DNA from: Pseudodesulfovibrio sp. S3
GTDB taxonomy: Bacteria; Desulfobacterota; Desulfovibrionia; Desulfovibrionales; Desulfovibrionaceae
NCBI RefSeq assembly: GCF_004025585.1
Contig: NZ_QTZO01000005.1
Location: 186,001-250,000 of the forward strand
DNA length: 64,000 nt
Direction: 5' to 3'
Made by a program: the position numbers and the translations under genes. Under the pieces are notes generated by a model. The model did not search any database and was not told where the DNA came from. It was given only the letters and a program-made list of their open reading frames with translations. Below are positions 1-64,000 of the stretch, in pieces; position 1 is the first letter of the stretch, and every line of letters starts with the position of its first letter.

Positions 1-777
1 CGGGGAAATGTTGCCGATCTCGTCCAGAAACAGGGTGCCGCCGTCCGCCGCTTCGATCAGTCCTTTCTTGTCCTTGACCGCGTGGGTGAAGGATCCCTTG
101 ACATGTCCGAATAGTTCGCTCTCCAGCAACGTGGGCTGGGTCGAGCCGCAGTCCACCACAACGAACGGCCCGTCGGCGCGGGGGCTGGCGTCATGCAGTC
201 TTCGCGCCGCCTTTTCCTTGCCTGTGCCGGACTCGCCGAACAATAGGACCAGGGCCGTGGACCGGGCCACGCGTTCGAGCAATTCCAGGAACCGGGCCAT
301 GGACGGGGCTTTGCCGCCCAGCAAGCCGTTTACAGCGGCCGGAGAATGTCCGGTCGGGGCCGCATCAATCGATTTCCCGCTGCTTGGGGCCGTGGTTCGG
401 CGTTCTTCCAGCCTGGCCCTGACCCGGCGTACCAGCTCCTTGCCGTCAAAGGGCTTGGTCAGGTAGTCGGCGGCACCGGCCTGGATGGACCCGACCGCAT
501 CGGGGATGGTCCCATGGGCCGTGAGCATGATGATGGGAATGTGCGGCCAGTTTTCCATCACTTCCTTGAGCAATCCCTGGCCGCCCATGCCCGGCATCTT
601 CACGTCGGATATGATCAGATCCACGGGCTCATAGGCCAACATTTCAAGGGCGGTTTCAGCCCGGTCGGCCAGCAGGGGGGTCAGGCCCGAGGAAAGGAGT
701 CTGGCCTCAAGCACCTGGAGGATATTCTCGTCATCGTCCACCACCAGGATGGTCGGGATGTCAATTTTTTTGCTCAT
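1..777 (-). CDS. NtrC-family sigma-54-dependent response regulator (partial)
   Basis: The gene runs off the left edge, so only the first 259 codons are visible. An N-terminal receiver domain carries the acidic pair near residues 14-16, the phosphoacceptor D58 in SDVKMPG, and the conserved T and K positions (MLTAHG, LTKPF). A linker leads to an AAA+ domain with Walker A GESGTGKE at residues 181-188 and the start of Walker B (LFLDEIG). The ATG lies in an ATGA overlap with the stop of the upstream kinase, so the two are translationally coupled and form a cognate pair. It should activate a sigma-54 promoter when phosphorylated; targets are unknown. The sigma-54-contacting loop reads GSFTHA instead of GAFTGA. 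The DNA-binding domain lies outside the window. Confidence 0.93.
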   Translation of the reverse strand, partial: MSKKIDIPTILVVDDDENILQVLEARLLSSGLTPLLADRAETALEMLAYEPVDLIISDVKMPGMGGQGLLKEVMENWPHIPIIMLTAHGTIPDAVGSIQAGAADYLTKPFDGKELVRRVRARLEERRTTAPSSGKSIDAAPTGHSPAAVNGLLGGKAPSMARFLELLERVARSTALVLLFGESGTGKEKAARRLHDASPRADGPFVVVDCGSTQPTLLESELFGHVKGSFTHAVKDKKGLIEAADGGTLFLDEIGNISP

Positions 778-2204
778 GCGATGTCCTTTGCGGGAGTGGA
801 GGGCAGGGAAAAAAAGAAGTTCGAGCCTTGCCCTGGTTCGCTTTCTACCCAGATGCGGCCGCCGTGGGCCAAGATGATGCGCTTGGAAATGGCCAGTCCG
901 AGTCCTGCGCCGTCAATGGAGTCACGTACCCCTGGTTCGCGGTAGTATTTATGGAAGACCCGGTCCTGTTCCTCGGGGGGAATGCCGGGACCGTTGTCCC
1001 GCACACAGAACAGGATGTCGTTGCGGCGTCCGGTTCCGGTGACGCTGACATGGCCTCCTTCCGGGGAAAACTTGATGCCGTTGCCGACCAGGTTCATGAG
1101 CACCTGACGGATGTGCCCGGTGTCCGCCGTCAGGGTCAGGGCGTCGTCGGCCTGGGATTCAAGGGTGACGGATTTGGCCCTGGCCGCAGGCAGCAGCCGT
1201 TCCAATGTGGATTCGATGAGCCGTTTCCCGTCCATGCTTTCGGGCCGGAGCACCAGCTCCTCGGACTCCATGCGGGAGACCGAGAGCAGCCGCGTCAGCA
1301 GGTCGGACAGTCGAGCCGATTCCTTTTCCGCAATCCTGAGGAACTGCCGCTGCTTTTCGTTGACCTCGCCGAAGGCGCCGGTCTCGATCAAGTCCACGGC
1401 CTCCCGGACCGAGGTCAGCGGCGTCCTGATCTCGTGGGAGAGCATGGCGATGAAGTCGGCGCGCATACGTTCCTCCCGGCGCAGACGGGCGGCCATGGCG
1501 TTGAAGGCCAGGGCGAGTTCGCCCAGTTCGTCGTTGGAAAGGATGCGTACGTCGCGGGGGGTGGCACCCGTGCCCAGTTCCCGGATGCCCGTGCGTACTT
1601 CGGCCAGGGAGCGGTTCAGGGTGTAGGCAAGGAGCAGGCTTCCTCCCACGCCCAGAATCAGGCAGGCAATGAGTCCGTACAGGCCGATATCCGCCGCCTG
1701 TTGCCCTGCTTCATGAAGCCTGGTCAGCCGGGCCTGCATGTCGGTCACGTTGTCGAGCAGGGATTGTTCCAGGATGTCGGTCCAGTCCCGGACAGTCACG
1801 TTTGGGGTCAGGTTGTCGCCCAACGTCTCGCCCGGGCCCAGGGTTATTTCGTATTCCGAAGTCAGTTCCTGCCATTCAGCCGTGTATTGGGGATGCTTTT
1901 TCAGAGTCTCGTTGAGGATTTCGCCGAACCGGGAGAGGTCTTCCACGATGAATCCGACGGCGGCTTCGTCTCCTCCCAGAAGTCGGTAGCGCCGGATGTT
2001 GTCCTGGACGCTGTAGAGCCGTTCCAGCATGCGCTGGATGGCGGAATCGAGGTCGTGGTTTTCCGTGACCAGACGGCTTGAGATCTCGGCGTCATGCCTG
2101 ACCTGCCGGAAAAGATAGGCTGAGGTGGCAAAGAACAGAATGATCAGGGCGCAGGCCCATATGGTGAGCTTGGTGGCGATATTCAGGTGGCGGACCGGGG
2201 ACAT
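774..2204 (-). CDS. membrane sensor histidine kinase
   Basis: This 476-residue protein has one membrane helix at about residues 13-33, a periplasmic sensor region of roughly 140 residues with no domain I recognise, and a second helix at about 174-196. A HAMP linker follows. The dimerisation/phosphoacceptor domain has H257 in SHEIRTPL. The ATPase domain shows an N box (NLVGNGIKF), a G1 box (DNGPGIP) and a G2 box (GAGLGLAIS). It should autophosphorylate on H257 and pass phosphate to the regulator whose ATG overlaps its stop codon. The signal is unknown. The helical periplasmic region resembles four-helix-bundle sensors, but that is inference. Confidence 0.93.
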   Translation of the reverse strand: MSPVRHLNIATKLTIWACALIILFFATSAYLFRQVRHDAEISSRLVTENHDLDSAIQRMLERLYSVQDNIRRYRLLGGDEAAVGFIVEDLSRFGEILNETLKKHPQYTAEWQELTSEYEITLGPGETLGDNLTPNVTVRDWTDILEQSLLDNVTDMQARLTRLHEAGQQAADIGLYGLIACLILGVGGSLLLAYTLNRSLAEVRTGIRELGTGATPRDVRILSNDELGELALAFNAMAARLRREERMRADFIAMLSHEIRTPLTSVREAVDLIETGAFGEVNEKQRQFLRIAEKESARLSDLLTRLLSVSRMESEELVLRPESMDGKRLIESTLERLLPAARAKSVTLESQADDALTLTADTGHIRQVLMNLVGNGIKFSPEGGHVSVTGTGRRNDILFCVRDNGPGIPPEEQDRVFHKYYREPGVRDSIDGAGLGLAISKRIILAHGGRIWVESEPGQGSNFFFSLPSTPAKDIA

Positions 2205-2268
2205 GCCATGTCTCTTAGTTCATTCGCGGGGCCAGGGCAATGCGCGCGGTGACGGCCTGGGAGACGAT

Positions 2269-2302
2269 ACTGCCCGCCGGACAGCGCGGTGCGGCGGGCA
2301 GT
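2269..2302. repeat. 11-bp perfect inverted repeat, possible weak terminator
   Basis: ACTGCCCGCCG and CGGCGGGCAGT are exact complements separated by 12 bases. The hairpin follows the acylphosphatase-like gene on the minus strand. There is no T-run on either side, so intrinsic termination is doubtful. Confidence 0.5.
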
Positions 2303-2325
2303 GCCTGTTGTCGTGAAAACTTCAT

Positions 2326-2598
2326 TCAGCCTCGTATTTCAAACTTGTCGTAAACCTTGTCATATTCAATGGGGAAGCCTGCGATTTCACCCTTGTCCAC
2401 AATGGGCGCTTCAGTCTTGAGGCGTTCCAGGAAAGCGGCGTAGTTGTCGTCGTCGCCCTGAAGCAGGATTTCGGCCTTGCCTTCGGCGATGTTGCGGACC
2501 CATCCGTTCAAATTGAGCCTTTGCGCGGCGTTCAGAACCCAAAGCTGAAAGTTGCCGCCGGTGACCTTGCCGTGAACAGTACACTTGTAGCTCTGCAT
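2326..2598 (-). CDS. acylphosphatase-like protein lacking the catalytic arginine
   Basis: The length (90 residues) and pattern are those of acylphosphatase, a small ferredoxin-like fold enzyme that hydrolyses acyl phosphates such as carbamoyl or acetyl phosphate. The N-terminal signature is recognisable (HGKVTGGNF, then LNGWVRN), and the asparagine of GWVRN is kept. The family signature G-R-V-Q-G-V-G-F-R is changed to G-K-V-T-G-G-N-F-Q, so the phosphate-binding arginine is glutamine. AGGAACC provides a ribosome site just upstream of the ATG. The gene appears monocistronic. It may be inactive, or may have become a binding protein. Confidence 0.85.
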   Translation of the reverse strand: MQSYKCTVHGKVTGGNFQLWVLNAAQRLNLNGWVRNIAEGKAEILLQGDDDNYAAFLERLKTEAPIVDKGEIAGFPIEYDKVYDKFEIRG

Positions 2599-2772
2599 GA
2601 GGAACCTCCGTTGCTGTTTTTCGGTATATATAAAGTATAAGATAAAAAAACGGGCATGGAAAGAGGGTGACCGTGGTGACGTTTGTCATTTCGGTGTTGC
2701 CTTGGTCTCGGGGAAAGAGTATCTTGCCTCCCTGCTCTGACCGCTTCGCATCCGTGAAGCTGAGGTTATCAT

Positions 2773-3369
2773 ATGCGCATTGTATGTTTTGTCGCTGCCT
2801 TGATAGCGGCGCTTGTCTTTTCGATTCCTGTCTGGGCCTCTCTACCCTATTACAACTCCGACATCGGGTACACTATCTGGCTGCCCAAGGGCTGGAGCGA
2901 GGTCTCGGAATGCGACCTCAAATCGGTTGAACAGGCTGGCACTCCGTTTCCTGTTCGGGGAATGATGCCCGACTGGCAGGCGGGGTATTGCAGTCCCGCC
3001 GAGGGCGGCGTTCACAGTCTGCTCGTGGAGGTCCAGCCGGGTCGGAAGATGCATGCCGCCGACATATCCAACTTCAATCGATTCATCGTCGAATCCATAA
3101 GCCGGTCAGGCCAGGCCCAGTGGCAGTTGCCCGATACGCCTCGTCTGACCCTCAAGGATGCCACCTACATTCAGGAAAAAAAGACCCTGCGGCTTGAGAG
3201 TGAGGTGGTGCATCGCGGTGAGACCATGCTCAGCCTGACCTACATCGTGTATACCAGGAAAGGCATGTTGACCTTTGTGGGGTATGTGGATCCGGGCGAT
3301 GCGCAAGCCAGGAAGAGCATCGACAAAGCCGTGCTCTCTCTGTATCTGGACGACAATATCCGGTACTGA
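2773..3369 (+). CDS. secreted protein of unknown function
   Basis: The 198-residue protein begins with a clear signal peptide (MRIVCFVAALIAALVFSIPVWA, cut near residue 22). The mature part is a mixed alpha/beta domain with DIGYTIWLPKGW near its start and alternating strands to the end. I recognise no catalytic motif. The YTIWLPKGW start recalls small periplasmic domains with a conserved W-x-P motif, but I cannot name the family. It is probably its own transcription unit; the next gene lies about 170 bases downstream. Confidence 0.75.
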   Translation: MRIVCFVAALIAALVFSIPVWASLPYYNSDIGYTIWLPKGWSEVSECDLKSVEQAGTPFPVRGMMPDWQAGYCSPAEGGVHSLLVEVQPGRKMHAADISNFNRFIVESISRSGQAQWQLPDTPRLTLKDATYIQEKKTLRLESEVVHRGETMLSLTYIVYTRKGMLTFVGYVDPGDAQARKSIDKAVLSLYLDDNIRY

Positions 3370-3541
3370 TCGTTTCGTTGACAGGCCGATGTCGGGCCGG
3401 ATACGATGCGCTCCGAAGTGAAAACATGGTCCCATGTGCGCATTTATTTGTCTGCGCATACGGCGTGGTCCGGGGCAGCGGCTTGGAATACCTGTTGTTT
3501 TGTCAGGCACGCCACTTGCTATTTTTTCAGCGGAGGCCCGA

Positions 3542-3781
3542 GTGAAGAAGATTCTTTTGGCAACAGTCCTCACTCTCATGATGCTCTCGCCGGTCCTGGC
3601 TGCGGATGTCCGCTTTCAGGCTGATCCTTTTCTCGTGGCCTCCAACCAAAACGGGCAGGGCAACAGGAAGAAAAAGGACGGGCAGACCGATCGCCAGCCT
3701 CCCATGCTCATTATCAAGGGCAAGGGCGGCAAGGTGACCGGGGTGCAACAGGAACCACCCGGCCCGAGAAAAAAGAAATAA
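3542..3781 (+). CDS. small secreted basic protein, unknown function
   Basis: A GTG start at 3542 is chosen over upstream in-frame ATGs because GGAGG lies 7 bases before it and a signal peptide (MKKILLATVLTLMMLSPVLA) begins exactly there. The product is 79 residues. The mature part is about 58 residues, low in complexity and rich in K, G, Q and P, ending in PRKKK. I recognise no domain. A strong bidirectional terminator follows directly. Confidence 0.7.
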   Translation: MKKILLATVLTLMMLSPVLAADVRFQADPFLVASNQNGQGNRKKKDGQTDRQPPMLIIKGKGGKVTGVQQEPPGPRKKK

Positions 3782-3793
3782 TGGTGTCAGCGC

Positions 3794-3831
3794 AAAAAGC
3801 CCCTGCAACCATAGGGTTGCAGGGGCTTTTT
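3794..3831. terminator. bidirectional intrinsic terminator
   Basis: AAAAAGCCCCTGCAACC and GGTTGCAGGGGCTTTTT form a long GC-rich stem flanked by A and T runs. It sits between two converging genes and can serve both. Confidence 0.92.
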
Positions 3832-3852
3832 GCGCGTTTTCGACGGCGTTGG

Positions 3853-4356
3853 CTACTGGGCGGTTCCGCAGGTCGGAATCTGCGGATCGGTACCGCTCTC
3901 CAACAGTTTGGTGCGGTACTCCTTGACCTCGTCCAGGGAGTTCCAGCCGTCGTACATTTCCATCCATGCATTGAAGTCCATGTACTCTTCGTCGAGGTGG
4001 GATTCATGCATCTTGAGCCAGACGTTGAAAATGTACATCTCCACCTTGAAGGTGGCGTTGTCGAACACCTGGGGCAGGACGGTCGCTTCGTATTTTTGGC
4101 CGTCCAATCGGGCCGCCACAAAGGAGCAGACATTGTCCTGGGATCGCTTGTAGTCGGTGATCGCGTTGTTCACCATGTCGGCGAAGCTGTGAAAAGCAGG
4201 GTGGTCCTCCCGGAGGGCCTCCATGACGGCGTCGGGGATTTCCACCCAGAGCGCATCGTCCTTTTCGGTGACGAAATAAAACCGGATCCACTGGTCGAAC
4301 TGGAATATCTCAAGGGCATCCTTGACCGCGTTTTTAATGCTGACACTTCTGATCAT
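3853..4356 (-). CDS. conserved-looking protein of unknown function
   Basis: The 167-residue protein has no signal peptide or membrane helix. It is rich in aromatic and acidic residues (for example FQFDQWIRFYFVTEKDD, and a stretch near residues 120-145 with many M, E, D and W). The ATG at 4356 follows AGAGGA by 8 bases, which favours it over longer in-frame starts. I do not recognise the family. It is flanked by a terminator downstream and by a divergent small gene upstream. Confidence 0.7.
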   Translation of the reverse strand: MIRSVSIKNAVKDALEIFQFDQWIRFYFVTEKDDALWVEIPDAVMEALREDHPAFHSFADMVNNAITDYKRSQDNVCSFVAARLDGQKYEATVLPQVFDNATFKVEMYIFNVWLKMHESHLDEEYMDFNAWMEMYDGWNSLDEVKEYRTKLLESGTDPQIPTCGTAQ

Positions 4357-4531
4357 TATGATAATCCTCTTGGAAAAATGGCTTGGAGCAGGGAATATGG
4401 ACATCAAGCGGGGCAGAGTCAAGGGAAAATCGGTTGTCGCGGGGGTAGACAAAGCGGTCGCAGTTGTTATATGAAGTGCGGCTCGCAAGAATGAAACGCC
4501 CTTACCGGGCTGAAATATCAAGGAGACAAAC

Positions 4532-4642
4532 ATGGCACGTCACAAGAAACATGAGCGCAAGAAAGAATTGGACCGTAAGCGTCATCGCCGCCAGAAGGCC
4601 ATCAAGGCAGCAATCAAGGAAGCCAAGGCCGCAAAAGCCTAA
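4532..4642 (+). CDS. 36-residue highly basic protein
   Basis: An AAGGAGA site lies 6 bases before the ATG. The product begins MARHKKHERKKELDRKRHRR and ends in an alanine/lysine-rich helix (AIKAAIKEAKAAKA). About half of the residues are K, R or H, and one long amphipathic helix is likely. It could bind RNA or the ribosome, judging only by composition; its length and charge are like those of very small ribosome-associated proteins. I do not assign a function. Confidence 0.65.
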   Translation: MARHKKHERKKELDRKRHRRQKAIKAAIKEAKAAKA

Positions 4643-4797
4643 GCTCGCTGTCGTCGAGCCGGTCGAATCGTTTGTGGGCACAGGGCCGACCTCAGCGTGG
4701 TGTTCGCGTCTGGGGAGGCATTGTACCTGCGGCCTCGCATCCAGTCTTGGTGAACAGTGTTCCGTTCGTAAAGTATTTTAAGTAGATAGTATTCGTC

Positions 4798-5121
4798 ATG
4801 CCGATTTACGAGTATCAGTGTCAGTCCTGCCATTCCCTGTTCGAGGAGTGGCAGTCCGGGTTTGAAGAACAGGATATGGAATGTCCCGAGTGCGGCGGTG
4901 AGTCCAAGAGGCTCATCTCGCATTCGTCTTTTCATCTGAAGGGATCCGGCTGGTATGCCGACGGGTATGGCGGAAAGAATGCCGGGGTTAAGCCTGGCGA
5001 AGCGCAGAAGCCTGTTGAAGGGAGTGGTGGCGACAGTACACCCGAATCCAAATCCGAAGCCGCTCCGGTTTCCAAATGTCCAGTTTCTGCGGACAAATCG
5101 AGCGCAGGCTCCGCATCCTAG
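4798..5121 (+). CDS. FmdB-family zinc-ribbon protein
   Basis: The protein has 107 residues. The N-terminus is the typical FmdB/CxxC regulatory-type zinc ribbon: MPIYEYQCQSC, then CPECGG about 25 residues later, giving four zinc-binding cysteines. This is followed by SFHLKGSGWYADGY, which is also conserved in the family. The tail (about 50 residues) is polar and likely disordered. The family is widespread but has no settled function, despite its original description as a putative regulator of formamidase or amidase genes. A terminator follows immediately. Confidence 0.88.
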   Translation: MPIYEYQCQSCHSLFEEWQSGFEEQDMECPECGGESKRLISHSSFHLKGSGWYADGYGGKNAGVKPGEAQKPVEGSGGDSTPESKSEAAPVSKCPVSADKSSAGSAS

Positions 5122-5131
5122 AGTATGCGCC

Positions 5132-5159
5132 AAAGGCAGCTATGGCTGCCTTTTTTTTT
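5132..5159 (+). terminator. intrinsic terminator
   Basis: AAAGGCAGC, a three-base loop, then GGCTGCC and a run of nine T residues. It ends the FmdB-family gene. Confidence 0.92.
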
Positions 5160-5246
5160 GGAGATCGACGCCCTTGAGTTTTATGGCTTCCTTGCCATAG
5201 TATGCCCCTGCAAGACCAAGCACCATAACGTGGAGTGTGAGAGACA

Positions 5247-6545
5247 ATGCTTGAACGGTATTCCCGTCCGGAGATGAGAGAGTTGTGGACCCTGGAAAAC
5301 AAATTTCGGGTCTGGCTTGAGGTGGAGCTGGCCGTGACCAAGGCCTGGACTGAAATGGGCGTAGTCCCCCAGGAAGCCTGTGACGAAATCCATGCCAAGG
5401 CAGACTTCGAGATCGATCGTATTCTGGAGATCGAGGAAACCACCAAGCATGACGTTATCGCCTTTTTGTCCGCAGTGGAGGAAAAGGTCGGTCCCAATTC
5501 TCGCTATATCCATCTGGGATGTACGTCCTCGGATATCGTGGACACGGCCAACGGCGTGCTCCTGACCCGCGCCGCCGACATCCTGGCTGCAGGCATCGAT
5601 CGCATTCTCGGAGTGCTCAAGGACCTGGCTTATAAGCACAAGGGGCTTATCTGCATGGGCCGCACGCACGGCATCCATGCCGAGCCGACCACCTACGGCC
5701 TCAAGTTTGCCGGGTTCTATGCCGAGTTTATGCGCCACAAGGAGCGGTTCGAAGCGGCCCGAAAGAGCATCCGTGTGGGCAAGCTCTCCGGTGCAGTGGG
5801 CACTTTCGCCCATCTCAGCCCTGAACTGGAAGAACGCACCTGCGCCATTCTGGGGCTTGAGGCCGATCCCCACTCCACCCAGATCGTACAGCGCGATCGC
5901 TATGCGCAGTTTTTCACCACCCTGGCCATGCTGGCCGGAGGCATCGAGCGCCTCGGGCTGGAACTTAGGCATTTGCAGCGCACAGAGGTTTCTGAGGTGG
6001 AGGAAGGCTTCTCCAAGGGCCAGAAAGGGTCGTCGGCCATGCCGCACAAGAAGAACCCCATTTCTGCGGAGAATCTCTGCGGTCTGGCCAGGCTCATCCG
6101 GTCGAACTCCGTGGCGGCCATGGAAAATCAGGCCCTGTGGCATGAGCGTGATATTTCCCACTCCTCTGTGGAGCGGATCATCATGCCGGATACCACGGCT
6201 CTGGTGGACTACATGCTGAATCGCATGTCCGGCGTGCTGGAACTGCTGGTGGTCAAGGAGGATGTCATCGAACGCAACCTCATGAGTTCCTTCGGTCTTT
6301 TCTACTCGCAGAGGGTGCTGAACAAGCTCATCGGCACCGGCCTCAAGCGGCAGGAAGCCTATGAAATGGTTCAGAAAGTGGCCATGCGTTGCTGGGCAGG
6401 CCGCATCCAATTCGAGGATGAAGTGCGTAACGATGCGGAAGTAAACAAACATCTTGTTTCTAACGACCTTGACGAAGCTTTCGACCCCTCGTATTACAAA
6501 CGATATGAGGATGTGGTTTTCAGCCGCGTCTTTGGGGGGAAGTAG
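5247..6545 (+). CDS. purB: adenylosuccinate lyase
   Basis: This 432-residue cytoplasmic enzyme of the fumarase/aspartase superfamily carries out two purine steps: SAICAR to AICAR, and adenylosuccinate to AMP. The superfamily signature SSAMPHKKNP is present at about residues 266-275, with the flexible-loop serine. Conserved HLGCTSSDIVDT and GRTHGIHAEPTT blocks carry the general acid/base histidines. A GAGAGA-type ribosome site precedes the ATG. Its stop is two bases before pyrE, so purine and pyrimidine genes share an operon. Confidence 0.97.
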   Translation: MLERYSRPEMRELWTLENKFRVWLEVELAVTKAWTEMGVVPQEACDEIHAKADFEIDRILEIEETTKHDVIAFLSAVEEKVGPNSRYIHLGCTSSDIVDTANGVLLTRAADILAAGIDRILGVLKDLAYKHKGLICMGRTHGIHAEPTTYGLKFAGFYAEFMRHKERFEAARKSIRVGKLSGAVGTFAHLSPELEERTCAILGLEADPHSTQIVQRDRYAQFFTTLAMLAGGIERLGLELRHLQRTEVSEVEEGFSKGQKGSSAMPHKKNPISAENLCGLARLIRSNSVAAMENQALWHERDISHSSVERIIMPDTTALVDYMLNRMSGVLELLVVKEDVIERNLMSSFGLFYSQRVLNKLIGTGLKRQEAYEMVQKVAMRCWAGRIQFEDEVRNDAEVNKHLVSNDLDEAFDPSYYKRYEDVVFSRVFGGK

Positions 6546-6547
6546 GT

Positions 6548-7105
6548 ATGACCGAGTTCAAGTCCAGGCTGGCAAAGCTGTTGCTCAGGCTTTCTTACAA
6601 GGAAGGCGACTTCACGCTGACTTCCGGCAAGAAGAGCGACTACTATTTCGATTGCAAACAGACAGCCCTGCACGCCGAGGGCGGCTATCTCATCGGGCGT
6701 CTTTTTTTCGAAATGCTCAAGGCCTATGATGTGGACGGCGTGGGCGGCATGACATTGGGCGCGGACCCACTGATCTCCGGGGTGACCGTGGTCTCCTATT
6801 TGGAAGGACGGCCGTTGCCGGGATTCATCATCCGCAAGAAATCCAAGGGGCATGGCACCGATCAATATCTTGAAGGATTGGCCAATTTCAGCAAGGGTGA
6901 CAAGGTCGTCCTGCTGGAAGATGTGTGCACCACGGGGGGGACCTTGATCACGGCCGCTGAACGCGTGCGGGATGCGGGCCTTGAGATCGTCGGTGTGTTG
7001 GCCGTTCTGGATCGTGAAGAGGGCGGCAGGGAAAAACTCAAGTCGGCGGGACTGGAATTGAATTCCATCTTTACCCGTCAGGAGTTGCTGGCTGCGGGAA
7101 GGTAG
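6548..7105 (+). CDS. pyrE: orotate phosphoribosyltransferase
   Basis: The enzyme (185 residues) makes orotidine 5'-phosphate from orotate and PRPP in pyrimidine synthesis. The PRPP-binding motif VVLLEDVCTTGGT is at about residues 118-130. The N-terminal block FTLTSGKKSDYYFDCK is typical of PyrE. The start lies two bases after purB, with GGGGGAAG as ribosome site inside the purB end. Length fits the short bacterial form. Confidence 0.96.
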   Translation: MTEFKSRLAKLLLRLSYKEGDFTLTSGKKSDYYFDCKQTALHAEGGYLIGRLFFEMLKAYDVDGVGGMTLGADPLISGVTVVSYLEGRPLPGFIIRKKSKGHGTDQYLEGLANFSKGDKVVLLEDVCTTGGTLITAAERVRDAGLEIVGVLAVLDREEGGREKLKSAGLELNSIFTRQELLAAGR

Positions 7106-7166
7106 ACAGGCGCGTCGGGGGAGACGTCGGTTAGGTTCGGGGAAAACCTGAGCGGGAAAGTGGTAG

Positions 7167-8426
7167 ATGCGTGTAGCAATCATTGTTCTGATTATCTTGA
7201 TGACTGTGAGCGCGGCCTGTGCAGAGGGCTGGGCGCCGGTGCTTTCGTCCCATGCGTATGGCCCGGAGCGGATCATTGCCGTGGACAAGCAGTCTCAGGA
7301 ATTGATCATGCTGGAACGCAAGTCGCCCTTGCACGAGGTTCGCCGCTTCCCGTGCACCACGGGACAGTCCCTCGGAGACAAGAGCGAGGAAGGCGATCTG
7401 CGCACCCCCGAAGGTATCTACTTCGTGGGGGGCCGCATCAATCGGAAGCTCGATTGGGGTCTCTACGGCAACATAGCGTATTCCTTGAATTATCCAAATC
7501 CAATAGATCGGATCAAGGGCAAGACCGGCAGCGGCATCTGGCTGCATGGTCGGGGCAAGACCTTTCTTCCGAGGGACACGCTGGGCTGCGTGGCGCTCAA
7601 GGTGCCGGACATGGAGCGCGTGGCCATGGAGGCCGCCTTCGGCACCCCTGTGGTCATTGCCAACGATCTGGACTGGTCTTCGGAGCCGGGCGAGAGCGAG
7701 GTCACGGCCCTGACCCTGGCCAAGAAGCTGGAAAGCTGGGCAACGGACTGGGGCAATAAGGACGAGGCTTTTTTTGCCTACTACGATGCCGAATCCATAG
7801 AATCGTCCGAAGGGTTGGTCTTCACGAATTTCGAGAACCACAAGCGGAACATTTTTGCGTCCCAGCCATGGATTCAGGTCATGGTCGACAATGTCCGGGC
7901 TATCCCCGGGCCCGGCTACTGGGTGACCTGGTTCGATCAGTATTATCGTGCTCCGGGAATAGCTTCGACCACCGGCAAGCGGTTTTACTGGCTCCGGGAC
8001 GCGGATGGAGAATGGCGTATTGCCGGGCGCGAATACACCCCGGCGTCGGAACAGCTGGATGCCAAATACCTGGCCGCCAAGTCCGAAGAGGTCCGGGAGG
8101 TGGTGGAGTCATGGCGAACTGCCTGGCTGTCCGCCGATGTGGAAGCCTACAAGAACTTCTATGTCTCCCAGGCCGATCAGGGGGGGAGAAAGGGCGCAAC
8201 CAACATTGCTGATTACAAAAAGACATTGTGGGACAAGACGCCTCCTGTTAAGCTTGAAGTTGATGGCCTGAAAGTGGCTTTGCACCCAAGGGGACTCAAG
8301 GTGGCCTTTGATCAGGTGTTTGAAGACGCCAGCGGATATGGCGATGCAGGCCGCAAGACCCTGGTCCTGATTCCGGACGGCGGTACCTGGAAAATCGGAA
8401 GTGAGGAGTGGAGACGAGGAAGATGA
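7167..8426 (+). CDS. Csd6/Pgp2-like YkuD-domain protein with NTF2-like C-terminus
   Basis: A signal peptide (residues 1-19) exports this 419-residue protein to the periplasm. Residues about 33-165 form a YkuD (L,D-transpeptidase fold) domain with catalytic H127 (IWLHGRG) and C141 (TLGC). Residues about 190-300 and 310-419 look like NTF2/SnoaL-type folds (WRIAGREY, WKIGSEEW endings). YkuD plus NTF2-like is the architecture of Helicobacter Csd6 and Campylobacter Pgp2, which are L,D-carboxypeptidases that trim tetrapeptides to tripeptides and help set helical shape. The second gene downstream is a Csd4/Pgp1-like enzyme, which supports this reading over an ordinary crosslinking L,D-transpeptidase. 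The stop overlaps the next start (ATGA). Confidence 0.82.
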   Translation: MRVAIIVLIILMTVSAACAEGWAPVLSSHAYGPERIIAVDKQSQELIMLERKSPLHEVRRFPCTTGQSLGDKSEEGDLRTPEGIYFVGGRINRKLDWGLYGNIAYSLNYPNPIDRIKGKTGSGIWLHGRGKTFLPRDTLGCVALKVPDMERVAMEAAFGTPVVIANDLDWSSEPGESEVTALTLAKKLESWATDWGNKDEAFFAYYDAESIESSEGLVFTNFENHKRNIFASQPWIQVMVDNVRAIPGPGYWVTWFDQYYRAPGIASTTGKRFYWLRDADGEWRIAGREYTPASEQLDAKYLAAKSEEVREVVESWRTAWLSADVEAYKNFYVSQADQGGRKGATNIADYKKTLWDKTPPVKLEVDGLKVALHPRGLKVAFDQVFEDASGYGDAGRKTLVLIPDGGTWKIGSEEWRRGR

Positions 8427-9130
8427 GCGATTCCAAGTACAGCGTACTCTTCATGCGAGACGACCGGGATGTGACCCGGTATCGCATCAGCCCTTTCTGG
8501 CTCAAGATGTTCGTCTTCAGTCAGATATTTCTGCTGCTGTGCGCTGTGGGCGGGATATACATGGGAGTTCGCGGCTTCGGGATCAACTCCAAGCTCCATT
8601 CCGAAAAAAAAGGGCTTGAACAGCGCCTGGTGGACGCGGAGGTCCGGCTGGAGCGGCTGGGCAACATGGAAAAGATTCTCGAATCCTATGATCCCACGGA
8701 GTTGCAGTCCCTGCTCTCCGCCGCCACCACCGAGGCGGAGCAGCCAGAGACCAAAGAAGATGTGGATCTCAACAAGCTTTTTGCTCGCATCGACACACGA
8801 CAGGTCGGTGTGGAAAACATGCAGGCCAAGCTGACGGGCAGCAAGCTTTCCGTCTCATTTGAACTGAACAACCTTCAGGCCTCCAAGTCCATGGCCGGAC
8901 AGGCGGACTTCATCTATCTGACCAAGGCAGGCAAGGTCGTGGATGTCGAAACCAATAAAACCGATCTGTCATTCCAGATTCAACGATTCAAGCGCATTCA
9001 GACAGACTTCCTTCTCCCCGAGGGGATGGACAAGAAGGATCTCTTCGGGTTGCGTCTTGAGATCAGGGGAAAGGACGGGGATGTCATTTTCGCCGAAACA
9101 TATCCCTTCTATCACATTCTGGCATCCTAG
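8423..9130 (+). CDS. membrane-anchored coiled-coil protein of the cell-shape cassette
   Basis: The chosen ATG at 8423 overlaps the previous stop and follows GAGGAAG closely; an in-frame ATG 15 bases earlier is less likely. The 235-residue protein has a short cytoplasmic head, one membrane helix at about residues 22-46 (FWLKMFVFSQIFLLLCAVGG), a heptad-like coiled coil at about 55-90, and a C-terminal beta-rich domain of about 130 residues containing LSVSFELNNLQ. I recognise no family. Its place between two peptidoglycan-peptidase genes suggests a scaffold or regulator of those enzymes. Confidence 0.8.
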   Translation: MSDSKYSVLFMRDDRDVTRYRISPFWLKMFVFSQIFLLLCAVGGIYMGVRGFGINSKLHSEKKGLEQRLVDAEVRLERLGNMEKILESYDPTELQSLLSAATTEAEQPETKEDVDLNKLFARIDTRQVGVENMQAKLTGSKLSVSFELNNLQASKSMAGQADFIYLTKAGKVVDVETNKTDLSFQIQRFKRIQTDFLLPEGMDKKDLFGLRLEIRGKDGDVIFAETYPFYHILAS

Positions 9131-9268
9131 CCGATTGGACGATACCGGCGCTGTTGAAGCGTTGTCCCCCCCCCTTCTCGTATGGAGTGCGCTTCAATTT
9201 TCGTTGTGCTGTGACACCTTTTACGGCCGTCAGGACCGTCTGATAGTTGGGAATACCGGAGATAATTG

Positions 9269-11017
9269 GTGAAAGGGATGCGAATCAAGTTTTTTCTGGC
9301 AACACTCTTCCTGCTGACAATGGGCACTCACGCGGTGGCCGGTTCCTGGGAACATGCTTTCTTCACAGGTACCCAGTATCCGCTCAGGGTAGTCTATCTC
9401 CAGGGTGAACTGCCCGGTCCCACCATCATGGTTCAGGGCGGCATCCAGGGGGATGAAACATCCGGGTTCGTTACCGCACAACTCTTGACCCAGGCGAAAG
9501 TCCTTCGCGGCAACGTCATCGTGCTGCCCCGGGCCAACGTTCCCTCCATCAATCTGTGCAAGAGGCAGATCAACGTCGACATGAATCGGCGGTTTGACCA
9601 GAATTACAACCGGTTTTACGAGGACCGCGTGGCTCGGGTGATCCGCTTCCTGTTGGCGCAATCAGACGCCTTCATCCATCTTCACGAGGGCAGCGGTTTC
9701 TACAACCCCACCTACGTGGACAATTTGCGCAACCCCAAGCGATACGGTCAGTCCATCATCGTGGACACCCTGGTCTATGACAAGATCGATTTGGAACAGA
9801 CCGTCAATTCCGTTTTGACGGAACTCAACGGCAAGATCGGTTTCAGCGATTACCAGTTCAAACTTTTCAATACACGGACCTTTGACAAGGGAACGGACTA
9901 CCCGGAAATGCGCAAGTCACTGACCTGCTATGCCTTGGCCGAACACGGTATTCCGGCCATGGCCGTGGAGGTCTCCAAGTCCATCCGCCAGATCGACTGG
10001 AAGGTCCGTCAGCAGTTGTCGGCCACCGTCATGCTGCTCCACCGGCTGGGTGTGGAAGTCACGCCGCCCGATTTTTCCGACGAGGACGTGCTTGCTTACG
10101 CCCTCAAGGGAGTAAAGGTCAGCGTCAACGGGCGGCTCCTGGAGTCCAGTTCCGTCATCAACATGGTTCCAGGTTCGACCCTGACCGTGAAGTCCATTTC
10201 TTCCGGGTTACGCGAATTTTCACCCGAGTTGGCCCTGTTCGCATCGGACCGTCCCGGCGTGAACCTGATTAATGCCCAGCGCATGGCCCTGGAACCGTTC
10301 AGCGAGTTGGAATTGCGCTCGGACGGCAAGCAGGTGGCAACGGCCCAGGTCCGCTGGACCGGCAAACTGCCGTCTTCGGCGGGTGATGACAAGCCCGCGT
10401 TCGTCTGCTGGCTCAACGGCAATCCGGTGTTCGTGCGTGACGGCGAAGTCCTTCATACCGTGCTGGGAGATCAGCTCATCCTTGAAGGGGTGTGGGGAAG
10501 CGATCTCAAGGAGATCGTCAATTTGAAGGGGTTCGTTGCCATTCCCTGGGCCAACAACGGTCAGGACATGGGGTGGGAGATCATCCTCGACCCCGATAAT
10601 TTCATGGGAAAATACGCCATGGCGACCGATCGGCCGGACGCGACCCGGTTCAAGGTGGTCCGCGAGACCCCCGGGGTGCCCAGCGCCTCGTTCTATGTGG
10701 ACATCGTGCCGCGCAAGGTGCTCGCACTCAGGCTGGCCGACAAGCGCGGCCAGAACCTCCTCATCCCCTGGACCTCAGGCGGCAGTTACCGGCTGCCCGC
10801 AGGAGAGTACGTGCTTGAGGCGGCCTGGAGCAACGGTCCGGGCAACAAGCTCATGGCCACAGCCGGGGACATGCCCTTGTCCGAAGGGGAGAGCTTTACC
10901 GTGAAGATAGGTAATCCGCTGCCCTTGACTGTCCGTCAGGCAACCACCTTTGACGGTCTTGGCACCATGACCTTTACCGCAGGCAGTTTCGCGGAACTCC
11001 CCTCGGCTATCAATTGA
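9269..11017 (+). CDS. M99/M14-like D,L-carboxypeptidase, Csd4/Pgp1-like
   Basis: This exported zinc carboxypeptidase has 582 residues from a GTG start, chosen because GGAG lies 7 bases upstream; an in-frame ATG follows at 9278. A signal peptide ends near residue 25. The zinc site uses GGIQGDE, so the ligands are Q60 and E63 with a histidine in IHLHEG (H137 or H139). Glu234 in AVEVSK is the catalytic base candidate. A Gln ligand and this spacing are hallmarks of Helicobacter Csd4 (peptidase family M99), which trims peptidoglycan tripeptides to dipeptides. Residues about 270-582 look like beta-sandwich domains, longer than in Csd4. A terminator follows. Confidence 0.85.
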   Translation: MKGMRIKFFLATLFLLTMGTHAVAGSWEHAFFTGTQYPLRVVYLQGELPGPTIMVQGGIQGDETSGFVTAQLLTQAKVLRGNVIVLPRANVPSINLCKRQINVDMNRRFDQNYNRFYEDRVARVIRFLLAQSDAFIHLHEGSGFYNPTYVDNLRNPKRYGQSIIVDTLVYDKIDLEQTVNSVLTELNGKIGFSDYQFKLFNTRTFDKGTDYPEMRKSLTCYALAEHGIPAMAVEVSKSIRQIDWKVRQQLSATVMLLHRLGVEVTPPDFSDEDVLAYALKGVKVSVNGRLLESSSVINMVPGSTLTVKSISSGLREFSPELALFASDRPGVNLINAQRMALEPFSELELRSDGKQVATAQVRWTGKLPSSAGDDKPAFVCWLNGNPVFVRDGEVLHTVLGDQLILEGVWGSDLKEIVNLKGFVAIPWANNGQDMGWEIILDPDNFMGKYAMATDRPDATRFKVVRETPGVPSASFYVDIVPRKVLALRLADKRGQNLLIPWTSGGSYRLPAGEYVLEAAWSNGPGNKLMATAGDMPLSEGESFTVKIGNPLPLTVRQATTFDGLGTMTFTAGSFAELPSAIN

Positions 11018-11049
11018 TGCCCACTCATTAGAAATTTATATGATGCAGG

Positions 11050-11081
11050 AAAACCCCGGAAGATAACTTCCGGGGTTTTTC
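11050..11081. terminator. intrinsic terminator
   Basis: AAAACCCCGGAAG and CTTCCGGGGTTTTT flank a four-base loop, with T and A runs outside. It ends the cell-shape operon and can also act for the converging ABC operon. Confidence 0.93.
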
Positions 11082-11148
11082 ATTGTGATTTGCTCTGTTC
11101 CACACCCTGGCAGAAGCCGGTTCTGGCGGCTCGTGTCCTATTGTTGAA

Positions 11149-11817
11149 CTACAGCTTCATGTCGCCGGTGGAGAATTTCTTTTCCAGTATGTTGGAAAGC
11201 TGAATGAGCGGGTAGCAGACTGCGAAGTAGAGCAGTCCGACAAGTCCGAACACCATGATGCCTTCCGGTACGCGCTGAACGGTGAGCCAACCTGCGCGGG
11301 TGATGTCCGTCAGGCCGATGACTGAGACGATGGACGAGTCCTTGATGAGCAGCACGTACTGGCCGACAAGGGCGGGCAGGGCCATGCGCAGGGCTTGCGG
11401 CAGGATGACCAGGCGCATGGCCTGGCTACGGGTGTGGCCCAGTGACCGGCACGCCTCTTCCTGGCCCGGGGGCACGGCCTGAATGGCTGCCGATACGATC
11501 TCGCAGATGTAGGAACCCGCGTAGATGGTCAGGCTGACCACCGCAGCCGTGAAGGCCTCCATCTGCAATCCGAATTCCGGCAGGATGAAGAATATGATGA
11601 ACAACTGGACCAGAAACGGTGTGCCGCGCATGAAATCCACGTAAAGCGACAGGATGCGGGACAGGAACGTGCCTCTGTTCGAGCGCAGAATGCCGGCGAT
11701 GGTCCCGATGACGGTGCCGCCGACAAGGCTCAGGGCGGAGACCGCCACGGTCATGCCCATGCCTTTGTAGAACATGGGCATGCTGTTCATGAGTTGATCG
11801 AAATAGAAACCCCACAT
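11149..11817 (-). CDS. polar amino-acid ABC transporter permease
   Basis: The 222-residue inner-membrane protein belongs to the His/Glu/Gln/Arg/opine permease family. About five membrane helices are evident. The EAA loop that docks the ATPase reads EEACRSLGHTRSQAMRLVILPQALR, split here as EEACRSLGHTRS and QAMRLVILPQALR, at about residues 120-144. The upstream permease ends only three bases away, so the two form a heterodimeric channel in one operon. No ATPase gene follows before the terminator. Confidence 0.93.
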   Translation of the reverse strand: MWGFYFDQLMNSMPMFYKGMGMTVAVSALSLVGGTVIGTIAGILRSNRGTFLSRILSLYVDFMRGTPFLVQLFIIFFILPEFGLQMEAFTAAVVSLTIYAGSYICEIVSAAIQAVPPGQEEACRSLGHTRSQAMRLVILPQALRMALPALVGQYVLLIKDSSIVSVIGLTDITRAGWLTVQRVPEGIMVFGLVGLLYFAVCYPLIQLSNILEKKFSTGDMKL

Positions 11818-11820
11818 GGT

Positions 11821-12489
11821 TTATGCGCTCCTGAAGCGCATCATGCGCATCTGATAGAATTTGCTCAGCCCCTTGAGCACGTAGTAAACGAGCAGGTACA
11901 GGGCGGCCACGGTCAGGAAGGCTTCGGACGGCATGAATCGCTCGGAGTTCAGAATCTGCCCTGCGCGCGTCAGTTCCATCACCGAGATGAGGGACAGGAC
12001 AGCGGAGTCCTTGACCAGGACTATGGCCTGACCGAGCATTGTGGGCAGTGTGTTGGCGAGAGCCTGGGGCAAAAGGATGTAGAAAAAGCGTTGGTAGACA
12101 TTGAACCCCTGTCCCATGGCGGCTTCCACCTGGCCGCCAGGAATGCCTTTGATCCCGGCGCGCAGGATCTCTGCCACATATGCTCCCGAATTGACGGAAA
12201 GAGCCACGATGCCGGTGGTCAGTTCGCTTACCTGAATTCCCAGCGACGGGAGCCCGAAATAGAGAAAATAGAGTTGGGCCAGAAGGGGCGTGGAGCGGAT
12301 TACCTCGATGAAGACCACGGCCGGAGCAGACAGTATCCTGATGCCTGAGATACGGCAGGAACAGGCGATCATGCCCACGATGAGCGAGCCTATGATGCCG
12401 ACCAGTGAAATCCAGACAGTCTGGTACAGCCCGTCCATGAAGAGGGGCATGTACTCCCATATGATGCGAAAATTGAAATATTCGAGCAT
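11821..12489 (-). CDS. polar amino-acid ABC transporter permease
   Basis: This is the second permease, 222 residues from the ATG at 12489. A longer start at 12519 would fall inside a stem-loop and so is less likely. The EAA loop (VEAAMGQGFNVYQRF, followed by ILLPQAL) is clear, and about five membrane helices are present. It pairs with the downstream permease and works with the binding protein upstream. The two permeases are similar in length and topology, as is common for this family. Confidence 0.92.
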   Translation of the reverse strand: MLEYFNFRIIWEYMPLFMDGLYQTVWISLVGIIGSLIVGMIACSCRISGIRILSAPAVVFIEVIRSTPLLAQLYFLYFGLPSLGIQVSELTTGIVALSVNSGAYVAEILRAGIKGIPGGQVEAAMGQGFNVYQRFFYILLPQALANTLPTMLGQAIVLVKDSAVLSLISVMELTRAGQILNSERFMPSEAFLTVAALYLLVYYVLKGLSKFYQMRMMRFRSA

Positions 12490-12510
12490 GTGCGCTGAAT
12501 CCGTATGGAG

Positions 12511-12542
12511 ATGCGCCATGCCCCCGGCGGGACATGGCGCAT
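12511..12542 (-). promoter_or_regulatory. intra-operon stem-loop between binding-protein and permease genes
   Basis: ATGCGCCATG and CATGGCGCAT are perfect 10-base arms around a 12-base GC-rich loop. There is no T-run. Such hairpins after binding-protein genes usually stabilise the upstream mRNA or lower expression of the permeases; that role is inferred here. Confidence 0.7.
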
Positions 12543-12552
12543 CGCTGACGGT

Positions 12553-13347
12553 CTAGTGATCTTTTTCCCAGGCCTTGGACTCGACCCAGTATTTGATGTT
12601 TTCGTCGTAGCGGCCGTCGGATTTCACCCAGCCGAAGAAGAGGTTGATCCATTGGCGCAGGTTCTCGTCTTCATGACGGACGGCAAAGGCCAGGGGCTGC
12701 TTGGACATGATGTCGCCCACGAATTTCATGGAGTTCGGGGGGAAGGAGGCCATGCTGCCTGCGATGGAGGTGTTGTCGTTGACGGCCACGTCAGCCTTGC
12801 CTGCCATGAGGGCATTGAGGAGCATGGGGCCGCCGCCCTTGTATGATTTGATTTCAGCATTGGGGAAGAGGCGCTTGGCGTCCACTTCGCCGGTACCGCC
12901 GAGCAGTACGGCGACTTTCATGCCTTTCTTGTTGATCTGCTCCCAGCTGGTGATGGTGGAGTCGGCTTTGACCACGGCCACCGAGCCGGAGAAGTAGAAG
13001 GGATCGGAGAAAGAGACTTTGAGGGCGCGTTGCAGGTTGGCTGTCATGTCGGCAGCCAGCATGTCGGCTTTGCCGGACAGCAGGGCCGGAATCAGCCCGT
13101 CCCAATCGTAGTCCAGAAATTTGATTTCAACGCCCATTTCCTTGGCCATCAGGCGGCAGAATTCAACGGAAGAGCCGGTGCGCTCACCGTTTTTGTCCAC
13201 AAAACTGAACGGGGGACACTGGGTCTGGACGGCGACGCGCAGTTCACCGCGCTTGACGATTTCAGCCAGGGAGTCGGCAGACGCTGTGGCTGCCATGGCC
13301 AGGAGCATGCAGAGCATGAGGGCCAGGCACGTAGTAAGACGTTTCAT
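12553..13347 (-). CDS. periplasmic amino-acid-binding protein (ABC transporter)
   Basis: A signal peptide (MKRLTTCLALMLCMLLAMAA, cut near residue 24) precedes a family 3 solute-binding domain. The opening strand RGELRVAVQTQCPPFSF and the block ADMTANLQRALKVSFSDPFY, quoted here in part, are typical. The arginine after the TANLQ segment normally binds the ligand carboxylate. AGGAGG lies just before the ATG. It is the first gene of the operon and feeds the two permeases. Ligand class is polar amino acid; the exact one cannot be told. Confidence 0.94.
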   Translation of the reverse strand: MKRLTTCLALMLCMLLAMAATASADSLAEIVKRGELRVAVQTQCPPFSFVDKNGERTGSSVEFCRLMAKEMGVEIKFLDYDWDGLIPALLSGKADMLAADMTANLQRALKVSFSDPFYFSGSVAVVKADSTITSWEQINKKGMKVAVLLGGTGEVDAKRLFPNAEIKSYKGGGPMLLNALMAGKADVAVNDNTSIAGSMASFPPNSMKFVGDIMSKQPLAFAVRHEDENLRQWINLFFGWVKSDGRYDENIKYWVESKAWEKDH

Positions 13348-13517
13348 TATTCCTCCTCAAATGTTCAACGAAAAATCTGATCCGAAAAGTGATTCGTGGT
13401 CAGCACCATAGTAGGCGGATTCAGCCACGAAGAAGGCTAATGGAAGTAAAGGGGTTTTGCAAGAGCGGTGCAATTGTTTTCGGATGTGAGATCAAGGAAT
13501 TCCGATAGATCCAAGGG

Positions 13518-13537
13518 AGGGAGCCGGAAGGCTCCCT
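13518..13537 (-). terminator. hairpin overlapping the glycerate kinase stop codon
   Basis: AGGGAGCC, a four-base loop and GGCTCCCT form the stem. On the minus strand it directly follows and partly overlaps the stop of the glycerate kinase gene. The trailing sequence is C/T-rich, not a clean T-run. Confidence 0.65.
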
Positions 13538-14885
13538 ATGCCGGGTCCACCAGAACGGCGACCACGTCCATGACATTGGTGCGGGTCGGGCCGGTCATGA
13601 CCAGTGTGCCTGCATCGGCAAGGAACGCGTATGCGTTGTTGTCTTCGAGGTAGGTGCGGGCTGCTTGCGCCAAGGGGCCGGATCGGGCCACGGTGTCCGG
13701 GAAGGCCATGGCCCCCGCCGCATCGGTCGGGCCGTCTGTGCCGTCCGTTCCAAGACTCAGGATTGCCAGGCGTTCACCCATTTTACCCATTTGTGCAATC
13801 TCCACGGCGGCTGCCAGGGCCAGTTCCTGATTGCGTCCGCCCTTGCCCTTGCCCCGGATGGTGACCGTGGTTTCTCCTCCGGCCAGAAGGCAGACCGGTT
13901 CTCCTGATCCGTGTTGGCCTCGGCAGTATCCTTGGGCCAGCCGAACGAGCCGGGCGGCCACATCCCTGGCTTCCCCCTCCATGGCAGAGTCGACCACAAC
14001 AGGGGTATAGCCCAGTTTCCTGGCCGCTTGGGCAGCGCCGTTCAGGGCCATGGCATTGCCTGCCACGATGACGTTGTGGACGCGGTCGAAACAGGAATCT
14101 CCGGCCTTGCGGGTCTCGGGCACAAGCCCTGCGCATCCGTCGTTGACCGCCTTGACCACTGCGTCCGGCATGTGGCCGCAGAGGCGATACTTGTCCAGGA
14201 TGGTCCGGCAGTCGAGAAAGGAGGAGTCGTCCGGAGCGGTGGGGCCGGACCCGATAACGTCAAGATGGTCGCCGACCACGTCCGATATGATCAGGGTGAT
14301 GACCGTGGACGGTTCCAGGGCCTTGGCGAAGTGGCCGCCCTTGAATCGGGAGAGATGCTTTCTTATGGCGTTGATCTCGTTGATCGTCGCTCCACACCCC
14401 AGCAGACTGCCCGTGGTTGCCTGCTTGTCGGCCAGGCTGACCGGTTGGCGCGGTGCAGGGATGATGGCGCTGGCTCCGCCGGACAGCAGGCAGAAGACCA
14501 GATCGTGCTTCGTGGTCTCTCGGGCCAGTTCGAGCATTCTCCTTGAGGCCAGTTCGCCGGCCCGGTCCGGCACCGGGTGTCCGGCCTCCATGACCACGGT
14601 CTTTTCCAGCTCCAGGCCGTGGCCGTATTTCGTGGCCACGATGCCGCGATGCAGCCGGTCGCCGAGGATGTCCTCCATGGTGTGGGCCATGGCAGCCGAG
14701 GCTTTTCCCGCGCCTGTCAGGAATATCCGGTCATGGGCTGAGAGGTCGTATGTACGTCCACCCACGGTCAGTTTATCGTCTTCCAGGGCCAGGGCGGCGC
14801 GCAGGGCCGGGGCGGGTGCCACTGCCTCCAGGGCCATTTCGACAATTTTCAGGAGGTGGGCCTTCTGTTTGGTATATGCGGTCAT
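13536..14885 (-). CDS. glycerate 2-kinase, MOFRL family
   Basis: The 449-residue protein matches the GckA/TtuD type of glycerate kinase, which phosphorylates D-glycerate to 2-phosphoglycerate with ATP. The N-terminal DUF4147-type domain shows FLTGAGKASAAMA at about residues 50-62 and GHPVPDRAG. The block FCLLSGGASAI lies mid-protein. The C-terminal MOFRL domain contains LAGGETTVTIRGKGKGGRNQ, given here in part, and LSLGTDGTDGPTDAAGA. The upstream neighbour is a hydroxypyruvate/glyoxylate reductase-type gene 36 bases away, so together they can convert hydroxypyruvate to 2-phosphoglycerate. Confidence 0.93.
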   Translation of the reverse strand: MTAYTKQKAHLLKIVEMALEAVAPAPALRAALALEDDKLTVGGRTYDLSAHDRIFLTGAGKASAAMAHTMEDILGDRLHRGIVATKYGHGLELEKTVVMEAGHPVPDRAGELASRRMLELARETTKHDLVFCLLSGGASAIIPAPRQPVSLADKQATTGSLLGCGATINEINAIRKHLSRFKGGHFAKALEPSTVITLIISDVVGDHLDVIGSGPTAPDDSSFLDCRTILDKYRLCGHMPDAVVKAVNDGCAGLVPETRKAGDSCFDRVHNVIVAGNAMALNGAAQAARKLGYTPVVVDSAMEGEARDVAARLVRLAQGYCRGQHGSGEPVCLLAGGETTVTIRGKGKGGRNQELALAAAVEIAQMGKMGERLAILSLGTDGTDGPTDAAGAMAFPDTVARSGPLAQAARTYLEDNNAYAFLADAGTLVMTGPTRTNVMDVVAVLVDPA

Positions 14886-14921
14886 GTCGGTATGTAACGT
14901 CCCTGTAGCTGTCCCGGCCTG

Positions 14922-15902
14922 CTAACCATAGATTTCGGGATTGAGGCAGGTTTCCGGTTTTTGCCCCTTGAGCATGGCGATGAGGTTGCGTGCGGCCAGG
15001 GTGGCCATGTCCGTCCTCGATGAAGCGGTCGCGGAGCCGATGTGGGGGAGTACCACCACGTTGTCCAGTTGGGCGAGGCCCGGTGCCATGGCCGGTTCGT
15101 TCTCGAACACGTCCAGCCCCGCACCGGCGATTTCGCCTGCGCGAAGGGCGGCCACCAGGTCGTCTTCCTTGATGATCGGTCCCCGCGCCGTGTTTACAAG
15201 ATAAGCGGTTTTTTTCATGCGTGAAAAAGCGCTCGCGTCGAACAGATGCCGGGTCTGCGGCGTCAGGGGGGTGTGGATGGAGATGAAGTCGGACTTGGTC
15301 AGCAGTTGGTCGAAGGAAACGAGCTTGGCGTTCATTTCCGATTCGAGCACGCCGTTTTTGCGGTTCGATGAACTGGTGTAGAGGACATTCATGCCGAATC
15401 CCCTGGACATCAGCGCCGTGGCCGTGCCGATGCGGCCCGCACCCACGATGCCGAGAGTCTTGCCGGAAATGTCGCCGCCGATGAATTGCATCGGTCCCCA
15501 ACCCGTCCAGGAGCCGGAACGCATGATCCGGTCGGTCTCAGTCACGCGCCTGGCCACGCTGAAGATCAGTGCCCAGGCGCATTCGGCGGTGGCGTTGGTC
15601 AGCACGCCGGGCGTATTGGACACCGGCAGCCCGCGGCGCGTGGCCTCGGGTACGTCGATGTTGTCGAAACCCACGGCGTAGTTGGCGTACCCTTTGAGAT
15701 TCGTGGCCGCGTCAAAGAATTCGGCGTCGATCCTGTCGGTCAAAAGACCCATGACGCCGTCGCATCCGGCGGCCTTTTCCAGGAGTTGCTTCCGGGGAAG
15801 CGGGGCGTCGACAGGGTTGATCTCCACGTCGGCCACGCGCCGGAGCAGGTCTATGCCCGCCTGCGGAATCCGCCGGGTGATGTAAATCTTGAATCTGTCC
15901 AT
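14922..15902 (-). CDS. D-2-hydroxyacid dehydrogenase (glyoxylate/hydroxypyruvate reductase type)
   Basis: The start at 15902 has AAGGAG 7 bases upstream and gives 326 residues, the usual length; a longer frame to 16034 lacks support. The Rossmann motif GIVGAGRIGTATA is at about residues 149-161. The catalytic Arg sits in VNTARGP, the Glu in DVFENEP and the His in LPHIGSAT, completing the R-E-H triad. The best reading is NAD(P)H-dependent reduction of glyoxylate or hydroxypyruvate, because a glycerate kinase gene follows in the same operon. Other 2-keto acids remain possible. Confidence 0.9.
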   Translation of the reverse strand: MDRFKIYITRRIPQAGIDLLRRVADVEINPVDAPLPRKQLLEKAAGCDGVMGLLTDRIDAEFFDAATNLKGYANYAVGFDNIDVPEATRRGLPVSNTPGVLTNATAECAWALIFSVARRVTETDRIMRSGSWTGWGPMQFIGGDISGKTLGIVGAGRIGTATALMSRGFGMNVLYTSSSNRKNGVLESEMNAKLVSFDQLLTKSDFISIHTPLTPQTRHLFDASAFSRMKKTAYLVNTARGPIIKEDDLVAALRAGEIAGAGLDVFENEPAMAPGLAQLDNVVVLPHIGSATASSRTDMATLAARNLIAMLKGQKPETCLNPEIYG

Positions 15903-16037
15903 GGATGACTCCTTGCAGTTGTCTTTAAGCATGAGTGGCAATGTGCCCGGAGTCAATGGGTCTCGGGTCTTCCTTGATCGGACCTCAATCAGACAGCGGA
16001 CGAGACAGCCTATACTACTTGACGGAACGTGCAACGA

Positions 16038-16073
16038 AAAATCCCCTGCAAACGGTGTTTGCAGGGGATTTGA
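16038..16073 (-). terminator. tRNA-Arg terminator
   Basis: AAATCCCCTGCAAAC and GTTTGCAGGGGATTT are perfect arms around a three-base loop. On the minus strand the stem ends in a T-run a few bases after the tRNA 3' end. Confidence 0.93.
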
Positions 16074-16079
16074 CTATCG

Positions 16080-16156
16080 TGGTGCGCCCGGCACGATTCG
16101 AACGTGCGATCTTTCGGTTCGTAGCCGAATGCTCTATCCAGCTGAGCCACGGGCGC
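16080..16156 (-). tRNA. tRNA-Arg (anticodon ACG)
   Basis: On the minus strand the 77-base gene includes an encoded CCA. The acceptor stem GCGCCCG pairs with CGGGCGC, the D arm carries GCTCAGCTGGATAGAGC, the anticodon stem TTCGG/CCGAA closes the loop CTACGAA with anticodon ACG, and the T loop TTCGAAT is canonical. It reads CGN codons after A34 deamination. A terminator follows at once. Confidence 0.97.
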
Positions 16157-16208
16157 ACAAAGGAAGAGTCTGTTTATGCCCATGTGCTTGGGACGTCAAG
16201 CGGTTTTT

Positions 16209-16640
16209 TCAGGAATTTTGCAATTTGGTTGTGAAAACATCGGTGAAACCGCAGCAGAGTTCGGCTGACCGGCCCAGGATTCTGATGAGTTCCGTGTCAG
16301 GATCTTCGGCCAGTGCGCGCATTTGCGGGTGCTTCAGCAGGTAGAGCTTGATAATGGCGTCCTCTGTCTGCTTTTTTTTGATGGGGGAGTTGACCCCCTG
16401 GATGACCAGGGCCACTTTTTCGTCGCGCCGGTCGATCAACATGCTCACATGAGGGCATATTTTGAGGTTCTTGTTCTTTTGCGTGGATTTTCGTGAAAGA
16501 AAATAGAACTTCATGGCCGCGTGGTCGGCAAAGAAATGCATCAGCGAATTGTGAGGCTGAATACCGTCGGTCGTGGCCAAAACGCAGATGTCCTCTGAAG
16601 TGATCAGGTCATCGATTATTTGCATTTTTTCGTTGCTCAT
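16209..16640 (-). CDS. pyridoxamine 5'-phosphate oxidase-fold protein
   Basis: The protein is 143 residues from the ATG at 16640; longer in-frame starts to 16676 or beyond are possible. Blocks such as ICVLATTDGIQPHNSLM, MKFYFLSRKSTQKNKNL and VSMLIDRR match the split-barrel flavin-binding PNPOx-like family (substrate and flavin unknown in most members). It is not PdxH itself. The gene is divergent from the PAPS-reductase-family gene, and the two starts are 60 bases apart. Confidence 0.8.
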   Translation of the reverse strand: MSNEKMQIIDDLITSEDICVLATTDGIQPHNSLMHFFADHAAMKFYFLSRKSTQKNKNLKICPHVSMLIDRRDEKVALVIQGVNSPIKKKQTEDAIIKLYLLKHPQMRALAEDPDTELIRILGRSAELCCGFTDVFTTKLQNS

Positions 16641-16700
16641 GAAATGTCCATATCGCATCTTCGTTTCGATATCCATTATAAAGCAATCCCCGGAGTGGGC

Positions 16701-17378
16701 ATGACGACCCTTGACGACAAGATCCGCAATAGCGAAGCCCAATTATCGAACCTGCTAGAACGAGCCGGGGCCGAGTCGGTGCGTGTGGCCTGGACCGGGG
16801 GCAAAGACTCCACAGTGGTCCTGTTCATATGGAAGATGCTTTTGGATCACGCAGGGTTGGGGAACGGCCGGGTCATCAACCTGGATACGGGCTGCAAATT
16901 CCCCGAGGTGCTGGCCTTCCGCGACCGGCTGACGGGAGAGTGGGGTTTGGAGCTTTTCGTGGCCCGTCCGGCTGTGGCCCTGGAAGGCTATCCCTTGGCC
17001 CGGGACACTCTGGCCTGTTGCCTGGAACTCAAGGTGAAGCCGTTGCAGGCGGCCATTGCCGCCACGGGGACCACGCATCTGTTGACCGGCATTCGCCGGG
17101 ACGAGCACCCGGACAGAGCGGACAGACAAGCCCAGGAGAAGCGCCTGACGCCGCCGCATGTCCTGGTCAATCCCATCCTCGACTGGACCGAGACCGACAT
17201 ATGGGCCTTCCACGCCCGGTTCGACCTGCCGCATTGTGAACTCTACGACCGGGGGTATCGCTCCCTCGGTTGCCGTCCCTGCACGGCACGGCCGGAGAAG
17301 GGCGGTCCCGAACGGTCGGGCCGCGACCGGAACAAGGAACAAATGCTCCGCTCCCTGACCAGTCTCGGCTATTTTTGA
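16701..17378 (+). CDS. PAPS reductase / ATP sulfurylase small-subunit family protein
   Basis: The start at 16701 has GGAG 5 bases upstream and gives 225 residues. The P-loop of the adenine nucleotide alpha hydrolase fold is VAWTGGKDST at about residues 29-38. Two cysteines in TLACCLELK and the C-terminal LGCRPCTARP are seen. Members include CysH (APS/PAPS reductase) and CysD. The arrangement does not settle which, and the organism would use Sat and AprAB for respiration. It could also serve assimilation, sulfur transfer or tRNA thiolation. Confidence 0.82.
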   Translation: MTTLDDKIRNSEAQLSNLLERAGAESVRVAWTGGKDSTVVLFIWKMLLDHAGLGNGRVINLDTGCKFPEVLAFRDRLTGEWGLELFVARPAVALEGYPLARDTLACCLELKVKPLQAAIAATGTTHLLTGIRRDEHPDRADRQAQEKRLTPPHVLVNPILDWTETDIWAFHARFDLPHCELYDRGYRSLGCRPCTARPEKGGPERSGRDRNKEQMLRSLTSLGYF

Positions 17379-17420
17379 TCCGCACGTTCGCGAACAACAA
17401 CGGACTTCGAAAGTAACCCT

Positions 17421-17625
17421 CGGGTTAATTGCACTTTTTTTCACAAATTTTCCCCACCCGAATGGTGGGGAAATGGTGTCGCCAATGGATCTTTGTGCTA
17501 AATCGTGAGTAAAGCTAAACAGTTGGACAGGGCAGAGAGATAGGCCCAAAAGTCGGTTTCTGTCTTGACCTGAGGGTTAACTTCACCTAAGGACACATGT
17601 TTACTAGGCTAAGGGTAAAGTGCAT
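17421..17625 (+). repeat. three direct copies of an RGGGTWAAxTKCAY-like box upstream of echA
   Basis: CGGGTTAATTGCAC (17421-17434), AGGGTTAACTTCAC (17573-17586) and AGGGTAAAGTGCAT (17612-17625) align without gaps. The last two are 39 bases apart and lie within 140 bases of the echA start. The first copy also sits in the inverted repeat TAACCC-TC-GGGTTA. They may be operator sites for an unknown regulator of the hydrogenase. The whole 17379-17709 stretch has no convincing gene. Confidence 0.45.
17449..17473. repeat. perfect 10-bp inverted repeat upstream of echA
   Basis: TTTCCCCACC and GGTGGGGAAA are separated by CGAAT. It lies 70 bases after the PAPS-reductase-family gene and about 240 before echA. 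It could be a weak terminator for the first gene or a regulator site; no T-run follows on the plus strand. Confidence 0.6.
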
Positions 17626-17709
17626 TCGCATTGTGGAATCCGGTCGGAGGTGTTTCCGGAATCCACATGTCTGCTGTACTCGTTCATCATCTATTGAAAC
17701 GAGGTCTTC

Positions 17710-19608
17710 ATGTCGAATCTGTTACTGCTTCTCATCCTTCTGCCAGCCGTTGCCGCGCTGGTCTGCTATTTCGTCCGGTCTTCGGCCGCACGGAAGCTGA
17801 CCGTGCTCGGAACCGGCGTGGTCCTGACGCTTGCGTCTCTGGGCCTGCTCGGGCAGGGGACCTTTGAGCCGATTGCGGTCGGTTCATTCCTTGGCATCAG
17901 CAGCGACTTCCTGGTCACCATCCTGGATTTCGCACTGTTGGGCGTCATTTTTTATTATGGTATCAAACACAAGAGCATCCTGATTCAGGGTTTCACCCTG
18001 GCCCAGGCCGTTCTGCTCGTGTGGTTTGAGTTGGTCATGGTCGAACATGAGGCGGTTCCCGCGCTCATGGGCGACCAACTGTCCTTGATCATGGTCCTGG
18101 TGATCTCCATCATCGGCTCGCTGATCTGCATCTTCGCCATTCCCTATATGAAGGAACACGAAGAGCACCTGCACCTGAAAACCTCGCGTCAGCCGCGCTT
18201 CTTCTTCTACCTGGTGCTGTTCCTGGGAGCGATGAACGGTCTGGTGCTGTCCAACAACATTCTGTGGATGTACTTCTTCTTTGAAGTGACCACCTTCTGT
18301 TCGTTCATGCTCATCGGTCACGACGGCACCGAGGTCGCCACCAAGAATTCCGTTCGCGCCTTGTGGATGAACGCGTTCGGTGGCCTGGCCTTCGTGCTTG
18401 GCATGATGCTGGTCTACATGCAGACCGGCACCCTGAACATCTCGGCCATCCTGGCCGCCGGTCCTGCCGGTGCGCTCATGGTCACCGGCGTGGGCTTCCT
18501 CTGTCTGGCCGGGTTCACCAAGGCCGCCCAGGTTCCGTTCCAGAGCTGGCTGCTCGGCGCCATGGTCGCTCCGACCCCGGTTTCCGCGCTCCTGCATTCC
18601 TCCACCATGGTCAAGGCCGGTGTCTTCGTGGTCCTGAGGTTTGCGCCCGCATATGCAGGCACCTTCCTGTCCACGGGCGTGGCCATCTGCGGTGCGTTCA
18701 CCTTCCTGGCCTGCGCCGCACTGGGAGTGGGACAGTCCAACGGCAAGAAGATCCTGGCGTACTCCACCGTGGCCAACCTCGGCCTGATCATCTGCTGCGC
18801 GGGCATCAACACTCCGTTGGCCCTGACGGCCGCGGTCATGCTGATCCTGTTCCACGCCATCTCCAAGTCCCTGCTCTTCCTGTGCGTCGGCACCATCGAG
18901 CAGGCCATCGGCTCCCGCGACATCGAAGACATGCGCGGACTGTATGCCAAGCATCCCCGGACCGCCCTGATCACCATCATCGGCATCCTGACCATGATGC
19001 TGCCTCCGTTCGGCGTGCTGCTCGGCAAGTGGATGGCCATTGAGGCCGCTGCCGACAGCAACATCTTCGTCATCGTCATGCTGGCCATGGGTTCCGCAAT
19101 GATGGTCGTCTATCTGGCCCGTTGGGCCGGTTCGATGATGGGTACCCGCGAGGAGGGCGCAAGGCCTGAAACGCAGCCCCTGCTGACCCGGCTGCCGCTG
19201 ACCTTGCTCTGTCTCGGCGCAGTGGTCCTGTCCGTGGCTTCCCCCTGGATATACAACTCCATGCTGGCCCCCTGGCTCGGTTCGACTCCCTTTGTTGTCG
19301 GCTTCGGCTCCCTTGAATCCGTGCACGGAACATTCATCGTGGTGCCGCTCTTCCTGGTCCTCGGCCTGGGGCTGCTCTATGCGGTCAAGGCCGCTTCCGG
19401 CTACCGCAAGGTCAAGATCGTGCCTCCCTACCTGGGTGGAGCCAATGCGACCACTGACGGCACCTACATCGGTCCCATGAACGGCGAAGTGCCGTTTGCC
19501 GCCAGCAACATGTATCTGGGCGAGCTGTTTGCAGAAGGCAAGCTCACCTCCATCTTCAACGCACTGGCGGTCGCTTTGATCGTCCTCATGCTGGGAGGGG
19601 CGCTCTAA
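17710..19608 (+). CDS. echA: Ech hydrogenase subunit A, NuoL/antiporter-like membrane subunit
   Basis: The 632-residue integral membrane protein has about 16 membrane helices and belongs to the NuoL/NuoM/MrpA family, which carries ions across the membrane in complex I-type enzymes. Family blocks include LFLGAMNGLVLSNNILWMYFF, here cited in part, and SWLLGAMVAPTPVSALLHSS with a conserved charged/helix-break region. GAGG precedes the ATG. It opens the echABCDEF operon, and its TAA shares one base with the echB start. Its likely role is ion translocation driven by ferredoxin-dependent H2 production, or the reverse. Confidence 0.96.
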   Translation: MSNLLLLLILLPAVAALVCYFVRSSAARKLTVLGTGVVLTLASLGLLGQGTFEPIAVGSFLGISSDFLVTILDFALLGVIFYYGIKHKSILIQGFTLAQAVLLVWFELVMVEHEAVPALMGDQLSLIMVLVISIIGSLICIFAIPYMKEHEEHLHLKTSRQPRFFFYLVLFLGAMNGLVLSNNILWMYFFFEVTTFCSFMLIGHDGTEVATKNSVRALWMNAFGGLAFVLGMMLVYMQTGTLNISAILAAGPAGALMVTGVGFLCLAGFTKAAQVPFQSWLLGAMVAPTPVSALLHSSTMVKAGVFVVLRFAPAYAGTFLSTGVAICGAFTFLACAALGVGQSNGKKILAYSTVANLGLIICCAGINTPLALTAAVMLILFHAISKSLLFLCVGTIEQAIGSRDIEDMRGLYAKHPRTALITIIGILTMMLPPFGVLLGKWMAIEAAADSNIFVIVMLAMGSAMMVVYLARWAGSMMGTREEGARPETQPLLTRLPLTLLCLGAVVLSVASPWIYNSMLAPWLGSTPFVVGFGSLESVHGTFIVVPLFLVLGLGLLYAVKAASGYRKVKIVPPYLGGANATTDGTYIGPMNGEVPFAASNMYLGELFAEGKLTSIFNALAVALIVLMLGGAL

Positions 19609-20456
19609 TGGAAACGCTTATTCTTGTTATCATAGGACTGTTGGTCGCGCCCCTTGTCGGCGGCCTTATCGCCGGTCTGGATCGTCGCGTCACCGCCTGG
19701 TTCCAGTCCCGTCAGGGTCCCCCGATCATGCAGGCCTTCTATGACGTGGCCAAGCTGTTCGGCAAAGAGAAAATGGTCGTCAACCAGTGGCAGATCCTCT
19801 GCGCCTGGGTGTATCTGATCGCAGCGGCCACCTCGGTCGCGCTGTTCTTTGCCCAGGGCGACCTGCTCCTCGTCTTCTTCGTGCAGGCCATCGGCGCGGT
19901 CTTCCTGGTCATGGGCGCCATGGCTGCCAAGTCTCCCTATTCCCAGGTGGGCGCACAGCGCGAACTCCTGCAGATCCTGGCCTACGAGCCGGTTCTGATC
20001 CTGGTTTTCGTCGGCTTCTACATGGTCACCGGGAGTTTCTCCATCGATGCCATATGGGCGCAGGACATCCCGCTGCTGGCAAAGATGCCGCTTCTCTATC
20101 TGGCCCTGGGCTACGCCCTGACCATCAAGCTGCGCAAGTCGCCGTTTGATTTCTCCACTTCCCATCACGGACATCAGGAACTGGTCAAGGGCGTGCTCAC
20201 CGAGTATTCCGGCCCCTACCTGGCCCTGATCGAGATCGCCCACTGGTACGAGACCATACTGGTGCTCGGCGTGTGCGCGTTGTTCTGGCACACCAACGTG
20301 GCCTGGATGGCCGTGCTGCTGCTGGCCACCTACATGCTCGAAATCCTGGTGGACAACACCATGGCCCGCATGACCTGGCGCTGGATGCTCAAACGCGTCT
20401 GGGTGCTCGGCATGGGCCTGTCCGTCGTCAACCTCATCTGGCTGTACGCGAGGTAA
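19608..20456 (+). CDS. echB: Ech hydrogenase subunit B, NuoH-like membrane subunit
   Basis: This 282-residue membrane protein is the NuoH/HycD-type subunit that anchors the hydrogenase module. The block LDRRVTAWFQSRQGPPIMQA in the N-terminal part and the acidic loop EYSGPYLALIEIAHWYE are typical. About eight helices are predicted by eye. It starts in the last base of the echA stop codon and ends three bases before echC. Confidence 0.96.
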   Translation: METLILVIIGLLVAPLVGGLIAGLDRRVTAWFQSRQGPPIMQAFYDVAKLFGKEKMVVNQWQILCAWVYLIAAATSVALFFAQGDLLLVFFVQAIGAVFLVMGAMAAKSPYSQVGAQRELLQILAYEPVLILVFVGFYMVTGSFSIDAIWAQDIPLLAKMPLLYLALGYALTIKLRKSPFDFSTSHHGHQELVKGVLTEYSGPYLALIEIAHWYETILVLGVCALFWHTNVAWMAVLLLATYMLEILVDNTMARMTWRWMLKRVWVLGMGLSVVNLIWLYAR

Positions 20457-20459
20457 ATC

Positions 20460-20903
20460 ATGTTCGGATCATTCATCAAGAAATCTCGCGCCAAGTCTCC
20501 GTGGATCATGCATTTCGACTGCGGTAGCTGCAACGGCTGCGATATCGAGGTACTGGCCTGCCTGACTCCCCTTTACGATGTGGAGCGGTTCGGCATCATC
20601 AACGTCGGCAACCCCAAGCACGCAGACGTGCTTCTGGTCACCGGCACGGTCAACCACCGGAACAAGAAGGTGCTCAAGAACATCTACGATCAGATGCCCG
20701 AGCCCAAGGCCGTCATCGCCATCGGCGCGTGCGGCAATACCGGTGGTGTGTTCCGCGAAGCCTACAATGTCGTGGGCGGCGTGGACAAGGTCATCCCGGT
20801 GGACGTGTATGTTCCCGGCTGTCCGGCCAAGCCAGAAGCCATCATCGACGGCGTTGTCATGGGTCTGGCCAAGTTCGCGCAAAAAGTGGAAGAAGCCGAA
20901 TAG
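20460..20903 (+). CDS. echC: Ech hydrogenase small subunit, NuoB-like
   Basis: The 147-residue small subunit carries one [4Fe-4S] cluster next to the NiFe site. Candidate ligands are C21 and C24 in DCGSCNGCD, C91 in IGACGNTGG and C121 in VPGCPAKPEA. It lacks the twin-arginine signal of periplasmic hydrogenases, so the active site faces the cytoplasm. It is preceded and followed by other ech genes with short gaps. Confidence 0.97.
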   Translation: MFGSFIKKSRAKSPWIMHFDCGSCNGCDIEVLACLTPLYDVERFGIINVGNPKHADVLLVTGTVNHRNKKVLKNIYDQMPEPKAVIAIGACGNTGGVFREAYNVVGGVDKVIPVDVYVPGCPAKPEAIIDGVVMGLAKFAQKVEEAE

Positions 20904-20924
20904 GCCCGTCCACAGAGGTGAAAT

Positions 20925-21293
20925 ATGCAAGGTAAAATTATTGACGTGACCATCGACAACATTGTCGGCGAGGTCATGAACATGAAGAACGACGGGCAGA
21001 GGTTCGTCACGTTCTCGACCTATCAGGAAGGCGAGGGCAAGATCGGCATCCTCTACCATTTCGACAAGGATTACGAGGATACCCATCTGCGCCTTGTCGC
21101 TGATATGGACAAGCCCATCCCCAGCGTTTCCGGCGTCTACTTCGCCGCTCTGCTGGTGGAAAACGAAATTCGCGACCAGTGGGACGTCAAGTTCGACGGC
21201 CTGGTCCTCGACTTCAACCGTACGCTCTATCTCGACCCCGAGGTCACTCAGGTTCCCCTGGTGTCCAACGTCAAGATCGCGCCGAAAAAATAG
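20925..21293 (+). CDS. echD: Ech hydrogenase subunit D, NuoC-like
   Basis: The 122-residue soluble subunit corresponds to the NuoC-type 30 kDa subunit family, shortened as in other Ech enzymes. It has no cofactor motif. The central ILYHFDKDYEDTHLRL segment and a C-terminal strand-rich region are seen. Position between echC and echE fixes the assignment more than sequence does. Confidence 0.9.
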   Translation: MQGKIIDVTIDNIVGEVMNMKNDGQRFVTFSTYQEGEGKIGILYHFDKDYEDTHLRLVADMDKPIPSVSGVYFAALLVENEIRDQWDVKFDGLVLDFNRTLYLDPEVTQVPLVSNVKIAPKK

Positions 21294-21302
21294 GGGGCTG
21301 AA

Positions 21303-22382
21303 ATGGCTACTACCGTAATTCCCTTCGGCCCGCAGCATCCCGTCCTTCCCGAGCCGGTCCACCTGACCCTCAAGGTCGAGGACGAGATCGTCAAGGAGGC
21401 CATTCCGGCACTGGGCTACGTCCATCGTGGCCTGGAAAAGCTGGCCGAAATCCGCGACTATCATCAGATGATCACCGTGTGCGAACGCGTGTGCGGCATC
21501 TGCTCCATGATCCACGGCACTTGCTACTCGCAGTCCATCGAGGAACTCATGGGCATCGAAGTCCCGGCCCGCGCCGAGATGCTGCGCGTCATCTGGAGCG
21601 AACTCCACCGCATGCATTCCCATCTGCTCTGGCTGGGCCTGTTTGCCGACGCCTTCGGCTTCGAAGCCCTGTTCATGCAGTTCTGGAAGGTTCGCGAGCG
21701 CATCATGGACATCAACGAAGCCACCGCCGGCAGCCGCGTCATCGTGTCCGTCAACATCATCGGCGGCGTCCGCACAGACCTTTCCCCGGATCAGCTTCGC
21801 TGGATTCTCAGCGAATTGGAAATCGTGGAGAAAGAAGTCCGTGAAATGCAGGACACCATCATGAACGACTACTCGGTCAAGGCCCGTACCGTGGGCGTGG
21901 GTTACATGTCCAAGGACGACGCCTACATCCTCGGCGCCGCCGGTCCCACCCTGCGCGGTTCCGGTGTCGCATCCGACATGCGTATGCTCGGCTACGGCGC
22001 CTATTCGGAGCTGGACTTCGAACCGGTCATCGAGACATCCGGCGACTGCTGGGCCCGTTCCGCAGTCCGCTTCCGGGAAGTCGGTCAATCCATCGACCTG
22101 GTTCGCCAGGCCATCAGCAAGCTGCCTGAAGGCGACCTGGCCGCCAAGGTCAAGGGCAATCCGCCGGAAGGTGAAGTCTACATGCGCGTGGAACAGCCGC
22201 GCGGCGAGTGCGTCTACTATATCAGGGGCAACGGCACCAAGCATCTGGACCGCCTGCGCATCCGTACCCCCACGTTCGCCAACATCCCGCCGCTCCTGCA
22301 TATGTTGCCTGGCTGCGAACTGGCCGACGTGCCGGTCATCGTGCTGGCCATCGACCCGTGCATCAGCTGCACCGAACGCTAG
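21303..22382 (+). CDS. echE: Ech [NiFe] hydrogenase large subunit, NuoD-like
   Basis: The 359-residue catalytic subunit carries the NiFe site. The N-terminal pair is C64 and C67 in ERVCGICSM, and the C-terminal pair is C353 and C356 in DPCISCTER. The protein ends three residues after the last cysteine, so there is no C-terminal peptide to be removed by a maturation protease, as known for Ech-type enzymes. It evolves or oxidises H2 with ferredoxin as partner through echF and echC. No hyp maturation genes are in the window. Confidence 0.97.
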   Translation: MATTVIPFGPQHPVLPEPVHLTLKVEDEIVKEAIPALGYVHRGLEKLAEIRDYHQMITVCERVCGICSMIHGTCYSQSIEELMGIEVPARAEMLRVIWSELHRMHSHLLWLGLFADAFGFEALFMQFWKVRERIMDINEATAGSRVIVSVNIIGGVRTDLSPDQLRWILSELEIVEKEVREMQDTIMNDYSVKARTVGVGYMSKDDAYILGAAGPTLRGSGVASDMRMLGYGAYSELDFEPVIETSGDCWARSAVRFREVGQSIDLVRQAISKLPEGDLAAKVKGNPPEGEVYMRVEQPRGECVYYIRGNGTKHLDRLRIRTPTFANIPPLLHMLPGCELADVPVIVLAIDPCISCTER

Positions 22383-22391
22383 GAGGACCGT

Positions 22392-22775
22392 ATGTTGTTT
22401 ACACCTACCGTCATCAAGAACCTGCTGAAGAAGCCCGCCACCCGCAACTACCCGTTCGTGGTACGCGAGCCGTTTCCCAACTTCCGTGGTGAATTGGTCA
22501 TTGACATCGAAAAGTGCATCTTCTGCGGCATGTGCGAACGCAAATGCCCCAGCCAGTGCATCACCGTGGACAAACAGGCCGGTACCTGGCAGTGCGATCC
22601 GCACGCCTGCATCTCCTGCGGCTACTGCCGGGACAACTGCCCGACAAAGTGCCTGACCATGAACGACACGCACCGCAAACCCATGGCAGCAAAGGTCACC
22701 TGGATCGAGCAGGGCACCCCGCCCAAGCCCAAGGCCAAGAAAGCCGCTGCAGAGAAGAAGACCGACGAAGAATAG
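22392..22775 (+). CDS. echF: Ech hydrogenase ferredoxin-like subunit, NuoI-like
   Basis: The 127-residue protein has two [4Fe-4S] motifs: C42, C45, C48, C52 in CIFCGMCERKC and C73, C76, C79, C83 in CISCGYCRDNC. It should take electrons from ferredoxin to the small subunit. A lysine/alanine-rich tail of about 25 residues follows. GGAGG precedes the ATG. It is the last gene of the operon, and a terminator follows within 25 bases. Confidence 0.96.
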   Translation: MLFTPTVIKNLLKKPATRNYPFVVREPFPNFRGELVIDIEKCIFCGMCERKCPSQCITVDKQAGTWQCDPHACISCGYCRDNCPTKCLTMNDTHRKPMAAKVTWIEQGTPPKPKAKKAAAEKKTDEE

Positions 22776-22796
22776 CCGTCGGCAAACGACAAATGA

Positions 22797-22826
22797 AAAG
22801 CCCCGGCTCATGCGAGTCGGGGCTTT
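22797..22826. terminator. ech operon terminator
   Basis: AAAAGCCCCG and CGGGGCTTTTT form the stem around a 10-12 base loop, with a T-run on the plus strand. It lies between echF and a converging minus-strand gene and may serve both. Confidence 0.9.
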
Positions 22827-22846
22827 TTCCCTTTCTGGTGCGAAAA

Positions 22847-23995
22847 CTATCGTACCGTCCATGTGTCGTTGAGACGAACACCGTACATCCTTTCCGCATT
22901 TTTATAGGCGATTTTTTCGGCCGCGTCGCGGGGGAGCTGTCCGAGAATGAGCCGCTGCCTTCCGACCGCATCTCCATACTTCATCCAGAGCTTTTTCATG
23001 TGCGGGTCAGTGGCGAACAGGATGCGGTCCTGGTAGCGGATGAGGAGTTCCTTCCACTCGGGCCTGAGCAGGTCGCCATCCAGCATGGCCTGACCGATCA
23101 TCCGCTGCTTTTCGGGGTCGGCAAAGTCGTCCATGTACCGTTCTTTCTTGGATGTCAGCAGAAAGAGGTTCGGGTGTCGGCGCATGAATTCGTCCAGTTG
23201 TTGGGCGGAAGCAAATCCCATGTGCGGCAGCAGGAAGGTCTGGTCGGGCCAGGCGGAATAGAGCGCGTGAAAGCGGGGGAAGTCGCGTTCGGGCGCGTAG
23301 GGCTCCCAGTGGGCCATGAAGGGGATGTTCAGGGGTGCTATCGCTTCGAGAAGTTTGGCGGTTCCGGTTTTGGATGGGTCCACATACCGCTCGCCAGCCT
23401 CGTATCTTTTCCCGGTTTGCTTGTCACCGTGAGTGTAGAGCAATTCGCCGATGAACCGGTAGCCGTGCCCTCGGATGCCGTTCACCGTGGCAGAGATGTA
23501 CCTGTCGGAGACATCCTCCGACAATTGGAAGAACTTGGGTGCGCCGAGCACAATCAGGTCCGGGTTGCGCTTTGCCATATCGATCACGGCCAGTTCATTG
23601 TCATGCAACCGCTTGCTACTGCGGGCGAACAGGGCGAGCTTGTCTACTCCGGCTTCCCGGACGTTCCTGATGGCCGCGTCCATGTCCACGGTTTCGTCGA
23701 TCTGGCTCATGGCGTCGAACAGCGGGCCGTCGTATCGGGAATATTTCGGATAATCTCCAGCGGACAGGCAGGACTCATAGGCTTCCCGGATCATTTTTCG
23801 TGAGTTTCGTTCCTTTGGCCTGATCCCTGCCCGGACCTGCTCCATGAGGTCTGCATCGAGTTTGGAATCCATGCAGTCGAGGATTTCGGGCGGAGCCGAA
23901 GTAAAAATGGAGGCGTCCTGCGCAATGGCTTGTCCTGCCGCGAACAGGCAGAGCAGGCAGAGCAGACAGAGTGTGGATGGTCTCCCGGTACGCAT
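22847..23995 (-). CDS. exported amidohydrolase-like TIM-barrel protein
   Basis: The 382-residue protein has an N-terminal signal peptide (residues 1-25, ending AIA). The rest resembles the amidohydrolase 2 family: FMAHWEP and LLPHMGF carry candidate metal-binding histidines, FATDPHM carries a late Asp, and the end IAYKNAERMYGV is characteristic. The usual N-terminal HxH metal site is not visible, so it may be a degenerate member. Substrate unknown. It probably stands alone. Confidence 0.75.
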   Translation of the reverse strand: MRTGRPSTLCLLCLLCLFAAGQAIAQDASIFTSAPPEILDCMDSKLDADLMEQVRAGIRPKERNSRKMIREAYESCLSAGDYPKYSRYDGPLFDAMSQIDETVDMDAAIRNVREAGVDKLALFARSSKRLHDNELAVIDMAKRNPDLIVLGAPKFFQLSEDVSDRYISATVNGIRGHGYRFIGELLYTHGDKQTGKRYEAGERYVDPSKTGTAKLLEAIAPLNIPFMAHWEPYAPERDFPRFHALYSAWPDQTFLLPHMGFASAQQLDEFMRRHPNLFLLTSKKERYMDDFADPEKQRMIGQAMLDGDLLRPEWKELLIRYQDRILFATDPHMKKLWMKYGDAVGRQRLILGQLPRDAAEKIAYKNAERMYGVRLNDTWTVR

Positions 23996-24187
23996 GGCGT
24001 CCTCCGATTTTCCCGCCCAGTATAAGCATGTATGGGACCTCGGAACAGTATTTTTATGGCGCCGGGCCGTGCCAGTGGGGGCGCAGTATGCCTTACTTGC
24101 ATCGAACGGACATCTTTACATTTTGTGAGGAAAGAGGATGATAGGGGCACATCTGCTGAATTGAAACCGGGGACATTGTAAAAGGGT

Positions 24188-25054
24188 ATGCAGGAACTTC
24201 CATTTCTTCTCGTGATCCTCTCATCCATTGCGCATGGGTATTGGAACTTCCTCTTGAAGCGGGCGCAAAACAAGGACGCTTTTCTCGGCCTGAGTAAAAT
24301 GGCCGAGCCGGTCATCTATGCAATCCCTTTTGCCGTGGCCGTCGGCAAATGGGGCCTTGACCCGGCATCCCTCTGGTTCGCAGGTGTCGGCACACTCCTC
24401 TCCGTGGTGAATTATTACTGTCTCGCCAACAGCTACAAACGCCTTGATCTTTCCATTGCGTATCCCGTGTCGCGTTCCAGCACGTTGTTTCTTCCGTTTC
24501 TGGCATATCTGGTATTTCAGGAAAGCATTGATGGTGTTGGCTGGTGTTCCGTTGTGTTCGTTACGGTCGGTGTTCTCGTCGTGCAGATGAAGGAGTTCAG
24601 CCTGTCCGGTCTGTTCAGGGGGAGCCGGAACAGCGGTTCGGGATTGCTGTTCGCCGTGGCCGCGGCTTTTTTTGTGGCGCTCTATACGCTGTGGGGCAAG
24701 GAAGCCGTCCTGCATATCCACCCGTTCATCTACATGTACTGCTATACATTGGCGTCCTGTGCGTATTTTCTGCCACTGCTGCGACGGCTTGACCGTGTTG
24801 CCGTCGTAAAGGAATGGCAACGGAACAAATGGAGCATCCTCACTGTCTCGGTATTGAACACGCTTTCATTTGTCCTCATGCTCATGGCGTTGAATATGGG
24901 CAAGGTCACGTACGTCGGTGCATTGCGGCAGTTGAGTCTTGTCGTCGGGGTCGGCCTGGGATGGCTGGTACTGCGCGAGTCCCTCCATTTGCCGCGTGTG
25001 GTTGGCGTGTCGCTTATCATGGTCGGAGCCTGTCTGACATACGTTGCGTCCTGA
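24188..25054 (+). CDS. EamA/DMT-family transporter
   Basis: Ten membrane helices in two five-helix halves over 288 residues match the drug/metabolite transporter superfamily. The first half ends in YPVSRSSTLFLPFLAYLVFQE and the second in LRESLHLPRVVGVSLIMVGA, here cited in part; both are EamA-repeat blocks. The family exports or imports small metabolites such as amino acids. The substrate is unknown. It is the single gene between two minus-strand genes. Confidence 0.88.
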   Translation: MQELPFLLVILSSIAHGYWNFLLKRAQNKDAFLGLSKMAEPVIYAIPFAVAVGKWGLDPASLWFAGVGTLLSVVNYYCLANSYKRLDLSIAYPVSRSSTLFLPFLAYLVFQESIDGVGWCSVVFVTVGVLVVQMKEFSLSGLFRGSRNSGSGLLFAVAAAFFVALYTLWGKEAVLHIHPFIYMYCYTLASCAYFLPLLRRLDRVAVVKEWQRNKWSILTVSVLNTLSFVLMLMALNMGKVTYVGALRQLSLVVGVGLGWLVLRESLHLPRVVGVSLIMVGACLTYVAS

Positions 25055-25078
25055 ACGTCGGTGGCGTTTCATGAAGAA

Positions 25079-25110
25079 AACGGCCCTGTCCATCATGGAA
25101 CAGGGCCGTT
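25079..25110. terminator. bidirectional intrinsic terminator
   Basis: AACGGCCCTGT and ACAGGGCCGTT are perfect arms; the 10-base interior also holds a small TCCAT/ATGGA pairing. It separates the converging EamA transporter and chemoreceptor genes. Confidence 0.85.
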
Positions 25111-25132
25111 GTATTGTGTTCTTCGAAACTGA

Positions 25133-27145
25133 CTAGAAGCGTTCGAAATCACCGTCGTCCGGATCGTCCATGGACAGGTCGAAGCCGCCGGTCTCCTTTG
25201 CGGGAGCGGGTTTTGCCGGGGCCAGGGGTTTCGGCTTCCGTGGCTTGCTTATTTGGGCCTTTGTCTTTGGAGCCGATGGCATTCGCCGAACCTGTTCCTG
25301 CCTTCCGCCCTGCACCTTGAAGAACGAGATGATCTGTTGCAGGCCGTGGGCCTGGCTGGCCAGGTCTGTGGATGTGGAGGCCATTTCTTCGGAAGCTGCG
25401 GCGTTCTGCTGGACCACCTGATCAAGCTGCTGCAAGGCCGCGTTGATCTGCTCGGCACCGGTATTCTGCTCGTTGCTGGCCACCGTGATTTCCTGGATGA
25501 GTTCCGCAGTCTTTTCAATGTCGGGGACCATGTCCCGGAGCAGATCACCCGCCTTGACCGCTACTTCCACGCTGGTTGAGGAGAGTTCGCTGATCTCGGC
25601 GGCGGCATGTCCGCTGCGTTCGGCCAGCTTGCGGACCTCAGCCGCGACCACGGCAAAGCCCTTGCCGTGTTCACCGGCCCTGGCCGCTTCAATGGCCGCA
25701 TTCAGGGCCAGGAGGTTGGTCTGGCGCGCAATCTCCTCGACAATGGAGATCTTTTCGGCAATTTCCTGCATGGCCGAAACGGTTTCGTTCACGGCCACAC
25801 CGCCGACACGGGCGTTTTCCGACGCCTTGGTGGCGATGGACTCAGTGGTCCGGGCATTTTCCGCGTTGGCCCTGATGTTGGCCGCCATCTCTTCCATGGA
25901 GGAGGAGACCTCCTCAAGTGCTGCAGCCTGCTGGGTCGCGCCCTGGGACAGGGACTTCGAGGTGCCGGAAAGCTCCTCACTGCCCGAGGCTACGCGGGAG
26001 CTGCCGTCCACGACCTCGCCGACGATAGAGGAAAGCTTGTCCGACATGTCGTTGAGCGCCTGGAAGATCGCGCCTATGTCGTCTGAGCGGTACACATCGA
26101 CCCGAGTGGTGTAATCTCCATTGGCCGCAAGGCCGAGTGCCCGGACGATCTGGTCCAGCGGTTTGATGAGCAGGCCGTTCATGTAGAACCATATGCATAC
26201 GGCGATGACTATCAGGGCCAGGATCGACAATACTGTGGCGTTGAGGGCGTTGGACCAGACCGGGGCCATGATCTCGGACGTCTCGATGAAGGCGATGAAT
26301 TTCCATTTGAGTTGGGGCGAAGTGTGCACTACGGCCATGTAGTCCACGCCTTTGATGACGCCTTCGGCGGCTCCGTTTTCCATGGAGAACGCCTTGCGGT
26401 ACAGGTCATCGCCCAATTCGCCTATCTTTTTGAAATTATTGACGGTGTTCTTGGGGTCGGCGATGACCACGCCGTCATCTTGCACCATCATGACGTAGCC
26501 GGTTTTTCCGAGCTTGACCTGTTCGATGAGCTTGGTCAACTGTGCCAGCGAGAGGTCCATGGCGGTCACGCCCACCACTTTGTTGCCGTCAAGGACAGCC
26601 TTGCCCGTGCTGATCATGGCCTCGTTGGTGGTGGATACATAGGCTTCGGAGATGACGGCCTTGCTCGGGGTGGCGGTTGCCTTCTGATACCAGGGGCGCT
26701 TGCGGGGGTCATACCCGGCTGGCAGAGGGTCGTTTCCGCCGATGATGAAGGCGCCGTTGCTGGTTCCCAGATAGCAATCCTTGTAGTTCGGATGGGATTT
26801 GAGAATCATCGTGTAGAGGCCGCGGATCTCGCGTCCGAGGTGATCTCCAGGCTCGGGATCGGTGGTCTTGTATTCCTTGTTCGGGTCCAGGTAATTGGTC
26901 AGGATTTCATCCACCCTGAGGACGCGCGGGTCTTCTGCCATCATGACCGTGTTGTTGAGGGTCTCCTGAATATACATGGAGATTGTGCCGTCGATGTGCT
27001 TCAACTGACCGGCGGCAGACGTCTGGCTGTATTCTACGGAATCGTTGTAAATGGATGTAAGACTGACCGCAAGAATGGCAGCGCAGAGCAAAAAGAGCGA
27101 AAGTGCAAACGACAGAAGGATTTTTACTCTGACATTGATTTTCAT
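25133..27145 (-). CDS. methyl-accepting chemotaxis protein with dCache sensor
   Basis: The receptor has 670 residues. A membrane helix lies at about 9-30, a periplasmic double-Cache domain at about 35-290 (motifs DPRVLRVDE, RKRPWYQKA, GVTAMDLSL), a second helix at about 300-325, then a HAMP domain and a long cytoplasmic coiled coil. The hairpin tip carries IVEEIARQTNLLALNAAIEAARAGE, here cited in part, which binds CheA and CheW. A proline/lysine-rich linker ends in DFERF, which fits the x-aromatic-x-x-aromatic tether for CheR or CheB. The ligand is unknown; Cache domains often bind amino or organic acids. Confidence 0.96.
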   Translation of the reverse strand: MKINVRVKILLSFALSLFLLCAAILAVSLTSIYNDSVEYSQTSAAGQLKHIDGTISMYIQETLNNTVMMAEDPRVLRVDEILTNYLDPNKEYKTTDPEPGDHLGREIRGLYTMILKSHPNYKDCYLGTSNGAFIIGGNDPLPAGYDPRKRPWYQKATATPSKAVISEAYVSTTNEAMISTGKAVLDGNKVVGVTAMDLSLAQLTKLIEQVKLGKTGYVMMVQDDGVVIADPKNTVNNFKKIGELGDDLYRKAFSMENGAAEGVIKGVDYMAVVHTSPQLKWKFIAFIETSEIMAPVWSNALNATVLSILALIVIAVCIWFYMNGLLIKPLDQIVRALGLAANGDYTTRVDVYRSDDIGAIFQALNDMSDKLSSIVGEVVDGSSRVASGSEELSGTSKSLSQGATQQAAALEEVSSSMEEMAANIRANAENARTTESIATKASENARVGGVAVNETVSAMQEIAEKISIVEEIARQTNLLALNAAIEAARAGEHGKGFAVVAAEVRKLAERSGHAAAEISELSSTSVEVAVKAGDLLRDMVPDIEKTAELIQEITVASNEQNTGAEQINAALQQLDQVVQQNAAASEEMASTSTDLASQAHGLQQIISFFKVQGGRQEQVRRMPSAPKTKAQISKPRKPKPLAPAKPAPAKETGGFDLSMDDPDDGDFERF

Positions 27146-27291
27146 GGCTGACTCACTCGTCGGTTGAAGGTTGATACTGTTAGTATAAAATGCAGAAAGT
27201 CTGACGAAGATTCAATTATAAATACCCTCGATTTTTAACGAGACTGGGCCACTTGGCTTGTATAGGGAAATTGCGTAACGTGCAAATTCTT

Positions 27292-28365
27292 ATGCAACGC
27301 AAGCAGACACGATCCATGAGTATAGGCGGTGTGGGCATCGGCGGGGACAACCCTGTTCGCGTCCAGTCCATGTGCAACACCGACACCCGCGACGTCCTGG
27401 CAACGGTGACCCAGATCAACCAACTGGCCGAGGCCGGGTGCGAGATCGTGCGTCTGGCCGTGCCCGACGAAGCCGCAGCCGCCAAGCTGGCCGCCATCCG
27501 CGAGCAGTCCCCGGTGCCGCTCATTGCGGACATCCATTTCGACCACCGTCTGGCCCTGGCCGCCCTGGAGGCGGGGTTCGACGGCCTGCGTATCAATCCC
27601 GGCAATATCGGGGACGAAAACAAGGTGGACATCGTGGTCAAGGCTGCACTCGCCCACGGCACCCCCATCCGCATCGGCGTCAACGGCGGTTCCCTCGAAA
27701 AGGACCTGCTCCGGCACCATGGCGGTCCCACGCCCGAGGCCATGGTGGAATCCGGTCTGCGTCACGTGGCCATGCTCGAAAAGCGCGGTTTTAACGACAT
27801 CAAGATTTCGCTCAAGACCTCGTCGGTCCTGAAAACCGTCGAGGCGTACCGGATCATGTCGGAAAAGGTGGACTACCCGCTGCACATCGGCATCACCGAG
27901 GCCGGAACCCTGGTGCGCGGAGCGGTCAAGTCCGCTGTAGGACTGGGCATCCTGCTGCATGACGGTATCGGCGACACCCTGCGCGTGTCCCTGACCCACG
28001 ATCCGGTGGCCGAGATCGGCGTGGCCTATGAAATCCTGCGATCATTGGGCTTGCGTGAACGTGGCCCGGAGATTATATCCTGCCCCACCTGCGGAAGAAC
28101 CGAGATCGGCCTGATCGAGCTGGCCGAACAGGTGGAGGCGGCCCTTCGAGGGGTGGAAGAGGTCTTCACCGTGGCTGTCATGGGGTGCGTGGTCAACGGC
28201 CCCGGAGAGGCCAGGGAAGCGGATATCGGCATTGCCGGAGGCCGTGATCTGGGCATAATTTTCAAGAAGGGCGAGATCGTCCGCAAGGTCCGGGGCAGCG
28301 ACAACCTGTTGCCGGAATTCATGAAGGAAATCGATAAATTCCTGGAAGAAAGGAGAAGTGAATAA
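27292..28365 (+). CDS. ispG: 4-hydroxy-3-methylbut-2-enyl diphosphate synthase
   Basis: This [4Fe-4S] enzyme reduces MEcPP to HMBPP in the MEP isoprenoid pathway. From the ATG at 27292 it is 357 residues; an alternative GTG at 27280 has AGGGA upstream and is possible. The start MQRKQTRSMSIGGVGIGGD, cited in part, is the family N-terminus. Cluster ligands are C264 and C267 (SCPTCGR) and C299 (MGCVVNGPGE). The gene ends directly against the proS start. Confidence 0.96.
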   Translation: MQRKQTRSMSIGGVGIGGDNPVRVQSMCNTDTRDVLATVTQINQLAEAGCEIVRLAVPDEAAAAKLAAIREQSPVPLIADIHFDHRLALAALEAGFDGLRINPGNIGDENKVDIVVKAALAHGTPIRIGVNGGSLEKDLLRHHGGPTPEAMVESGLRHVAMLEKRGFNDIKISLKTSSVLKTVEAYRIMSEKVDYPLHIGITEAGTLVRGAVKSAVGLGILLHDGIGDTLRVSLTHDPVAEIGVAYEILRSLGLRERGPEIISCPTCGRTEIGLIELAEQVEAALRGVEEVFTVAVMGCVVNGPGEAREADIGIAGGRDLGIIFKKGEIVRKVRGSDNLLPEFMKEIDKFLEERRSE

Positions 28366-30108
28366 ATGCGTCTTTCCCGTTATTACGTCCCGACCCTCAA
28401 GGAAGACCCGGCGGACGCCGAGGTGGTCTCCCACAAGCTTCTGATGCGCGCGGGCATGATCCGCAAGCTGACCAGCGGCATTTACAATTACCTGCCGTTG
28501 GGCCTGCGCTCCATCAACAAGGTCGCTGCCATCGTGCGTGAGGAGATGGACCGCGCCGGAGCCCTGGAAGTACTCCTGCCCATGGTCCAGCCCGCCGACC
28601 TCTGGAAGGAGACCGGGCGCTGGGACTACTACGGAAAGGAACTGCTTCGTTTCAAGGACAGGCACGACCGTGACTACTGTCTCGGACCCACCCATGAAGA
28701 GGTCATCACCGATCTGGTGCGCGGCGAGATCAAGTCCTACAAGCAACTGCCGGTCAACCTGTATCAGGTTCAGACCAAATTCCGCGACGAAATCCGTCCC
28801 CGTTTCGGCCTCATGCGCGGCCGCGAATTCATCATGAAGGATGCCTATTCCTTTGACAAGGACGAGGAGGGCGCGGAAAAGTCCTACTACGACATGTTCA
28901 ACGCCTACAAGGCTGCGTTCTCCCGCATCGGGCTGCGCTTCAAGCCGGTTCAGGCTGATTCCGGGGCCATTGGCGGCGACTTCTCCCATGAATTCATGGT
29001 CCTGGCCGATACCGGCGAGGACACCATAGCCTCCTGCCTGTCCTGCGACTTCGGGGCCAACCTGGAAAAGGCAAAGGTTTCGCCGCCCAAGGGCGCAGTC
29101 TGCGACGAGTCCGCCGTGCCTGCCCTCGAGGAAGTGGCCACTCCCGGTTCGCACACCGTGGAGGAGGTTTGTACCTTCCTCGGCATCACCGCCGACAAGC
29201 TGGTCAAGACCCTGCTTTTTATCGTGGACGGCAAGCCCGTGGCCGCCCTGGTGCGCGGCGACCGCGAAGTGAACGACGTCAAGCTGCGCAACCTGGTCGG
29301 CGGCAACGAGATCGAGCTTGCCGACGAGGCCCTGGTCAAGAAACTGACCAACGCCCCTGTCGGGTTTGCCGGTCCTGCCGGTTTGGACAAGGACGTGCCC
29401 GTCTTTGCCGATCACGAACTGCTCACCGCCACCGACTGGGTGGCCGGGGCCAACAAGGGCGATACCCATGTGCGGCATCTCGCCCTGGGTCGTGACTGCA
29501 CCATCGAGAAATACGCCGATCTGCGCGTCATTGACCCCACTGATCCCTGCCCGGAATGCGGCGGCAGGATCGAGTTCACCAAGGGTATCGAAGTGGGCCA
29601 TGTCTTCAAGCTCGGCCTGAAGTACTCCGAGAAAATGGAAGCCACCTTCCTGGACGAGAACGGCAAGTCCAAGCCCATGGTCATGGGCTGTTACGGCATC
29701 GGCGTGTCCCGCATCGTGGCCTCTGCCATCGAGCAGAACAACGACGAAAACGGCTGCATCTTTCCGCCCTCCATCGCCCCGTTCGAGGTCTGCCTGATAT
29801 CCCTTGGCGGCAAGGATCAGGACGTGGTCGACAAGGCCGAAGAGCTTTACGGGACCATTATGGACCTTGGTGTGGACGCGGCTTTCGATGACCGCAACGA
29901 GCGTCCCGGCGTCAAATTCGCCGAAGCCGACCTGATCGGCTACCCGATGCAGTTGGTGCTCGGCGGCAAGGGGTTGAAAAGCGGCATCATCGAGGCCAAG
30001 GACCGCAAGACCGGCGAAAAAATCGAACTGCCCCTCGACGGTTTCGCCGAAGCCTTCATTGCCTGGCGCAAGCAGATTTGGAATAACTGGGGTCTGGAAA
30101 TAGCCTAG
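28366..30108 (+). CDS. proS: prolyl-tRNA synthetase (bacterial type with editing domain)
   Basis: This 580-residue class II synthetase charges tRNA-Pro. Motif 1 is seen in [21 protein letters not shown] (part), motif 2 in [17 protein letters not shown], and motif 3 in GCYGIGVSR. The insertion domain at about residues 225-400 is the Ala-tRNA-Pro editing module. Anticodon-binding domain at the C-terminus. AGGAGAAG lies 8 bases before the ATG, inside the end of ispG, so the two are co-transcribed. Confidence 0.98.
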
Positions 30109-30130
30109 ATTCCGCACGTTCATTGATACC

Positions 30131-30168
30131 AAAACCCCGGCGCGGAACCCCGCGCCGGGGTTTTTTTG
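30131..30168 (+). terminator. ispG-proS operon terminator
   Basis: AAAACCCCGGCGCG and CGCGCCGGGGTTTT form a 14-base stem followed by a T-run. Confidence 0.95.
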
Positions 30169-30223
30169 ATGCCTCCGGCCCCACATCCCCTCATTTCCCT
30201 AAACTTTTTGGGTCGCTGCGCGA
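30169..30223 (-). repeat. dispersed intergenic repeat, copy 1 (minus orientation)
   Basis: Read on the minus strand it starts CCTCGCGCAGCGACCCAAAA, goes through AAAAAGTTTAGGGAAAT and ends GCCGGAGGCATC. These blocks recur at 30318, 31122, 47541 and, in the same orientation as here, 58620-58720. The rest of 30224-30444 holds copy 2 and otherwise nothing I recognise. Confidence 0.6.
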
Positions 30224-30317
30224 GGAGAGTGGAGGGAAATACCTGTGCGCTTTTGCCAAGAACTATGGGCAAAGAGGCTAGACCTGAACGCGCTCGCACA
30301 CCCTTGCCGAAGGCACA

Positions 30318-30366
30318 CAAAAAGTTTGGAAGGGGGAGTCCAGAGGGGGAGGCATTCCCTCTCCCT
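30318..30366 (+). repeat. dispersed intergenic repeat, copy 2
   Basis: This shortened copy reads CAAAAAGTTTGGAAGGGGGA, then GTCCAGAGGGGGAGGCATTC. It lacks the long hairpin present at 31122 and 58620. It lies upstream of the LysE-type gene. Confidence 0.65.
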
Positions 30367-30444
30367 TAGCTTTACGGTTGAAGCGTGAGGAGGGGGGTGC
30401 TAGGTTGCCTTTAATCGGATAACGAATAGTTTGGGAGAGAGAAA

Positions 30445-31059
30445 ATGACTCTTGAAAGCGGAATCGCCTTGGCACTGGCCACCTTTGTTTTCGCCTGCAT
30501 TCCCGGCCCCGGTATTTCTGCCGTGGTCGCCCAGTCGTTGGCGCGGGGATTCAAGGCCGGAGCGAGCTTTACTTGCGGCCTGGCGCTCGGCGATGTGGGC
30601 TACCTGCTCACGGCCCTGTTCGGCATGGGCTGGGTGGCCTCGCAGATCGGTCCGTATTTCGTGGTGCTCAAATGGGCGGGTGCCGCCTACCTCGTCTACA
30701 TGGGCGTCAACTGTTGGTTGGCCAAGCCCTCGGCCAGTCAGGGGGATGCCTGCCCCATGGCGGTCAGGCCCGGAAGGAGCTTTTTGACCGGCCTGTGCGT
30801 GACCATGGGCAATCCCAAGGCCATCGCCTTTTACTGCGGCTTCCTGCCCGGTTTCGTGAACATGCGCGAACTGACCGGTTCGGACATCATCCTGGTGATC
30901 TCCATCATCGTGCCGATCATCGCCACGGTTCCCCTGGTCTACGCCTGGCTGGCCTCCAGGGGCCGCAATGCGATTCGATCGACGCGGCTGTGGAAGGTCA
31001 TGAACCGCACCGCCGGCACCATCATGATCGGCGCAGGCGCGGTTATCGCGTCGGAGTAA
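30445..31059 (+). CDS. LysE/RhtB-family exporter
   Basis: The 204-residue protein has about six membrane helices. The conserved start of the family is clear: the segment FACIPGPGISAVVAQSLARG, then GLALGDVGYLL. FLTGLCVTMGNPKAIAFYCGF is the second conserved block (cited in part). Such proteins export amino acids or homoserine lactones. Substrate unknown. GGGAGAGAG precedes the ATG. It stands alone between repeat-bearing intergenic regions. Confidence 0.92.
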   Translation: MTLESGIALALATFVFACIPGPGISAVVAQSLARGFKAGASFTCGLALGDVGYLLTALFGMGWVASQIGPYFVVLKWAGAAYLVYMGVNCWLAKPSASQGDACPMAVRPGRSFLTGLCVTMGNPKAIAFYCGFLPGFVNMRELTGSDIILVISIIVPIIATVPLVYAWLASRGRNAIRSTRLWKVMNRTAGTIMIGAGAVIASE

Positions 31060-31121
31060 GATGAAAACCGGGAAGCTAACGTTAACTTATTAAAATATAA
31101 GCCCCCATTCGACTCTCGACA

Positions 31122-31235
31122 CCCGCGAAGCGGCACCAAAAATTTTTGGAAAGAGAGGGATAGGGGGTCTGGGGGGAAGGGAGAGAAGAACCTTTTTCAA
31201 AAAGTTTTCTCTCCCTTCCCCCCAGCCGCCGGAGG
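31122..31235 (+). repeat. dispersed intergenic repeat, copy 3, with long hairpin and the xseA ribosome site
   Basis: The unit begins CCCGCGAAGCGGCACCAAAA. It contains a hairpin with 19-base perfect arms (31169-31187 and 31207-31225, including GGGGGGAAGGGAGAGAA). It ends GCCGCCGGAGGC. The GGAGG in this last block is the only Shine-Dalgarno sequence before the xseA TTG start, and the same block ends other copies of the repeat. Confidence 0.75.
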
Positions 31236-31239
31236 CCTT

Positions 31240-32730
31240 TTGTCCAACATCCTGACCGTCAGTGAGCTGACCCGATCAGTCAAGAACCTGCTTGAGGCGG
31301 AGTTCCCGTTCGTGTGGGTGCGCGGCCAGGTGACCAATCTTGCGCGCCCGGCCAGCGGGCATGTGTATTTTACGCTTTCGGACGGGGATGCGGCGTTGTC
31401 CGTGGTCTGGTTCAAGTCCTCGCAGATGTCGTCGGAGCCGGTGAAGCGGGGTGGGGACACGGTCAATCCGCTGACCGGAGAGATCGAGGAGGAGCAGGGC
31501 GGCACGGCCTTGAGCGGCAGCGGGATAGAGGACGGCATGGAGGTGCTGTGCGCAGGCAGGCTCAACGTGTACGAGCCGCGCGGTCAGTACCAGTTGGTGG
31601 CCGAACTGGTCCAGAGTCAGGGCGTGGGCGATCTGGCGGTGGCCTTTGAGGCGCTCAAGAAAAAGCTGGCCGCAAAAGGGTATTTCGACGAAGACCGCAA
31701 GCTTGCGTTGCCCCGTGACCCGAGGCGGGTGGCGGTGATCACTTCCCGGTCCGGCGCGGCCATCCGGGATTTTCTGCGCATTGCGGAGACGCGCGGCACC
31801 GGGGCGGAAATTCGTATTTATCCGTGTCTGGTGCAGGGTGAACGTGCTCCCTGGCAGATCGCCGAGGCCCTGGATCAGGTGGATGCCGAGGGTTGGGCCG
31901 AGGTGGCCGTGCTCATTCGCGGCGGCGGGTCGTTGGAGGATTTGTGGGCCTTCAATACCGAGGAAGTGGCGGACGCCATTTACCGGGCCAGACTGCCGGT
32001 CATCACGGGCGTGGGGCATGAACCGGACGTGTCCATAGCGGATTTCGTTGCGGACAAGCGTGCGGCCACGCCGAGCCATGCGGCCCAGGAGTTGTGGCCC
32101 CGGCGTGAGACCCTGGCCCAGAAACTGGACGTGCTCGATATGGGGTTGAACCGGGCTTACGGAAACTGGCTGTCCGGCAAGGACGGCCAGTTCGAGAATC
32201 TGCGCAAGGCCATGGTGTGGCTCTCCCCCAAACGGCGGCTGGAGCGGATGGAGGACAGGTTCTCCGCGCTCATGGCCCGGCTTCAGGGAGCCGGACTGGA
32301 TCACTATTATGATTGTGCCGGGAATGCCACGCAGGCTGCGGACCGTCTGGACCGTGCGTTCGGGCCGGAGCGGCTGGACAACCTCGGCCGGGACGTGGCC
32401 GGGGTGGCGTACCGGCTGTCGAGGGCCTTTGGTCCAAGCCGGGTGGAGGGCCTGACGGACGGGCTTTCCGGGCTGAGTCAACGGCTGGACAAGGGGGCGT
32501 ACCATGCTGCGGAGGCAAAGGGCCGTGAACTGGCCCTGCTTGAGACCGTGCTGCGTGGCCTGGACCCGGAAGCGCCGTTGGAGCGGGGCTATGCCCTGGT
32601 GCAGGTGGTCGGGACCGGTAAATTCCTGCGTGACCCTAAAGGGGTGACGAAGGGCGACGCACTTGATATCAGGGTCCGAGACGGTCGCGTTGCGGCCACG
32701 GTGACCGATACCAAACCAACCGACGCATAG
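31240..32730 (+). CDS. xseA: exodeoxyribonuclease VII large subunit
   Basis: The 496-residue protein forms, with XseB, a nuclease that degrades single-stranded DNA to oligonucleotides. It has an N-terminal OB-fold (FVWVRGQVTNLARPASGHVYF, cited in part), the catalytic core VAVITSRSGAAIRDFLRIA and VLIRGGGSLEDLWAFN, and the block ITGVGHEPDVSIADFVAD. A TTG start at 31240 is chosen because it gives the usual N-terminus and GGAGG lies 5 bases upstream. xseB lies 1.9 kb downstream after two peptidase genes. Confidence 0.96.
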   Translation: MSNILTVSELTRSVKNLLEAEFPFVWVRGQVTNLARPASGHVYFTLSDGDAALSVVWFKSSQMSSEPVKRGGDTVNPLTGEIEEEQGGTALSGSGIEDGMEVLCAGRLNVYEPRGQYQLVAELVQSQGVGDLAVAFEALKKKLAAKGYFDEDRKLALPRDPRRVAVITSRSGAAIRDFLRIAETRGTGAEIRIYPCLVQGERAPWQIAEALDQVDAEGWAEVAVLIRGGGSLEDLWAFNTEEVADAIYRARLPVITGVGHEPDVSIADFVADKRAATPSHAAQELWPRRETLAQKLDVLDMGLNRAYGNWLSGKDGQFENLRKAMVWLSPKRRLERMEDRFSALMARLQGAGLDHYYDCAGNATQAADRLDRAFGPERLDNLGRDVAGVAYRLSRAFGPSRVEGLTDGLSGLSQRLDKGAYHAAEAKGRELALLETVLRGLDPEAPLERGYALVQVVGTGKFLRDPKGVTKGDALDIRVRDGRVAATVTDTKPTDA

Positions 32731-32735
32731 GGGTA

Positions 32736-33725
32736 TTGATGAAACGGTTTTTTCTGAGTTTGTTCCTGGTAGTCATTTTGGCCCTACCCATGATTCCCGT
32801 GTCCGGGACGGCCCAGGATTTCGGGCTGCAAGAGGGAGATGACATCGGCCTCGTCCTGCCGAAGGATGCTTCCGCTGCCAGCGAGGCCGCTCCCGTCCAT
32901 GCCGGGTCCGCCCTGATTCTGGCTGCGCCGGGCCGGGTGGGCGTGGGCCAGCCGTTCCTGGTCCGTCTGACCTCGGATCAGCCCCTGGATTCGGTGTCCG
33001 TGCATTGGCTGGGCAAGGAAGTGGTACCGTCCATTTCGGTTTGGAATAACCGTCATGTGGCCCTGGTCATGCTCGGCACGGACGTCATCGACGCCAAGCC
33101 GGGCAAGCAGGATTTGTCCGTCATCGCCTCGGTGGACGGCAAGGAGAATACCCTGCGCCGTTCTGTTCAGGTCACGTCGGTGGAGTATCCGAAACAGGAG
33201 CTGACGCTGCCTCCGGGCATGGTCACGCCGCCACAGGACGTCTATGACCGCATTGCTGCCGAACGGGAGCTGACCACGGCGGCCAAGAACACGGTCTCGG
33301 CCCAGAGATTGTGGCGGCTGCCCCTTGAACGTCCGGTGGAGGGCGAGGTGTCCAGCTTGTACGGATTGAAGCGTATCCTCAACGGCACGCCCAAGAATCC
33401 CCATCGGGGACAGGACCTGCGCTCCCCCATGGGCAACCCGGTCAAGGCGGCTGCCGACGGCGTGGTCATCCTGGTGGGCGATCATTACTATGCGGGCAAT
33501 TCCGTGTACATCGACCACGGCAACGGCGTGGTGACCATGTATTTCCATCTGTCCAAGCCCATCGTCAAGGAGGGGGACAAGGTCCAGCGCGGTCAGGCCA
33601 TCGGGTTGTCCGGTCAGTCCGGGCGGGCCACAGGACCGCATCTGCATTTTTCCGTATCGGTCCTGGGCAAGCTGGTCGATCCAGCGCCTTTATTCAAAAA
33701 CTCTGCTGATAACATGCTGCAATAG
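32736..33725 (+). CDS. exported M23 (LytM) family metallopeptidase
   Basis: The 329-residue protein has a signal peptide (about 1-27). Residues 65-150 form a beta-sandwich-like domain (GRVGVGQPFLVRL), and residues about 205-325 form the M23 domain. Zinc ligands are the His and Asp in PHRGQDLRS and the second His in GPHLHFSV; the first His of HLH is catalytic. It should cut peptidoglycan cross-bridges or remodel the wall. It starts six bases after xseA and is a paralogue of the next gene. Confidence 0.92.
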   Translation: MMKRFFLSLFLVVILALPMIPVSGTAQDFGLQEGDDIGLVLPKDASAASEAAPVHAGSALILAAPGRVGVGQPFLVRLTSDQPLDSVSVHWLGKEVVPSISVWNNRHVALVMLGTDVIDAKPGKQDLSVIASVDGKENTLRRSVQVTSVEYPKQELTLPPGMVTPPQDVYDRIAAERELTTAAKNTVSAQRLWRLPLERPVEGEVSSLYGLKRILNGTPKNPHRGQDLRSPMGNPVKAAADGVVILVGDHYYAGNSVYIDHGNGVVTMYFHLSKPIVKEGDKVQRGQAIGLSGQSGRATGPHLHFSVSVLGKLVDPAPLFKNSADNMLQ

Positions 33726-33743
33726 TAGGCTATTGATTAATTT

Positions 33744-34640
33744 ATGCTAAAAAAACAACCCCTCGGGCCCACACTGGCCTTTCTGGTGTTCTTGGTCTGC
33801 CTTCCTTGCCTCTCGCTGGCAGGAGATATGGTGGACGTCTTTGCGCCGGAGCAGGTTGGGATAGGCAAGCCTTTTCTGGTCCGTATCAGCACCTGGTATC
33901 CTCTGGAGAACCTCCGGGTGGTCTGGAACGAAAAGACCGTGCAGCCGGCGGTAACCTGGTGGGACGGGAAGTCCGGGGCCATGCTCCTGCTCGGCATAGG
34001 TTTGCGCCAGGATGTCGGGACCTACACCCTGGAGGTGATCGCCGATATTTGGGGGCACGAACGACGGTTTTCCCGGGATATCGAGGTGGTGGAGTCGGCC
34101 TGGGGTCAGGAGACCCTGAGTGTGCCGCCGAAGATGGTCAAGCCGCCCGCGACCGAGTTGGCCCGTATCGAACGTGAGCGTGAGCAGGTTCTGGCCGTAC
34201 TGGACACCGTGTCCCCCGAACGGTTCTGGAATATACCATTCGTCAGGCCGGTCAAGGGCAAGATGCTCAGTCGCTTCGGTCTGCACCGGGTGTTCAACGG
34301 TGAGACCAAAAGCCGCCATACCGGGTTGGATTTCAGGGCTTGGGAAGGCACGCCGCTCCATGCCATAGCCGCAGGCAGAGTTGTTCTTACGGGCCACTTT
34401 TATTATGCTGGCAATGCGGTGTGGATCGACCATGGCAATGGATTGATATCCATGTCGTGTCACATGTCCAGGATGCTTGTCAGGGAAGGGGATATGGTTG
34501 ATGCTGGGCAGAAGATCGGTTTGTCGGGGGCCACGGGCCGGGTGAACGGTGCCCATCTGCACCTGAGCATCTTTGCCTTGGGGCAAGTGGTGGATCCTGA
34601 GGTTTTATTTGAATGTGATGATTTCAAGGTGTTAGAATAA
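33744..34640 (+). CDS. exported M23 family metallopeptidase, paralogue of the preceding gene
   Basis: The 298-residue product shares its two-domain layout with the neighbour upstream: signal peptide, beta domain with QVGIGKPFLVRIS, and M23 domain with SRHTGLDFRAWEG and GAHLHLSIF. All zinc-site residues are kept. HLHLS replaces the usual HLHFS. The pair looks like an old tandem duplication; lengths and linkers differ. Confidence 0.91.
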   Translation: MLKKQPLGPTLAFLVFLVCLPCLSLAGDMVDVFAPEQVGIGKPFLVRISTWYPLENLRVVWNEKTVQPAVTWWDGKSGAMLLLGIGLRQDVGTYTLEVIADIWGHERRFSRDIEVVESAWGQETLSVPPKMVKPPATELARIEREREQVLAVLDTVSPERFWNIPFVRPVKGKMLSRFGLHRVFNGETKSRHTGLDFRAWEGTPLHAIAAGRVVLTGHFYYAGNAVWIDHGNGLISMSCHMSRMLVREGDMVDAGQKIGLSGATGRVNGAHLHLSIFALGQVVDPEVLFECDDFKVLE

Positions 34641-34675
34641 TATATTATTGATTAGTTCTGCTGCTGGAGGAACCC

Positions 34676-34915
34676 GTGGCGAAAGAGACTTTTGAAGACA
34701 GGTTGGAACGGCTCAAGCTCGTGGTCGAGAAGCTGGAACGCGGCGATCTGCCCCTGGAAGAGGGCGTGGCCCTGTACAAGGAGGGGTTGGAACTGGTCAA
34801 GGCGTGCGGAAAGCAGTTGGAAACCGCTCGGCATGACGTTAAAATCGTGTCCGAAGGGCTGGTCCGGGAGTTTGATGCCCTGGAATCCCTGGCCGCCGAC
34901 CCGGAGGAAGCGTAG
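34676..34915 (+). CDS. xseB: exodeoxyribonuclease VII small subunit
   Basis: This 79-residue helical protein has the family pattern TFEDRLERLKLVVEKLERGD followed by PLEEGVALYKEGLELVK. It binds several copies per XseA. The GTG start has CTGGAGG 5 bases upstream. Its TAG shares one base with the ispA GTG start, so the two are translationally coupled. Confidence 0.95.
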   Translation: MAKETFEDRLERLKLVVEKLERGDLPLEEGVALYKEGLELVKACGKQLETARHDVKIVSEGLVREFDALESLAADPEEA

Positions 34916-35808
34916 TGAAGGTCAAGGAGCAACTGGCAAAGCGTGCCGCCGCCGTCGAGGAGTTTCTGGTCACCTGCCTGCGGGATCGGGGCATTCCTTC
35001 CCGGTTGTTGGCGGCAATGGAATATTCCCTGCTGGCCGGAGGCAAGCGGCTTCGACCAGTGCTGCTCCTTTCCTGGGCCTCCCTGCTCGGGGGGAAACCG
35101 GACAAGGTCATGCCCTTTGCCGCTTCCCTGGAGTGCATCCACACCTATTCTCTGATCCACGACGATCTTCCGGCCATGGACGACGACGATCTGCGGCGCG
35201 GCAAGCCCTCCAACCACAAGCAGTTCGACGAAGCCACGGCTATCCTGGCCGGTGACGGACTGCTGACCGAGGCCTTCGGACTGATGTCTGCGGCTTCCAT
35301 TGTGAACGGCTTGCCGGCAGACCGGGTGATGCGGGCAATCTTTACCCTGACCAGGGCGGCCGGTGCAGGCGGTATGGTCGGCGGCCAGGCCGTGGACATG
35401 GAGTTCACGGGTCGTACCGGGGTGCCGCTCGAGGAATTGCAGCAGATGCATGCCATGAAGACCGGGGCGCTCATCACTGCGGCCTGCGAGTGCGGGGCCA
35501 TACTGGCCGGTGCAGCGGAATGCGACATCGACAATGCCCGCGAGTTCGGACGCAATATCGGCGTGGCCTTCCAGATCGTGGACGACGTGCTCGACGTGGT
35601 CAGTGACACCGCGACCCTGGGCAAGCCCGCAGGGAGTGACGAGGCCATGGGCAAGTCCACCTATCCGGCGCTCATGGGCTTGGAAAAGAGCAAGGAACTG
35701 GCCGGGGACTACATTGACGAGGCCCTGAAGCATCTGTCCGGCTACTATGGGAGCGAGCAGGAGTTCCTGTGGCAATTGGCCCGATACATAGTAGACAGGG
35801 TGTATTGA
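34915..35808 (+). CDS. ispA: farnesyl diphosphate synthase (polyprenyl synthase family)
   Basis: The 297-residue enzyme condenses IPP with DMAPP and GPP. The first aspartate-rich motif is DDLPAMDDDD with the bacterial six-residue spacing, and the second is DDVLDV. GGKRLRP is the IPP-binding block. Length and motif form suit a C15 product. The GTG start overlaps the xseB stop. Its neighbour dxs supplies the precursors. Confidence 0.94.
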   Translation: MKVKEQLAKRAAAVEEFLVTCLRDRGIPSRLLAAMEYSLLAGGKRLRPVLLLSWASLLGGKPDKVMPFAASLECIHTYSLIHDDLPAMDDDDLRRGKPSNHKQFDEATAILAGDGLLTEAFGLMSAASIVNGLPADRVMRAIFTLTRAAGAGGMVGGQAVDMEFTGRTGVPLEELQQMHAMKTGALITAACECGAILAGAAECDIDNAREFGRNIGVAFQIVDDVLDVVSDTATLGKPAGSDEAMGKSTYPALMGLEKSKELAGDYIDEALKHLSGYYGSEQEFLWQLARYIVDRVY

Positions 35809-35829
35809 TTGGAATAGTATTTTGCCCCT

Positions 35830-37728
35830 ATGATTAAAGATCCGAAAAAAACAACCGTTCTGTCCAAGATAACCAGGCCCGGCGACGTTCGTGCACTGGA
35901 AGGGGATCAGATAGACATCCTTGCCCAGGAATTGCGGGATGTCATCATCAGTCAGGTCTCCGACCACGGCGGACATCTTGCCCCTTCCCTCGGCGTGGTT
36001 GAGCTGACCCTGGCCCTGTTCCGGTCGTTTGACCTCGAGCGGGACAAGCTGGTCTGGGATGTCGGTCATCAGGCCTACGCGCACAAGCTGCTCACCGGCC
36101 GGATGGAAGCGTTCCCCTCCTTGCGCCAGAAGGGCGGGCTCAGCGGCTTTCCGCGCATGGCGGAATCCGAATACGATCATTTTGGCGTGGGCCATTCGTC
36201 CACATCCATTTCCGCTGCCCTGGGCATGGCCATGGCCCGCGACCTCAAGGGTGAAGATCATGAGGTCGTGGCGGTCATCGGCGACGGTTCCCTGACCGCC
36301 GGGCTTGCCTTCGAGGGACTGAACCAGGCGGGCGATCTGGGGCGCAAGATGGTGGTGGTCCTGAACGACAACGAGATGTCCATCTCCAAGAACGTCGGCG
36401 CGTTGTCCCAGTTCTTGAGCCGCAAGATGACCACTCCGTTTTTGCAGCGGCTCAAGGCCGATGTGGAAGGATTGCTCGGCACCATACCCAAGATCGGCGG
36501 CGATCTGGCCATATACGCCAAGCGGTACGGGGACTCGGTCAAGTCCTTCTTCACCCCCGGTATCCTGTTCGAGGCGTTCCACTTCACCTATGTCGGTCCC
36601 ATCGATGGCCACGACACAGCCAAGATGGTCAAGGTTTTCGAAGAGATAAAGCAGCTTAAGAAACCCGTGCTTGTCCATGTGATGACCAAGAAGGGCAAGG
36701 GGTATGAGCCAGCCGAATCCGATCCGTCCCATTATCACGGGGTGGGCGAGTTCATCCCGGAGACCGGCTTGGCCCGCAAGTTCTCCGGTTCCGGCCTTCC
36801 TTCCTACACCTCCATTTTCGGGTCCACCCTGTGCTCCCTGGCACAGAAGGACGACAGGATATTCGCCATTACCGCGGCCATGCCCGAGGGAACCGGGACC
36901 GAATGCTTCCGTCAGAATTATCCGGAACGATTCGTGGACGTGGGGATATGCGAGCAGCATGCGGTCACCTTTGCCGCCGGGTTGGCAACCCAGGGATTCA
37001 AGCCTGCGGTGGCCATTTATTCCACTTTCATGCAGCGCGCCTATGACCAGATAATCCACGATGTCTGCCTGCAGAACCTGAACGTGAATTTCTTCCTGGA
37101 CCGAGGTGGTCTGGTCGGCGAGGACGGGGCTACTCATCACGGAGCCTTTGACCTGAGCTACCTGCGCCACATCCCGAACCTCGTGCTTATGGCCCCCAAG
37201 GACGAGGCCGAGCTGGCCCAGATGATGGCCACGGCCTTTGCCTATGACGGTCCCTGCGCCATGCGTTATCCGCGCGGCACCGGGGTCGGCGCCAAGGTGT
37301 CCGCCAATCCGCGCAAGATCGCCATCGGCAAGGGCGAACTCATGCGCGAAGGCAAGGACGGCGTGATCATCACCCTCGGTTCCCGCGTCTACCCTGCGGT
37401 GGAGGCGGCCATGGAACTGGAAAAATCCGGGGTGGACGTGGCGGTCTTCAATACGCGGTTCGTCAAGCCCCTGCCCGTAAAGCAGATCCTGGATCTGGCC
37501 GGTCGGTTCAACCGTATTCTGCTGGTGGAGGAAAACGCCCTGGCAGGAGGGTTCGGTTCCGCCGTGCTCGAGCTTCTCACCGAGCATGACGTCCTACACG
37601 GCAAGTCAATCAAATTGCTTGGCATCCCCGATGAGTTCATCGAGCACGGTACGCAAAAGGAACTGCGGCACATGCTCGGCATCGACACCAACGGGATCAA
37701 GACCGCCATGCAGAAGCTCTGTAAATAA
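35830..37728 (+). CDS. dxs: 1-deoxy-D-xylulose-5-phosphate synthase
   Basis: This 632-residue thiamine diphosphate enzyme joins pyruvate and glyceraldehyde 3-phosphate, the first step of the MEP pathway. The cofactor motif is GDGSLTAGLAFEGLNQAG ending in LNDN, the substrate block is DVGHQAYAHKLLTGR, and the transketolase pyrimidine-binding domain shows DVGICEQHAVTFAAG. It is the last gene of the xseA-ispA-dxs run, and a terminator follows. Confidence 0.97.
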   Translation: MIKDPKKTTVLSKITRPGDVRALEGDQIDILAQELRDVIISQVSDHGGHLAPSLGVVELTLALFRSFDLERDKLVWDVGHQAYAHKLLTGRMEAFPSLRQKGGLSGFPRMAESEYDHFGVGHSSTSISAALGMAMARDLKGEDHEVVAVIGDGSLTAGLAFEGLNQAGDLGRKMVVVLNDNEMSISKNVGALSQFLSRKMTTPFLQRLKADVEGLLGTIPKIGGDLAIYAKRYGDSVKSFFTPGILFEAFHFTYVGPIDGHDTAKMVKVFEEIKQLKKPVLVHVMTKKGKGYEPAESDPSHYHGVGEFIPETGLARKFSGSGLPSYTSIFGSTLCSLAQKDDRIFAITAAMPEGTGTECFRQNYPERFVDVGICEQHAVTFAAGLATQGFKPAVAIYSTFMQRAYDQIIHDVCLQNLNVNFFLDRGGLVGEDGATHHGAFDLSYLRHIPNLVLMAPKDEAELAQMMATAFAYDGPCAMRYPRGTGVGAKVSANPRKIAIGKGELMREGKDGVIITLGSRVYPAVEAAMELEKSGVDVAVFNTRFVKPLPVKQILDLAGRFNRILLVEENALAGGFGSAVLELLTEHDVLHGKSIKLLGIPDEFIEHGTQKELRHMLGIDTNGIKTAMQKLCK

Positions 37729-37747
37729 TCGCTTGAGTACAGAACGA

Positions 37748-37785
37748 TAAAAAAGGAACCGCTCCATGGAGCGGTTCCTTTTTTG
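37748..37785. terminator. terminator after dxs, perfect palindrome
   Basis: AAAAAAGGAACCGCTCC and GGAGCGGTTCCTTTTTT meet at a central AT (28-base core palindrome). It is symmetric and can act on both the dxs operon and the converging gene. Confidence 0.93.
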
Positions 37786-37843
37786 TTCCTGGCAGTGATC
37801 TGGCTGTCAAAAGCGGCGCAGATGCGCCGTCAAGGTACGCCGT

Positions 37844-38332
37844 TTATCGTCCGCAGCACTTCTTGTATTTTTTGTTCGATCCGCAGGGGCAGGGCTCGTT
37901 GCGGCCGATCTTCTTTTCCTTGCGAACCGGCGGGCCGGAGACCATGTGGCCATCCACGTAGAGCCACTTGCCGCCTTCGTTCCTGAATTCGCTGCGTTCG
38001 CGGTGAGTCTGCTCTTCGCCGTCGATGGCGTAGTTGGCGGAGAATTCCACGATGCCCGCCTCGTCGCCTTCCTGTCCGGCCCAGGTGTCGTGGATGGTCA
38101 ATCCCAACCACTCTGCAGACTCGGCCCATTCGCGTACGGACTTGTCGTCGTGGCCTTCCAGGGCTTCTGGCGCCAGGGTCGCCTTGAGATAGTCGATCTC
38201 CTTGAACACATAGGCGGAGTAGCGGGAGCGCATGAGCGCCTCGGCAGTTGGGGCCGGGGTCTTTCCGGAAATATATGGGGTGCAGCACTTGGTGTGATCC
38301 AGGCCGGACCCGCAGGGGCATTCTTTGGACAT
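37844..38332 (-). CDS. YchJ-family protein with two SEC-C motifs
   Basis: The 162-residue protein begins with a SEC-C-like zinc motif ([13 protein letters not shown]) and ends with a second ([13 protein letters not shown]). The middle is the YchJ domain ([29 protein letters not shown]). Start at 38332 has GAGG 9 bases upstream. SEC-C motifs bind zinc and often mediate protein contacts; YchJ function is not settled. The gene sits alone. Confidence 0.92.
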
Positions 38333-38438
38333 GATGGATACCTCGTTTGGTTTTGGTGCAGGGGATTGTAGAGAAAACCGCCCAAGTGTCAATGAGTAAG
38401 AGCTTGCCCCAAAGGGCAAGTCGTGGCAATTTGTGGTC

Positions 38439-38867
38439 ATGCTCCGCATCACACCGAAAATCGTCATTTCTTATGAAGAGATACGCTTCATCACCAGCCG
38501 CAGCTCCGGGCCTGGCGGTCAGCACGTGAATACCACCGATTCGCGGGTGACCCTGCTTTTCAACGTGGAGGAATCTCCCAGCCTGACCGAATTGCAGAAG
38601 GTGGCGGTCAAGGGCAAGTTGCGCAGGCGCATCGACAAGCACGGTGTGCTCCAGATTTCCAGCCAGGTCTTCCGCAGTCAGAAGTCCAACAAGGATTCGG
38701 CCATAGAGCGGTTCGTGGAACTCCTGCAATGGGCGCTCAAGCCGGTGATTCCGCGAAAGGAAACACGGATTCCCAAGTCGGCCAAGCGGAAGCGGTTGGA
38801 GCGCAAGCAGCGTACGAGCCAGCGCAAGCAGAACCGCAAACTGCCGGATTTCAGCGGCGAATACTAG
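38439..38867 (+). CDS. arfB: alternative ribosome-rescue factor ArfB (peptidyl-tRNA hydrolase)
   Basis: The 142-residue protein has the release-factor GGQ motif in [14 protein letters not shown] and a strongly basic C-terminal tail (about 30 residues, with [18 protein letters not shown]). These two features define ArfB/YaeJ, which enters stalled ribosomes with the tail in the empty mRNA channel and releases the peptide. The start at 38439 fits the family N-terminus (MLRITP); a GTG two codons earlier is possible. Its end overlaps the converging glycosyltransferase gene by 17 bases. Confidence 0.92.
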
Positions 38868-39858
38868 CTTTGGATTGAAGGGCCGCTGTGAGGTATTGCC
38901 TGCCCAGTTCGGTATCCCCGTAGGCTTCGGCCAGGAGCAGATAGACCACCTTGAGATATTTGGTGTGGATGTAGTCCGCCGTGTTCAGCCGGGTCTTGAC
39001 CACGGCCTCGGAAATGGCGTTCAGGGCTTCGAGCAGGGTCGCTGCCCGGTGTCTTGCCCGGTGCTTCGCCTCGATTTCGGCATGGCCGTTGCGGGCGATG
39101 GTTTCCCTTTTGGCCTTGTCTCCCAGCAGATCGCAGACAATGGCAATCAGCTCATCCATGTCGTTGGGCGGGTAGGTGACCAGATGCGTACCGTCCTCGA
39201 AGAGCATGGACTGACCGTGGCCGACTTCGGGCGTGACCAGGCAGGATCCGGTGGCCAAGGCCTCGAACACGCGGAAGTTGAGATCATTGTGTTCGGCGAT
39301 GTTCAGGACCACTCGGGCGCGTGGGAAGAGTTCCCCGAATTCGCCCTTCATGACCGTCAGATTGGGCAGTCTGGCCTTGAGCTCCCTGAGGAATTCGTAC
39401 CGGACGGGCGTGGTTTCCCGGTCCACATTGCCGACGAAGAGCAGATCCCATTCCTTGGCTGGCGGTGTATCGGGCGGCTGCTCGTCCCGCAGCGGATAGG
39501 GCGGCAGCCAGATGACCTGATCGTGCGTCAGCCGCTGGCGGAATCTGGGCATGTGGTCGCGCAGGGACACGGCCACAAGGTCAAAGGCTTGGGCATACAT
39601 GGGATACCAGGAGTGTATGTGCGAATCAATGGCATAGAAGGCTGTGGGGCAGGGGAATCTCTCGATGCCGATGAGCGGCGGCGGCACGCTGCGGTCGGCA
39701 TAGAGCACCAGGTCGGGTTCCCCGCTGCACCGGTCTGTAATATCGTTCCAGCTCAGGGGCGTTGACTCGTCAAGGGGGATGTTGATGACGTCGAAGCCGA
39801 ATTCCTTTACCTGACGAGGATTGAAATATTGTCCACCGACCCAGGCGATCCGCTTCAC
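38851..39858 (-). CDS. CgeB-like glycosyltransferase family 1 protein
   Basis: The 335-residue cytoplasmic protein looks like a GT-B fold of the CgeB type. Indicators are [17 protein letters not shown] in the middle, then the C-terminal donor-site region [21 protein letters not shown] with the conserved E-A and G-S pattern and a later DELIAI helix. Similar proteins act in surface glycan or flagellin modification. No glycan cluster surrounds it, so acceptor and sugar are unknown. Confidence 0.82.
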
Positions 39859-40084
39859 GACCTGTCCCTCCTGCCGATCTTCATGGGGAGTACCGTTGGG
39901 TGACCTGCTGATGTGCAGGAATGTCGCTGATTCACTGATTAATCCCGTATATCCAGTTTATGTAGTCATATACTCGCGACAGACCATCATGCTAACGGCA
40001 TGAGGAAAGGCAGGTTTTTCCTGCCCTACGGAGTTTGCACGATACATGCCATGGCCCGAATCGGGAGCGGGGCGGAGAAAAAGG

Positions 40085-40744
40085 CTAGGTCAGGCCGAGG
40101 TCATCAAGGGCGAGATACAGTTCGCGGCTGATCCAGGCGTCGGTGGCGGCATAGAGTATCTGTTGCCGTGTGAGCTTTTCCTTGGCCCAGTTGGAGCATT
40201 GGGCCGATTTGGAAATGCGGAAACCCAGGAGGTTGGCGGCCATGTTGCGCAGGCCGTGTGTCTGCATGTTGGCCTTGGAAGTGATGTCGGAAAGGTCCAC
40301 GAAGCCACTCGGTTTGAACCGGGCGAGTTTTTGCAGCCCCAGGATGTCATCGCGCACGGCCACGCCGGTTTTGACGATCTGGCGGTCGGACAATAATCCG
40401 CACAACGCCTTGTTCAGCGGCAGGATGCTTATCTGGAAGACGTAGACGCAGTCGCCCGTGGCCAGTTGGAGAATGGCTGGCGGCCCCGGCTTCTTGCCTT
40501 TCTTGAACACGGGCCGAGTCTCGGTGTCGAAGCCCAGAAGGGGGTGGCCCTGCATCTCTTCGATGGCCTCGATGCAGGCCTCCTCCGTACGGATGACCTT
40601 GACCTCCCCCTCGTAATGGCGGAGAGGCATGGCGTTTATGTCATCTTTGGTGAAGGCGCGGAGGTGTTCTAGTGGTATATCTATTGTGTCCGTGGTCATG
40701 AATGCTTCGGCGTTGTCGTTTGAAGTTTGGTAATCGTTGTACAT
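40085..40744 (-). CDS. DEDDy 3'-5' exonuclease (RNase D-like domain only)
   Basis: The 219-residue protein holds a single exonuclease domain. Motif I is LGFDTETRP, motif II KTGVAVRDDI, and motif III YAATDAW with the Tyr of the DEDDy class. It lacks the HRDC domains of true RNase D, so a role in DNA or small RNA processing, as for Werner-type nucleases, is equally likely. An in-frame ATG 15 codons in is a possible alternative start. The preceding 225 bases hold no gene. Confidence 0.88.
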   Translation of the reverse strand: MYNDYQTSNDNAEAFMTTDTIDIPLEHLRAFTKDDINAMPLRHYEGEVKVIRTEEACIEAIEEMQGHPLLGFDTETRPVFKKGKKPGPPAILQLATGDCVYVFQISILPLNKALCGLLSDRQIVKTGVAVRDDILGLQKLARFKPSGFVDLSDITSKANMQTHGLRNMAANLLGFRISKSAQCSNWAKEKLTRQQILYAATDAWISRELYLALDDLGLT

Positions 40745-40775
40745 TCCTGCGGGTTCGTCAAGCCCATGATGGTGT

Positions 40776-41432
40776 CTAATCGTAGCTGGAACTGGCCGTG
40801 CTGCAGGGAGATGCGCTCATGCGCCACCAGTAGGGACCGCTGCACTGTTCCTTGGGTATGGGACCAGCCCGGCGATTTTTGGTTTTGACGACATTGTCCA
40901 CGATCTGTCTCTGCACGGATTGCTCGATGAGCTCCATGCCGTTCGCCAGCGGGACGGAGCCATCTTTCATGCCGGGCATCTGGCTGATTACTTCATTGGT
41001 GATGAATCGTTGCGAGGACATGGAGTCGAGGAACAACTGAAGGGACTTCATGGCGGCGTCCGCATCTCCTTGTCTGGCGTGGGAAAGGGCCGTGTAGATG
41101 TCACCTTCCCATATGCGCTCGTCCTTGCGGGCGGCCAGTTTCATGGTCTTGATGCACTGGTCGTAGTCTCCGGCATAGTAGAAGGATATACCCGCCTTGA
41201 TCAGGGTGGAAGGAAAACGCATGGTCCTGCTCGGCGGATCTTCCTGAAGGGCCTGGGTATATTCCTGAGCGGCCTTCTTGAAATATTCCAAGGCCTTGTC
41301 GGTCTGGCTGTTGGAGAAGACCCGCCACGCCCGTTCAAAGTTCCGGTCTCCGCCTCTGGCCGAAGCGGCCGCCGGGCATGCAGAGGCCAGGAAAAGGGCC
41401 ATTGTCAATATGAATAAGGTGAGTTTACGCAT
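40776..41432 (-). CDS. exported TPR-like protein
   Basis: A signal peptide (residues 1-24, MRKLTLFILTMALFLASACP) precedes 194 residues of helix pairs. NFERAWRVFSNSQTDKALEYFKKAAQEY (cited in part) and AGISFYYAGDYDQCIKTMKLA follow the tetratricopeptide pattern. A cysteine at residue 19 sits in LASAC, which resembles but is not an ideal lipobox. It probably mediates protein contacts in the periplasm. The gene lies just downstream of the next minus-strand gene (14-base gap) and may share its transcript. Confidence 0.78.
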   Translation of the reverse strand: MRKLTLFILTMALFLASACPAAASARGGDRNFERAWRVFSNSQTDKALEYFKKAAQEYTQALQEDPPSRTMRFPSTLIKAGISFYYAGDYDQCIKTMKLAARKDERIWEGDIYTALSHARQGDADAAMKSLQLFLDSMSSQRFITNEVISQMPGMKDGSVPLANGMELIEQSVQRQIVDNVVKTKNRRAGPIPKEQCSGPYWWRMSASPCSTASSSYD

Positions 41433-41446
41433 GTCATCCTCGTCGT

Positions 41447-42193
41447 TCAGGGCATATACGCCCTGGCTATACGGAAAATGTCGTCATAGGCCATTTTTTC
41501 TCGAATGCCCAGAGCCATTTCCAGGGCCATGTCCATTTTGCGGGCGGTTTCCATCACGACTCTGTCTCGGATGTTTTCCAGGTGGTTGGCCAGGAAATCG
41601 GCTTCGAAGTTGTCGATGGCCAGGGAAATTCCTTCGGAAAAGAACCGGGACCCCAGGAACGGGATGAACCTGTCCATGTTCTGCCGTCCTTCGCGGCGGG
41701 CGTACATGACGAAAAACAGCAGTTTGACCAGCAGGCGATCGGCCTTCAGCTTGTGGTTCACGGAAAGCAGGGTGGTCATGTCGACCCCCTTGGGCTTGAT
41801 GGCGTCGAACATGGAGGTGGCCATGTCAAAGGCGCGGTCCTCGGTCATCAGGGGATGCGCGAACTTGGAGTCCATGCGGACCAATGTGATGCGGGGGTTT
41901 TCGCCTGATGCGATGGCGTAGATGGCCAATCGCATGAGGTCGATCTTGGTCCGGTAGTCGTCAAGCTGGATGTCCCGCTTGGTTTCCGCCAGTCTCCGCA
42001 CCAGGGCGGTATCCAATTTCGAGAAGACCGTATCCAGCAGGTGCAGGATATACGGTTCCGTGGCGCTGGCGATCTCTTCGTCCAGGATGGAGCGCCCTTT
42101 CTTGGCATCCATGATTTTCTTGATGGACAGCCAATAAGCGGCCAGGCCCTCCACGGGCATTTCCAATATGTCAATATCCGGTTGCTTTTTCAT
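41447..42193 (-). CDS. helical cytoplasmic protein of unknown function
   Basis: The 248-residue product (ATG at 42193) has no signal peptide, no membrane helix and few cysteines. It is almost entirely helical by pattern, with many charged residues. I do not recognise any motif. It lies 14 bases upstream of the TPR-like gene and divergent from lgt, which suggests an operon of two. Confidence 0.75.
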   Translation of the reverse strand: MKKQPDIDILEMPVEGLAAYWLSIKKIMDAKKGRSILDEEIASATEPYILHLLDTVFSKLDTALVRRLAETKRDIQLDDYRTKIDLMRLAIYAIASGENPRITLVRMDSKFAHPLMTEDRAFDMATSMFDAIKPKGVDMTTLLSVNHKLKADRLLVKLLFFVMYARREGRQNMDRFIPFLGSRFFSEGISLAIDNFEADFLANHLENIRDRVVMETARKMDMALEMALGIREKMAYDDIFRIARAYMP

Positions 42194-42312
42194 GACACCA
42201 CGTTTTGGGGTTGACGGGGCGGTAAAAAAAGAGACACCCTGTTCGCTATGCGACAGCGTACCTGATTTTTTGAAGAAAACAAAGAAAGACATCACAGACG
42301 GAGATCCGTTCC

Positions 42313-43095
42313 ATGCTCCAGTATCCCCAATTCGATCCTACCATGATTTCCATAGGCCCGCTCTCCTTGCGCTGGTACGGCATGATGTACGTTTTCGGCA
42401 TCCTGTCGGGCTGGCTCCTGGGCCGGTACAGGGCCTCCAAACCCTGGAACAAGATGTCCCCCAAGCTGATGGACGACTTCATCACCTGGGCCATCCTCGG
42501 GGTGGTGGTCGGCGGCAGGCTCGGATACGTCCTGTTCTACAATTTTTCCTATTTCATCGCCAACCCGCTCAAGATGTTCGCAGTCTGGGAAGGGGGCATG
42601 TCCTTTCACGGCGGGGTGATCGGCGTACTTTTTGTCTGTTGGATTTTTGGCCGACTCAACGGCATGTCCTTTGTCGAGGTGGGGGATTTTGTTTCGCCTC
42701 TGGTGCCGCCCGGTCTCTTTTTCGGACGTTTGGGGAACTTCATCAACGCGGAGTTGTGGGGCCGGTATACTGATCTGCCCTGGGCCATGCCGTTCCCCGG
42801 CGCAGGAGGCCTGCCCCGGCATCCCTCGCAACTCTACGAAGCCGGTCTGGAAGGTGTGCTCCTCTTCATCATTGTCTGGTGGTATTCGGCCAAACCCAGG
42901 CCCAAAGGGTGCGTAGGCGCAGTGTTCCTGCTCGGTTACGGCGTCTTCCGCTTTCTGGTTGAATTCGTCCGCGAACCGGACAGACATCTGGGGTTTGTGG
43001 CCCTCAACTGGATGTCCATGGGGCAGTTGCTCTGTATGCCCATGATCTTGTTTGGAATCGGGTATTTGTGGTGGGCCTACAGAAAGGCGTCATAA
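42313..43095 (+). CDS. lgt: prolipoprotein diacylglyceryl transferase
   Basis: This 260-residue inner-membrane enzyme transfers a diacylglyceryl group to the lipobox cysteine. Family motifs include LRWYGMMYVFG, GRLGYVLFYN, MSFHGGVIG and the signature GRLGNFINAELWGR with its essential Arg and Asn. About seven membrane helices are visible. Its end overlaps the end of the converging cyclotransferase gene by six bases. Confidence 0.97.
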   Translation: MLQYPQFDPTMISIGPLSLRWYGMMYVFGILSGWLLGRYRASKPWNKMSPKLMDDFITWAILGVVVGGRLGYVLFYNFSYFIANPLKMFAVWEGGMSFHGGVIGVLFVCWIFGRLNGMSFVEVGDFVSPLVPPGLFFGRLGNFINAELWGRYTDLPWAMPFPGAGGLPRHPSQLYEAGLEGVLLFIIVWWYSAKPRPKGCVGAVFLLGYGVFRFLVEFVREPDRHLGFVALNWMSMGQLLCMPMILFGIGYLWWAYRKAS

Positions 43096-43875
43096 CTTCG
43101 GGATTTCTATCTCGAACAGCTTGTCCCAATGTTTGCCGGTGACAAAGAGCCGTTTGCCCTTTGCGTCATAGGCGATGCCGTTGGCCACGCCGCTTTTTTC
43201 GTCGATGCGGCTGCGCAGCGGGTCCAGGTTCAGCCACGCCCTGACCTGGCCGGAGGCCGGATCGATTATGGCCACAAGGTCGGATTTCCAGATATTGGCA
43301 TAGATCAGACCCTCTACATATTCCAATTCATTGAGCCTTGGAACGGGCTTGTCCCCGTCCGTGACGTCTTTGACCGCGATCAATTCGAAGGTCCTGGGGT
43401 CGTGGAAACGGAGTTGGGCTGTACCGGAGGAAAGAATGAAATGATCCGAATCGAAAGCCAGTCCCCATCCTTCGACGGTCTCGAATGTCTTGCGGTAGGC
43501 AAACCTGCTGACAGGTTCCAGCCCGGCCAGGGTGTAGATGTATCCCACGCCTGATTGCCAGGTGAGCAGATACAGCGAGTTTTCGAAGGGGGCCATGCCT
43601 TCGGCGAAGTGGTCTGGGCTGAAGGCCACGGTTTGCATATGGCGGCCGGTTTCCGGATCGACCACGGCCAGGAAAGAGCGATTGTAGCCGCCCGAGGATT
43701 CATAGAACTTGTTGTCAAAACAGAAGAGTCCCTGAGTCGATGTGCCTGCGTCGTGCGGGAATTCCTTGATCGGGCGGCAGGGGATGACGGGTGCTTCGGC
43801 CCGGCCTGGAGTCGGTAGGACCAGAATGGAGGCCATGAGCAGGAACACGGCGGTTATGACGGCATAGGCACGCAT
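43090..43875 (-). CDS. glutaminyl-peptide cyclotransferase (plant-type propeller), exported
   Basis: The start at 43875 gives a 261-residue protein with a signal peptide ending near residue 25 (GRA). The body matches the five-bladed beta-propeller glutamine cyclotransferase family: EFPHDAGTSTQGLFC, YESSGGYNRSFLAVVD, GWGLAFDSDHFILSSGTAQL (part), and LNELEYVEGLIYANIW. It forms N-terminal pyroglutamate on exported proteins or peptides. The Phe and Asp-rich active-site positions are kept. Substrates are unknown. Confidence 0.9.
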   Translation of the reverse strand: MRAYAVITAVFLLMASILVLPTPGRAEAPVIPCRPIKEFPHDAGTSTQGLFCFDNKFYESSGGYNRSFLAVVDPETGRHMQTVAFSPDHFAEGMAPFENSLYLLTWQSGVGYIYTLAGLEPVSRFAYRKTFETVEGWGLAFDSDHFILSSGTAQLRFHDPRTFELIAVKDVTDGDKPVPRLNELEYVEGLIYANIWKSDLVAIIDPASGQVRAWLNLDPLRSRIDEKSGVANGIAYDAKGKRLFVTGKHWDKLFEIEIPKL

Positions 43876-43998
43876 GGAATATCCTTGAATCTGGCAGGGC
43901 GGGGAGGGGTGTCCCGGTAAGCCTATTCCCGCCGCTGGGGGGAAGGTTGCAGGAATCCGGGAGGCGGTCAAGGAGAGGGTGCCCTGGGACGGTTTTGC

Positions 43999-44631
43999 TT
44001 ACGTGTTGTTTTTGATGGCTTCGAGACCGCCGAGACAAAAGATCACCACGTGGTCCACGAACTGGTCCATGCTGGTTTTCAGGTTTGGCCGGTGCGGATT
44101 GAGTCTGTCCAGAATGGGCTGGGTGAGCAGGTGGTCGAGCATCATGGCCCAGATGTTGGAGCTGCAAAACGCCAGGGCATGGTCCGGGACGGTCGGGCCG
44201 AGGATGTCGGAAAGTATCTGCCGCAGCTCGTTGGCGCGAGGTTGCACCTGGTGTTGGACGATGATGTCGAGGTTGTGGCTCGGTTTCGCCATTTCGCGGA
44301 GAAAGATGGCCCATTTCTGGGCAACCAGGTTGCCGGTGGGTTCGTAGATTTCTGACGCCAGGCCGTGCAGGAAATTGTGCAGCCGTTCCCTGGTGGAGAT
44401 TGCGGAGGTTTTCCTGGCCTGCCACTCTTCGCCCTTTGGAAAAATTTCCTCCAGCACCGATGCGTACAGGCCGTCCTTGCTGCCGAAGTGATAATTGACG
44501 GCGGCCACATTGGCCTTGGCACGGCTACAGATGTCGCGCACCGTGGCCGAATCGAATCCCTTGTCCGCAAACACTTCGATGGCTGCCGCCAAAAGCGCGG
44601 TTTTGGTGTTGACGTCGGGCGAATCGTTCAT
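43999..44631 (-). CDS. TetR-family transcriptional regulator
   Basis: The 210-residue regulator has an N-terminal helix-turn-helix at about residues 26-48 (ATVRDICSRAKANVAAVNYHFGSKDGL, cited in part). The C-terminal domain resembles CecR/YbiH-type regulators (EIYEPTGNLVAQKW and a long helical core). It is transcribed away from ispH with about 140 bases between the starts. Ligand and targets are not evident; no efflux gene is adjacent. Confidence 0.92.
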   Translation of the reverse strand: MNDSPDVNTKTALLAAAIEVFADKGFDSATVRDICSRAKANVAAVNYHFGSKDGLYASVLEEIFPKGEEWQARKTSAISTRERLHNFLHGLASEIYEPTGNLVAQKWAIFLREMAKPSHNLDIIVQHQVQPRANELRQILSDILGPTVPDHALAFCSSNIWAMMLDHLLTQPILDRLNPHRPNLKTSMDQFVDHVVIFCLGGLEAIKNNT

Positions 44632-44772
44632 AAGTAATAGTCCTACGGAGGCGTCAGTCGCCCGGTTTGCTTGAAACGGTTGTTTGAACAAGTTATTCCT
44701 CAGAGGGACCGGCAAGTCAAGATTTTCCTGAGGCGGGTAATTGGGCCCGTGTTCTGCCAAGGAGATAAGTGC

Positions 44773-45621
44773 GTGGAAGTCATTTTAGCGAAAACAGCGG
44801 GTTTCTGTATGGGCGTGGGGCTGGCGCTCACCCATCTGGACAAGCTGGTTGCCAAGGGAAAGGACCGTCCCATCTATATCCTCGGTCCCATTATCCATAA
44901 TCCGCAGGTACTCAAGCGCTACGCGGACAAGGGCGTGATCATGGTGGACAGGCCGGAGGACGTACCGGGCGGGGCCTATGTGGTCATCCGGGCACATGGC
45001 ATCCCCCGACAGGTGGAGGCGCAGCTTTGCGCCCGTGACGTCAGGATCAAGGACGCCACCTGCCCCCGCGTGAAGAAGGCGCAACTGCTCATAGCCGATC
45101 ATACCGATGGAGGAGGCGAACTGCTGCTCTACGGCGAAGCGGACCATCCGGAAGTGGCCGGATTGGTCAGCTATGCACAAAACGGCTATCGCGTGTTCGG
45201 GGTCGAGGAGGAGTTGGAGTCCTATGGCCTCAAGTCCGGTCAAAAATATGTTCTGGCTGCTCAGACTACTCAGGACAGGGTGCATTTCGACAGGATCGCC
45301 GAAAAATTGTCCGGCCAGTTCGGTCTGGATGTGACCGTGCTCGAAACCATCTGTGATGCCACCAAGCTCCGCCAGGCAGAAGCCAAAACACTGGCTGCCG
45401 AAGTGGATTTCGTGGTGGTGGTGGGCGGCTACAACAGTGGCAACACCCGCAGACTGGCCCAGGTGGTTTCGGCCCAGGGGACTCCGTGCAAGCATGTGGA
45501 GACCCTCAACGATCTGTCCCTTGATTCCCTTACCGGGTTTGCCCGGATAGGGGTCACCGCTGGTGCATCCACCCCCAGAACGCTCATCAATGAAGTGTTG
45601 GCCGGGCTGGAGTCCCTGTAA
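44773..45621 (+). CDS. ispH: 4-hydroxy-3-methylbut-2-enyl diphosphate reductase
   Basis: This [4Fe-4S] enzyme makes IPP and DMAPP in the last step of the MEP pathway. The GTG at 44773 is chosen because AAGGAG lies 8 bases upstream and the protein then begins with the family motif EVILAKTAGFCMGV; a longer open frame exists upstream. The cluster ligands are C12, C97 (DATCPRVKKA) and C194 (TICDATKLRQ). The length of 282 residues is standard. Confidence 0.96.
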   Translation: MEVILAKTAGFCMGVGLALTHLDKLVAKGKDRPIYILGPIIHNPQVLKRYADKGVIMVDRPEDVPGGAYVVIRAHGIPRQVEAQLCARDVRIKDATCPRVKKAQLLIADHTDGGGELLLYGEADHPEVAGLVSYAQNGYRVFGVEEELESYGLKSGQKYVLAAQTTQDRVHFDRIAEKLSGQFGLDVTVLETICDATKLRQAEAKTLAAEVDFVVVVGGYNSGNTRRLAQVVSAQGTPCKHVETLNDLSLDSLTGFARIGVTAGASTPRTLINEVLAGLESL

Positions 45622-45627
45622 AAAAAC

Positions 45628-45840
45628 TGGGGCCAGGCGGTTCCGGATTGGGTAAGTCCGGAAGCTGACCCTGGCCCCAAGCACGACGCTCGAGTGCATC
45701 CTTTCCGCGTAGCAGGATCCGCCGATCAGGGCAGTGGAGGGCATTGACCGGCGGGACGCGTTTTCCTGGCGATGACGATGCCTCTTCGAGCCGTCAACTA
45801 GGGGAGGATTGCCATATTTGAAGGCCTGTGCGGCCTTTTG
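45628..45840. ncRNA. structured intergenic region, possible small RNA
   Basis: The 376-base gap between ispH and moaE holds several hairpins. A nested one uses CTGGGGCCAG with CTGGCCCCAAG and inner TTCCGGA/TCCGGAA (45627-45679); on the minus strand it is followed by a T7 run. Next come GCACGACGCTCGAGTGC and CCGCCGATCA paired with TGACCGGCGG (45719-45754). On the plus strand AAGGCC-TGTGC-GGCCTTTT (45821-45839) looks like a terminator. The rest (45841-45997) is A/T-rich promoter-like DNA and the moaE leader. I cannot assign an RNA family. Confidence 0.35.
45821..45839 (+). terminator. short intrinsic terminator
   Basis: AAGGCC, a five-base loop, GGCC and four T residues. It lies 200 bases past ispH, so it may end the ispH transcript or a small RNA. 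Confidence 0.6.
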
Positions 45841-45997
45841 ATCCAAGTATAGTCTTATTTTTCTGTGATGGTATTATATTATTGGAATATGACAGGTGCC
45901 TGATCTGGGGGAAAACCGCAAAGGTTGTCAATGGCAGGGCAAGGGCTTAATTTGACCGGGTACCGGCAACAGGCTACACGACCACAAGGAGTATGTC

Positions 45998-46360
45998 ATG
46001 GATATCAATAAAGCGCTCAGCGACCTGAAAAAGGAACCCGGCTTTGCCGACAATGTGGGCATGGTGCTGGTGCACAACGGAATCGTCCGAGGGTGGTCCC
46101 GCAAGGATCACAGCGAAGTCGTCGCCATCGAAATCACCCCCGATCTGGACAAGATGGAGGAAATCCGCAAGGACATCGAGGCCTATGAGGGCATTTTCCG
46201 TGCCGTGGCCCATGCCCGTTCCGGGCGTATGCAGCCCGGTGACGACGTGCTCTTCCTGATCGTGGCTGGCGATATCCGTGAAAATGTCAAGCCCGCCCTG
46301 GCCGACTTTCTGGATCGGGTCAAGGCCGAGGCCGTGACCAAAAAAGAAATTTTCGCATAA
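45998..46360 (+). CDS. moaE: molybdopterin synthase catalytic subunit-like protein
   Basis: The 120-residue protein resembles MoaE, which inserts sulfur from MoaD into precursor Z. VGMVLVHNGIVRG corresponds to the start strand, AVAHARSGRMQPGDDVLFL to the conserved histidine/glycine block, and VTKKEIF to the catalytic lysine region. It is about 30 residues shorter than typical MoaE. AAGGAG precedes the ATG. moaA follows after eight bases, which supports the pathway. No moaD is adjacent. Confidence 0.87.
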   Translation: MDINKALSDLKKEPGFADNVGMVLVHNGIVRGWSRKDHSEVVAIEITPDLDKMEEIRKDIEAYEGIFRAVAHARSGRMQPGDDVLFLIVAGDIRENVKPALADFLDRVKAEAVTKKEIFA

Positions 46361-46368
46361 AGGCAGCC

Positions 46369-47373
46369 ATGCATCATATTCTCGAGGATACCCACGGGCG
46401 CACGGTCAGCTACATGCGCATCAGCGTGACCGATCGTTGCAACCTGCGGTGTACCTACTGTGCCGGGGAAGGAATGCAATTCATTCCTCATCCGGACATT
46501 CTCCGCTATGAAGAGATTGCCGGTTTCATCGGTATGGCCCGCAATCTGGGGGTGCAGAAGATCCGTTTCACCGGCGGCGAGCCTTTCGTGCGCAAGGGAT
46601 TCGGTGAGTTCATGGCCGACACTGCCATACGGTTCAAGGATATGGACCTGTGCGTGACCACCAACGGCACGCTTTTCGGCGACGAGATCGAGCGGTTGGC
46701 CCGGGCTGGTGTCAAAAGGGTGAACATCTCCCTGGACACGCTCGATGCCAAACGATTCGAGAGTATTACCGGCCGTGACCAGTATGCTGTTGTCCGCGAA
46801 AATATTGACCGCTGTCTGGAAGCGGGCATGAAGCTGAAGATCAATGCCGTGGCCATGAAGGGCGTCAATGACGACGAATTGCCTGGCTTCGTGGAGTTTG
46901 CCCGTACCCATCCCGTGGATTTCCGTTTCATCGAGTTCATGCCCGTGGGGCTTGAGACCGGGTGGGACGATGGTCTGGTCTGGACTGCCGAAGACATTCT
47001 GGCCGAAGCCGGAAAATTGGCGGAGCTGGTTCCGGTGAGCGCGGCCGGAGAGCGTCGTCACGGCCCTGCCCGTATGTTCGACATCAAGGGCGGCAAGGGG
47101 CGTATCGGTCTGATTTCTCCCTACACCAATCATTTCTGCGCCACCTGCAACCGATTGCGCATCACCTCGGACGGCAATCTTCGGACCTGTCTTTTTTCGG
47201 ACAGGGTCTACCGGCTGCGTCCGGCCCTGCGCCATCCCGCCCTGGGGCTGGAGGCAGTGGAGCGGATCATTCGACTGGCCGGGAAATCCAAGCCCATCGG
47301 CAACGATCTGCTCAAGCGCATGCCCGCAGGCAAGGGCGTCTGCAAAACGAGAATGGCGTCCATCGGCGGATGA
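46369..47373 (+). CDS. moaA: GTP 3',8-cyclase (molybdenum cofactor biosynthesis)
   Basis: The 334-residue radical SAM enzyme starts molybdopterin synthesis by converting GTP to 3',8-cyclo-7,8-dihydro-GTP. The N-terminal cluster motif is CNLRCTYC (CxxxCxxC) after ISVTDR. The C-terminal second cluster uses FCATCNRLRITSDGNLRTCL. The usual double glycine at the very C-terminus is also present (SIGG). It follows moaE closely. Confidence 0.96.
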   Translation: MHHILEDTHGRTVSYMRISVTDRCNLRCTYCAGEGMQFIPHPDILRYEEIAGFIGMARNLGVQKIRFTGGEPFVRKGFGEFMADTAIRFKDMDLCVTTNGTLFGDEIERLARAGVKRVNISLDTLDAKRFESITGRDQYAVVRENIDRCLEAGMKLKINAVAMKGVNDDELPGFVEFARTHPVDFRFIEFMPVGLETGWDDGLVWTAEDILAEAGKLAELVPVSAAGERRHGPARMFDIKGGKGRIGLISPYTNHFCATCNRLRITSDGNLRTCLFSDRVYRLRPALRHPALGLEAVERIIRLAGKSKPIGNDLLKRMPAGKGVCKTRMASIGG

Positions 47374-47407
47374 CCCGCATTCCATTTCCCGGCGACCACA
47401 TGAAAGC

Positions 47408-47446
47408 AACGGGCCACATCCTTGCAGGGATGCGGCCCGTTTTCCT
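47408..47446. terminator. moa operon terminator
   Basis: AACGGGCCACATCC and GGATGCGGCCCGTTTT form a stem with one mismatch, then a T-rich tract. Confidence 0.9.
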
Positions 47447-47540
47447 TTTCTGAGGCTTTCGAGGTCAAGGTGAGGTTTGGTAATGGCCATGTTTCGGAAC
47501 AGTTGAAAAGAAGTACTTCCTCACTCAACCCTCCTCAACC

Positions 47541-47590
47541 CGCGAAGCGGCGACAAAAAGTTCTGAAGGGTGAGTCCGGAGGCATTTTCC
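47541..47590 (+). repeat. dispersed intergenic repeat, copy 4
   Basis: CGCGAAGCGGCGACAAAAAG, then TTCTGAAGGGTGAGTCCGGAGGC in two blocks. Copy 4 lacks the hairpin: the GAGTCC end joins directly to GGAGGCATT. It abuts the stop of the DUF748 gene. Confidence 0.7.
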
Positions 47591-50500
47591 CTACTTGATG
47601 CCGAGGTCGGCGCGGTGTGCAGGTACACCTGTCTTGCCCTTGGCCTTTTCGCGTCGGTCGAGCAGGAAAACGCGTTCGGTCAGTTCCGGGTTTTTTCCTA
47701 GGATGTAATTCTTGACCGTATTGGCCCGCTGCAAGGCCAGCTTGTTCAGCAGTTCGTCGGTGATGACGATGCGGTCACGGATGAATTTCTCCATGACCTC
47801 CACGGGCTGGCGGTCTGTCACGAACAGTGTGGTGGGCTTGACGCCTTCTTCGTCCGGTTCATCAGCATAGGCTTCATAGAGCATATCCTCATATTCTTCC
47901 GGTGTGATGACCATTTTGTCCACGGCGGTTTCGGCTCGTTTTGACCGGGGCAGGGAATCGTATTTCGCCTGTTTTATCTTGCGTTCAAGGGTGGCCTGGA
48001 TCAAACCGTTCTTGTCTGCGTTCGGGTCGATGACGCCGTCTACGCTCAGTTTGAGTTTGCTTCGCTCGGTCATGGCCTTGATGATGGTCTCCATCTTGGC
48101 TTCGCCCCCGGCGTCAAGTGAGGCCCTGCCCGGCTCGAAGACCACGAAGTCCATGTTTTCTCCGCCGCCGAAGATGGAGCCGATGAGGGAGAAGGGCGAG
48201 GCCAGCGCCTTGAAGAACAGGTTGATGATGGCCTTGAACACGATACCGCCGACGCGGAAGTTCGGATCGTCCAGCCTGCCGCTGATGGGCAGGTTGAGCT
48301 CCATGTTGCCGTTGGAGTCCTGGAGCAGGGTCAGGCCGAATTCTACGGGAATGTTGGGGGCATCCGGGCGGGTGTCCTTTTTGCCGAGTTTGAGCTGTTC
48401 GATGAAGAACTTGTTTTTGGCGTCGAGCACCCAGTTCTCGGTCTTGAAGGTGACATCCGCATAGAGCCGTCCCTTTTCCACGGGATAGGCCAGGTTTTTG
48501 AGTGTATAGGGCGTCAGCGGGACCAGCTCCATGCCGTTCACCGAGATGGCCAGATCGGAATAAATGGGGCTGATGACGGGGTTCAGGACGCCGGTGACGG
48601 ACATGGGCGTGGGACCGATATTGGCCTTGAAATCCACCTTGGGCCGGGCCTCCGGGGTCTTGCCGATTTCCGTCAGGCTCAGGGTCATGGCCGTCAGCTC
48701 GGTAGCGAACCCCGGCTGCATGCTGTCATCCCTGAATCGGACCGTGCCGTTTTGCATGCTGACCTTGCGGATCTCCAGGGTTTCGAAAAATGGCTTTCCG
48801 GCATCGGCCTTGGCCATCGCTTCCGCGGTTTCGACCTCGGTCTCAAGCACTCCTGTCGCGGCCTCGGCCAAGGCTCCGGCGGCCTTGTTCGCCGGGGCGG
48901 CCGTTTTGTCTTCCTCGACCGGCGGGGAGGGTTCGGGCAGGTGCAGGGCGCGTCGTATATTCAACCGTCCGTCCTTGGCAAAGTGGACGAACGCCCTTGG
49001 TCCGCTCAGACTGATCTCGCCGATGGACAGGGTGTTCGGCTCGGTGGCAAAGGTGATGCCGGTGACGTCCAGTCGGTCCATGCCCGCCAGTTCTTTGCCG
49101 TCAAAAGTCGTCTTCATCTGGAGGTCGCTCAGGGCCGTCTTGCCGGTGACGGTCACCTTGGGTCGATCGCCGCCCTTGAACGTGTATTCAAGATCGGCAA
49201 AAGCGGTCCCCTTGGCGATGAGCAGGTCTGTGTTTTCGGCCAGGTAGTTGTCCAGGGGGCGAAGTCCCATGCCGTCGACCCGGATTTGTCCGTCGGACCA
49301 GAGCGGTTCGATGGATGCCTTGCCCTGGGCCGAGAACGTTCCGCCACCGCTCCAGGCGCCGTTCAGGGCAAAGGGCATTGCGGCGTCCTTTTCGGTGGTC
49401 AGGTCTTTCAGGTCCAGCCGGAATTTCCTGATCCCGAGGGTGGCCGGGTCTTTTACCGTCAGATCACGGAAGTCCGCTGTTCCGTCCTCGAGGATGATGT
49501 GGGTGAAGGTTGCCTGCCATCCTCCGGCCCAGGTCGCCCTTGCGGCATCGAGGACCGGGGAGGTCCTGTTTTCGGCTTCGGCCTGCTCCCTGCCCCTGGC
49601 GAATTCCTTTTGCAGGTCGAACTGTCCGTCCTTTTCCCTGGTCACGCTGGCCGAAGGACCCGAGACCTTGATTTCGTCCACGCTGACGGATTGTTCCTTG
49701 AGGTCCAGAGAAGCTCCCGAAACGGTGAGTGCGTCCATGGTGAAGCATGGCTTTTGGGCCTTTGCCTTGCGGACCGCAAGGCCGGTCAGGCTGACAGATC
49801 CATTGGTCACGGTCAGTTCCGGTTCCTCATCCACCATCTTGAAGCCGATGTCAGCCGAAAATCCGGCCGTGCCGGAGTCCACGATCAGGGGCTGGACATG
49901 ATTGATGTATGGTCCGTAGGAAGGCACGGACAGGTTCTCGCCGGAAACGGTGACCGTGGCCGCCAGCGGTTCGAGAGTGGCCAGACCGGAGAGGGAGATG
50001 ATCCCCTCCTTGCCCATGGAGCCTTTGAACGAGCATTGACGTTCGCTCCGTGTGGAGAGTTCGGAGCCGGAGAAATTGAGGCCGGTATAGGTGCGCTTGT
50101 AGCCGCCTGTCACCACACGGTCCAGAGTGTCCAGGGTGCCGTCCTTCAACTCGAAGTTACGGATGTCCATGACAAAGGCGGAGTCGGTGTCCGCTTCTGT
50201 CTTGATCTTCGGTCCGGTAGGCCCCATTTCGGAGCCAGGAAAGTAGTTTGCCCAGTTTATTTCATTATCTCCGCCCCTGATGATCTTGAAGAACGGCTTG
50301 TCCAGAGTCAGGCTCTTGAAGATCAGGGCGTTGTCGTCCAGGGAAAACCGTTCCATTTCAAAGGCCAGTTCCTTGAAGGAGAAAACCGATCCTTCCTTTG
50401 GGTCTTCAAGGTCTACGCCGGACAGCGTGCCGCCGCCGCCCAGAAAGAGGTTGAGCCTTTGGGCGTCCGGGCGTTCGAAATACAGGGAAATATCCGAGGT

Positions 50501-51295
50501 GAATCTTCCGCTTTTCAGCTTGAGCGGCGTTTTGATGGGGACATATTTCCAGTATTGGTCCAGGTTGATGTTGACTGCGCCGAGCTCGAATTCGGTCAGC
50601 AGGGTCTTGTCAAAGGGCAAGGTGCGGCCCTTCAGTTCCACGGGGTCGCCGTTGACCACGGCCGTGAACTTGGGCTGAGTGAATTCCTTTACCTTGTTCG
50701 AGATGCTTGAGGTGAAGGGAACCCGCAGGAATATATCGGCTATGACGTGCTTCTTGTTGTGCGGGCGGTCGTCGAAGGTGATGTTGGCGTTGGTCATTTC
50801 AAAGCCGTACAGGGCAAAGGGAAAGACCGCGTCTGCCTGCTCGGATTCTTCGGTCTTGCCCTTGGGCTGACCAACGCTGTCGGGCGTACCCAGCAGGTCG
50901 GATATGGAATACTGGCCGTCTCCGTAGAAGGTGAGGTTGAAGTTGAAGTCATCCAGTCGGAGATAGGCGATGACGGGTGCCAGTTCCCATATGGTGGAAA
51001 CGCCCGGAGCGATCATCAGACTGCCCACGGACACAAGGTCGCCTTCTTCCTTCAGGTTGCGTATCTTCAGGCCGGTGATTTCAAGGTGCAGGGTGAGCGG
51101 GTTGAAGCGAATTTCCTCGATGCTGGCCGGCCGTTTCAGGTTGGCGTCGATCTGGTGCAGCATCACGCTCTTCAGGATCGGCGGAACGGCCAGGAATCCG
51201 AAAAGAATGTAGGCAACGAAGGTGATGAACAGCCAAAAGACGACGCGTCTGATCCGAGGTGTTCCGATTGATACTTTGTCGAGGAAGGAAAGCAT
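47591..51295 (-). CDS. DUF748/AsmA-like envelope protein (1234 residues)
   Basis: One membrane helix at about residues 18-42 anchors a very long, beta-rich periplasmic protein. Early blocks ANLKRPASIEEIRFNPLTLHLEITGLKI (cited in part) and repeated ELKDGTLDTLDRV, ILEDGTADFRDL and VSMQNGTVRFRDDS-type units are characteristic of the DUF748 and AsmA-like families, which build elongated grooves for lipid transport between membranes. The C-terminal 200 residues include an OmpA-like stretch. The family's role in lipid or outer-membrane homeostasis is a general inference. It is monocistronic. Confidence 0.87.
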   Translation of the reverse strand: MLSFLDKVSIGTPRIRRVVFWLFITFVAYILFGFLAVPPILKSVMLHQIDANLKRPASIEEIRFNPLTLHLEITGLKIRNLKEEGDLVSVGSLMIAPGVSTIWELAPVIAYLRLDDFNFNLTFYGDGQYSISDLLGTPDSVGQPKGKTEESEQADAVFPFALYGFEMTNANITFDDRPHNKKHVIADIFLRVPFTSSISNKVKEFTQPKFTAVVNGDPVELKGRTLPFDKTLLTEFELGAVNINLDQYWKYVPIKTPLKLKSGRFTSDISLYFERPDAQRLNLFLGGGGTLSGVDLEDPKEGSVFSFKELAFEMERFSLDDNALIFKSLTLDKPFFKIIRGGDNEINWANYFPGSEMGPTGPKIKTEADTDSAFVMDIRNFELKDGTLDTLDRVVTGGYKRTYTGLNFSGSELSTRSERQCSFKGSMGKEGIISLSGLATLEPLAATVTVSGENLSVPSYGPYINHVQPLIVDSGTAGFSADIGFKMVDEEPELTVTNGSVSLTGLAVRKAKAQKPCFTMDALTVSGASLDLKEQSVSVDEIKVSGPSASVTREKDGQFDLQKEFARGREQAEAENRTSPVLDAARATWAGGWQATFTHIILEDGTADFRDLTVKDPATLGIRKFRLDLKDLTTEKDAAMPFALNGAWSGGGTFSAQGKASIEPLWSDGQIRVDGMGLRPLDNYLAENTDLLIAKGTAFADLEYTFKGGDRPKVTVTGKTALSDLQMKTTFDGKELAGMDRLDVTGITFATEPNTLSIGEISLSGPRAFVHFAKDGRLNIRRALHLPEPSPPVEEDKTAAPANKAAGALAEAATGVLETEVETAEAMAKADAGKPFFETLEIRKVSMQNGTVRFRDDSMQPGFATELTAMTLSLTEIGKTPEARPKVDFKANIGPTPMSVTGVLNPVISPIYSDLAISVNGMELVPLTPYTLKNLAYPVEKGRLYADVTFKTENWVLDAKNKFFIEQLKLGKKDTRPDAPNIPVEFGLTLLQDSNGNMELNLPISGRLDDPNFRVGGIVFKAIINLFFKALASPFSLIGSIFGGGENMDFVVFEPGRASLDAGGEAKMETIIKAMTERSKLKLSVDGVIDPNADKNGLIQATLERKIKQAKYDSLPRSKRAETAVDKMVITPEEYEDMLYEAYADEPDEEGVKPTTLFVTDRQPVEVMEKFIRDRIVITDELLNKLALQRANTVKNYILGKNPELTERVFLLDRREKAKGKTGVPAHRADLGIK

Positions 51296-51380
51296 ATTGA
51301 ACCAACTTGTAAGAAGAAATTGTCGATGTTGTTTGATATTAGATGGAAAAAGGCACTTGGTCCATTATTCTTGACGGCGC

Positions 51381-52631
51381 TCAGCCTTGTCTGGCGGACT
51401 TCTGCAGCGGTCTGACCACCAATACCTTGTATAGACTCAGGCCCAGGAAAAAAGCCAGGATGAGCAATAGCCCAAGAACGAATGCGTACTCAAGAGTGTT
51501 CTCCAGTTTCTGCTCGCTCTGCTCCATCAACTCCTCGGCGTGCTTGAAAAGGGCTTCCTGCTGAAGTCCGATGCCTTCGAGCGCTTGATCCAGGGCCGCT
51601 TTCCGCTCCTGTGAGACATTGGTCATGACGTCGGTGACGATGGCGTTCTGCCATGTGTTCATTCCGGCCAGGGCCTGGTTCAGGGTCTCGGTGCGTTGAT
51701 GGTCCAGCCTGACAAACATCTCGTTCATGAGATTGGACGATACCACGTTGAATTCTCTGGGGAGGTTTTCGGCGATCTCAGCATATCGTTCGGCCAGCCC
51801 GACCGCCTTGTCCGTCTGCGTTATGAGGCCGTTCATCTCCGGCTGGAACATGATTTCCAGGTAGGCCAGCTTTGCCTGGAAGTTGAGCGCGATCTGCATT
51901 CGGGACATGAGATAGAAGGCGCGGTCAATGGCTATTTTTATGTCTTGGGCAACCTCGGCGGCCGTTTCGACGCTGGCGAACAGGCCGCCCGGAGCCTTGA
52001 GTTTTTCCATGGAGGGTTTGAGGCCGAGTTCGCCGAAGTCCTCGAAGCGCACGTAGTTGACGGCGACCTTGTCGGGATTGTTCTTGCGCCACAGGAGAAT
52101 AACCCTGGCCAGTTCGTCCATCTGCTCCTGGTCCATTATCTTGGCTGCAAGTTCCCAGACTTCCTTCTCCACTTCCCTGAATATGCCCACGATGGGCTTG
52201 GCGGGTTCCCCGAAGACCTTGGGTACCCAGAAATCTTCCCAGACCATGCGCCTGAGGGAGACGACCACGATCAGGTCCAACAAAGCGACTCCGGGATAGG
52301 GTCCAGCGGCTATTTCAACATTGCTGGCCAGGTTGAATACCAACATGCGTGCAGCGGTGATTCTGGCCTGAGGTGTCCCTATTTCTTCAAGTTTTGCGGC
52401 AGCTTCCGCCATGCGTGTGTTGGTCGTGTCTGCAAAGGCCATGACCGCGGCCTGGAGTTCCTGGGGGGTCATGGTAGCCGGGGTGTTGCTCGTGCTTACC
52501 GTGGCAGCGGTCTTGGTCGGAGATTTGGTATAGAACATGGGGGTGTTTTGTTGCATCCGGCTGATGCCGGAGGCACCGCAAGCGGTGAGCAGGGCCAAGG
52601 TTATGCTGATGAGTACGAAGTTTCTATACAT
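51381..52631 (-). CDS. lipoprotein with a C-terminal membrane helix, unknown function
   Basis: The start at 52631 gives 416 residues and a signal peptide with lipobox LTAC, so C18 is the lipidated residue; G19 at +2 favours outer-membrane sorting. About 370 helical residues follow, without a recognised motif (a run of glutamines and charged residues, long amphipathic helices). Near the C-terminus is a hydrophobic stretch (YAFVLGLLLILAFFLGL) and a short basic tail (RPLQKSARQG). A lipid anchor and a membrane helix at opposite ends would let it bridge membranes. It was longer in an alternative frame to 53234, but that part has no signal peptide. Confidence 0.8.
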   Translation of the reverse strand: MYRNFVLISITLALLTACGASGISRMQQNTPMFYTKSPTKTAATVSTSNTPATMTPQELQAAVMAFADTTNTRMAEAAAKLEEIGTPQARITAARMLVFNLASNVEIAAGPYPGVALLDLIVVVSLRRMVWEDFWVPKVFGEPAKPIVGIFREVEKEVWELAAKIMDQEQMDELARVILLWRKNNPDKVAVNYVRFEDFGELGLKPSMEKLKAPGGLFASVETAAEVAQDIKIAIDRAFYLMSRMQIALNFQAKLAYLEIMFQPEMNGLITQTDKAVGLAERYAEIAENLPREFNVVSSNLMNEMFVRLDHQRTETLNQALAGMNTWQNAIVTDVMTNVSQERKAALDQALEGIGLQQEALFKHAEELMEQSEQKLENTLEYAFVLGLLLILAFFLGLSLYKVLVVRPLQKSARQG

Positions 52632-52934
52632 GTTCTCTGCCCGATGTTGATATGATGAGATATATGCCTTTCGAACAGGACTAAACCACGGATCAACGGG
52701 CATGATCAACAGGAATGTGTTCGATTGATAAAGAGTTGCTTTGAGTTTTGCGGAATTCGGGCGGAAGCTTATACCCGATTTTTGCACAGTTTTTCGTGTG
52801 GAACAACCGGAGTTTGTTGCTTCTTCTTGCACATTGGTTATAGAATGGCAGCATGTAATGAAGTTTTTTCCCATTAAGCCATGGGGCCGGACAGACTTCA
52901 CCATGCATCTTTGAACATTGACCGGAGTGAGGCG
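52632..52934. other. intergenic region between divergent genes
   Basis: This 303-base stretch separates the lipoprotein gene and the sensor-kinase operon, which are divergent, so it must hold promoters for both. The right end contains GGAG 9 bases before the kinase start. TTGCAC near 52827 could be a -35 element, but no good -10 matches its spacing. I see no gene, repeat or clear operator. Confidence 0.5.
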
Positions 52935-54656
52935 ATGTCTGAGGCTCATTATTATAGCGGCTTGGCCAAAAGCATGATGTTCACCATCATTCTCGTTTCG
53001 TTCGCGCCCCTGCTCGCCGTCGTTCTCATTGCAGGATATCAGTACAGCGCAGCCTACGAGGAAAAGGTCGAGGCGCATCTGCGCGAACTGGTGCTCAAAC
53101 ATGATCAGTCCGTTGACGCCTATCTTGAGGAAAAGGTTGCCGAAATCCGGGTGTTGTCCGAGGTCATCGACCTGGGCAAGTTGTACAATCCTGACGGGAT
53201 ACACGCACTGCACGCCGCGCTGACCCGTGGGCACGGGAGTGATTTCGTGGATCTCGGGCTGATCGACGACAAAGGCATCCAGGTGGCCTATTCCGGGCCG
53301 TTCCAGTTGCAGGGTGTGGATTATTCACAGCAGGCATGGTTCAAGGCCGTGCAACAGCGGGATGTTCACGTCAGCGATGTCGGGCTCGGACTCCGCGGCG
53401 TTCCCCATTTCATCATCGCGCAGCGCATGCAGGCGGGCGGCAAGGAGTGGGTGCTGCGTACCACCCTGGATTTTATCGCCTTCAACAGGTTGGTTGAGGA
53501 CATCCGTATCGGTGAAACCGGCATGGCCTACATCATCAACAAGCACGGCCAGTTTCAGACCACCCCCCGCCGCGACCTGACCTCAGAGGTTCCGTTTCTG
53601 CGCCAGATGGCTGAGTCCATGACGCTGGGCGGTGACCTGGTGCGTGGTCGGGCCTCCATGTCCATCATCACCAACCCGGCCACCAACCGCGAAACCATAT
53701 TCGTGACCAGCCCCATCAAGGGCGGCGACTGGCTCATGGTTTACCAGCAGGATGTCGACGACGCCTTCGCCACCCTCAACCGCAGCCGGAATTTCGCCCT
53801 GCTCGTCCTGCTTATCGGTGGCATTGCCATCACGGTCATGGCTCTCCTGATGAGCAGACGCATGGCCCGGAAGGTGGAGAAGGCTGACGAGGCCAAGGAA
53901 ATCATGAACGATCAGGTCATCGAGGCGGGCAAACTCGCCAGTGTGGGCGAACTGGCGGCAGGCATCGCTCACGAGATCAACAATCCGGTCGCCATAATGG
54001 TGGAGGAGGCCGGTTGGATTCAGGATCTTCTTGAGGAAGGATTGGCAAAGGGAGACAACGAACGTGAGGTTCAGCGTGCCTTGAACCAGATCCGCACCCA
54101 GGGCACACGGTGCAAGGAGATCACGCACAAGCTGCTCAGTTTTGCCCGCAAGATCGACCCTACGGTCACGACCTTCGACCTCAACAATCTGGTCATGGAG
54201 ATCGTGGAACTTTCCCAGCAGAGGGCCAAGTACGCCAATGTGGTCATCGAGACGAGCCTGGGGGACGGTATTCCCTCGGTCAAGGCGAGTCCGTCAGAGA
54301 TGCAGCAGGTTTTTCTCAATCTGGTCAACAACGCCATCGACGCCATGGATCCGGGCGGCGGCGATCTTGACATTATTACGCGTTTTGAGGGGAGCGTGGT
54401 GGTGGTGTCCATCTCGGACACCGGATGCGGCATTCCCCAGGCGAACCTGCAGCGCATATTCGATCCGTTTTTCACCACCAAGCCCGTGGGCAAGGGGACC
54501 GGGCTGGGGCTGTCCATCATCTACGGCATCATCAACAAGATGGACGGCACGATTTCCGTAAGTTCCGTAGTGGGGCAGGGGACCACCTTCACCCTCCGGC
54601 TTCCGGTGGCGGGGGATGTGGAAACCGGCGCGCGAAAGGATGAAACAGTGGCCTGA
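52935..54656 (+). CDS. sensor histidine kinase with dCache-type sensor
   Basis: The ATG at 52935 (with GGAG upstream) gives 573 residues. Membrane helices at about 17-38 and 290-310 flank a periplasmic region with Cache-like blocks (DFVDLGLIDDKGIQVAYSGP and GGKEWVLRTTLDF). No HAMP domain is obvious. The phosphoacceptor is H346 in GIAHEINNP, of the NtrB-like HisKA type. The ATPase domain has LVNNAIDAMD, DTGCGIP and GTGLGLSI. It is the first gene of a five-gene signalling operon whose receivers follow at once. The signal may be a small molecule. Confidence 0.94.
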   Translation: MSEAHYYSGLAKSMMFTIILVSFAPLLAVVLIAGYQYSAAYEEKVEAHLRELVLKHDQSVDAYLEEKVAEIRVLSEVIDLGKLYNPDGIHALHAALTRGHGSDFVDLGLIDDKGIQVAYSGPFQLQGVDYSQQAWFKAVQQRDVHVSDVGLGLRGVPHFIIAQRMQAGGKEWVLRTTLDFIAFNRLVEDIRIGETGMAYIINKHGQFQTTPRRDLTSEVPFLRQMAESMTLGGDLVRGRASMSIITNPATNRETIFVTSPIKGGDWLMVYQQDVDDAFATLNRSRNFALLVLLIGGIAITVMALLMSRRMARKVEKADEAKEIMNDQVIEAGKLASVGELAAGIAHEINNPVAIMVEEAGWIQDLLEEGLAKGDNEREVQRALNQIRTQGTRCKEITHKLLSFARKIDPTVTTFDLNNLVMEIVELSQQRAKYANVVIETSLGDGIPSVKASPSEMQQVFLNLVNNAIDAMDPGGGDLDIITRFEGSVVVVSISDTGCGIPQANLQRIFDPFFTTKPVGKGTGLGLSIIYGIINKMDGTISVSSVVGQGTTFTLRLPVAGDVETGARKDETVA

Positions 54657-54690
54657 ACGGGCCACAATAAAGAACAATCAGGAGGGGCAG

Positions 54691-55122
54691 ATGCCTGCAA
54701 GAATTCTTCTCGTTGACGATGAACAAGGTTTTGTGGACACCATGGCCAAGCGCCTGGAAAACCGTGGATTCACCGTGCGTTCCGCCTATAATGGTCAGGA
54801 CGGCATCAATGCCTTGGGCGGTGATGTAAACTTCGATGTGGTCATTCTTGACGTCAAGATGCCCGGCATGGACGGCAACGAGGTGCTGAAGGTCATCAAG
54901 GCGGAATTCCCCCTGGTGGAAGTCATCATGCTTACCGGGCATGCCACTGTGGAATCCGCCATTGAGGGCATGAAGGGCGGGGCGTTCGATTACATGATGA
55001 AGCCGTGTAACCTTGAGGAACTGATTGCCAAGGTCGGGGATGCCTACGACAAGAAGCAGGCTCACGAAACCAAGATTTTGGAGGCCCGCGCCAGGCATAT
55101 CGTCTTGCGAAGGGGCGATTAG
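54691..55122 (+). CDS. stand-alone receiver protein 1
   Basis: The 143-residue protein is a single receiver domain with an extra C-terminal helix of about 20 residues. Acidic pocket D9, D10 and E11, phosphoacceptor D54 in ILDVKMPG, T in MLTGHA and K in MMKPC are intact. No output domain. AGGAGGGG lies before the ATG. It should be phosphorylated by the adjacent kinase. Confidence 0.93.
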   Translation: MPARILLVDDEQGFVDTMAKRLENRGFTVRSAYNGQDGINALGGDVNFDVVILDVKMPGMDGNEVLKVIKAEFPLVEVIMLTGHATVESAIEGMKGGAFDYMMKPCNLEELIAKVGDAYDKKQAHETKILEARARHIVLRRGD

Positions 55123-55132
55123 GGAGAATCTC

Positions 55133-55504
55133 ATGAGCGATACGCCCATTCGCGTGCTTTTGGTGGATGATGAGGTCGGTTTTGTGGAAGTGCTTGCCAA
55201 GCGCATGGGCAGGCGCGGCTACCTCGTCACATCGTCCATCAGTGGAACCGAGGCCGTTCAGGTGCTCAGGAAGAACGATTTCGATGTGGTTGTGCTTGAC
55301 CTCAAGCTGGAAGATATGGACGGTATTGAAGTCTTGCAGATCATGAAGAAGATGGTACCGGATCTGCCGGTGATCATGCTCACCGGCCACGGTTCCGAGC
55401 AGGCAGCCAGGGAAGGGGTGAAATTCGGCGCCTTCGACTACCTGCTCAAACCGTGCGATCTGGAGGCTCTTCTGGCGAAAATACACCAGGCTGTAGCTCG
55501 GTAG
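55133..55504 (+). CDS. stand-alone receiver protein 2
   Basis: This 123-residue protein is a bare receiver domain. D12 and D13 form the acidic pocket, D56 in VVLDLKLEDMD is the phosphoacceptor, T lies in MLTGHG and K in LLKPC. The segment after the phosphoacceptor (LKLEDMD) departs from the common KMPGMD, so it may bind partners differently from its neighbours. AGGGAGA precedes the start. Confidence 0.93.
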   Translation: MSDTPIRVLLVDDEVGFVEVLAKRMGRRGYLVTSSISGTEAVQVLRKNDFDVVVLDLKLEDMDGIEVLQIMKKMVPDLPVIMLTGHGSEQAAREGVKFGAFDYLLKPCDLEALLAKIHQAVAR

Positions 55505-55535
55505 AAGAAAACGGACGGAAAACATGGAGAGGCCC

Positions 55536-55946
55536 ATGGCCCCAATAAGAACGCTTCTCGTGGATGATGAAGATTCCTTTCGCAGTACGCTGGGCAAACG
55601 ATTGACCCGGCGGGGTGTGATTGTGGAACAGGCCGGGTCCGGCGAAGAGGCCCTGGAAAAGTTGGAGGAGTTTCAACCGGACGTGATCCTGCTTGATGTC
55701 AAGATGCCCGGCATGGACGGCCTGACGGCCCTGCGCAAGATCAAGAGTGCGAGTCCGCAGGTGGAAGTGGTCATGCTTACGGGCCATGCCAATATGGAGA
55801 TTGCCATTGAGGGTATGGAGCTGGGCGCGTTCGACTATCTGATGAAGCCCGTGGAGTTTGAAGAACTGCTCTACAAGCTTGAGGATGCATTTACCCGCAA
55901 GAAGCGTCTCGAAGAGAGGCTGGCGGCCAAGACGAACAGTCAATAG
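55536..55946 (+). CDS. stand-alone receiver protein 3
   Basis: The start at 55536 follows GGAG by six bases and gives 136 residues; the upstream ATG at 55524 has weaker support. D54 in LLDVKMPGMDG is the phosphoacceptor; the acidic pocket, T (MLTGHA) and K (MKPVE) are present. There is a basic C-terminal helix but no output domain. It lies 91 bases before the PEP-synthase-like gene. Confidence 0.92.
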   Translation: MAPIRTLLVDDEDSFRSTLGKRLTRRGVIVEQAGSGEEALEKLEEFQPDVILLDVKMPGMDGLTALRKIKSASPQVEVVMLTGHANMEIAIEGMELGAFDYLMKPVEFEELLYKLEDAFTRKKRLEERLAAKTNSQ

Positions 55947-56037
55947 GGGCCGTCCTTGGCCTCTGATTGTGCGCCTCGAATCTGTCTGACATCCATCTGT
56001 GAATGTATCGTAGGATATCCTCGGAGGAAGACCTGCT

Positions 56038-58611
56038 ATGGGCTTTTTCGACTGGCTGTCGTTTGGTAGGAAGGAAAAAACTCCCGAAGAGCGTGCGGAA
56101 ATCCGCCGGGTGTTCGCCACCCGGTTCGACCACTTTCGTCTGCTCATCCAGGCCAATACCCGTGCCCATGAGTTGATCGGCGAACTTGAAGAGGCGCTCC
56201 GGGGCTATACTCCCTATGGTATGCATCACGTCCGGACTCTGTGCACACGAATTTCCACGTCCATATACCAGATGGTCCGTCATTTGGGTGAGCTGGATTC
56301 CCGAGGTCATGCCGATCTTGTGGAGGCCATGCATTCCATCAACAAGCGCATCATGGCGGAGTTGGAGCCGGAGACACTGGCCGTTGAGGGTGCGTCGGTC
56401 ATAGATCTGGCCGAGGTGGGCCGTGACCACGCCGATTTGTGCGGACCCAAGATGGCCATGCTCGGCGAGGCCGGAACCAGCCTTGGGTTGAAAATTCCCG
56501 ACGGCTTCGTGATTACCGTGACGGCCTATGAGCGGTTCATGCAGAACGGCGGGCTTGGCGTCGAGATCGACCGGCTCATCCAGACCATGGACGGCAATGA
56601 CCGGGAATCCGTTTTTCAGGTCTCATCCAGTGTCATGCAGTTGGTCATGGAAACCATGCTGCCCGACGATCTGGCCGAAGATATCCTGTCCGCCTACGAC
56701 AGGCTGTCCGCCGATGTGGGAGGATTGCCCGAACTGGCCGTCCGTTCGAGTGCCCTGGGGGAGGACATCGAGGGGTCGTCCTATGCGGGCCAGTACCGTT
56801 CTGTGCTCAACGTGGACCGCGCTTCGCTCCTGGCCGCCTACAAGGAGGTCCTTGCTTCCAAGTATTCGCGCCAGGCCATGGCCTATCGTCTGGGACACGG
56901 CATCCGGGACGAGGACGTGGCCATGAGCGTGGGGTGCATGACCATGGTTCGGGCCATGTCGGGCGGTGTAGCCTATTCCAGCAGTCCGCTGAACGTGCAC
57001 GACGATACGGTGTCCATTCACTCGGTATGGGGATTGCCAAAGCCCGTGGTGGACGGCACGTCCGGGACCGATGTCATTCTCGTGGGCCGCGAGCCTTTGC
57101 GGGTGGTGGATACCATTATCGCCGAGAAGACCGACATGTATGTGTGCTGCATGGAAGAGGGCGTGTGCCGAGAGCCGCTCCCCGAGGGCCGTGGCAAACT
57201 GTCGTCCCTCTCCGAGGAACAGGCGTTGGTCGTGGCCCGTGAGGCAATGCGCATCGAGGAACATTTTGGTTCGGCCCAGGATATCGAGTGGGCCATGACC
57301 GATGACGGGATTTTTCATCTGCTGCAATGCCGTCCGCTCATGCGGATGTCGTCGGACCCGCAAGCCATGGTGCCACCGGCGGTCCGGTCCGTGCCATTGG
57401 TGACCGGCGGCAGAACGGCCAGCCCCGGCGTTGGAGTCGGCCCGGCTTACACTGTTCGCAAGGACGTGGATGCGCTCACCTTCCCCGACGGCGCAGTGAT
57501 GATACTTCGGCAGGCCCTGCCCAGCCGCGCGGCCCTGCTTGATCGGTGCAGCGCCCTGATCTCCGAACAGGGCGGCATGGCCGGACACTTGGCCAACGTG
57601 GCCCGAGAATTCGGGGTCCCGGCCCTTTTCGGAATATCGGACGTGGTGGGGCGTTTCGAGAACGGGCATATCCTCACGGTGGATGCGGACGGCCGGGCCG
57701 TGTACGACGGCGCGGTGGAGTCGCTGCTGGTGGAGCGCCCGAAGCAGCGCATCATGCGCGGCAGTCCGGTGCAGGCGACGCTGCGCAAGGCAGCGCGGCA
57801 CATCGTCCGGCTCAACCTGACCGACCCGGACTCCACGGAGTTCAATCCGGTCAACTGTCGGACCCTGCATGACATTATGCGCTATTGCCATGAAAAGGCC
57901 GTGACCGGTATGTTCGAGTTCGGCACCAACGACGAATTTCTCGAATCTGCCAGCCGTCAACTCATCAGTGACGTGCCCAAGCAGTTCTGGATACTCAATC
58001 TCGACGACGGTTTTTCCCCTGAAGGTCAGGATCGCAAGGATCGGTGCGTCCTTCTGGAACATGTGGTCTCCGAACCCATGCAGGCAATATGGGAAGGTAT
58101 GCAGGCCGTGCCCTGGGAGGGACCGCCTCCGGTACACGCCAGGGGACTGATGTCGGTCATGTTCGAAGCCACCATGAACCCGGACCTGAACCCCAGTTCC
58201 GGCACCCGTTATACCCAGAAGAATTATTTCATGGTCTCCAAGAACTACTGCTCGCTGCAATCCCGTTTCGGGTTCCATTTTTGCGGAGTGGAGGCCCTGG
58301 TCAGTGACCGGATCAGCGAGAATTACGCCAGCTTCCAGTTCAAGGGTGGTGCTGCGAACATGGAGCGGCGCATCCTGCGTGCCCGGTTTGTCGGTGAACT
58401 GCTGGAAGAATTTGATTTCAGGGTCAGGGTCCGCCAGGACAACATGTTTGCCCGGCTGGAAGGGGTGGACCGCCAAACCATGGCCCACCGTTTGAAAATC
58501 ATCGGCTATCTCATCACGCATACCCGACAGTTGGACATGATCATGTCCAACGAGGCGCAAGTCGCCCGAAGGCGTGCCCGGTTCCTGAAAGATTTCAAGC
58601 TGTTCGACTGA
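56038..58611 (+). CDS. PEP-synthase-like phosphotransferase with unusual C-terminal domain
   Basis: The 857-residue protein has a helical N-terminal part (residues 1-130), an ATP-grasp PEP/pyruvate-dikinase nucleotide domain at about 135-440 (R236 in VRSSALGED, SSYAGQYRSV, IEWAMTDDGIFHLLQCRP cited in part), and a swivelling phospho-histidine domain at about 450-570 with H517 in GGMAGHLANVAREFGVP. The PEP/pyruvate TIM barrel that normally follows is not recognisable; instead there are about 285 residues of unknown fold. GGAGGAAG precedes the ATG. It ends a kinase and triple-receiver operon, so a regulatory or alternative phosphotransfer role is likely. True PEP synthase activity seems unlikely. 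Confidence 0.85.
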   Translation: MGFFDWLSFGRKEKTPEERAEIRRVFATRFDHFRLLIQANTRAHELIGELEEALRGYTPYGMHHVRTLCTRISTSIYQMVRHLGELDSRGHADLVEAMHSINKRIMAELEPETLAVEGASVIDLAEVGRDHADLCGPKMAMLGEAGTSLGLKIPDGFVITVTAYERFMQNGGLGVEIDRLIQTMDGNDRESVFQVSSSVMQLVMETMLPDDLAEDILSAYDRLSADVGGLPELAVRSSALGEDIEGSSYAGQYRSVLNVDRASLLAAYKEVLASKYSRQAMAYRLGHGIRDEDVAMSVGCMTMVRAMSGGVAYSSSPLNVHDDTVSIHSVWGLPKPVVDGTSGTDVILVGREPLRVVDTIIAEKTDMYVCCMEEGVCREPLPEGRGKLSSLSEEQALVVAREAMRIEEHFGSAQDIEWAMTDDGIFHLLQCRPLMRMSSDPQAMVPPAVRSVPLVTGGRTASPGVGVGPAYTVRKDVDALTFPDGAVMILRQALPSRAALLDRCSALISEQGGMAGHLANVAREFGVPALFGISDVVGRFENGHILTVDADGRAVYDGAVESLLVERPKQRIMRGSPVQATLRKAARHIVRLNLTDPDSTEFNPVNCRTLHDIMRYCHEKAVTGMFEFGTNDEFLESASRQLISDVPKQFWILNLDDGFSPEGQDRKDRCVLLEHVVSEPMQAIWEGMQAVPWEGPPPVHARGLMSVMFEATMNPDLNPSSGTRYTQKNYFMVSKNYCSLQSRFGFHFCGVEALVSDRISENYASFQFKGGAANMERRILRARFVGELLEEFDFRVRVRQDNMFARLEGVDRQTMAHRLKIIGYLITHTRQLDMIMSNEAQVARRRARFLKDFKLFD

Positions 58612-59052
58612 GAATCGCCAAGGGGGAATGCCTCCGGCGGCCAGAGGGGAAAACTTTTGAAAAAGTTTTCCCCTCTGGACTCCCCTTTCAAAACTTTTTT
58701 TCGCGCTTCGCGGGGTCTGTGGTTGCTGTGGTGATGCTTTGCGTGAGAACTCTTTCGCCGCAGGCGACCCGGGATTCCAAAGGCCTCGGCCTTTGGCCGC
58801 CGGAGGCGAAATCACCTGACAATTCCGCCGAAGGCGTGCCCGGTTCCTGAAAGATTTCAAGCCGTTCGACTGAGAGTCGCCAAGGGGGAATGCCGTCCCT
58901 TTCAAAACTTTTTTTGCGCTTCGCGGGGTCTGTGGTTGCTGTGGCGATGCTTTGCGTGAGAACTCTTTCGCCGCAGGCGACCCGGGATTCCAAAGGCCCT
59001 CGGCCTTTGGCCGCCGGAGGCGAAATCACCTGACAATTCCGCCGAAGGCGTG
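58566..59052. repeat. imperfect tandem duplication including the 3' end of the PEP-synthase-like gene
   Basis: Unit A (58566-58827, 262 bases) and unit B (58828-59041, 214 bases) are near-identical, and a third fragment (CCGAAGGCGTG) begins at 59042. Each unit begins CCGAAGGCGTGCCCGGTTCC, so unit B carries a copy of the last 14 codons of the gene, out of use. B lacks a 50-base segment of A that holds the hairpin. The rest of the 58612-59135 gap contains no gene. Confidence 0.88.
58619..58720 (-). repeat. dispersed intergenic repeat, copy 5, with hairpin
   Basis: On the minus strand the element begins ACCCCGCGAAGCGCGAAAAA, includes GAAAGGGGAGTCCAGAGGGG, and ends with the CCGCCGGAGGCATTCC block. 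It is the most complete copy. The hairpin has 18-base perfect arms (58641-58658 and 58661-58678, CCAGAGGGGAAAACTTTT and its complement) and may also end the upstream operon. Confidence 0.75.
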
Positions 59053-59081
59053 TCGAGTCTTTCCTGTTGTTTCCGCAAAAG

Positions 59082-59113
59082 AAAGCGGCCCCGGAGAAAT
59101 CCGGGGCCGCTTT
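59082..59113. terminator. terminator after tmcA
   Basis: AAAGCGGCCCCGGA and TCCGGGGCCGCTTT are perfect 14-base arms with a four-base loop. It lies just past tmcA on the minus strand and can also catch plus-strand read-through. Confidence 0.9.
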
Positions 59114-59135
59114 GGTTAACGTGTGTCCTTGGGGT

Positions 59136-59537
59136 CTATTTCGGGTGGCATTCGCCGCAGGCAACAGGGCCTTTGGCCTGCTGCTTGTGACAATCGATGC
59201 ACTGCTGGTGGTAGGCCCGCATGAGCGGGGTGCCGCCGTCGGTGCGTTCCACTGCGTGGCAGGATGCGCAGGTTTCGCCCTCGGAGGACTCTTCGGTGTT
59301 GCGGGTGCCGTCATCGTTCTTGGAATGATGGCAGACCACGCAATCGTCCACGCCGGCCTTTTCGTTGTGAGCGTCATGGGCAAAGGGAACCTGAGGGCGT
59401 TCCAGCTTGGCGAATGCGTCCACGGGGACCATGGTCATATCGTCCTGGGCAAAGGCGGCCGGAGCCATGTATGCGATGACCAACAGAATGATGGTCAGCA
59501 TGGAGGCCGCAAGCTTAATGGTGTTTCTTTTGTGCAT
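59136..59537 (-). CDS. tmcA: type II tetraheme cytochrome c3 (TmcA)
   Basis: This periplasmic cytochrome (133 residues) has a signal peptide cut near residue 30 (AFA). Four CxxCH heme sites lie at residues 66-70, 90-94, 113-117 and 127-131, with extra histidines such as H54 and H57 as axial ligands. In Desulfovibrio the type II c3 takes electrons from the type I c3 and hydrogenase and passes them to the membrane part of the Tmc complex. It is the last gene of the operon, and the stop of tmcB lies 10 bases upstream. Confidence 0.95.
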
Positions 59538-59546
59538 GGCGTCCTC

Positions 59547-60866
59547 CTACACTTCCGGTTTTTCCATCAGTTCATATATGATGTCGCCGATGAACTTGCC
59601 GTGCATCCCGAGATCATAATAACCGATGATGTCTTCAATGCCGCCGTGACAGTTGTGACACGGAATGACGATGTCCTTGACTCCGGTGTCCTTGAGCTGT
59701 TCAGCCTTGACCCGGTTGCCCGTCATGCGGGTGTTTTTGAACGGCGGACCGCAGTTGATGACGCCGCCACCGGCGCAACAGCAGTAGTTGTGCTCGCGGT
59801 TGGGGGTCATTTCCACCACTTCTTCACAGAGGTAGTGGACAACGTCACGCAGTTTGTCCATCAGGCCGCGGCCACGAATGACATTGCACGGATCCTGAAT
59901 GGTGACGGGTTTTTCGTATTTGTGGGTGATCTTGAGCTTCCCTTCCTGAATCAAATCCCAGTAGAATTCGATGGCATGGATGACCGGGATCGGCATTTCC
60001 TTGTAGCCGAGCCAGCGGTTGCCCATGTCGTAGATGGAGCGGAAGGCATGGCCGCATTCGCCCATGACGATGCGTTTGACGCGCAGTTTCTGTGCGGCTT
60101 CGTAGTGGGCGCGTTTAATGCGGCCCATGTTTTCGTAGTCGCCTACGTACATGCACATGTCGGAGTTGTCCCAGCCCGGATGAGAGGGCATGGTCCAGTC
60201 GATACCGGCAGCGTTCATGATGGCGGCAGCCTGGTATATGAGCTGGGTACGGAACTTGGGTTCCGGTCCGATGACTGAGTAGAAGACATCGGCACCTTCC
60301 TTGTCCAGCGGGATGCGCAATTCCGGGAATTCATCGCGCGCTTCGTCTTCCTGCCACTGCAGGGAGTCGATCCACTCGTCATCCTTGACCCACATCTGGT
60401 TCATGGTGGAGGAGTGGGAATGAGCGGTGTCGCGGATGTATTGCGGGACAACGTCCAGCAGATAACAGATGCGGCGAACCGTAATCATGACATAGGCGAT
60501 GTCGATTCCGATCGGACAGTAGTGTGCACACCTTTTACACAGGTTGCACTCGGTAAAGGCAATCTGAGCCATTTCGTAGATGCGCTCAGGAGAGACCTTC
60601 CCCTTTTTGTCGATGAGTTCGTACATGGTTTCCGTAGCTTTGCTCACCGGGGAGTAGCTCGGATCCTGATCGTGGGACATATAGAAGTGACAACCCTGCG
60701 AGCAGAGGCCGCAACGCATGCATGTTTCTCTATATGCTTTCAGCTTGGCTCCGGTTTCGCCTTTAAGCGTCCGGGTGACCACTTCCTGAATCTTTTCCGT
60801 GGTCAGGCTCGCGACACCGACCTCAAGGCCGACATCGGATATGATTCTGTCAGCTATGTGACTCAT
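59547..60866 (-). CDS. tmcB: Tmc complex iron-sulfur subunit (TmcB; HdrD/DsrK/HmcF type)
   Basis: The 439-residue cytoplasmic subunit has two [4Fe-4S] motifs: C49, C52, C55, C59 (CMRCGLCSQGC) and C107, C110, C113, C117 (CNLCKRCAHYC). A C-terminal cysteine-rich CCG-type region (HNYCCCAGGG and PCHNCHGG) may hold a further cluster as in heterodisulfide reductase. It should bring electrons to or from a cytoplasmic partner of the sulfite-reduction pathway. The partner is not certain. Confidence 0.93.
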   Translation of the reverse strand: MSHIADRIISDVGLEVGVASLTTEKIQEVVTRTLKGETGAKLKAYRETCMRCGLCSQGCHFYMSHDQDPSYSPVSKATETMYELIDKKGKVSPERIYEMAQIAFTECNLCKRCAHYCPIGIDIAYVMITVRRICYLLDVVPQYIRDTAHSHSSTMNQMWVKDDEWIDSLQWQEDEARDEFPELRIPLDKEGADVFYSVIGPEPKFRTQLIYQAAAIMNAAGIDWTMPSHPGWDNSDMCMYVGDYENMGRIKRAHYEAAQKLRVKRIVMGECGHAFRSIYDMGNRWLGYKEMPIPVIHAIEFYWDLIQEGKLKITHKYEKPVTIQDPCNVIRGRGLMDKLRDVVHYLCEEVVEMTPNREHNYCCCAGGGVINCGPPFKNTRMTGNRVKAEQLKDTGVKDIVIPCHNCHGGIEDIIGYYDLGMHGKFIGDIIYELMEKPEV

Positions 60867-60899
60867 TATTCGTACCTCGCGTTACTGTGATGGTTTGGC

Positions 60900-61559
60900 C
60901 TACCAATCATTGGCATGGCGAACGCCGCCGAACTCCGAACCCATGTACGCCCTGGTAAAGAGGACGAACAGTGCATGGCTCAGACGGGTGAACGGGATCA
61001 AAGCGATCAGCAGTTCAGCGGTGAGCACATGCAGGGTGGTCATCAGGAGAACCGGGCCGATCTGGTGATAGGCCAGGACACCGGTGATGAACGGCAGCAC
61101 GACGAGGATCAGGGCAAACCAATCCTGGCAACGGGTAACACCCTTGACATGGGGCAGCGCGCAACGGCGGTATGCAAAGACAGCACAACCTGCGATGACC
61201 ACGAAGCTGACGATGTCGCCGGTATAAGTGGGCAGGCTCGGAAGGCTGATGCCGAAGTTGGTATCCCAGAGAACCACGTGCGCGCTCAGGAACACGGCCA
61301 CCAGAAGGAAGCCGATGTGGAACACGAATGTGGTCACAGTCATGAGCGGGTCGGACTTCCAACCCATGGATTTGAAGGGGACCATCCATGCGAGGATGGA
61401 CCTCAGTCCGTAATACCAGCTCATGTACGCAGTGGAGGAACCGTCTTTGGCCTTGGCCAGGGCATACATGCTGACCAGGCGGTAGATGGAACCAATGATG
61501 AATATGCCAAAGGCTACCCAGGCAAGGGGTCCGGTGGCGAGAGTGTATAAAGCAGTCAT
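60900..61559 (-). CDS. tmcC: Tmc complex cytochrome b subunit (TmcC)
   Basis: The 219-residue membrane protein has about six helices and resembles the NarI/DsrM-type cytochrome b family. Candidate heme ligands are histidines in FVFHIGFLLVAVFLSAHVVLW (part) and in LLMTTLHVLTAELL. It should pass electrons between the periplasmic TmcA and the cytoplasmic TmcB through b hemes. Gaps of 33 bases to tmcB and 15 to tmcD support one operon. Confidence 0.93.
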   Translation of the reverse strand: MTALYTLATGPLAWVAFGIFIIGSIYRLVSMYALAKAKDGSSTAYMSWYYGLRSILAWMVPFKSMGWKSDPLMTVTTFVFHIGFLLVAVFLSAHVVLWDTNFGISLPSLPTYTGDIVSFVVIAGCAVFAYRRCALPHVKGVTRCQDWFALILVVLPFITGVLAYHQIGPVLLMTTLHVLTAELLIALIPFTRLSHALFVLFTRAYMGSEFGGVRHANDW

Positions 61560-61574
61560 ATTGTCTCCCTCCGC

Positions 61575-62834
61575 CTAGAACTGGGCTACTTCCGCAACAA
61601 TGCGGATGTAGCTATTGTTTTCGATGGCGCGGATGAGCACCTTGGTGCCGTCCTCGCTGAAGATCGGGGGCCATGCTTGATCAAAGTCGCGTTCAAACGG
61701 CTTTCCGTTGACCAGGATCCGGCGTTTGCCGTTCTTCTCGACCATGACGGCGGCGTTTTTGGAGTCGGCAGAGAAAGCGACCGGCCAAGCCATTTCATAT
61801 GCACCAGCCCAGGGCTTTTTATCAACCACGATGCGGAAGTCAGCGCTGTATTCACTAGCGATGATGCCGGCGCGGTTGCCGTCGGGGCTGACCACCAGGT
61901 CGGTGACCGTGGGGTATGTTTCGTCCCAGGGGGCGTTGTTCATACAGGCGGTGAACTGGCCGTAGCCGGTGGCAACAATGGCCCACAGCTTGCTGCCGTC
62001 TTTGGAGTATTGCAATCCCAGACACTGCACGTAGCGCGGCTCCCAGAGGATGTTGCCGTCTTTGGCAACGCCCCACTTGCCTGCCAGGCGGACAGGAGCG
62101 GCCACGGAATCATCCGCTGGATTGAATACCGGTTCCCACACTTGGTTGTAAACGGAAGACCAGGGCTTGCCGTCCACAGCGATGGTGTTGTCGTAAGGGG
62201 TGACGCGTACCTGAGCGGCCACTTTGTCACCCGTTTTGTTGAAGGTCGGGGTCCAGACATTGACAAACAGCTTTTCCCAAGGCTTGCCATCCACGACAAC
62301 GGTGTAGACGCCGCGTTTGAAAGCTTCAATGTCAGCGGCAGCCATCCTGTGAATCTGAGCAACGCCGGCGGTGTGTGAGCCGTCGGCGGACAGTGCGGGG
62401 TGAGTGACGTTTTCAAATAGGGTTTCCCAAGGTTCACCGTTGGCGGCTACTGCGTACTGTTCCATGGATTTGACCATGGAGGCAATGACGGAGCCGTCTT
62501 CGCTGATCATGCTGTCCCATACGTAGTCAGTGGCCTCTCCCAGCATTTCGCCGTCGACGTTAATGGCCCACTCCATGTCCTGCTGACAGATAGCGGTCAA
62601 TTTGCCGTCCGGCGTAAATTTAGGAGACCAGATCTTTTCGTACGTATTTTCCCAAACCGAGTCGTTGGTCCGAATGGAGAATTCGCCGTCGCCAACTTTG
62701 ACGATTGCGGCCAGAGTCTCACCGTCCGGTGAAACATAAGGCTCTTCCTGCCATGCGTGGCCTTCGAGTGGGGAGAGGGATTTGACGACCGTTTTCTGGC
62801 CGACTTCCCAATCCCAAGAGGAGATTTTTCCCAT
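61575..62834 (-). CDS. tmcD: Tmc complex subunit D, beta-propeller-like repeat protein
   Basis: The start at 62834 gives 419 residues; the longer frame to 62879 lacks a ribosome site. There is no signal peptide, so it is cytoplasmic. About seven to eight units of 45-50 residues repeat a pattern around xGKPWExxF and WxPxFxxDG (DGKPWEKLF, DGKPWSSVY, NGEPWETLF, NNAPWDETY, DKKPWAGAY, NGKPFERDF). This suggests a WD40-like propeller. No cofactor motif is seen. It is the first gene of the operon; TmcD is known as a component of the Tmc complex, but its role is not settled. Confidence 0.9.
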   Translation of the reverse strand: MGKISSWDWEVGQKTVVKSLSPLEGHAWQEEPYVSPDGETLAAIVKVGDGEFSIRTNDSVWENTYEKIWSPKFTPDGKLTAICQQDMEWAINVDGEMLGEATDYVWDSMISEDGSVIASMVKSMEQYAVAANGEPWETLFENVTHPALSADGSHTAGVAQIHRMAAADIEAFKRGVYTVVVDGKPWEKLFVNVWTPTFNKTGDKVAAQVRVTPYDNTIAVDGKPWSSVYNQVWEPVFNPADDSVAAPVRLAGKWGVAKDGNILWEPRYVQCLGLQYSKDGSKLWAIVATGYGQFTACMNNAPWDETYPTVTDLVVSPDGNRAGIIASEYSADFRIVVDKKPWAGAYEMAWPVAFSADSKNAAVMVEKNGKRRILVNGKPFERDFDQAWPPIFSEDGTKVLIRAIENNSYIRIVAEVAQF

Positions 62835-63501
62835 AGCACCCCCTTGTGTTGTGACACCGCTCCACCGGGGAAGCGGCAAAAAGCGTCCCGCTTAATGAGC
62901 GAGACAGGTCATTCAAAGTGGGGCCGTATTCGTCAGAAGGCGATATGCACGGGCCATCCCGACAAAGGTCATCGGTTGCAGGCTGTCGCAAGGCGGCGTG
63001 ACGTGCAGCCTTTACGGAGCGCAAACTCCAAGGGATGACCCGAAAACAGGTTTTTGAAACCTGCCAAGAACGATTTACCCATGATCTTTACTCATGACGA
63101 TTTCGACGCCCAAGGATTTGAGGCGGATTCAGACGGCGTCGGCCATCCAAATTCGTACGTGCATCCCTTCCCAAAGTGCACCCTCAACTCCGTCGCTGTT
63201 ACCAGCTAAAACCCAGACCAACTGCCGTGCGGCGGGGCAGGCGATTTGCATAAATCGTCATATGGCTCCGGCCACCTCGACCCCTCGGTCTGAGATAGCG
63301 TCCTGTATAAGCATATGGGAAGAAAGTAGTCCATTCTTTTCAGAGATAATTGAGTATTCCATACTGCTTTGGTATGCTTTTAAACCCTTCTCCGGCCCGT
63401 TGTCGGCGTTTTTGAGGCCGCAGGGAGCTTTCTTTGGAAATTGTCTTGAGGGTATGGGGGGATGGCAATGGTCGGGACGATCCTGAGGTCAACGCAATGG
63501 C
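62835..63501. other. long upstream region of the tmc operon
   Basis: About 670 bases with no convincing gene lie upstream of tmcD and downstream of the chemoreceptor gene. A 130-codon plus-strand frame at 63094-63486 has a low-complexity, serine/proline-rich product and no ribosome site, so I reject it as a gene. There are small inverted repeats: CAGGTTT/AAACCTG at 63047-63063 and CGATTT/AAATCG at 63242-63257. They may be regulator sites for tmc. I cannot place a promoter with confidence. Confidence 0.5.
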
Positions 63502-63535
63502 AAAGGGCGGCTCCGCTTTCATGGAGCCGCCCTTT
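63502..63535 (-). terminator. terminator after the chemoreceptor gene
   Basis: AAAGGGCGGCTCC and GGAGCCGCCCTTT are perfect 13-base arms; on the minus strand the stem lies just past the chemoreceptor stop codon. Confidence 0.92.
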
Positions 63536-63552
63536 GATTTGTGCGGGAGGGG

Positions 63553-64000
63553 TTAGAATTTTTCGAAGGAATCATCCATGTCGTCATCCAACTCCATGTC
63601 AATTCCCTGGGTTTTCTGGGCTGTATGCGTCAACATATGCGGATGCTTTTTGACCACGGTCCGATTTGAAGGAGCAGGAGTTCCGGTGCTCTTCGCGCCG
63701 AGCTTGAAAAAGCCCATGGTGGTTTCCAGCTGTGCGGCCTGGGAAGAAAGCTCTTCGGCCGTGGAGGCGATTTCCTCCGAGGAACTGGCGTTGGACTGGA
63801 TCACGTTGTCAAGTTGTTGGAGCGCGTTGCTGATTTCGCTGGCGCCGACATTCTGCTCGTTGCTCGCGGCGGAAATCTCCTGAATCATTCCGGCTGTTTC
63901 TTCAATGTTCGGGACAATGGATTTGAGCATTTCACCGGCTCTTGTTGCCACTTCGACGCTGGAAGCGGACAGCTCCCCGATTTCGGCCGCTGCCGTTCCG
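63553..64000 (-). CDS. methyl-accepting chemotaxis protein (partial, C-terminal part)
   Basis: Only the last 148 codons lie in the window; the gene extends past the right edge. The sequence shows the C-terminal end of an MCP signalling coiled coil: SSVEVATRAGEMLKSIVPNI, then MIQEISAASNEQNVGASEI, and the heptad run to QAAQLETTMGFFKLG. The sensor and tip lie outside the window. A linker leads to the last residues SFEKF, an x-aromatic-x-x-aromatic tether like that of the other receptor in the window. Confidence 0.93.
   Translation of the reverse strand, partial: GTAAAEIGELSASSVEVATRAGEMLKSIVPNIEETAGMIQEISAASNEQNVGASEISNALQQLDNVIQSNASSSEEIASTAEELSSQAAQLETTMGFFKLGAKSTGTPAPSNRTVVKKHPHMLTHTAQKTQGIDMELDDDMDDSFEKF

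Follow-up and report, generated by a model that had tools for sequence, protein, structure and literature searches.

In Pseudodesulfovibrio sp. S3, three neighbouring genes within a 64,000-nucleotide stretch of contig NZ_QTZO01000005.1 (hereafter the window) encode a YkuD protein with two NTF2-like domains, a middle protein and an M99 protein, and judging from their sequences this cassette appears to be a further variant of the Csd/Pgp/Bd1075 system. The constant pair among related genomes is the YkuD enzyme with the middle protein, rather than the YkuD enzyme with M99, and absences of these genes coincide with those of bactofilin and occur in two lineages of rod-shaped cells. On balance we consider it probable, with some reserve, that the three genes supply the periplasmic half of a machine for cell curvature, in which the enzyme activities, the adaptor role and its topology, the placing and the effect on shape are conjectural.

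Desulfovibrio is a textbook comma-shaped genus, and no account of how it acquires its curvature was found in the literature searched. The locus provides a short list of curvature candidates (the YkuD-NTF2 enzyme, the putative membrane adaptor, M99 and bactofilin), for which rod-shaped relatives supply natural knock-outs. It also offers a route to asking how a wall enzyme gets placed on one side of the cell, a process for which no mechanism is known according to the authors of the Bd1075 study, in the available part of their report (PMC8938487).

Locus layout and encoded proteins

The features of the locus are as follows, all on the + strand.

5132..5153, +, terminator-like hairpin (9-pair stem and T run), presumed upstream boundary of a probable transcription unit
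5247..6545, +, purB (ORF), conserved upstream neighbour
6548..7105, +, pyrE (ORF), conserved upstream neighbour and syntenic anchor
7167..8426, +, YkuD protein of 419 aa, L,D-carboxypeptidase-like (Csd6/Pgp2/Bd1075 kind), with a hydrophobic N-terminus and two NTF2-like domains (Pfam YkuD and Cds6_C; PDB match)
7269..7658, +, YkuD catalytic domain, residues 35-164 (H127 codon 7545-7547, C141 codon 7587-7589)
7716..8021, +, first NTF2-like domain, Cds6_C, residues 184-285 (Pfam)
8082..8414, +, second NTF2-like domain, about residues 306-416 (alignment with Bd1075, domain 2, E 2.4e-7; W415 codon 8409-8411)
8423..9130, +, middle protein of 235 aa, without a Pfam family (ORF; linkage to the YkuD gene)
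8492..8686, +, predicted membrane helix that runs on into a coiled coil, residues 24-88 (AlphaFold2 model; presumed topology)
8792..9118, +, Ig-like beta-sandwich domain, residues 124-232, presumed periplasmic (fold class read from the model)
9269..11017, +, M99 (Csd4/Pgp1-kind) putative carboxypeptidase, starting at GTG 9269 or ATG 9278
9419..10063, +, M99 catalytic domain, residues 48-262 (Q57 codon 9446-9448, E60 9455-9457, H136 9683-9685, E231 9968-9970)
11048..11081, +, terminator-like hairpin (15-pair stem and T run), presumed downstream boundary of the unit

The ORFs of the window place all three genes where the initial annotation had put them, and the stop of the YkuD gene is overlapped by the start of the middle gene (ATGA). 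Terminator-like sites consisting of a stem and a T run number nine in the 64-kb window, against 5.7 expected from shuffling. The order purB-pyrE followed by the YkuD gene recurs in every carrier inspected in genus g3; in genome G010, purB-pyrE is followed by another ORF in the place of the YkuD gene and then by the middle gene.

The YkuD protein passes the curated Pfam cut-offs for YkuD (E 1.3e-16) and, in its first NTF2-like domain, for Cds6_C (E 2.5e-24, 86 bits against a cut-off of 27). The proposed catalytic residues H127 and C141 were exactly as first described, and both are invariant in an alignment of 25 rows, comprising the window protein and 24 of 38 extracted homologous stretches. 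The top PDB match is Bd1075 (7o21, E 6.5e-33), followed by Pgp2 and Csd6, for which the sequence E-values are 6e-22 and 3e-20, respectively. The protein is thus classed, by sequence, as an L,D-carboxypeptidase-like enzyme of the Csd6/Pgp2/Bd1075 kind, with an activity that would follow from this likeness.

The second NTF2-like stretch (about residues 306-416) adds to the initial description of the protein. It falls below the DUF4440 and TIGR02246 cut-offs, yet aligns with Bd1075. Its W415, which aligns with W303 of Bd1075, is invariant in all 25 rows, and the position of Bd1075 Y274 is aromatic throughout (Y in 22 and F in 3 of the 25). The position equivalent to W415 in the first NTF2 domain is variable (W 13, Y 8, F 2, I 1, M 1). 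There are two NTF2 repeats in the window protein and more in some genera.

The M99 protein matches Peptidase_M99 above the curated Pfam cut-off (E 1.2e-31, 111 bits) and likewise passes that of the broader AstE_AspA_cat (E 1.9e-10). Its Gln zinc ligand had been proposed as part of a Q60/E63/E234 site; this numbering fits the start at GTG 9269, and the same residues are Q57, E60 and E231 when counted from ATG 9278. Together with H134 and H136 of the IHLHEG motif they are invariant in 20 of 20 aligned M99 rows (the window protein and 19 of 27 extracted stretches). The expected alignment with M99 and Csd4 around this Q/E/H site was obtained, and the five best PDB matches of the modelled protein (Foldseek) are all Csd4 entries. 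The M99 protein therefore appears, by alignment, to have the Csd4 Gln/Glu/His site, and a carboxypeptidase activity may be expected of it. The Foldseek alignments with Csd4 span 450-483 columns including gaps, at 21-22% identity; superposition of the rear domains on Csd4 is left without support because the rmsd is about 16 and the TM-score (query) 0.42-0.43. The further Csd4 domains M99_m and M99_C had no Pfam match up to E 1 in this protein. By comparison, the M99 proteins checked in G123 and G172, whose genes lie away from the YkuD gene, reach 284 and 261 bits, and both carry M99_C.

M99 matches were found in none of 14 control genomes. Because the residues are invariant, the Pfam matches lie above cut-offs and M99 is missing from these controls, the observation of the enzyme pair stands well beyond chance.

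No Pfam or NCBIfam family is matched by the middle protein. Its AlphaFold2 model (pLDDT 87.9, pTM 0.53) was compared by Foldseek for a specific fold family, and none was adopted: the matches were weak beta-sandwich matches alone, the best with E 2e-4.

Linkage and joint absence across genomes

The middle gene adjoins the YkuD gene in 117 of the 121 genomes with both places among the matches listed. The exceptions are G010 and G004 of genus g32 and G057 and G153, in which the two genes lie on different contigs; six further g32 genomes (G015, G020, G025, G030, G035 and G040), in which the middle protein is present and a YkuD place is not listed, stand outside this count. The initial annotation had described the two enzymes as sitting together in one operon, and in the window their genes do form an operon-like cluster with the middle gene; their adjacency is not a constant feature, because M99 is linked to the YkuD gene in just 69 of 126 genomes among the matches listed. 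The YkuD and middle proteins were each searched with single-sequence queries, which distant homologues may escape (the middle protein of G112 was missed and found later). Beyond the order, the middle protein was sought in another 21 genomes, picked up by their dsrA loci from records labelled Desulfobacterales, Desulfobacteraceae, Deltaproteobacteria or similar; six gave short, weak matches (best E 1e-8), and none was accepted.

Within family f1 (n = 139), both enzymes are encoded in 119 genomes, the YkuD gene only in seven, M99 only in one and neither in 12 (totals 126/139 and 120/139), an association with a Fisher p of 9e-12 uncorrected for kinship. Kinship was taken into account in genus g3 alone, where all 10 genomes without the YkuD gene are also without M99, with at least five inferred changes, and where the two genes are unlinked in the genomes compared; in an independent-pairs test three of three pairs agree (p 0.25), a number of pairs that gives no power. 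M99 is missing from G080 and G086, of the window's own genus. Genus g32 has no M99, and in its genomes G010 and G004 the middle gene is present with no YkuD gene next to it. G098 was considered as an M99 carrier and scored absent, its sole match having E 6.8e-4 and 24% identity over residues 32-139.

Presence of the middle protein agrees with presence of bactofilin in 15 of 15 chosen genomes. The bactofilin comparison covers 17 hand-chosen genomes with few independent losses; for the middle protein, G199 and G212 were left out and G216 was covered at the YkuD locus alone. G029 was scored absent, as its single ORF of 122 aa matched the profile weakly, at 15 bits.

Among relatives of described shape, Desulfovibrio piger is a rod (PMC8069399), and the named D. 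piger genome is without both enzymes. Four of its kin have an empty site, in which the next gene after purB-pyrE is the one that stands behind the middle gene in G113; G158 alone keeps a 26-28 residue piece of the YkuD N-terminus, downstream of pyrE. Matches by tblastn to the g3 YkuD protein within pyrE of the D. piger kin were rejected as remnants: the stop-to-stop frames reach into pyrE. Desulfomicrobium has straight cells; none of at least 16 Desulfomicrobium genomes is among the listed carriers of M99 or of the middle gene, and bactofilin is absent from the three tested. Desulfomicrobium does retain a YkuD-NTF2 protein, diverged but with the catalytic residues in place. The DsrA proteins of G044 and G052 (f4/g39) score 1000.6 and 968.5 bits against 2xsj (next best 788.0 and 785.5); G010 (f5/g32), at 777.6 bits, lies little above other DsrAs (749.6) and was not accepted as Desulfomicrobium. 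Mailhella is tabulated as a rod genus and Lawsonia as a vibrio. Both enzymes and the middle protein are present in two Mailhella MAGs (G217 and G218), and a probable Lawsonia (G103) has neither M99 nor a YkuD domain and keeps the NTF2 pair, the middle protein and bactofilin. The named-species scan comprised at least 80 loci, of which 29 were searched for the enzymes, with no Bilophila and no D. desulfuricans type strain among the matches listed.

The suggestion that the operon serves curved shape is partly borne out. It agrees with the absences in D. piger and Desulfomicrobium, and among the genomes sampled straight-rod relatives seem not to carry the genes equally often; the Mailhella carriers and the probable Lawsonia without either enzyme depart from it.

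Comparison with known systems and a proposed mechanism

The closest solved relative of the YkuD protein is Bd1075, the LD-carboxypeptidase of Bdellovibrio bacteriovorus (PDB 7O21), of which the available part of the source reports that deletion gives rod-shaped Bdellovibrio and that the NTF2 residue W303 is required for placing (PMC8938487). Both proteins have the same catalytic His/Cys and an NTF2 domain ending with the aligned Trp (W303 = W415). Bd1075 has one NTF2 domain and is, in that part of the source, monocistronic, whereas the window protein has two such domains and its gene lies in an operon-like cluster alongside those for M99 and a predicted membrane protein. Csd6 of H. pylori and Pgp2 of C. 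jejuni share the combination of YkuD and NTF2, the first NTF2 domain of the window protein being Cds6_C, but lack its second one. Csd4 (H. pylori) and Pgp1 (C. jejuni) share with the M99 protein the Gln zinc ligand, Glu, His and catalytic Glu at aligned positions; at 111 bits to M99, the window protein scores low and has no Pfam match to M99_m or M99_C. Csd7, the bactofilin CcmA and Csd1 of H. pylori make up an assembly in which a CcmA-Csd7 link is described in the available part of the source (PMC10151779); the likeness of the present cassette to it would be one of proposed working only, with a membrane scaffold that connects a cytosolic bactofilin to wall enzymes in the periplasm. In the window's genome, bactofilin is encoded just after mreC, pbp2-like and rodA-like genes, whereas most curved or helical organisms are described with bactofilin after an M23 gene.

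As a part of a curvature machine, the YkuD enzyme would shorten tetrapeptide stems to tripeptides by cutting off their terminal D-Ala, after which the M99 enzyme would remove meso-DAP (tri to di). The two NTF2-like domains may anchor the YkuD enzyme to peptidoglycan, and the second, Bd1075-like and with a terminal invariant E-x-W, could put it on one side wall. The middle protein is predicted to be a one-pass membrane adaptor, which may tether the YkuD enzyme to cytosolic bactofilin. Its short hairpin would lie in the cytosol and its Ig-like domain in the periplasm, joined by the membrane/coiled-coil helix. Trimming would be uneven along the cell, so that the growing wall would bend into a vibrioid shape. 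A bolder proposal, which we put forward tentatively and lean slightly against, is that the middle protein is the first member of a new transmembrane adaptor family coupling the bactofilin of the mre/rod cluster to an NTF2-guided L,D-carboxypeptidase, that the NTF2 repeats are a side-wall address once thought confined to Bdellovibrio, and that lineages which become straight rods lose all of these components jointly.

Shape, maintenance and genome reduction

The same enzymes might serve general peptidoglycan maintenance or recycling, limiting 3-3 cross-links or remodelling the wall under stress or in stationary phase. Stem-trimming chemistry is not specific to shape, the two genes occur in most of f1 including the Mailhella MAGs, and Desulfomicrobium retains its YkuD-NTF2 protein. 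We nevertheless regard such a role as unlikely to be the explanation, given that M99 is missing from the controls, that the NTF2-bearing YkuD enzymes encountered with a described role (Csd6, Pgp2 and Bd1075) are shape enzymes, and that absences are shared with bactofilin and recur in both D. piger and Desulfomicrobium. More improbable still is an L,D-transpeptidase activity of the YkuD protein, or a role in attaching or detaching lipoproteins in the manner of DpaA/YafK: the partial match to NCBIfam LdtF_DpaA_YafK (E 4.6e-7) reaches 29 bits against a cut-off of 365, while Cds6_C is above its own, and the nearest structural relatives are LD-carboxypeptidases (for Bd1075, the available part of PMC8938487).

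The correlated absences themselves could have arisen as gut and symbiont lineages reduced their genomes or adapted to hosts, instead of from loss of curvature. Several of the losers are small (G126 and G158, 1.4 Mb; G112, 1.6 Mb), D. piger is found in animal intestines, and part of the joint loss may be general decay because some of these genomes are small and symbiont-like. As the main cause, reduction seems rather doubtful, since the same genes are missing from D. piger kin of 2.8-3.1 Mb and from one Desulfomicrobium of 4.5 Mb, and the probable Lawsonia, at 1.7 Mb, retains both bactofilin and the middle protein.

Two predicted wall enzymes in a three-gene cluster

The initial annotation, read from sequence alone, described a Csd4/Csd6-type cassette suggested to confer vibrioid shape: a YkuD/NTF2 protein with H127 and C141 and an M99-like protein with a Gln/Glu/His site, adjacent and joined by a third gene. 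As observations on genes and residues, these are confirmed. The three genes follow purB and pyrE on the + strand, between two terminator-like hairpins, a class of feature that chance alone also produces (the stretch has 9, its shuffled versions 5.7 on average):

5132-5153: terminator-like hairpin, 5′ limit of the stretch from purB-pyrE through the three genes
7167-8426, +: first gene, YkuD/NTF2 protein of 419 aa with a hydrophobic N-terminus
8423 (start), +: middle gene, whose ATG start overlaps the stop codon of the first gene
9269 (GTG) or 9278 (ATG) to 11017, +: M99 gene
11048-11081: terminator-like hairpin, 3′ limit

In the first protein, the YkuD domain and the NTF2-like domain of Csd6 type (Pfam Cds6_C) both score above curated cut-offs, and a second NTF2-like stretch lies at ~306-416 (weak DUF4440; TIGR02246 below its cut-off). 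The catalytic pair H127 and C141, together with W125 and G140, is invariant in all 25 aligned rows (the window's protein and 24 of the 38 homologous stretches that were extracted). The closest solved structure by sequence is 7o21 (E 6.5e-33), followed by Pgp2 (E 5.6e-22) and Csd6 (4xzz; E 3.2e-20). According to excerpts of the source (PMC8938487), 7O21 is Bd1075, an LD-carboxypeptidase that gives Bdellovibrio its vibrioid form; it is located at the convex face, its NTF2 domain and W303 are required for this placing, and W303 is stated there to be absent from other LD-carboxypeptidases. With an offset of 5 between the 7o21 alignment and the published numbering, computed here, W415 of the window's protein corresponds to W303, F385 to Y274, H127 to H141 and C141 to C156. 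Tryptophan occupies the W415 position in 25/25 rows, with 22 Y and 3 F at position 385; the matching position of the first NTF2 domain holds W in 13 rows, Y in 8, F in 2, and I and M in one each. A tryptophan at this place may also occur, as a structural feature, in other NTF2-like domains. Among known systems, Bd1075 appears from sequence to be the closest to this protein.

The frame is longer (~620-1020 aa), with extra NTF2 repeats, in genera g4 and g7 and most genomes of g3 (the genus with the Desulfovibrio piger kin). In G116 a 1022-aa frame (L174 586-3651) has Cds6_C in three stretches as well as additional SnoaL/DUF4440 matches, suggesting multiplication of NTF2 domains in its genus.

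The M99 protein keeps Q57, E60, H134, H136 and E231 in all 20 aligned rows (the window's protein and 19 of 27 extracted stretches). The annotation had numbered three of these Q60, E63 and E234, which are the ATG-9278 numbers plus three, and its residue matches were therefore right. The protein aligns with Csd4 around this site (catalytic domain against 4wck, E 4.7e-24), and also scores above the cut-off for the related family AstE_AspA. The five best Foldseek matches of its AlphaFold2 model (pLDDT 86.2, pTM 0.86) are Csd4 entries (E 1e-24 to 4e-23), although superposition of the whole chain is loose (rmsd ~16, TM-score 0.42-0.43 by query). Its score to Pfam M99 is 110.7 bits, and even at E up to 1 neither of the two remaining Csd4 Pfam domains matches it, whereas the M99 proteins of G123 and G172 reach 283.8 and 260.7 bits, both with M99_C; the window's protein is thus a divergent branch.

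Linkage, distribution and loss

In a sample of 199 genomes from the order, 172 have a match for the YkuD protein, 143 for the middle protein and 133 for the M99 protein. The middle gene sits immediately 3′ of the YkuD gene on the same strand in 117 of the 121 genomes with both places among the matches listed, a count that leaves out six further genomes of genus g32 with the middle protein; the exceptions are G010 and G004 (g32, no YkuD gene alongside) and G057 and G153 (different contigs). M99 is linked to the YkuD gene in 69/126 genomes, again among the matches listed. The pairing with the third gene is therefore the more conserved part of the cassette, and adjacency of the two enzymes holds for part of the sample.

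Within the window's family (n=139), which is also that of the D. piger kin, 119 genomes have both enzymes, 7 the YkuD gene only, 1 M99 only (G180) and 12 neither, with G098 entered as M99-absent (Fisher p 9e-12, kinship ignored). The seven are G080, G086, G062 (YkuD locus broken off by a contig end), G103 (NTF2 part only), G157, G161 and G189. Searches at the YkuD locus found no middle gene in G209, G211/G157, G203/G189 and G216, all of which also lack M99. On a purB tree of all 37 sampled g3 genomes with two outgroups, at least 5 changes of state are needed for the YkuD gene and at least 6 for M99. M99 is absent from 10/10 g3 genomes without the YkuD gene, and 3/3 independent pairs agree, too few for significance.

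A dsrA scan for named genomes gave at least 80 loci; 29 of these and four further genomes were searched for both enzymes, yielding the YkuD protein in 24/33 and M99 in 20/33. A D. desulfuricans MAG (G201), Solidesulfovibrio aerotolerans (G220) and Fundidesulfovibrio agrisoli (G227) have both, and G203, G209, G211 and G216 the YkuD protein without M99. Neither was found in D. piger PG-251-APC-1 (G199), its kin G118, G162 and G166 (DsrA 100%, 98.1% and 97.9% identical to that of G199) and G092 (same clade), nor in G205, G210, G212 (Desulfovibrio sp. An276) and G225. The four kin retain an intact purB-pyrE, followed ~0.8 to 2.9 kb on by a gene 72% identical over 455 residues to the one 3′ of the middle gene in G113 (a symporter by reading); in G113 the gene placed by search was purB. 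Since M99 lies elsewhere in g3 (in G113 ~627 kb from the YkuD gene), its loss is an event separate from that of the YkuD site. G112 keeps the middle gene without the YkuD gene, and G158 a 26-28 residue remnant of the latter. Two dsrA copies occur in the four kin and in G016 (e.g. L049/L066), ~5.5 kb apart in G162 and G118.

Genus g39 is probably Desulfomicrobium, because the DsrA proteins of its genomes G044 and G052 match 2xsj, which we take to be the DsrA structure from D. norvegicum, at 1000.6 and 968.5 bits. At least 16 of its genomes have a YkuD match (14 of these strong), and the matches listed place neither M99 nor the middle protein in any g39 genome. In the three cases inspected, the YkuD protein retains the catalytic motif and lacks the C-terminal E-x-W.

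Cell shape

The proposed role in vibrioid shape is partly supported. In excerpts of PMC8069399, D. piger is an immobile rod, D. desulfuricans curved or sigmoid, and Desulfomicrobium straight or ellipsoidal rods; the absence of both enzymes from D. piger, and of M99 and the middle protein from Desulfomicrobium, is consistent with such a role, as is kinship with Bd1075. Some cases count against it. Both enzymes and the middle protein are present in the Mailhella MAGs G217 and G218, although the genus is tabulated, at genus level, as rod (PMC9174804 Table 1, which gives Lawsonia as vibrio and several genera, including Desulfovibrio and Solidesulfovibrio, as variable, rod or vibrio). A third Mailhella MAG, G216, lacks M99, bactofilin and the middle gene at its YkuD locus. 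G103, presumably Lawsonia, retains only bactofilin, the middle gene and, next to the latter, an ORF for the NTF2 pair (L199/L277); a YkuD catalytic domain was not found there. G010 has purB-pyrE, a 200-aa ORF and the middle protein; it lacks M99, and its YkuD protein, a distant one, is encoded elsewhere. The shape interpretation is sharpened in two respects: the system is closest to Bd1075, and the middle protein is a new, more constant partner. Literature searches on Csd4/Csd6 in Desulfovibrio, on Csd4 homologues in helical deltaproteobacteria and on bactofilin in Desulfovibrio returned nothing related, judged by title.

In G010, the 200-aa ORF (L184 3271-3873; lipoprotein-like by reading) lies between pyrE and the middle gene, the place of the YkuD gene in other genera.

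The middle protein and bactofilin

Pfam and NCBIfam hold no family for the middle protein. Its AlphaFold2 model (pLDDT 87.9, pTM 0.53) begins with an N-terminal hairpin and continues with a single long helix (24-88), a linker of low confidence and a beta-sandwich (124-232), and comparison with the PDB gave no specific relative; the predicted build is that of a membrane adaptor. Across 33 aligned rows of the 40 available, D13, N150 and G159 are invariant, and R12 and R21 nearly so. In 24 genomes reached via dsrA loci, the profile matched two Desulfovibrionaceae (E 3e-69 and 5e-60) and found nothing in the Desulfonatronospira MAG G225; among the remaining 21 (Desulfobacterales and similar) there were six hits, all short and weak, the best at E 1e-8.

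Bactofilin (PF04519) was surveyed in 17 hand-chosen genomes. It is present in nine (G000, the window's genome, twice; G113, G016, G201, G103, G172, G123, G010 and G217) and absent from eight (D. piger G199 and kin G118 and G162; Desulfomicrobium G044, G052 and G029; G212; Mailhella G216). M99 and bactofilin agree in 15/17 (exceptions G103 and G010). The middle protein and bactofilin agree in all 15 genomes searched for both, with few independent losses behind the agreement; this count leaves out G199 and G212, and G216 was seen at the YkuD locus only.

The tri to di step of stem-peptide trimming belongs to Pgp1/Csd4. The two enzymes would trim tetra to tri to di, as Pgp2 and Pgp1 do (PMC10151779, apart from the tri to di step), and the middle protein would act as Csd7 does in H. 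pylori, where it links CcmA and wall enzymes (PMC10151779). From its predicted membrane-adaptor build and its tracking of bactofilin we infer, by analogy, this Csd7-like role.

In G000, mreC is followed by a small ORF that matches no Pfam family and is presumably mreD, then by a PBP transpeptidase gene, an FtsW/RodA gene and bactofilin. This bactofilin (L263, G000 C11:36000-46000) is followed by ATP synthase-like genes (gene names that go beyond Pfam are a reading), and visual inspection showed a similar order in several relatives. The second (L264, G000 C18:41000-51000; 4896-5408, minus strand) lies apart from the mre/rod cluster.
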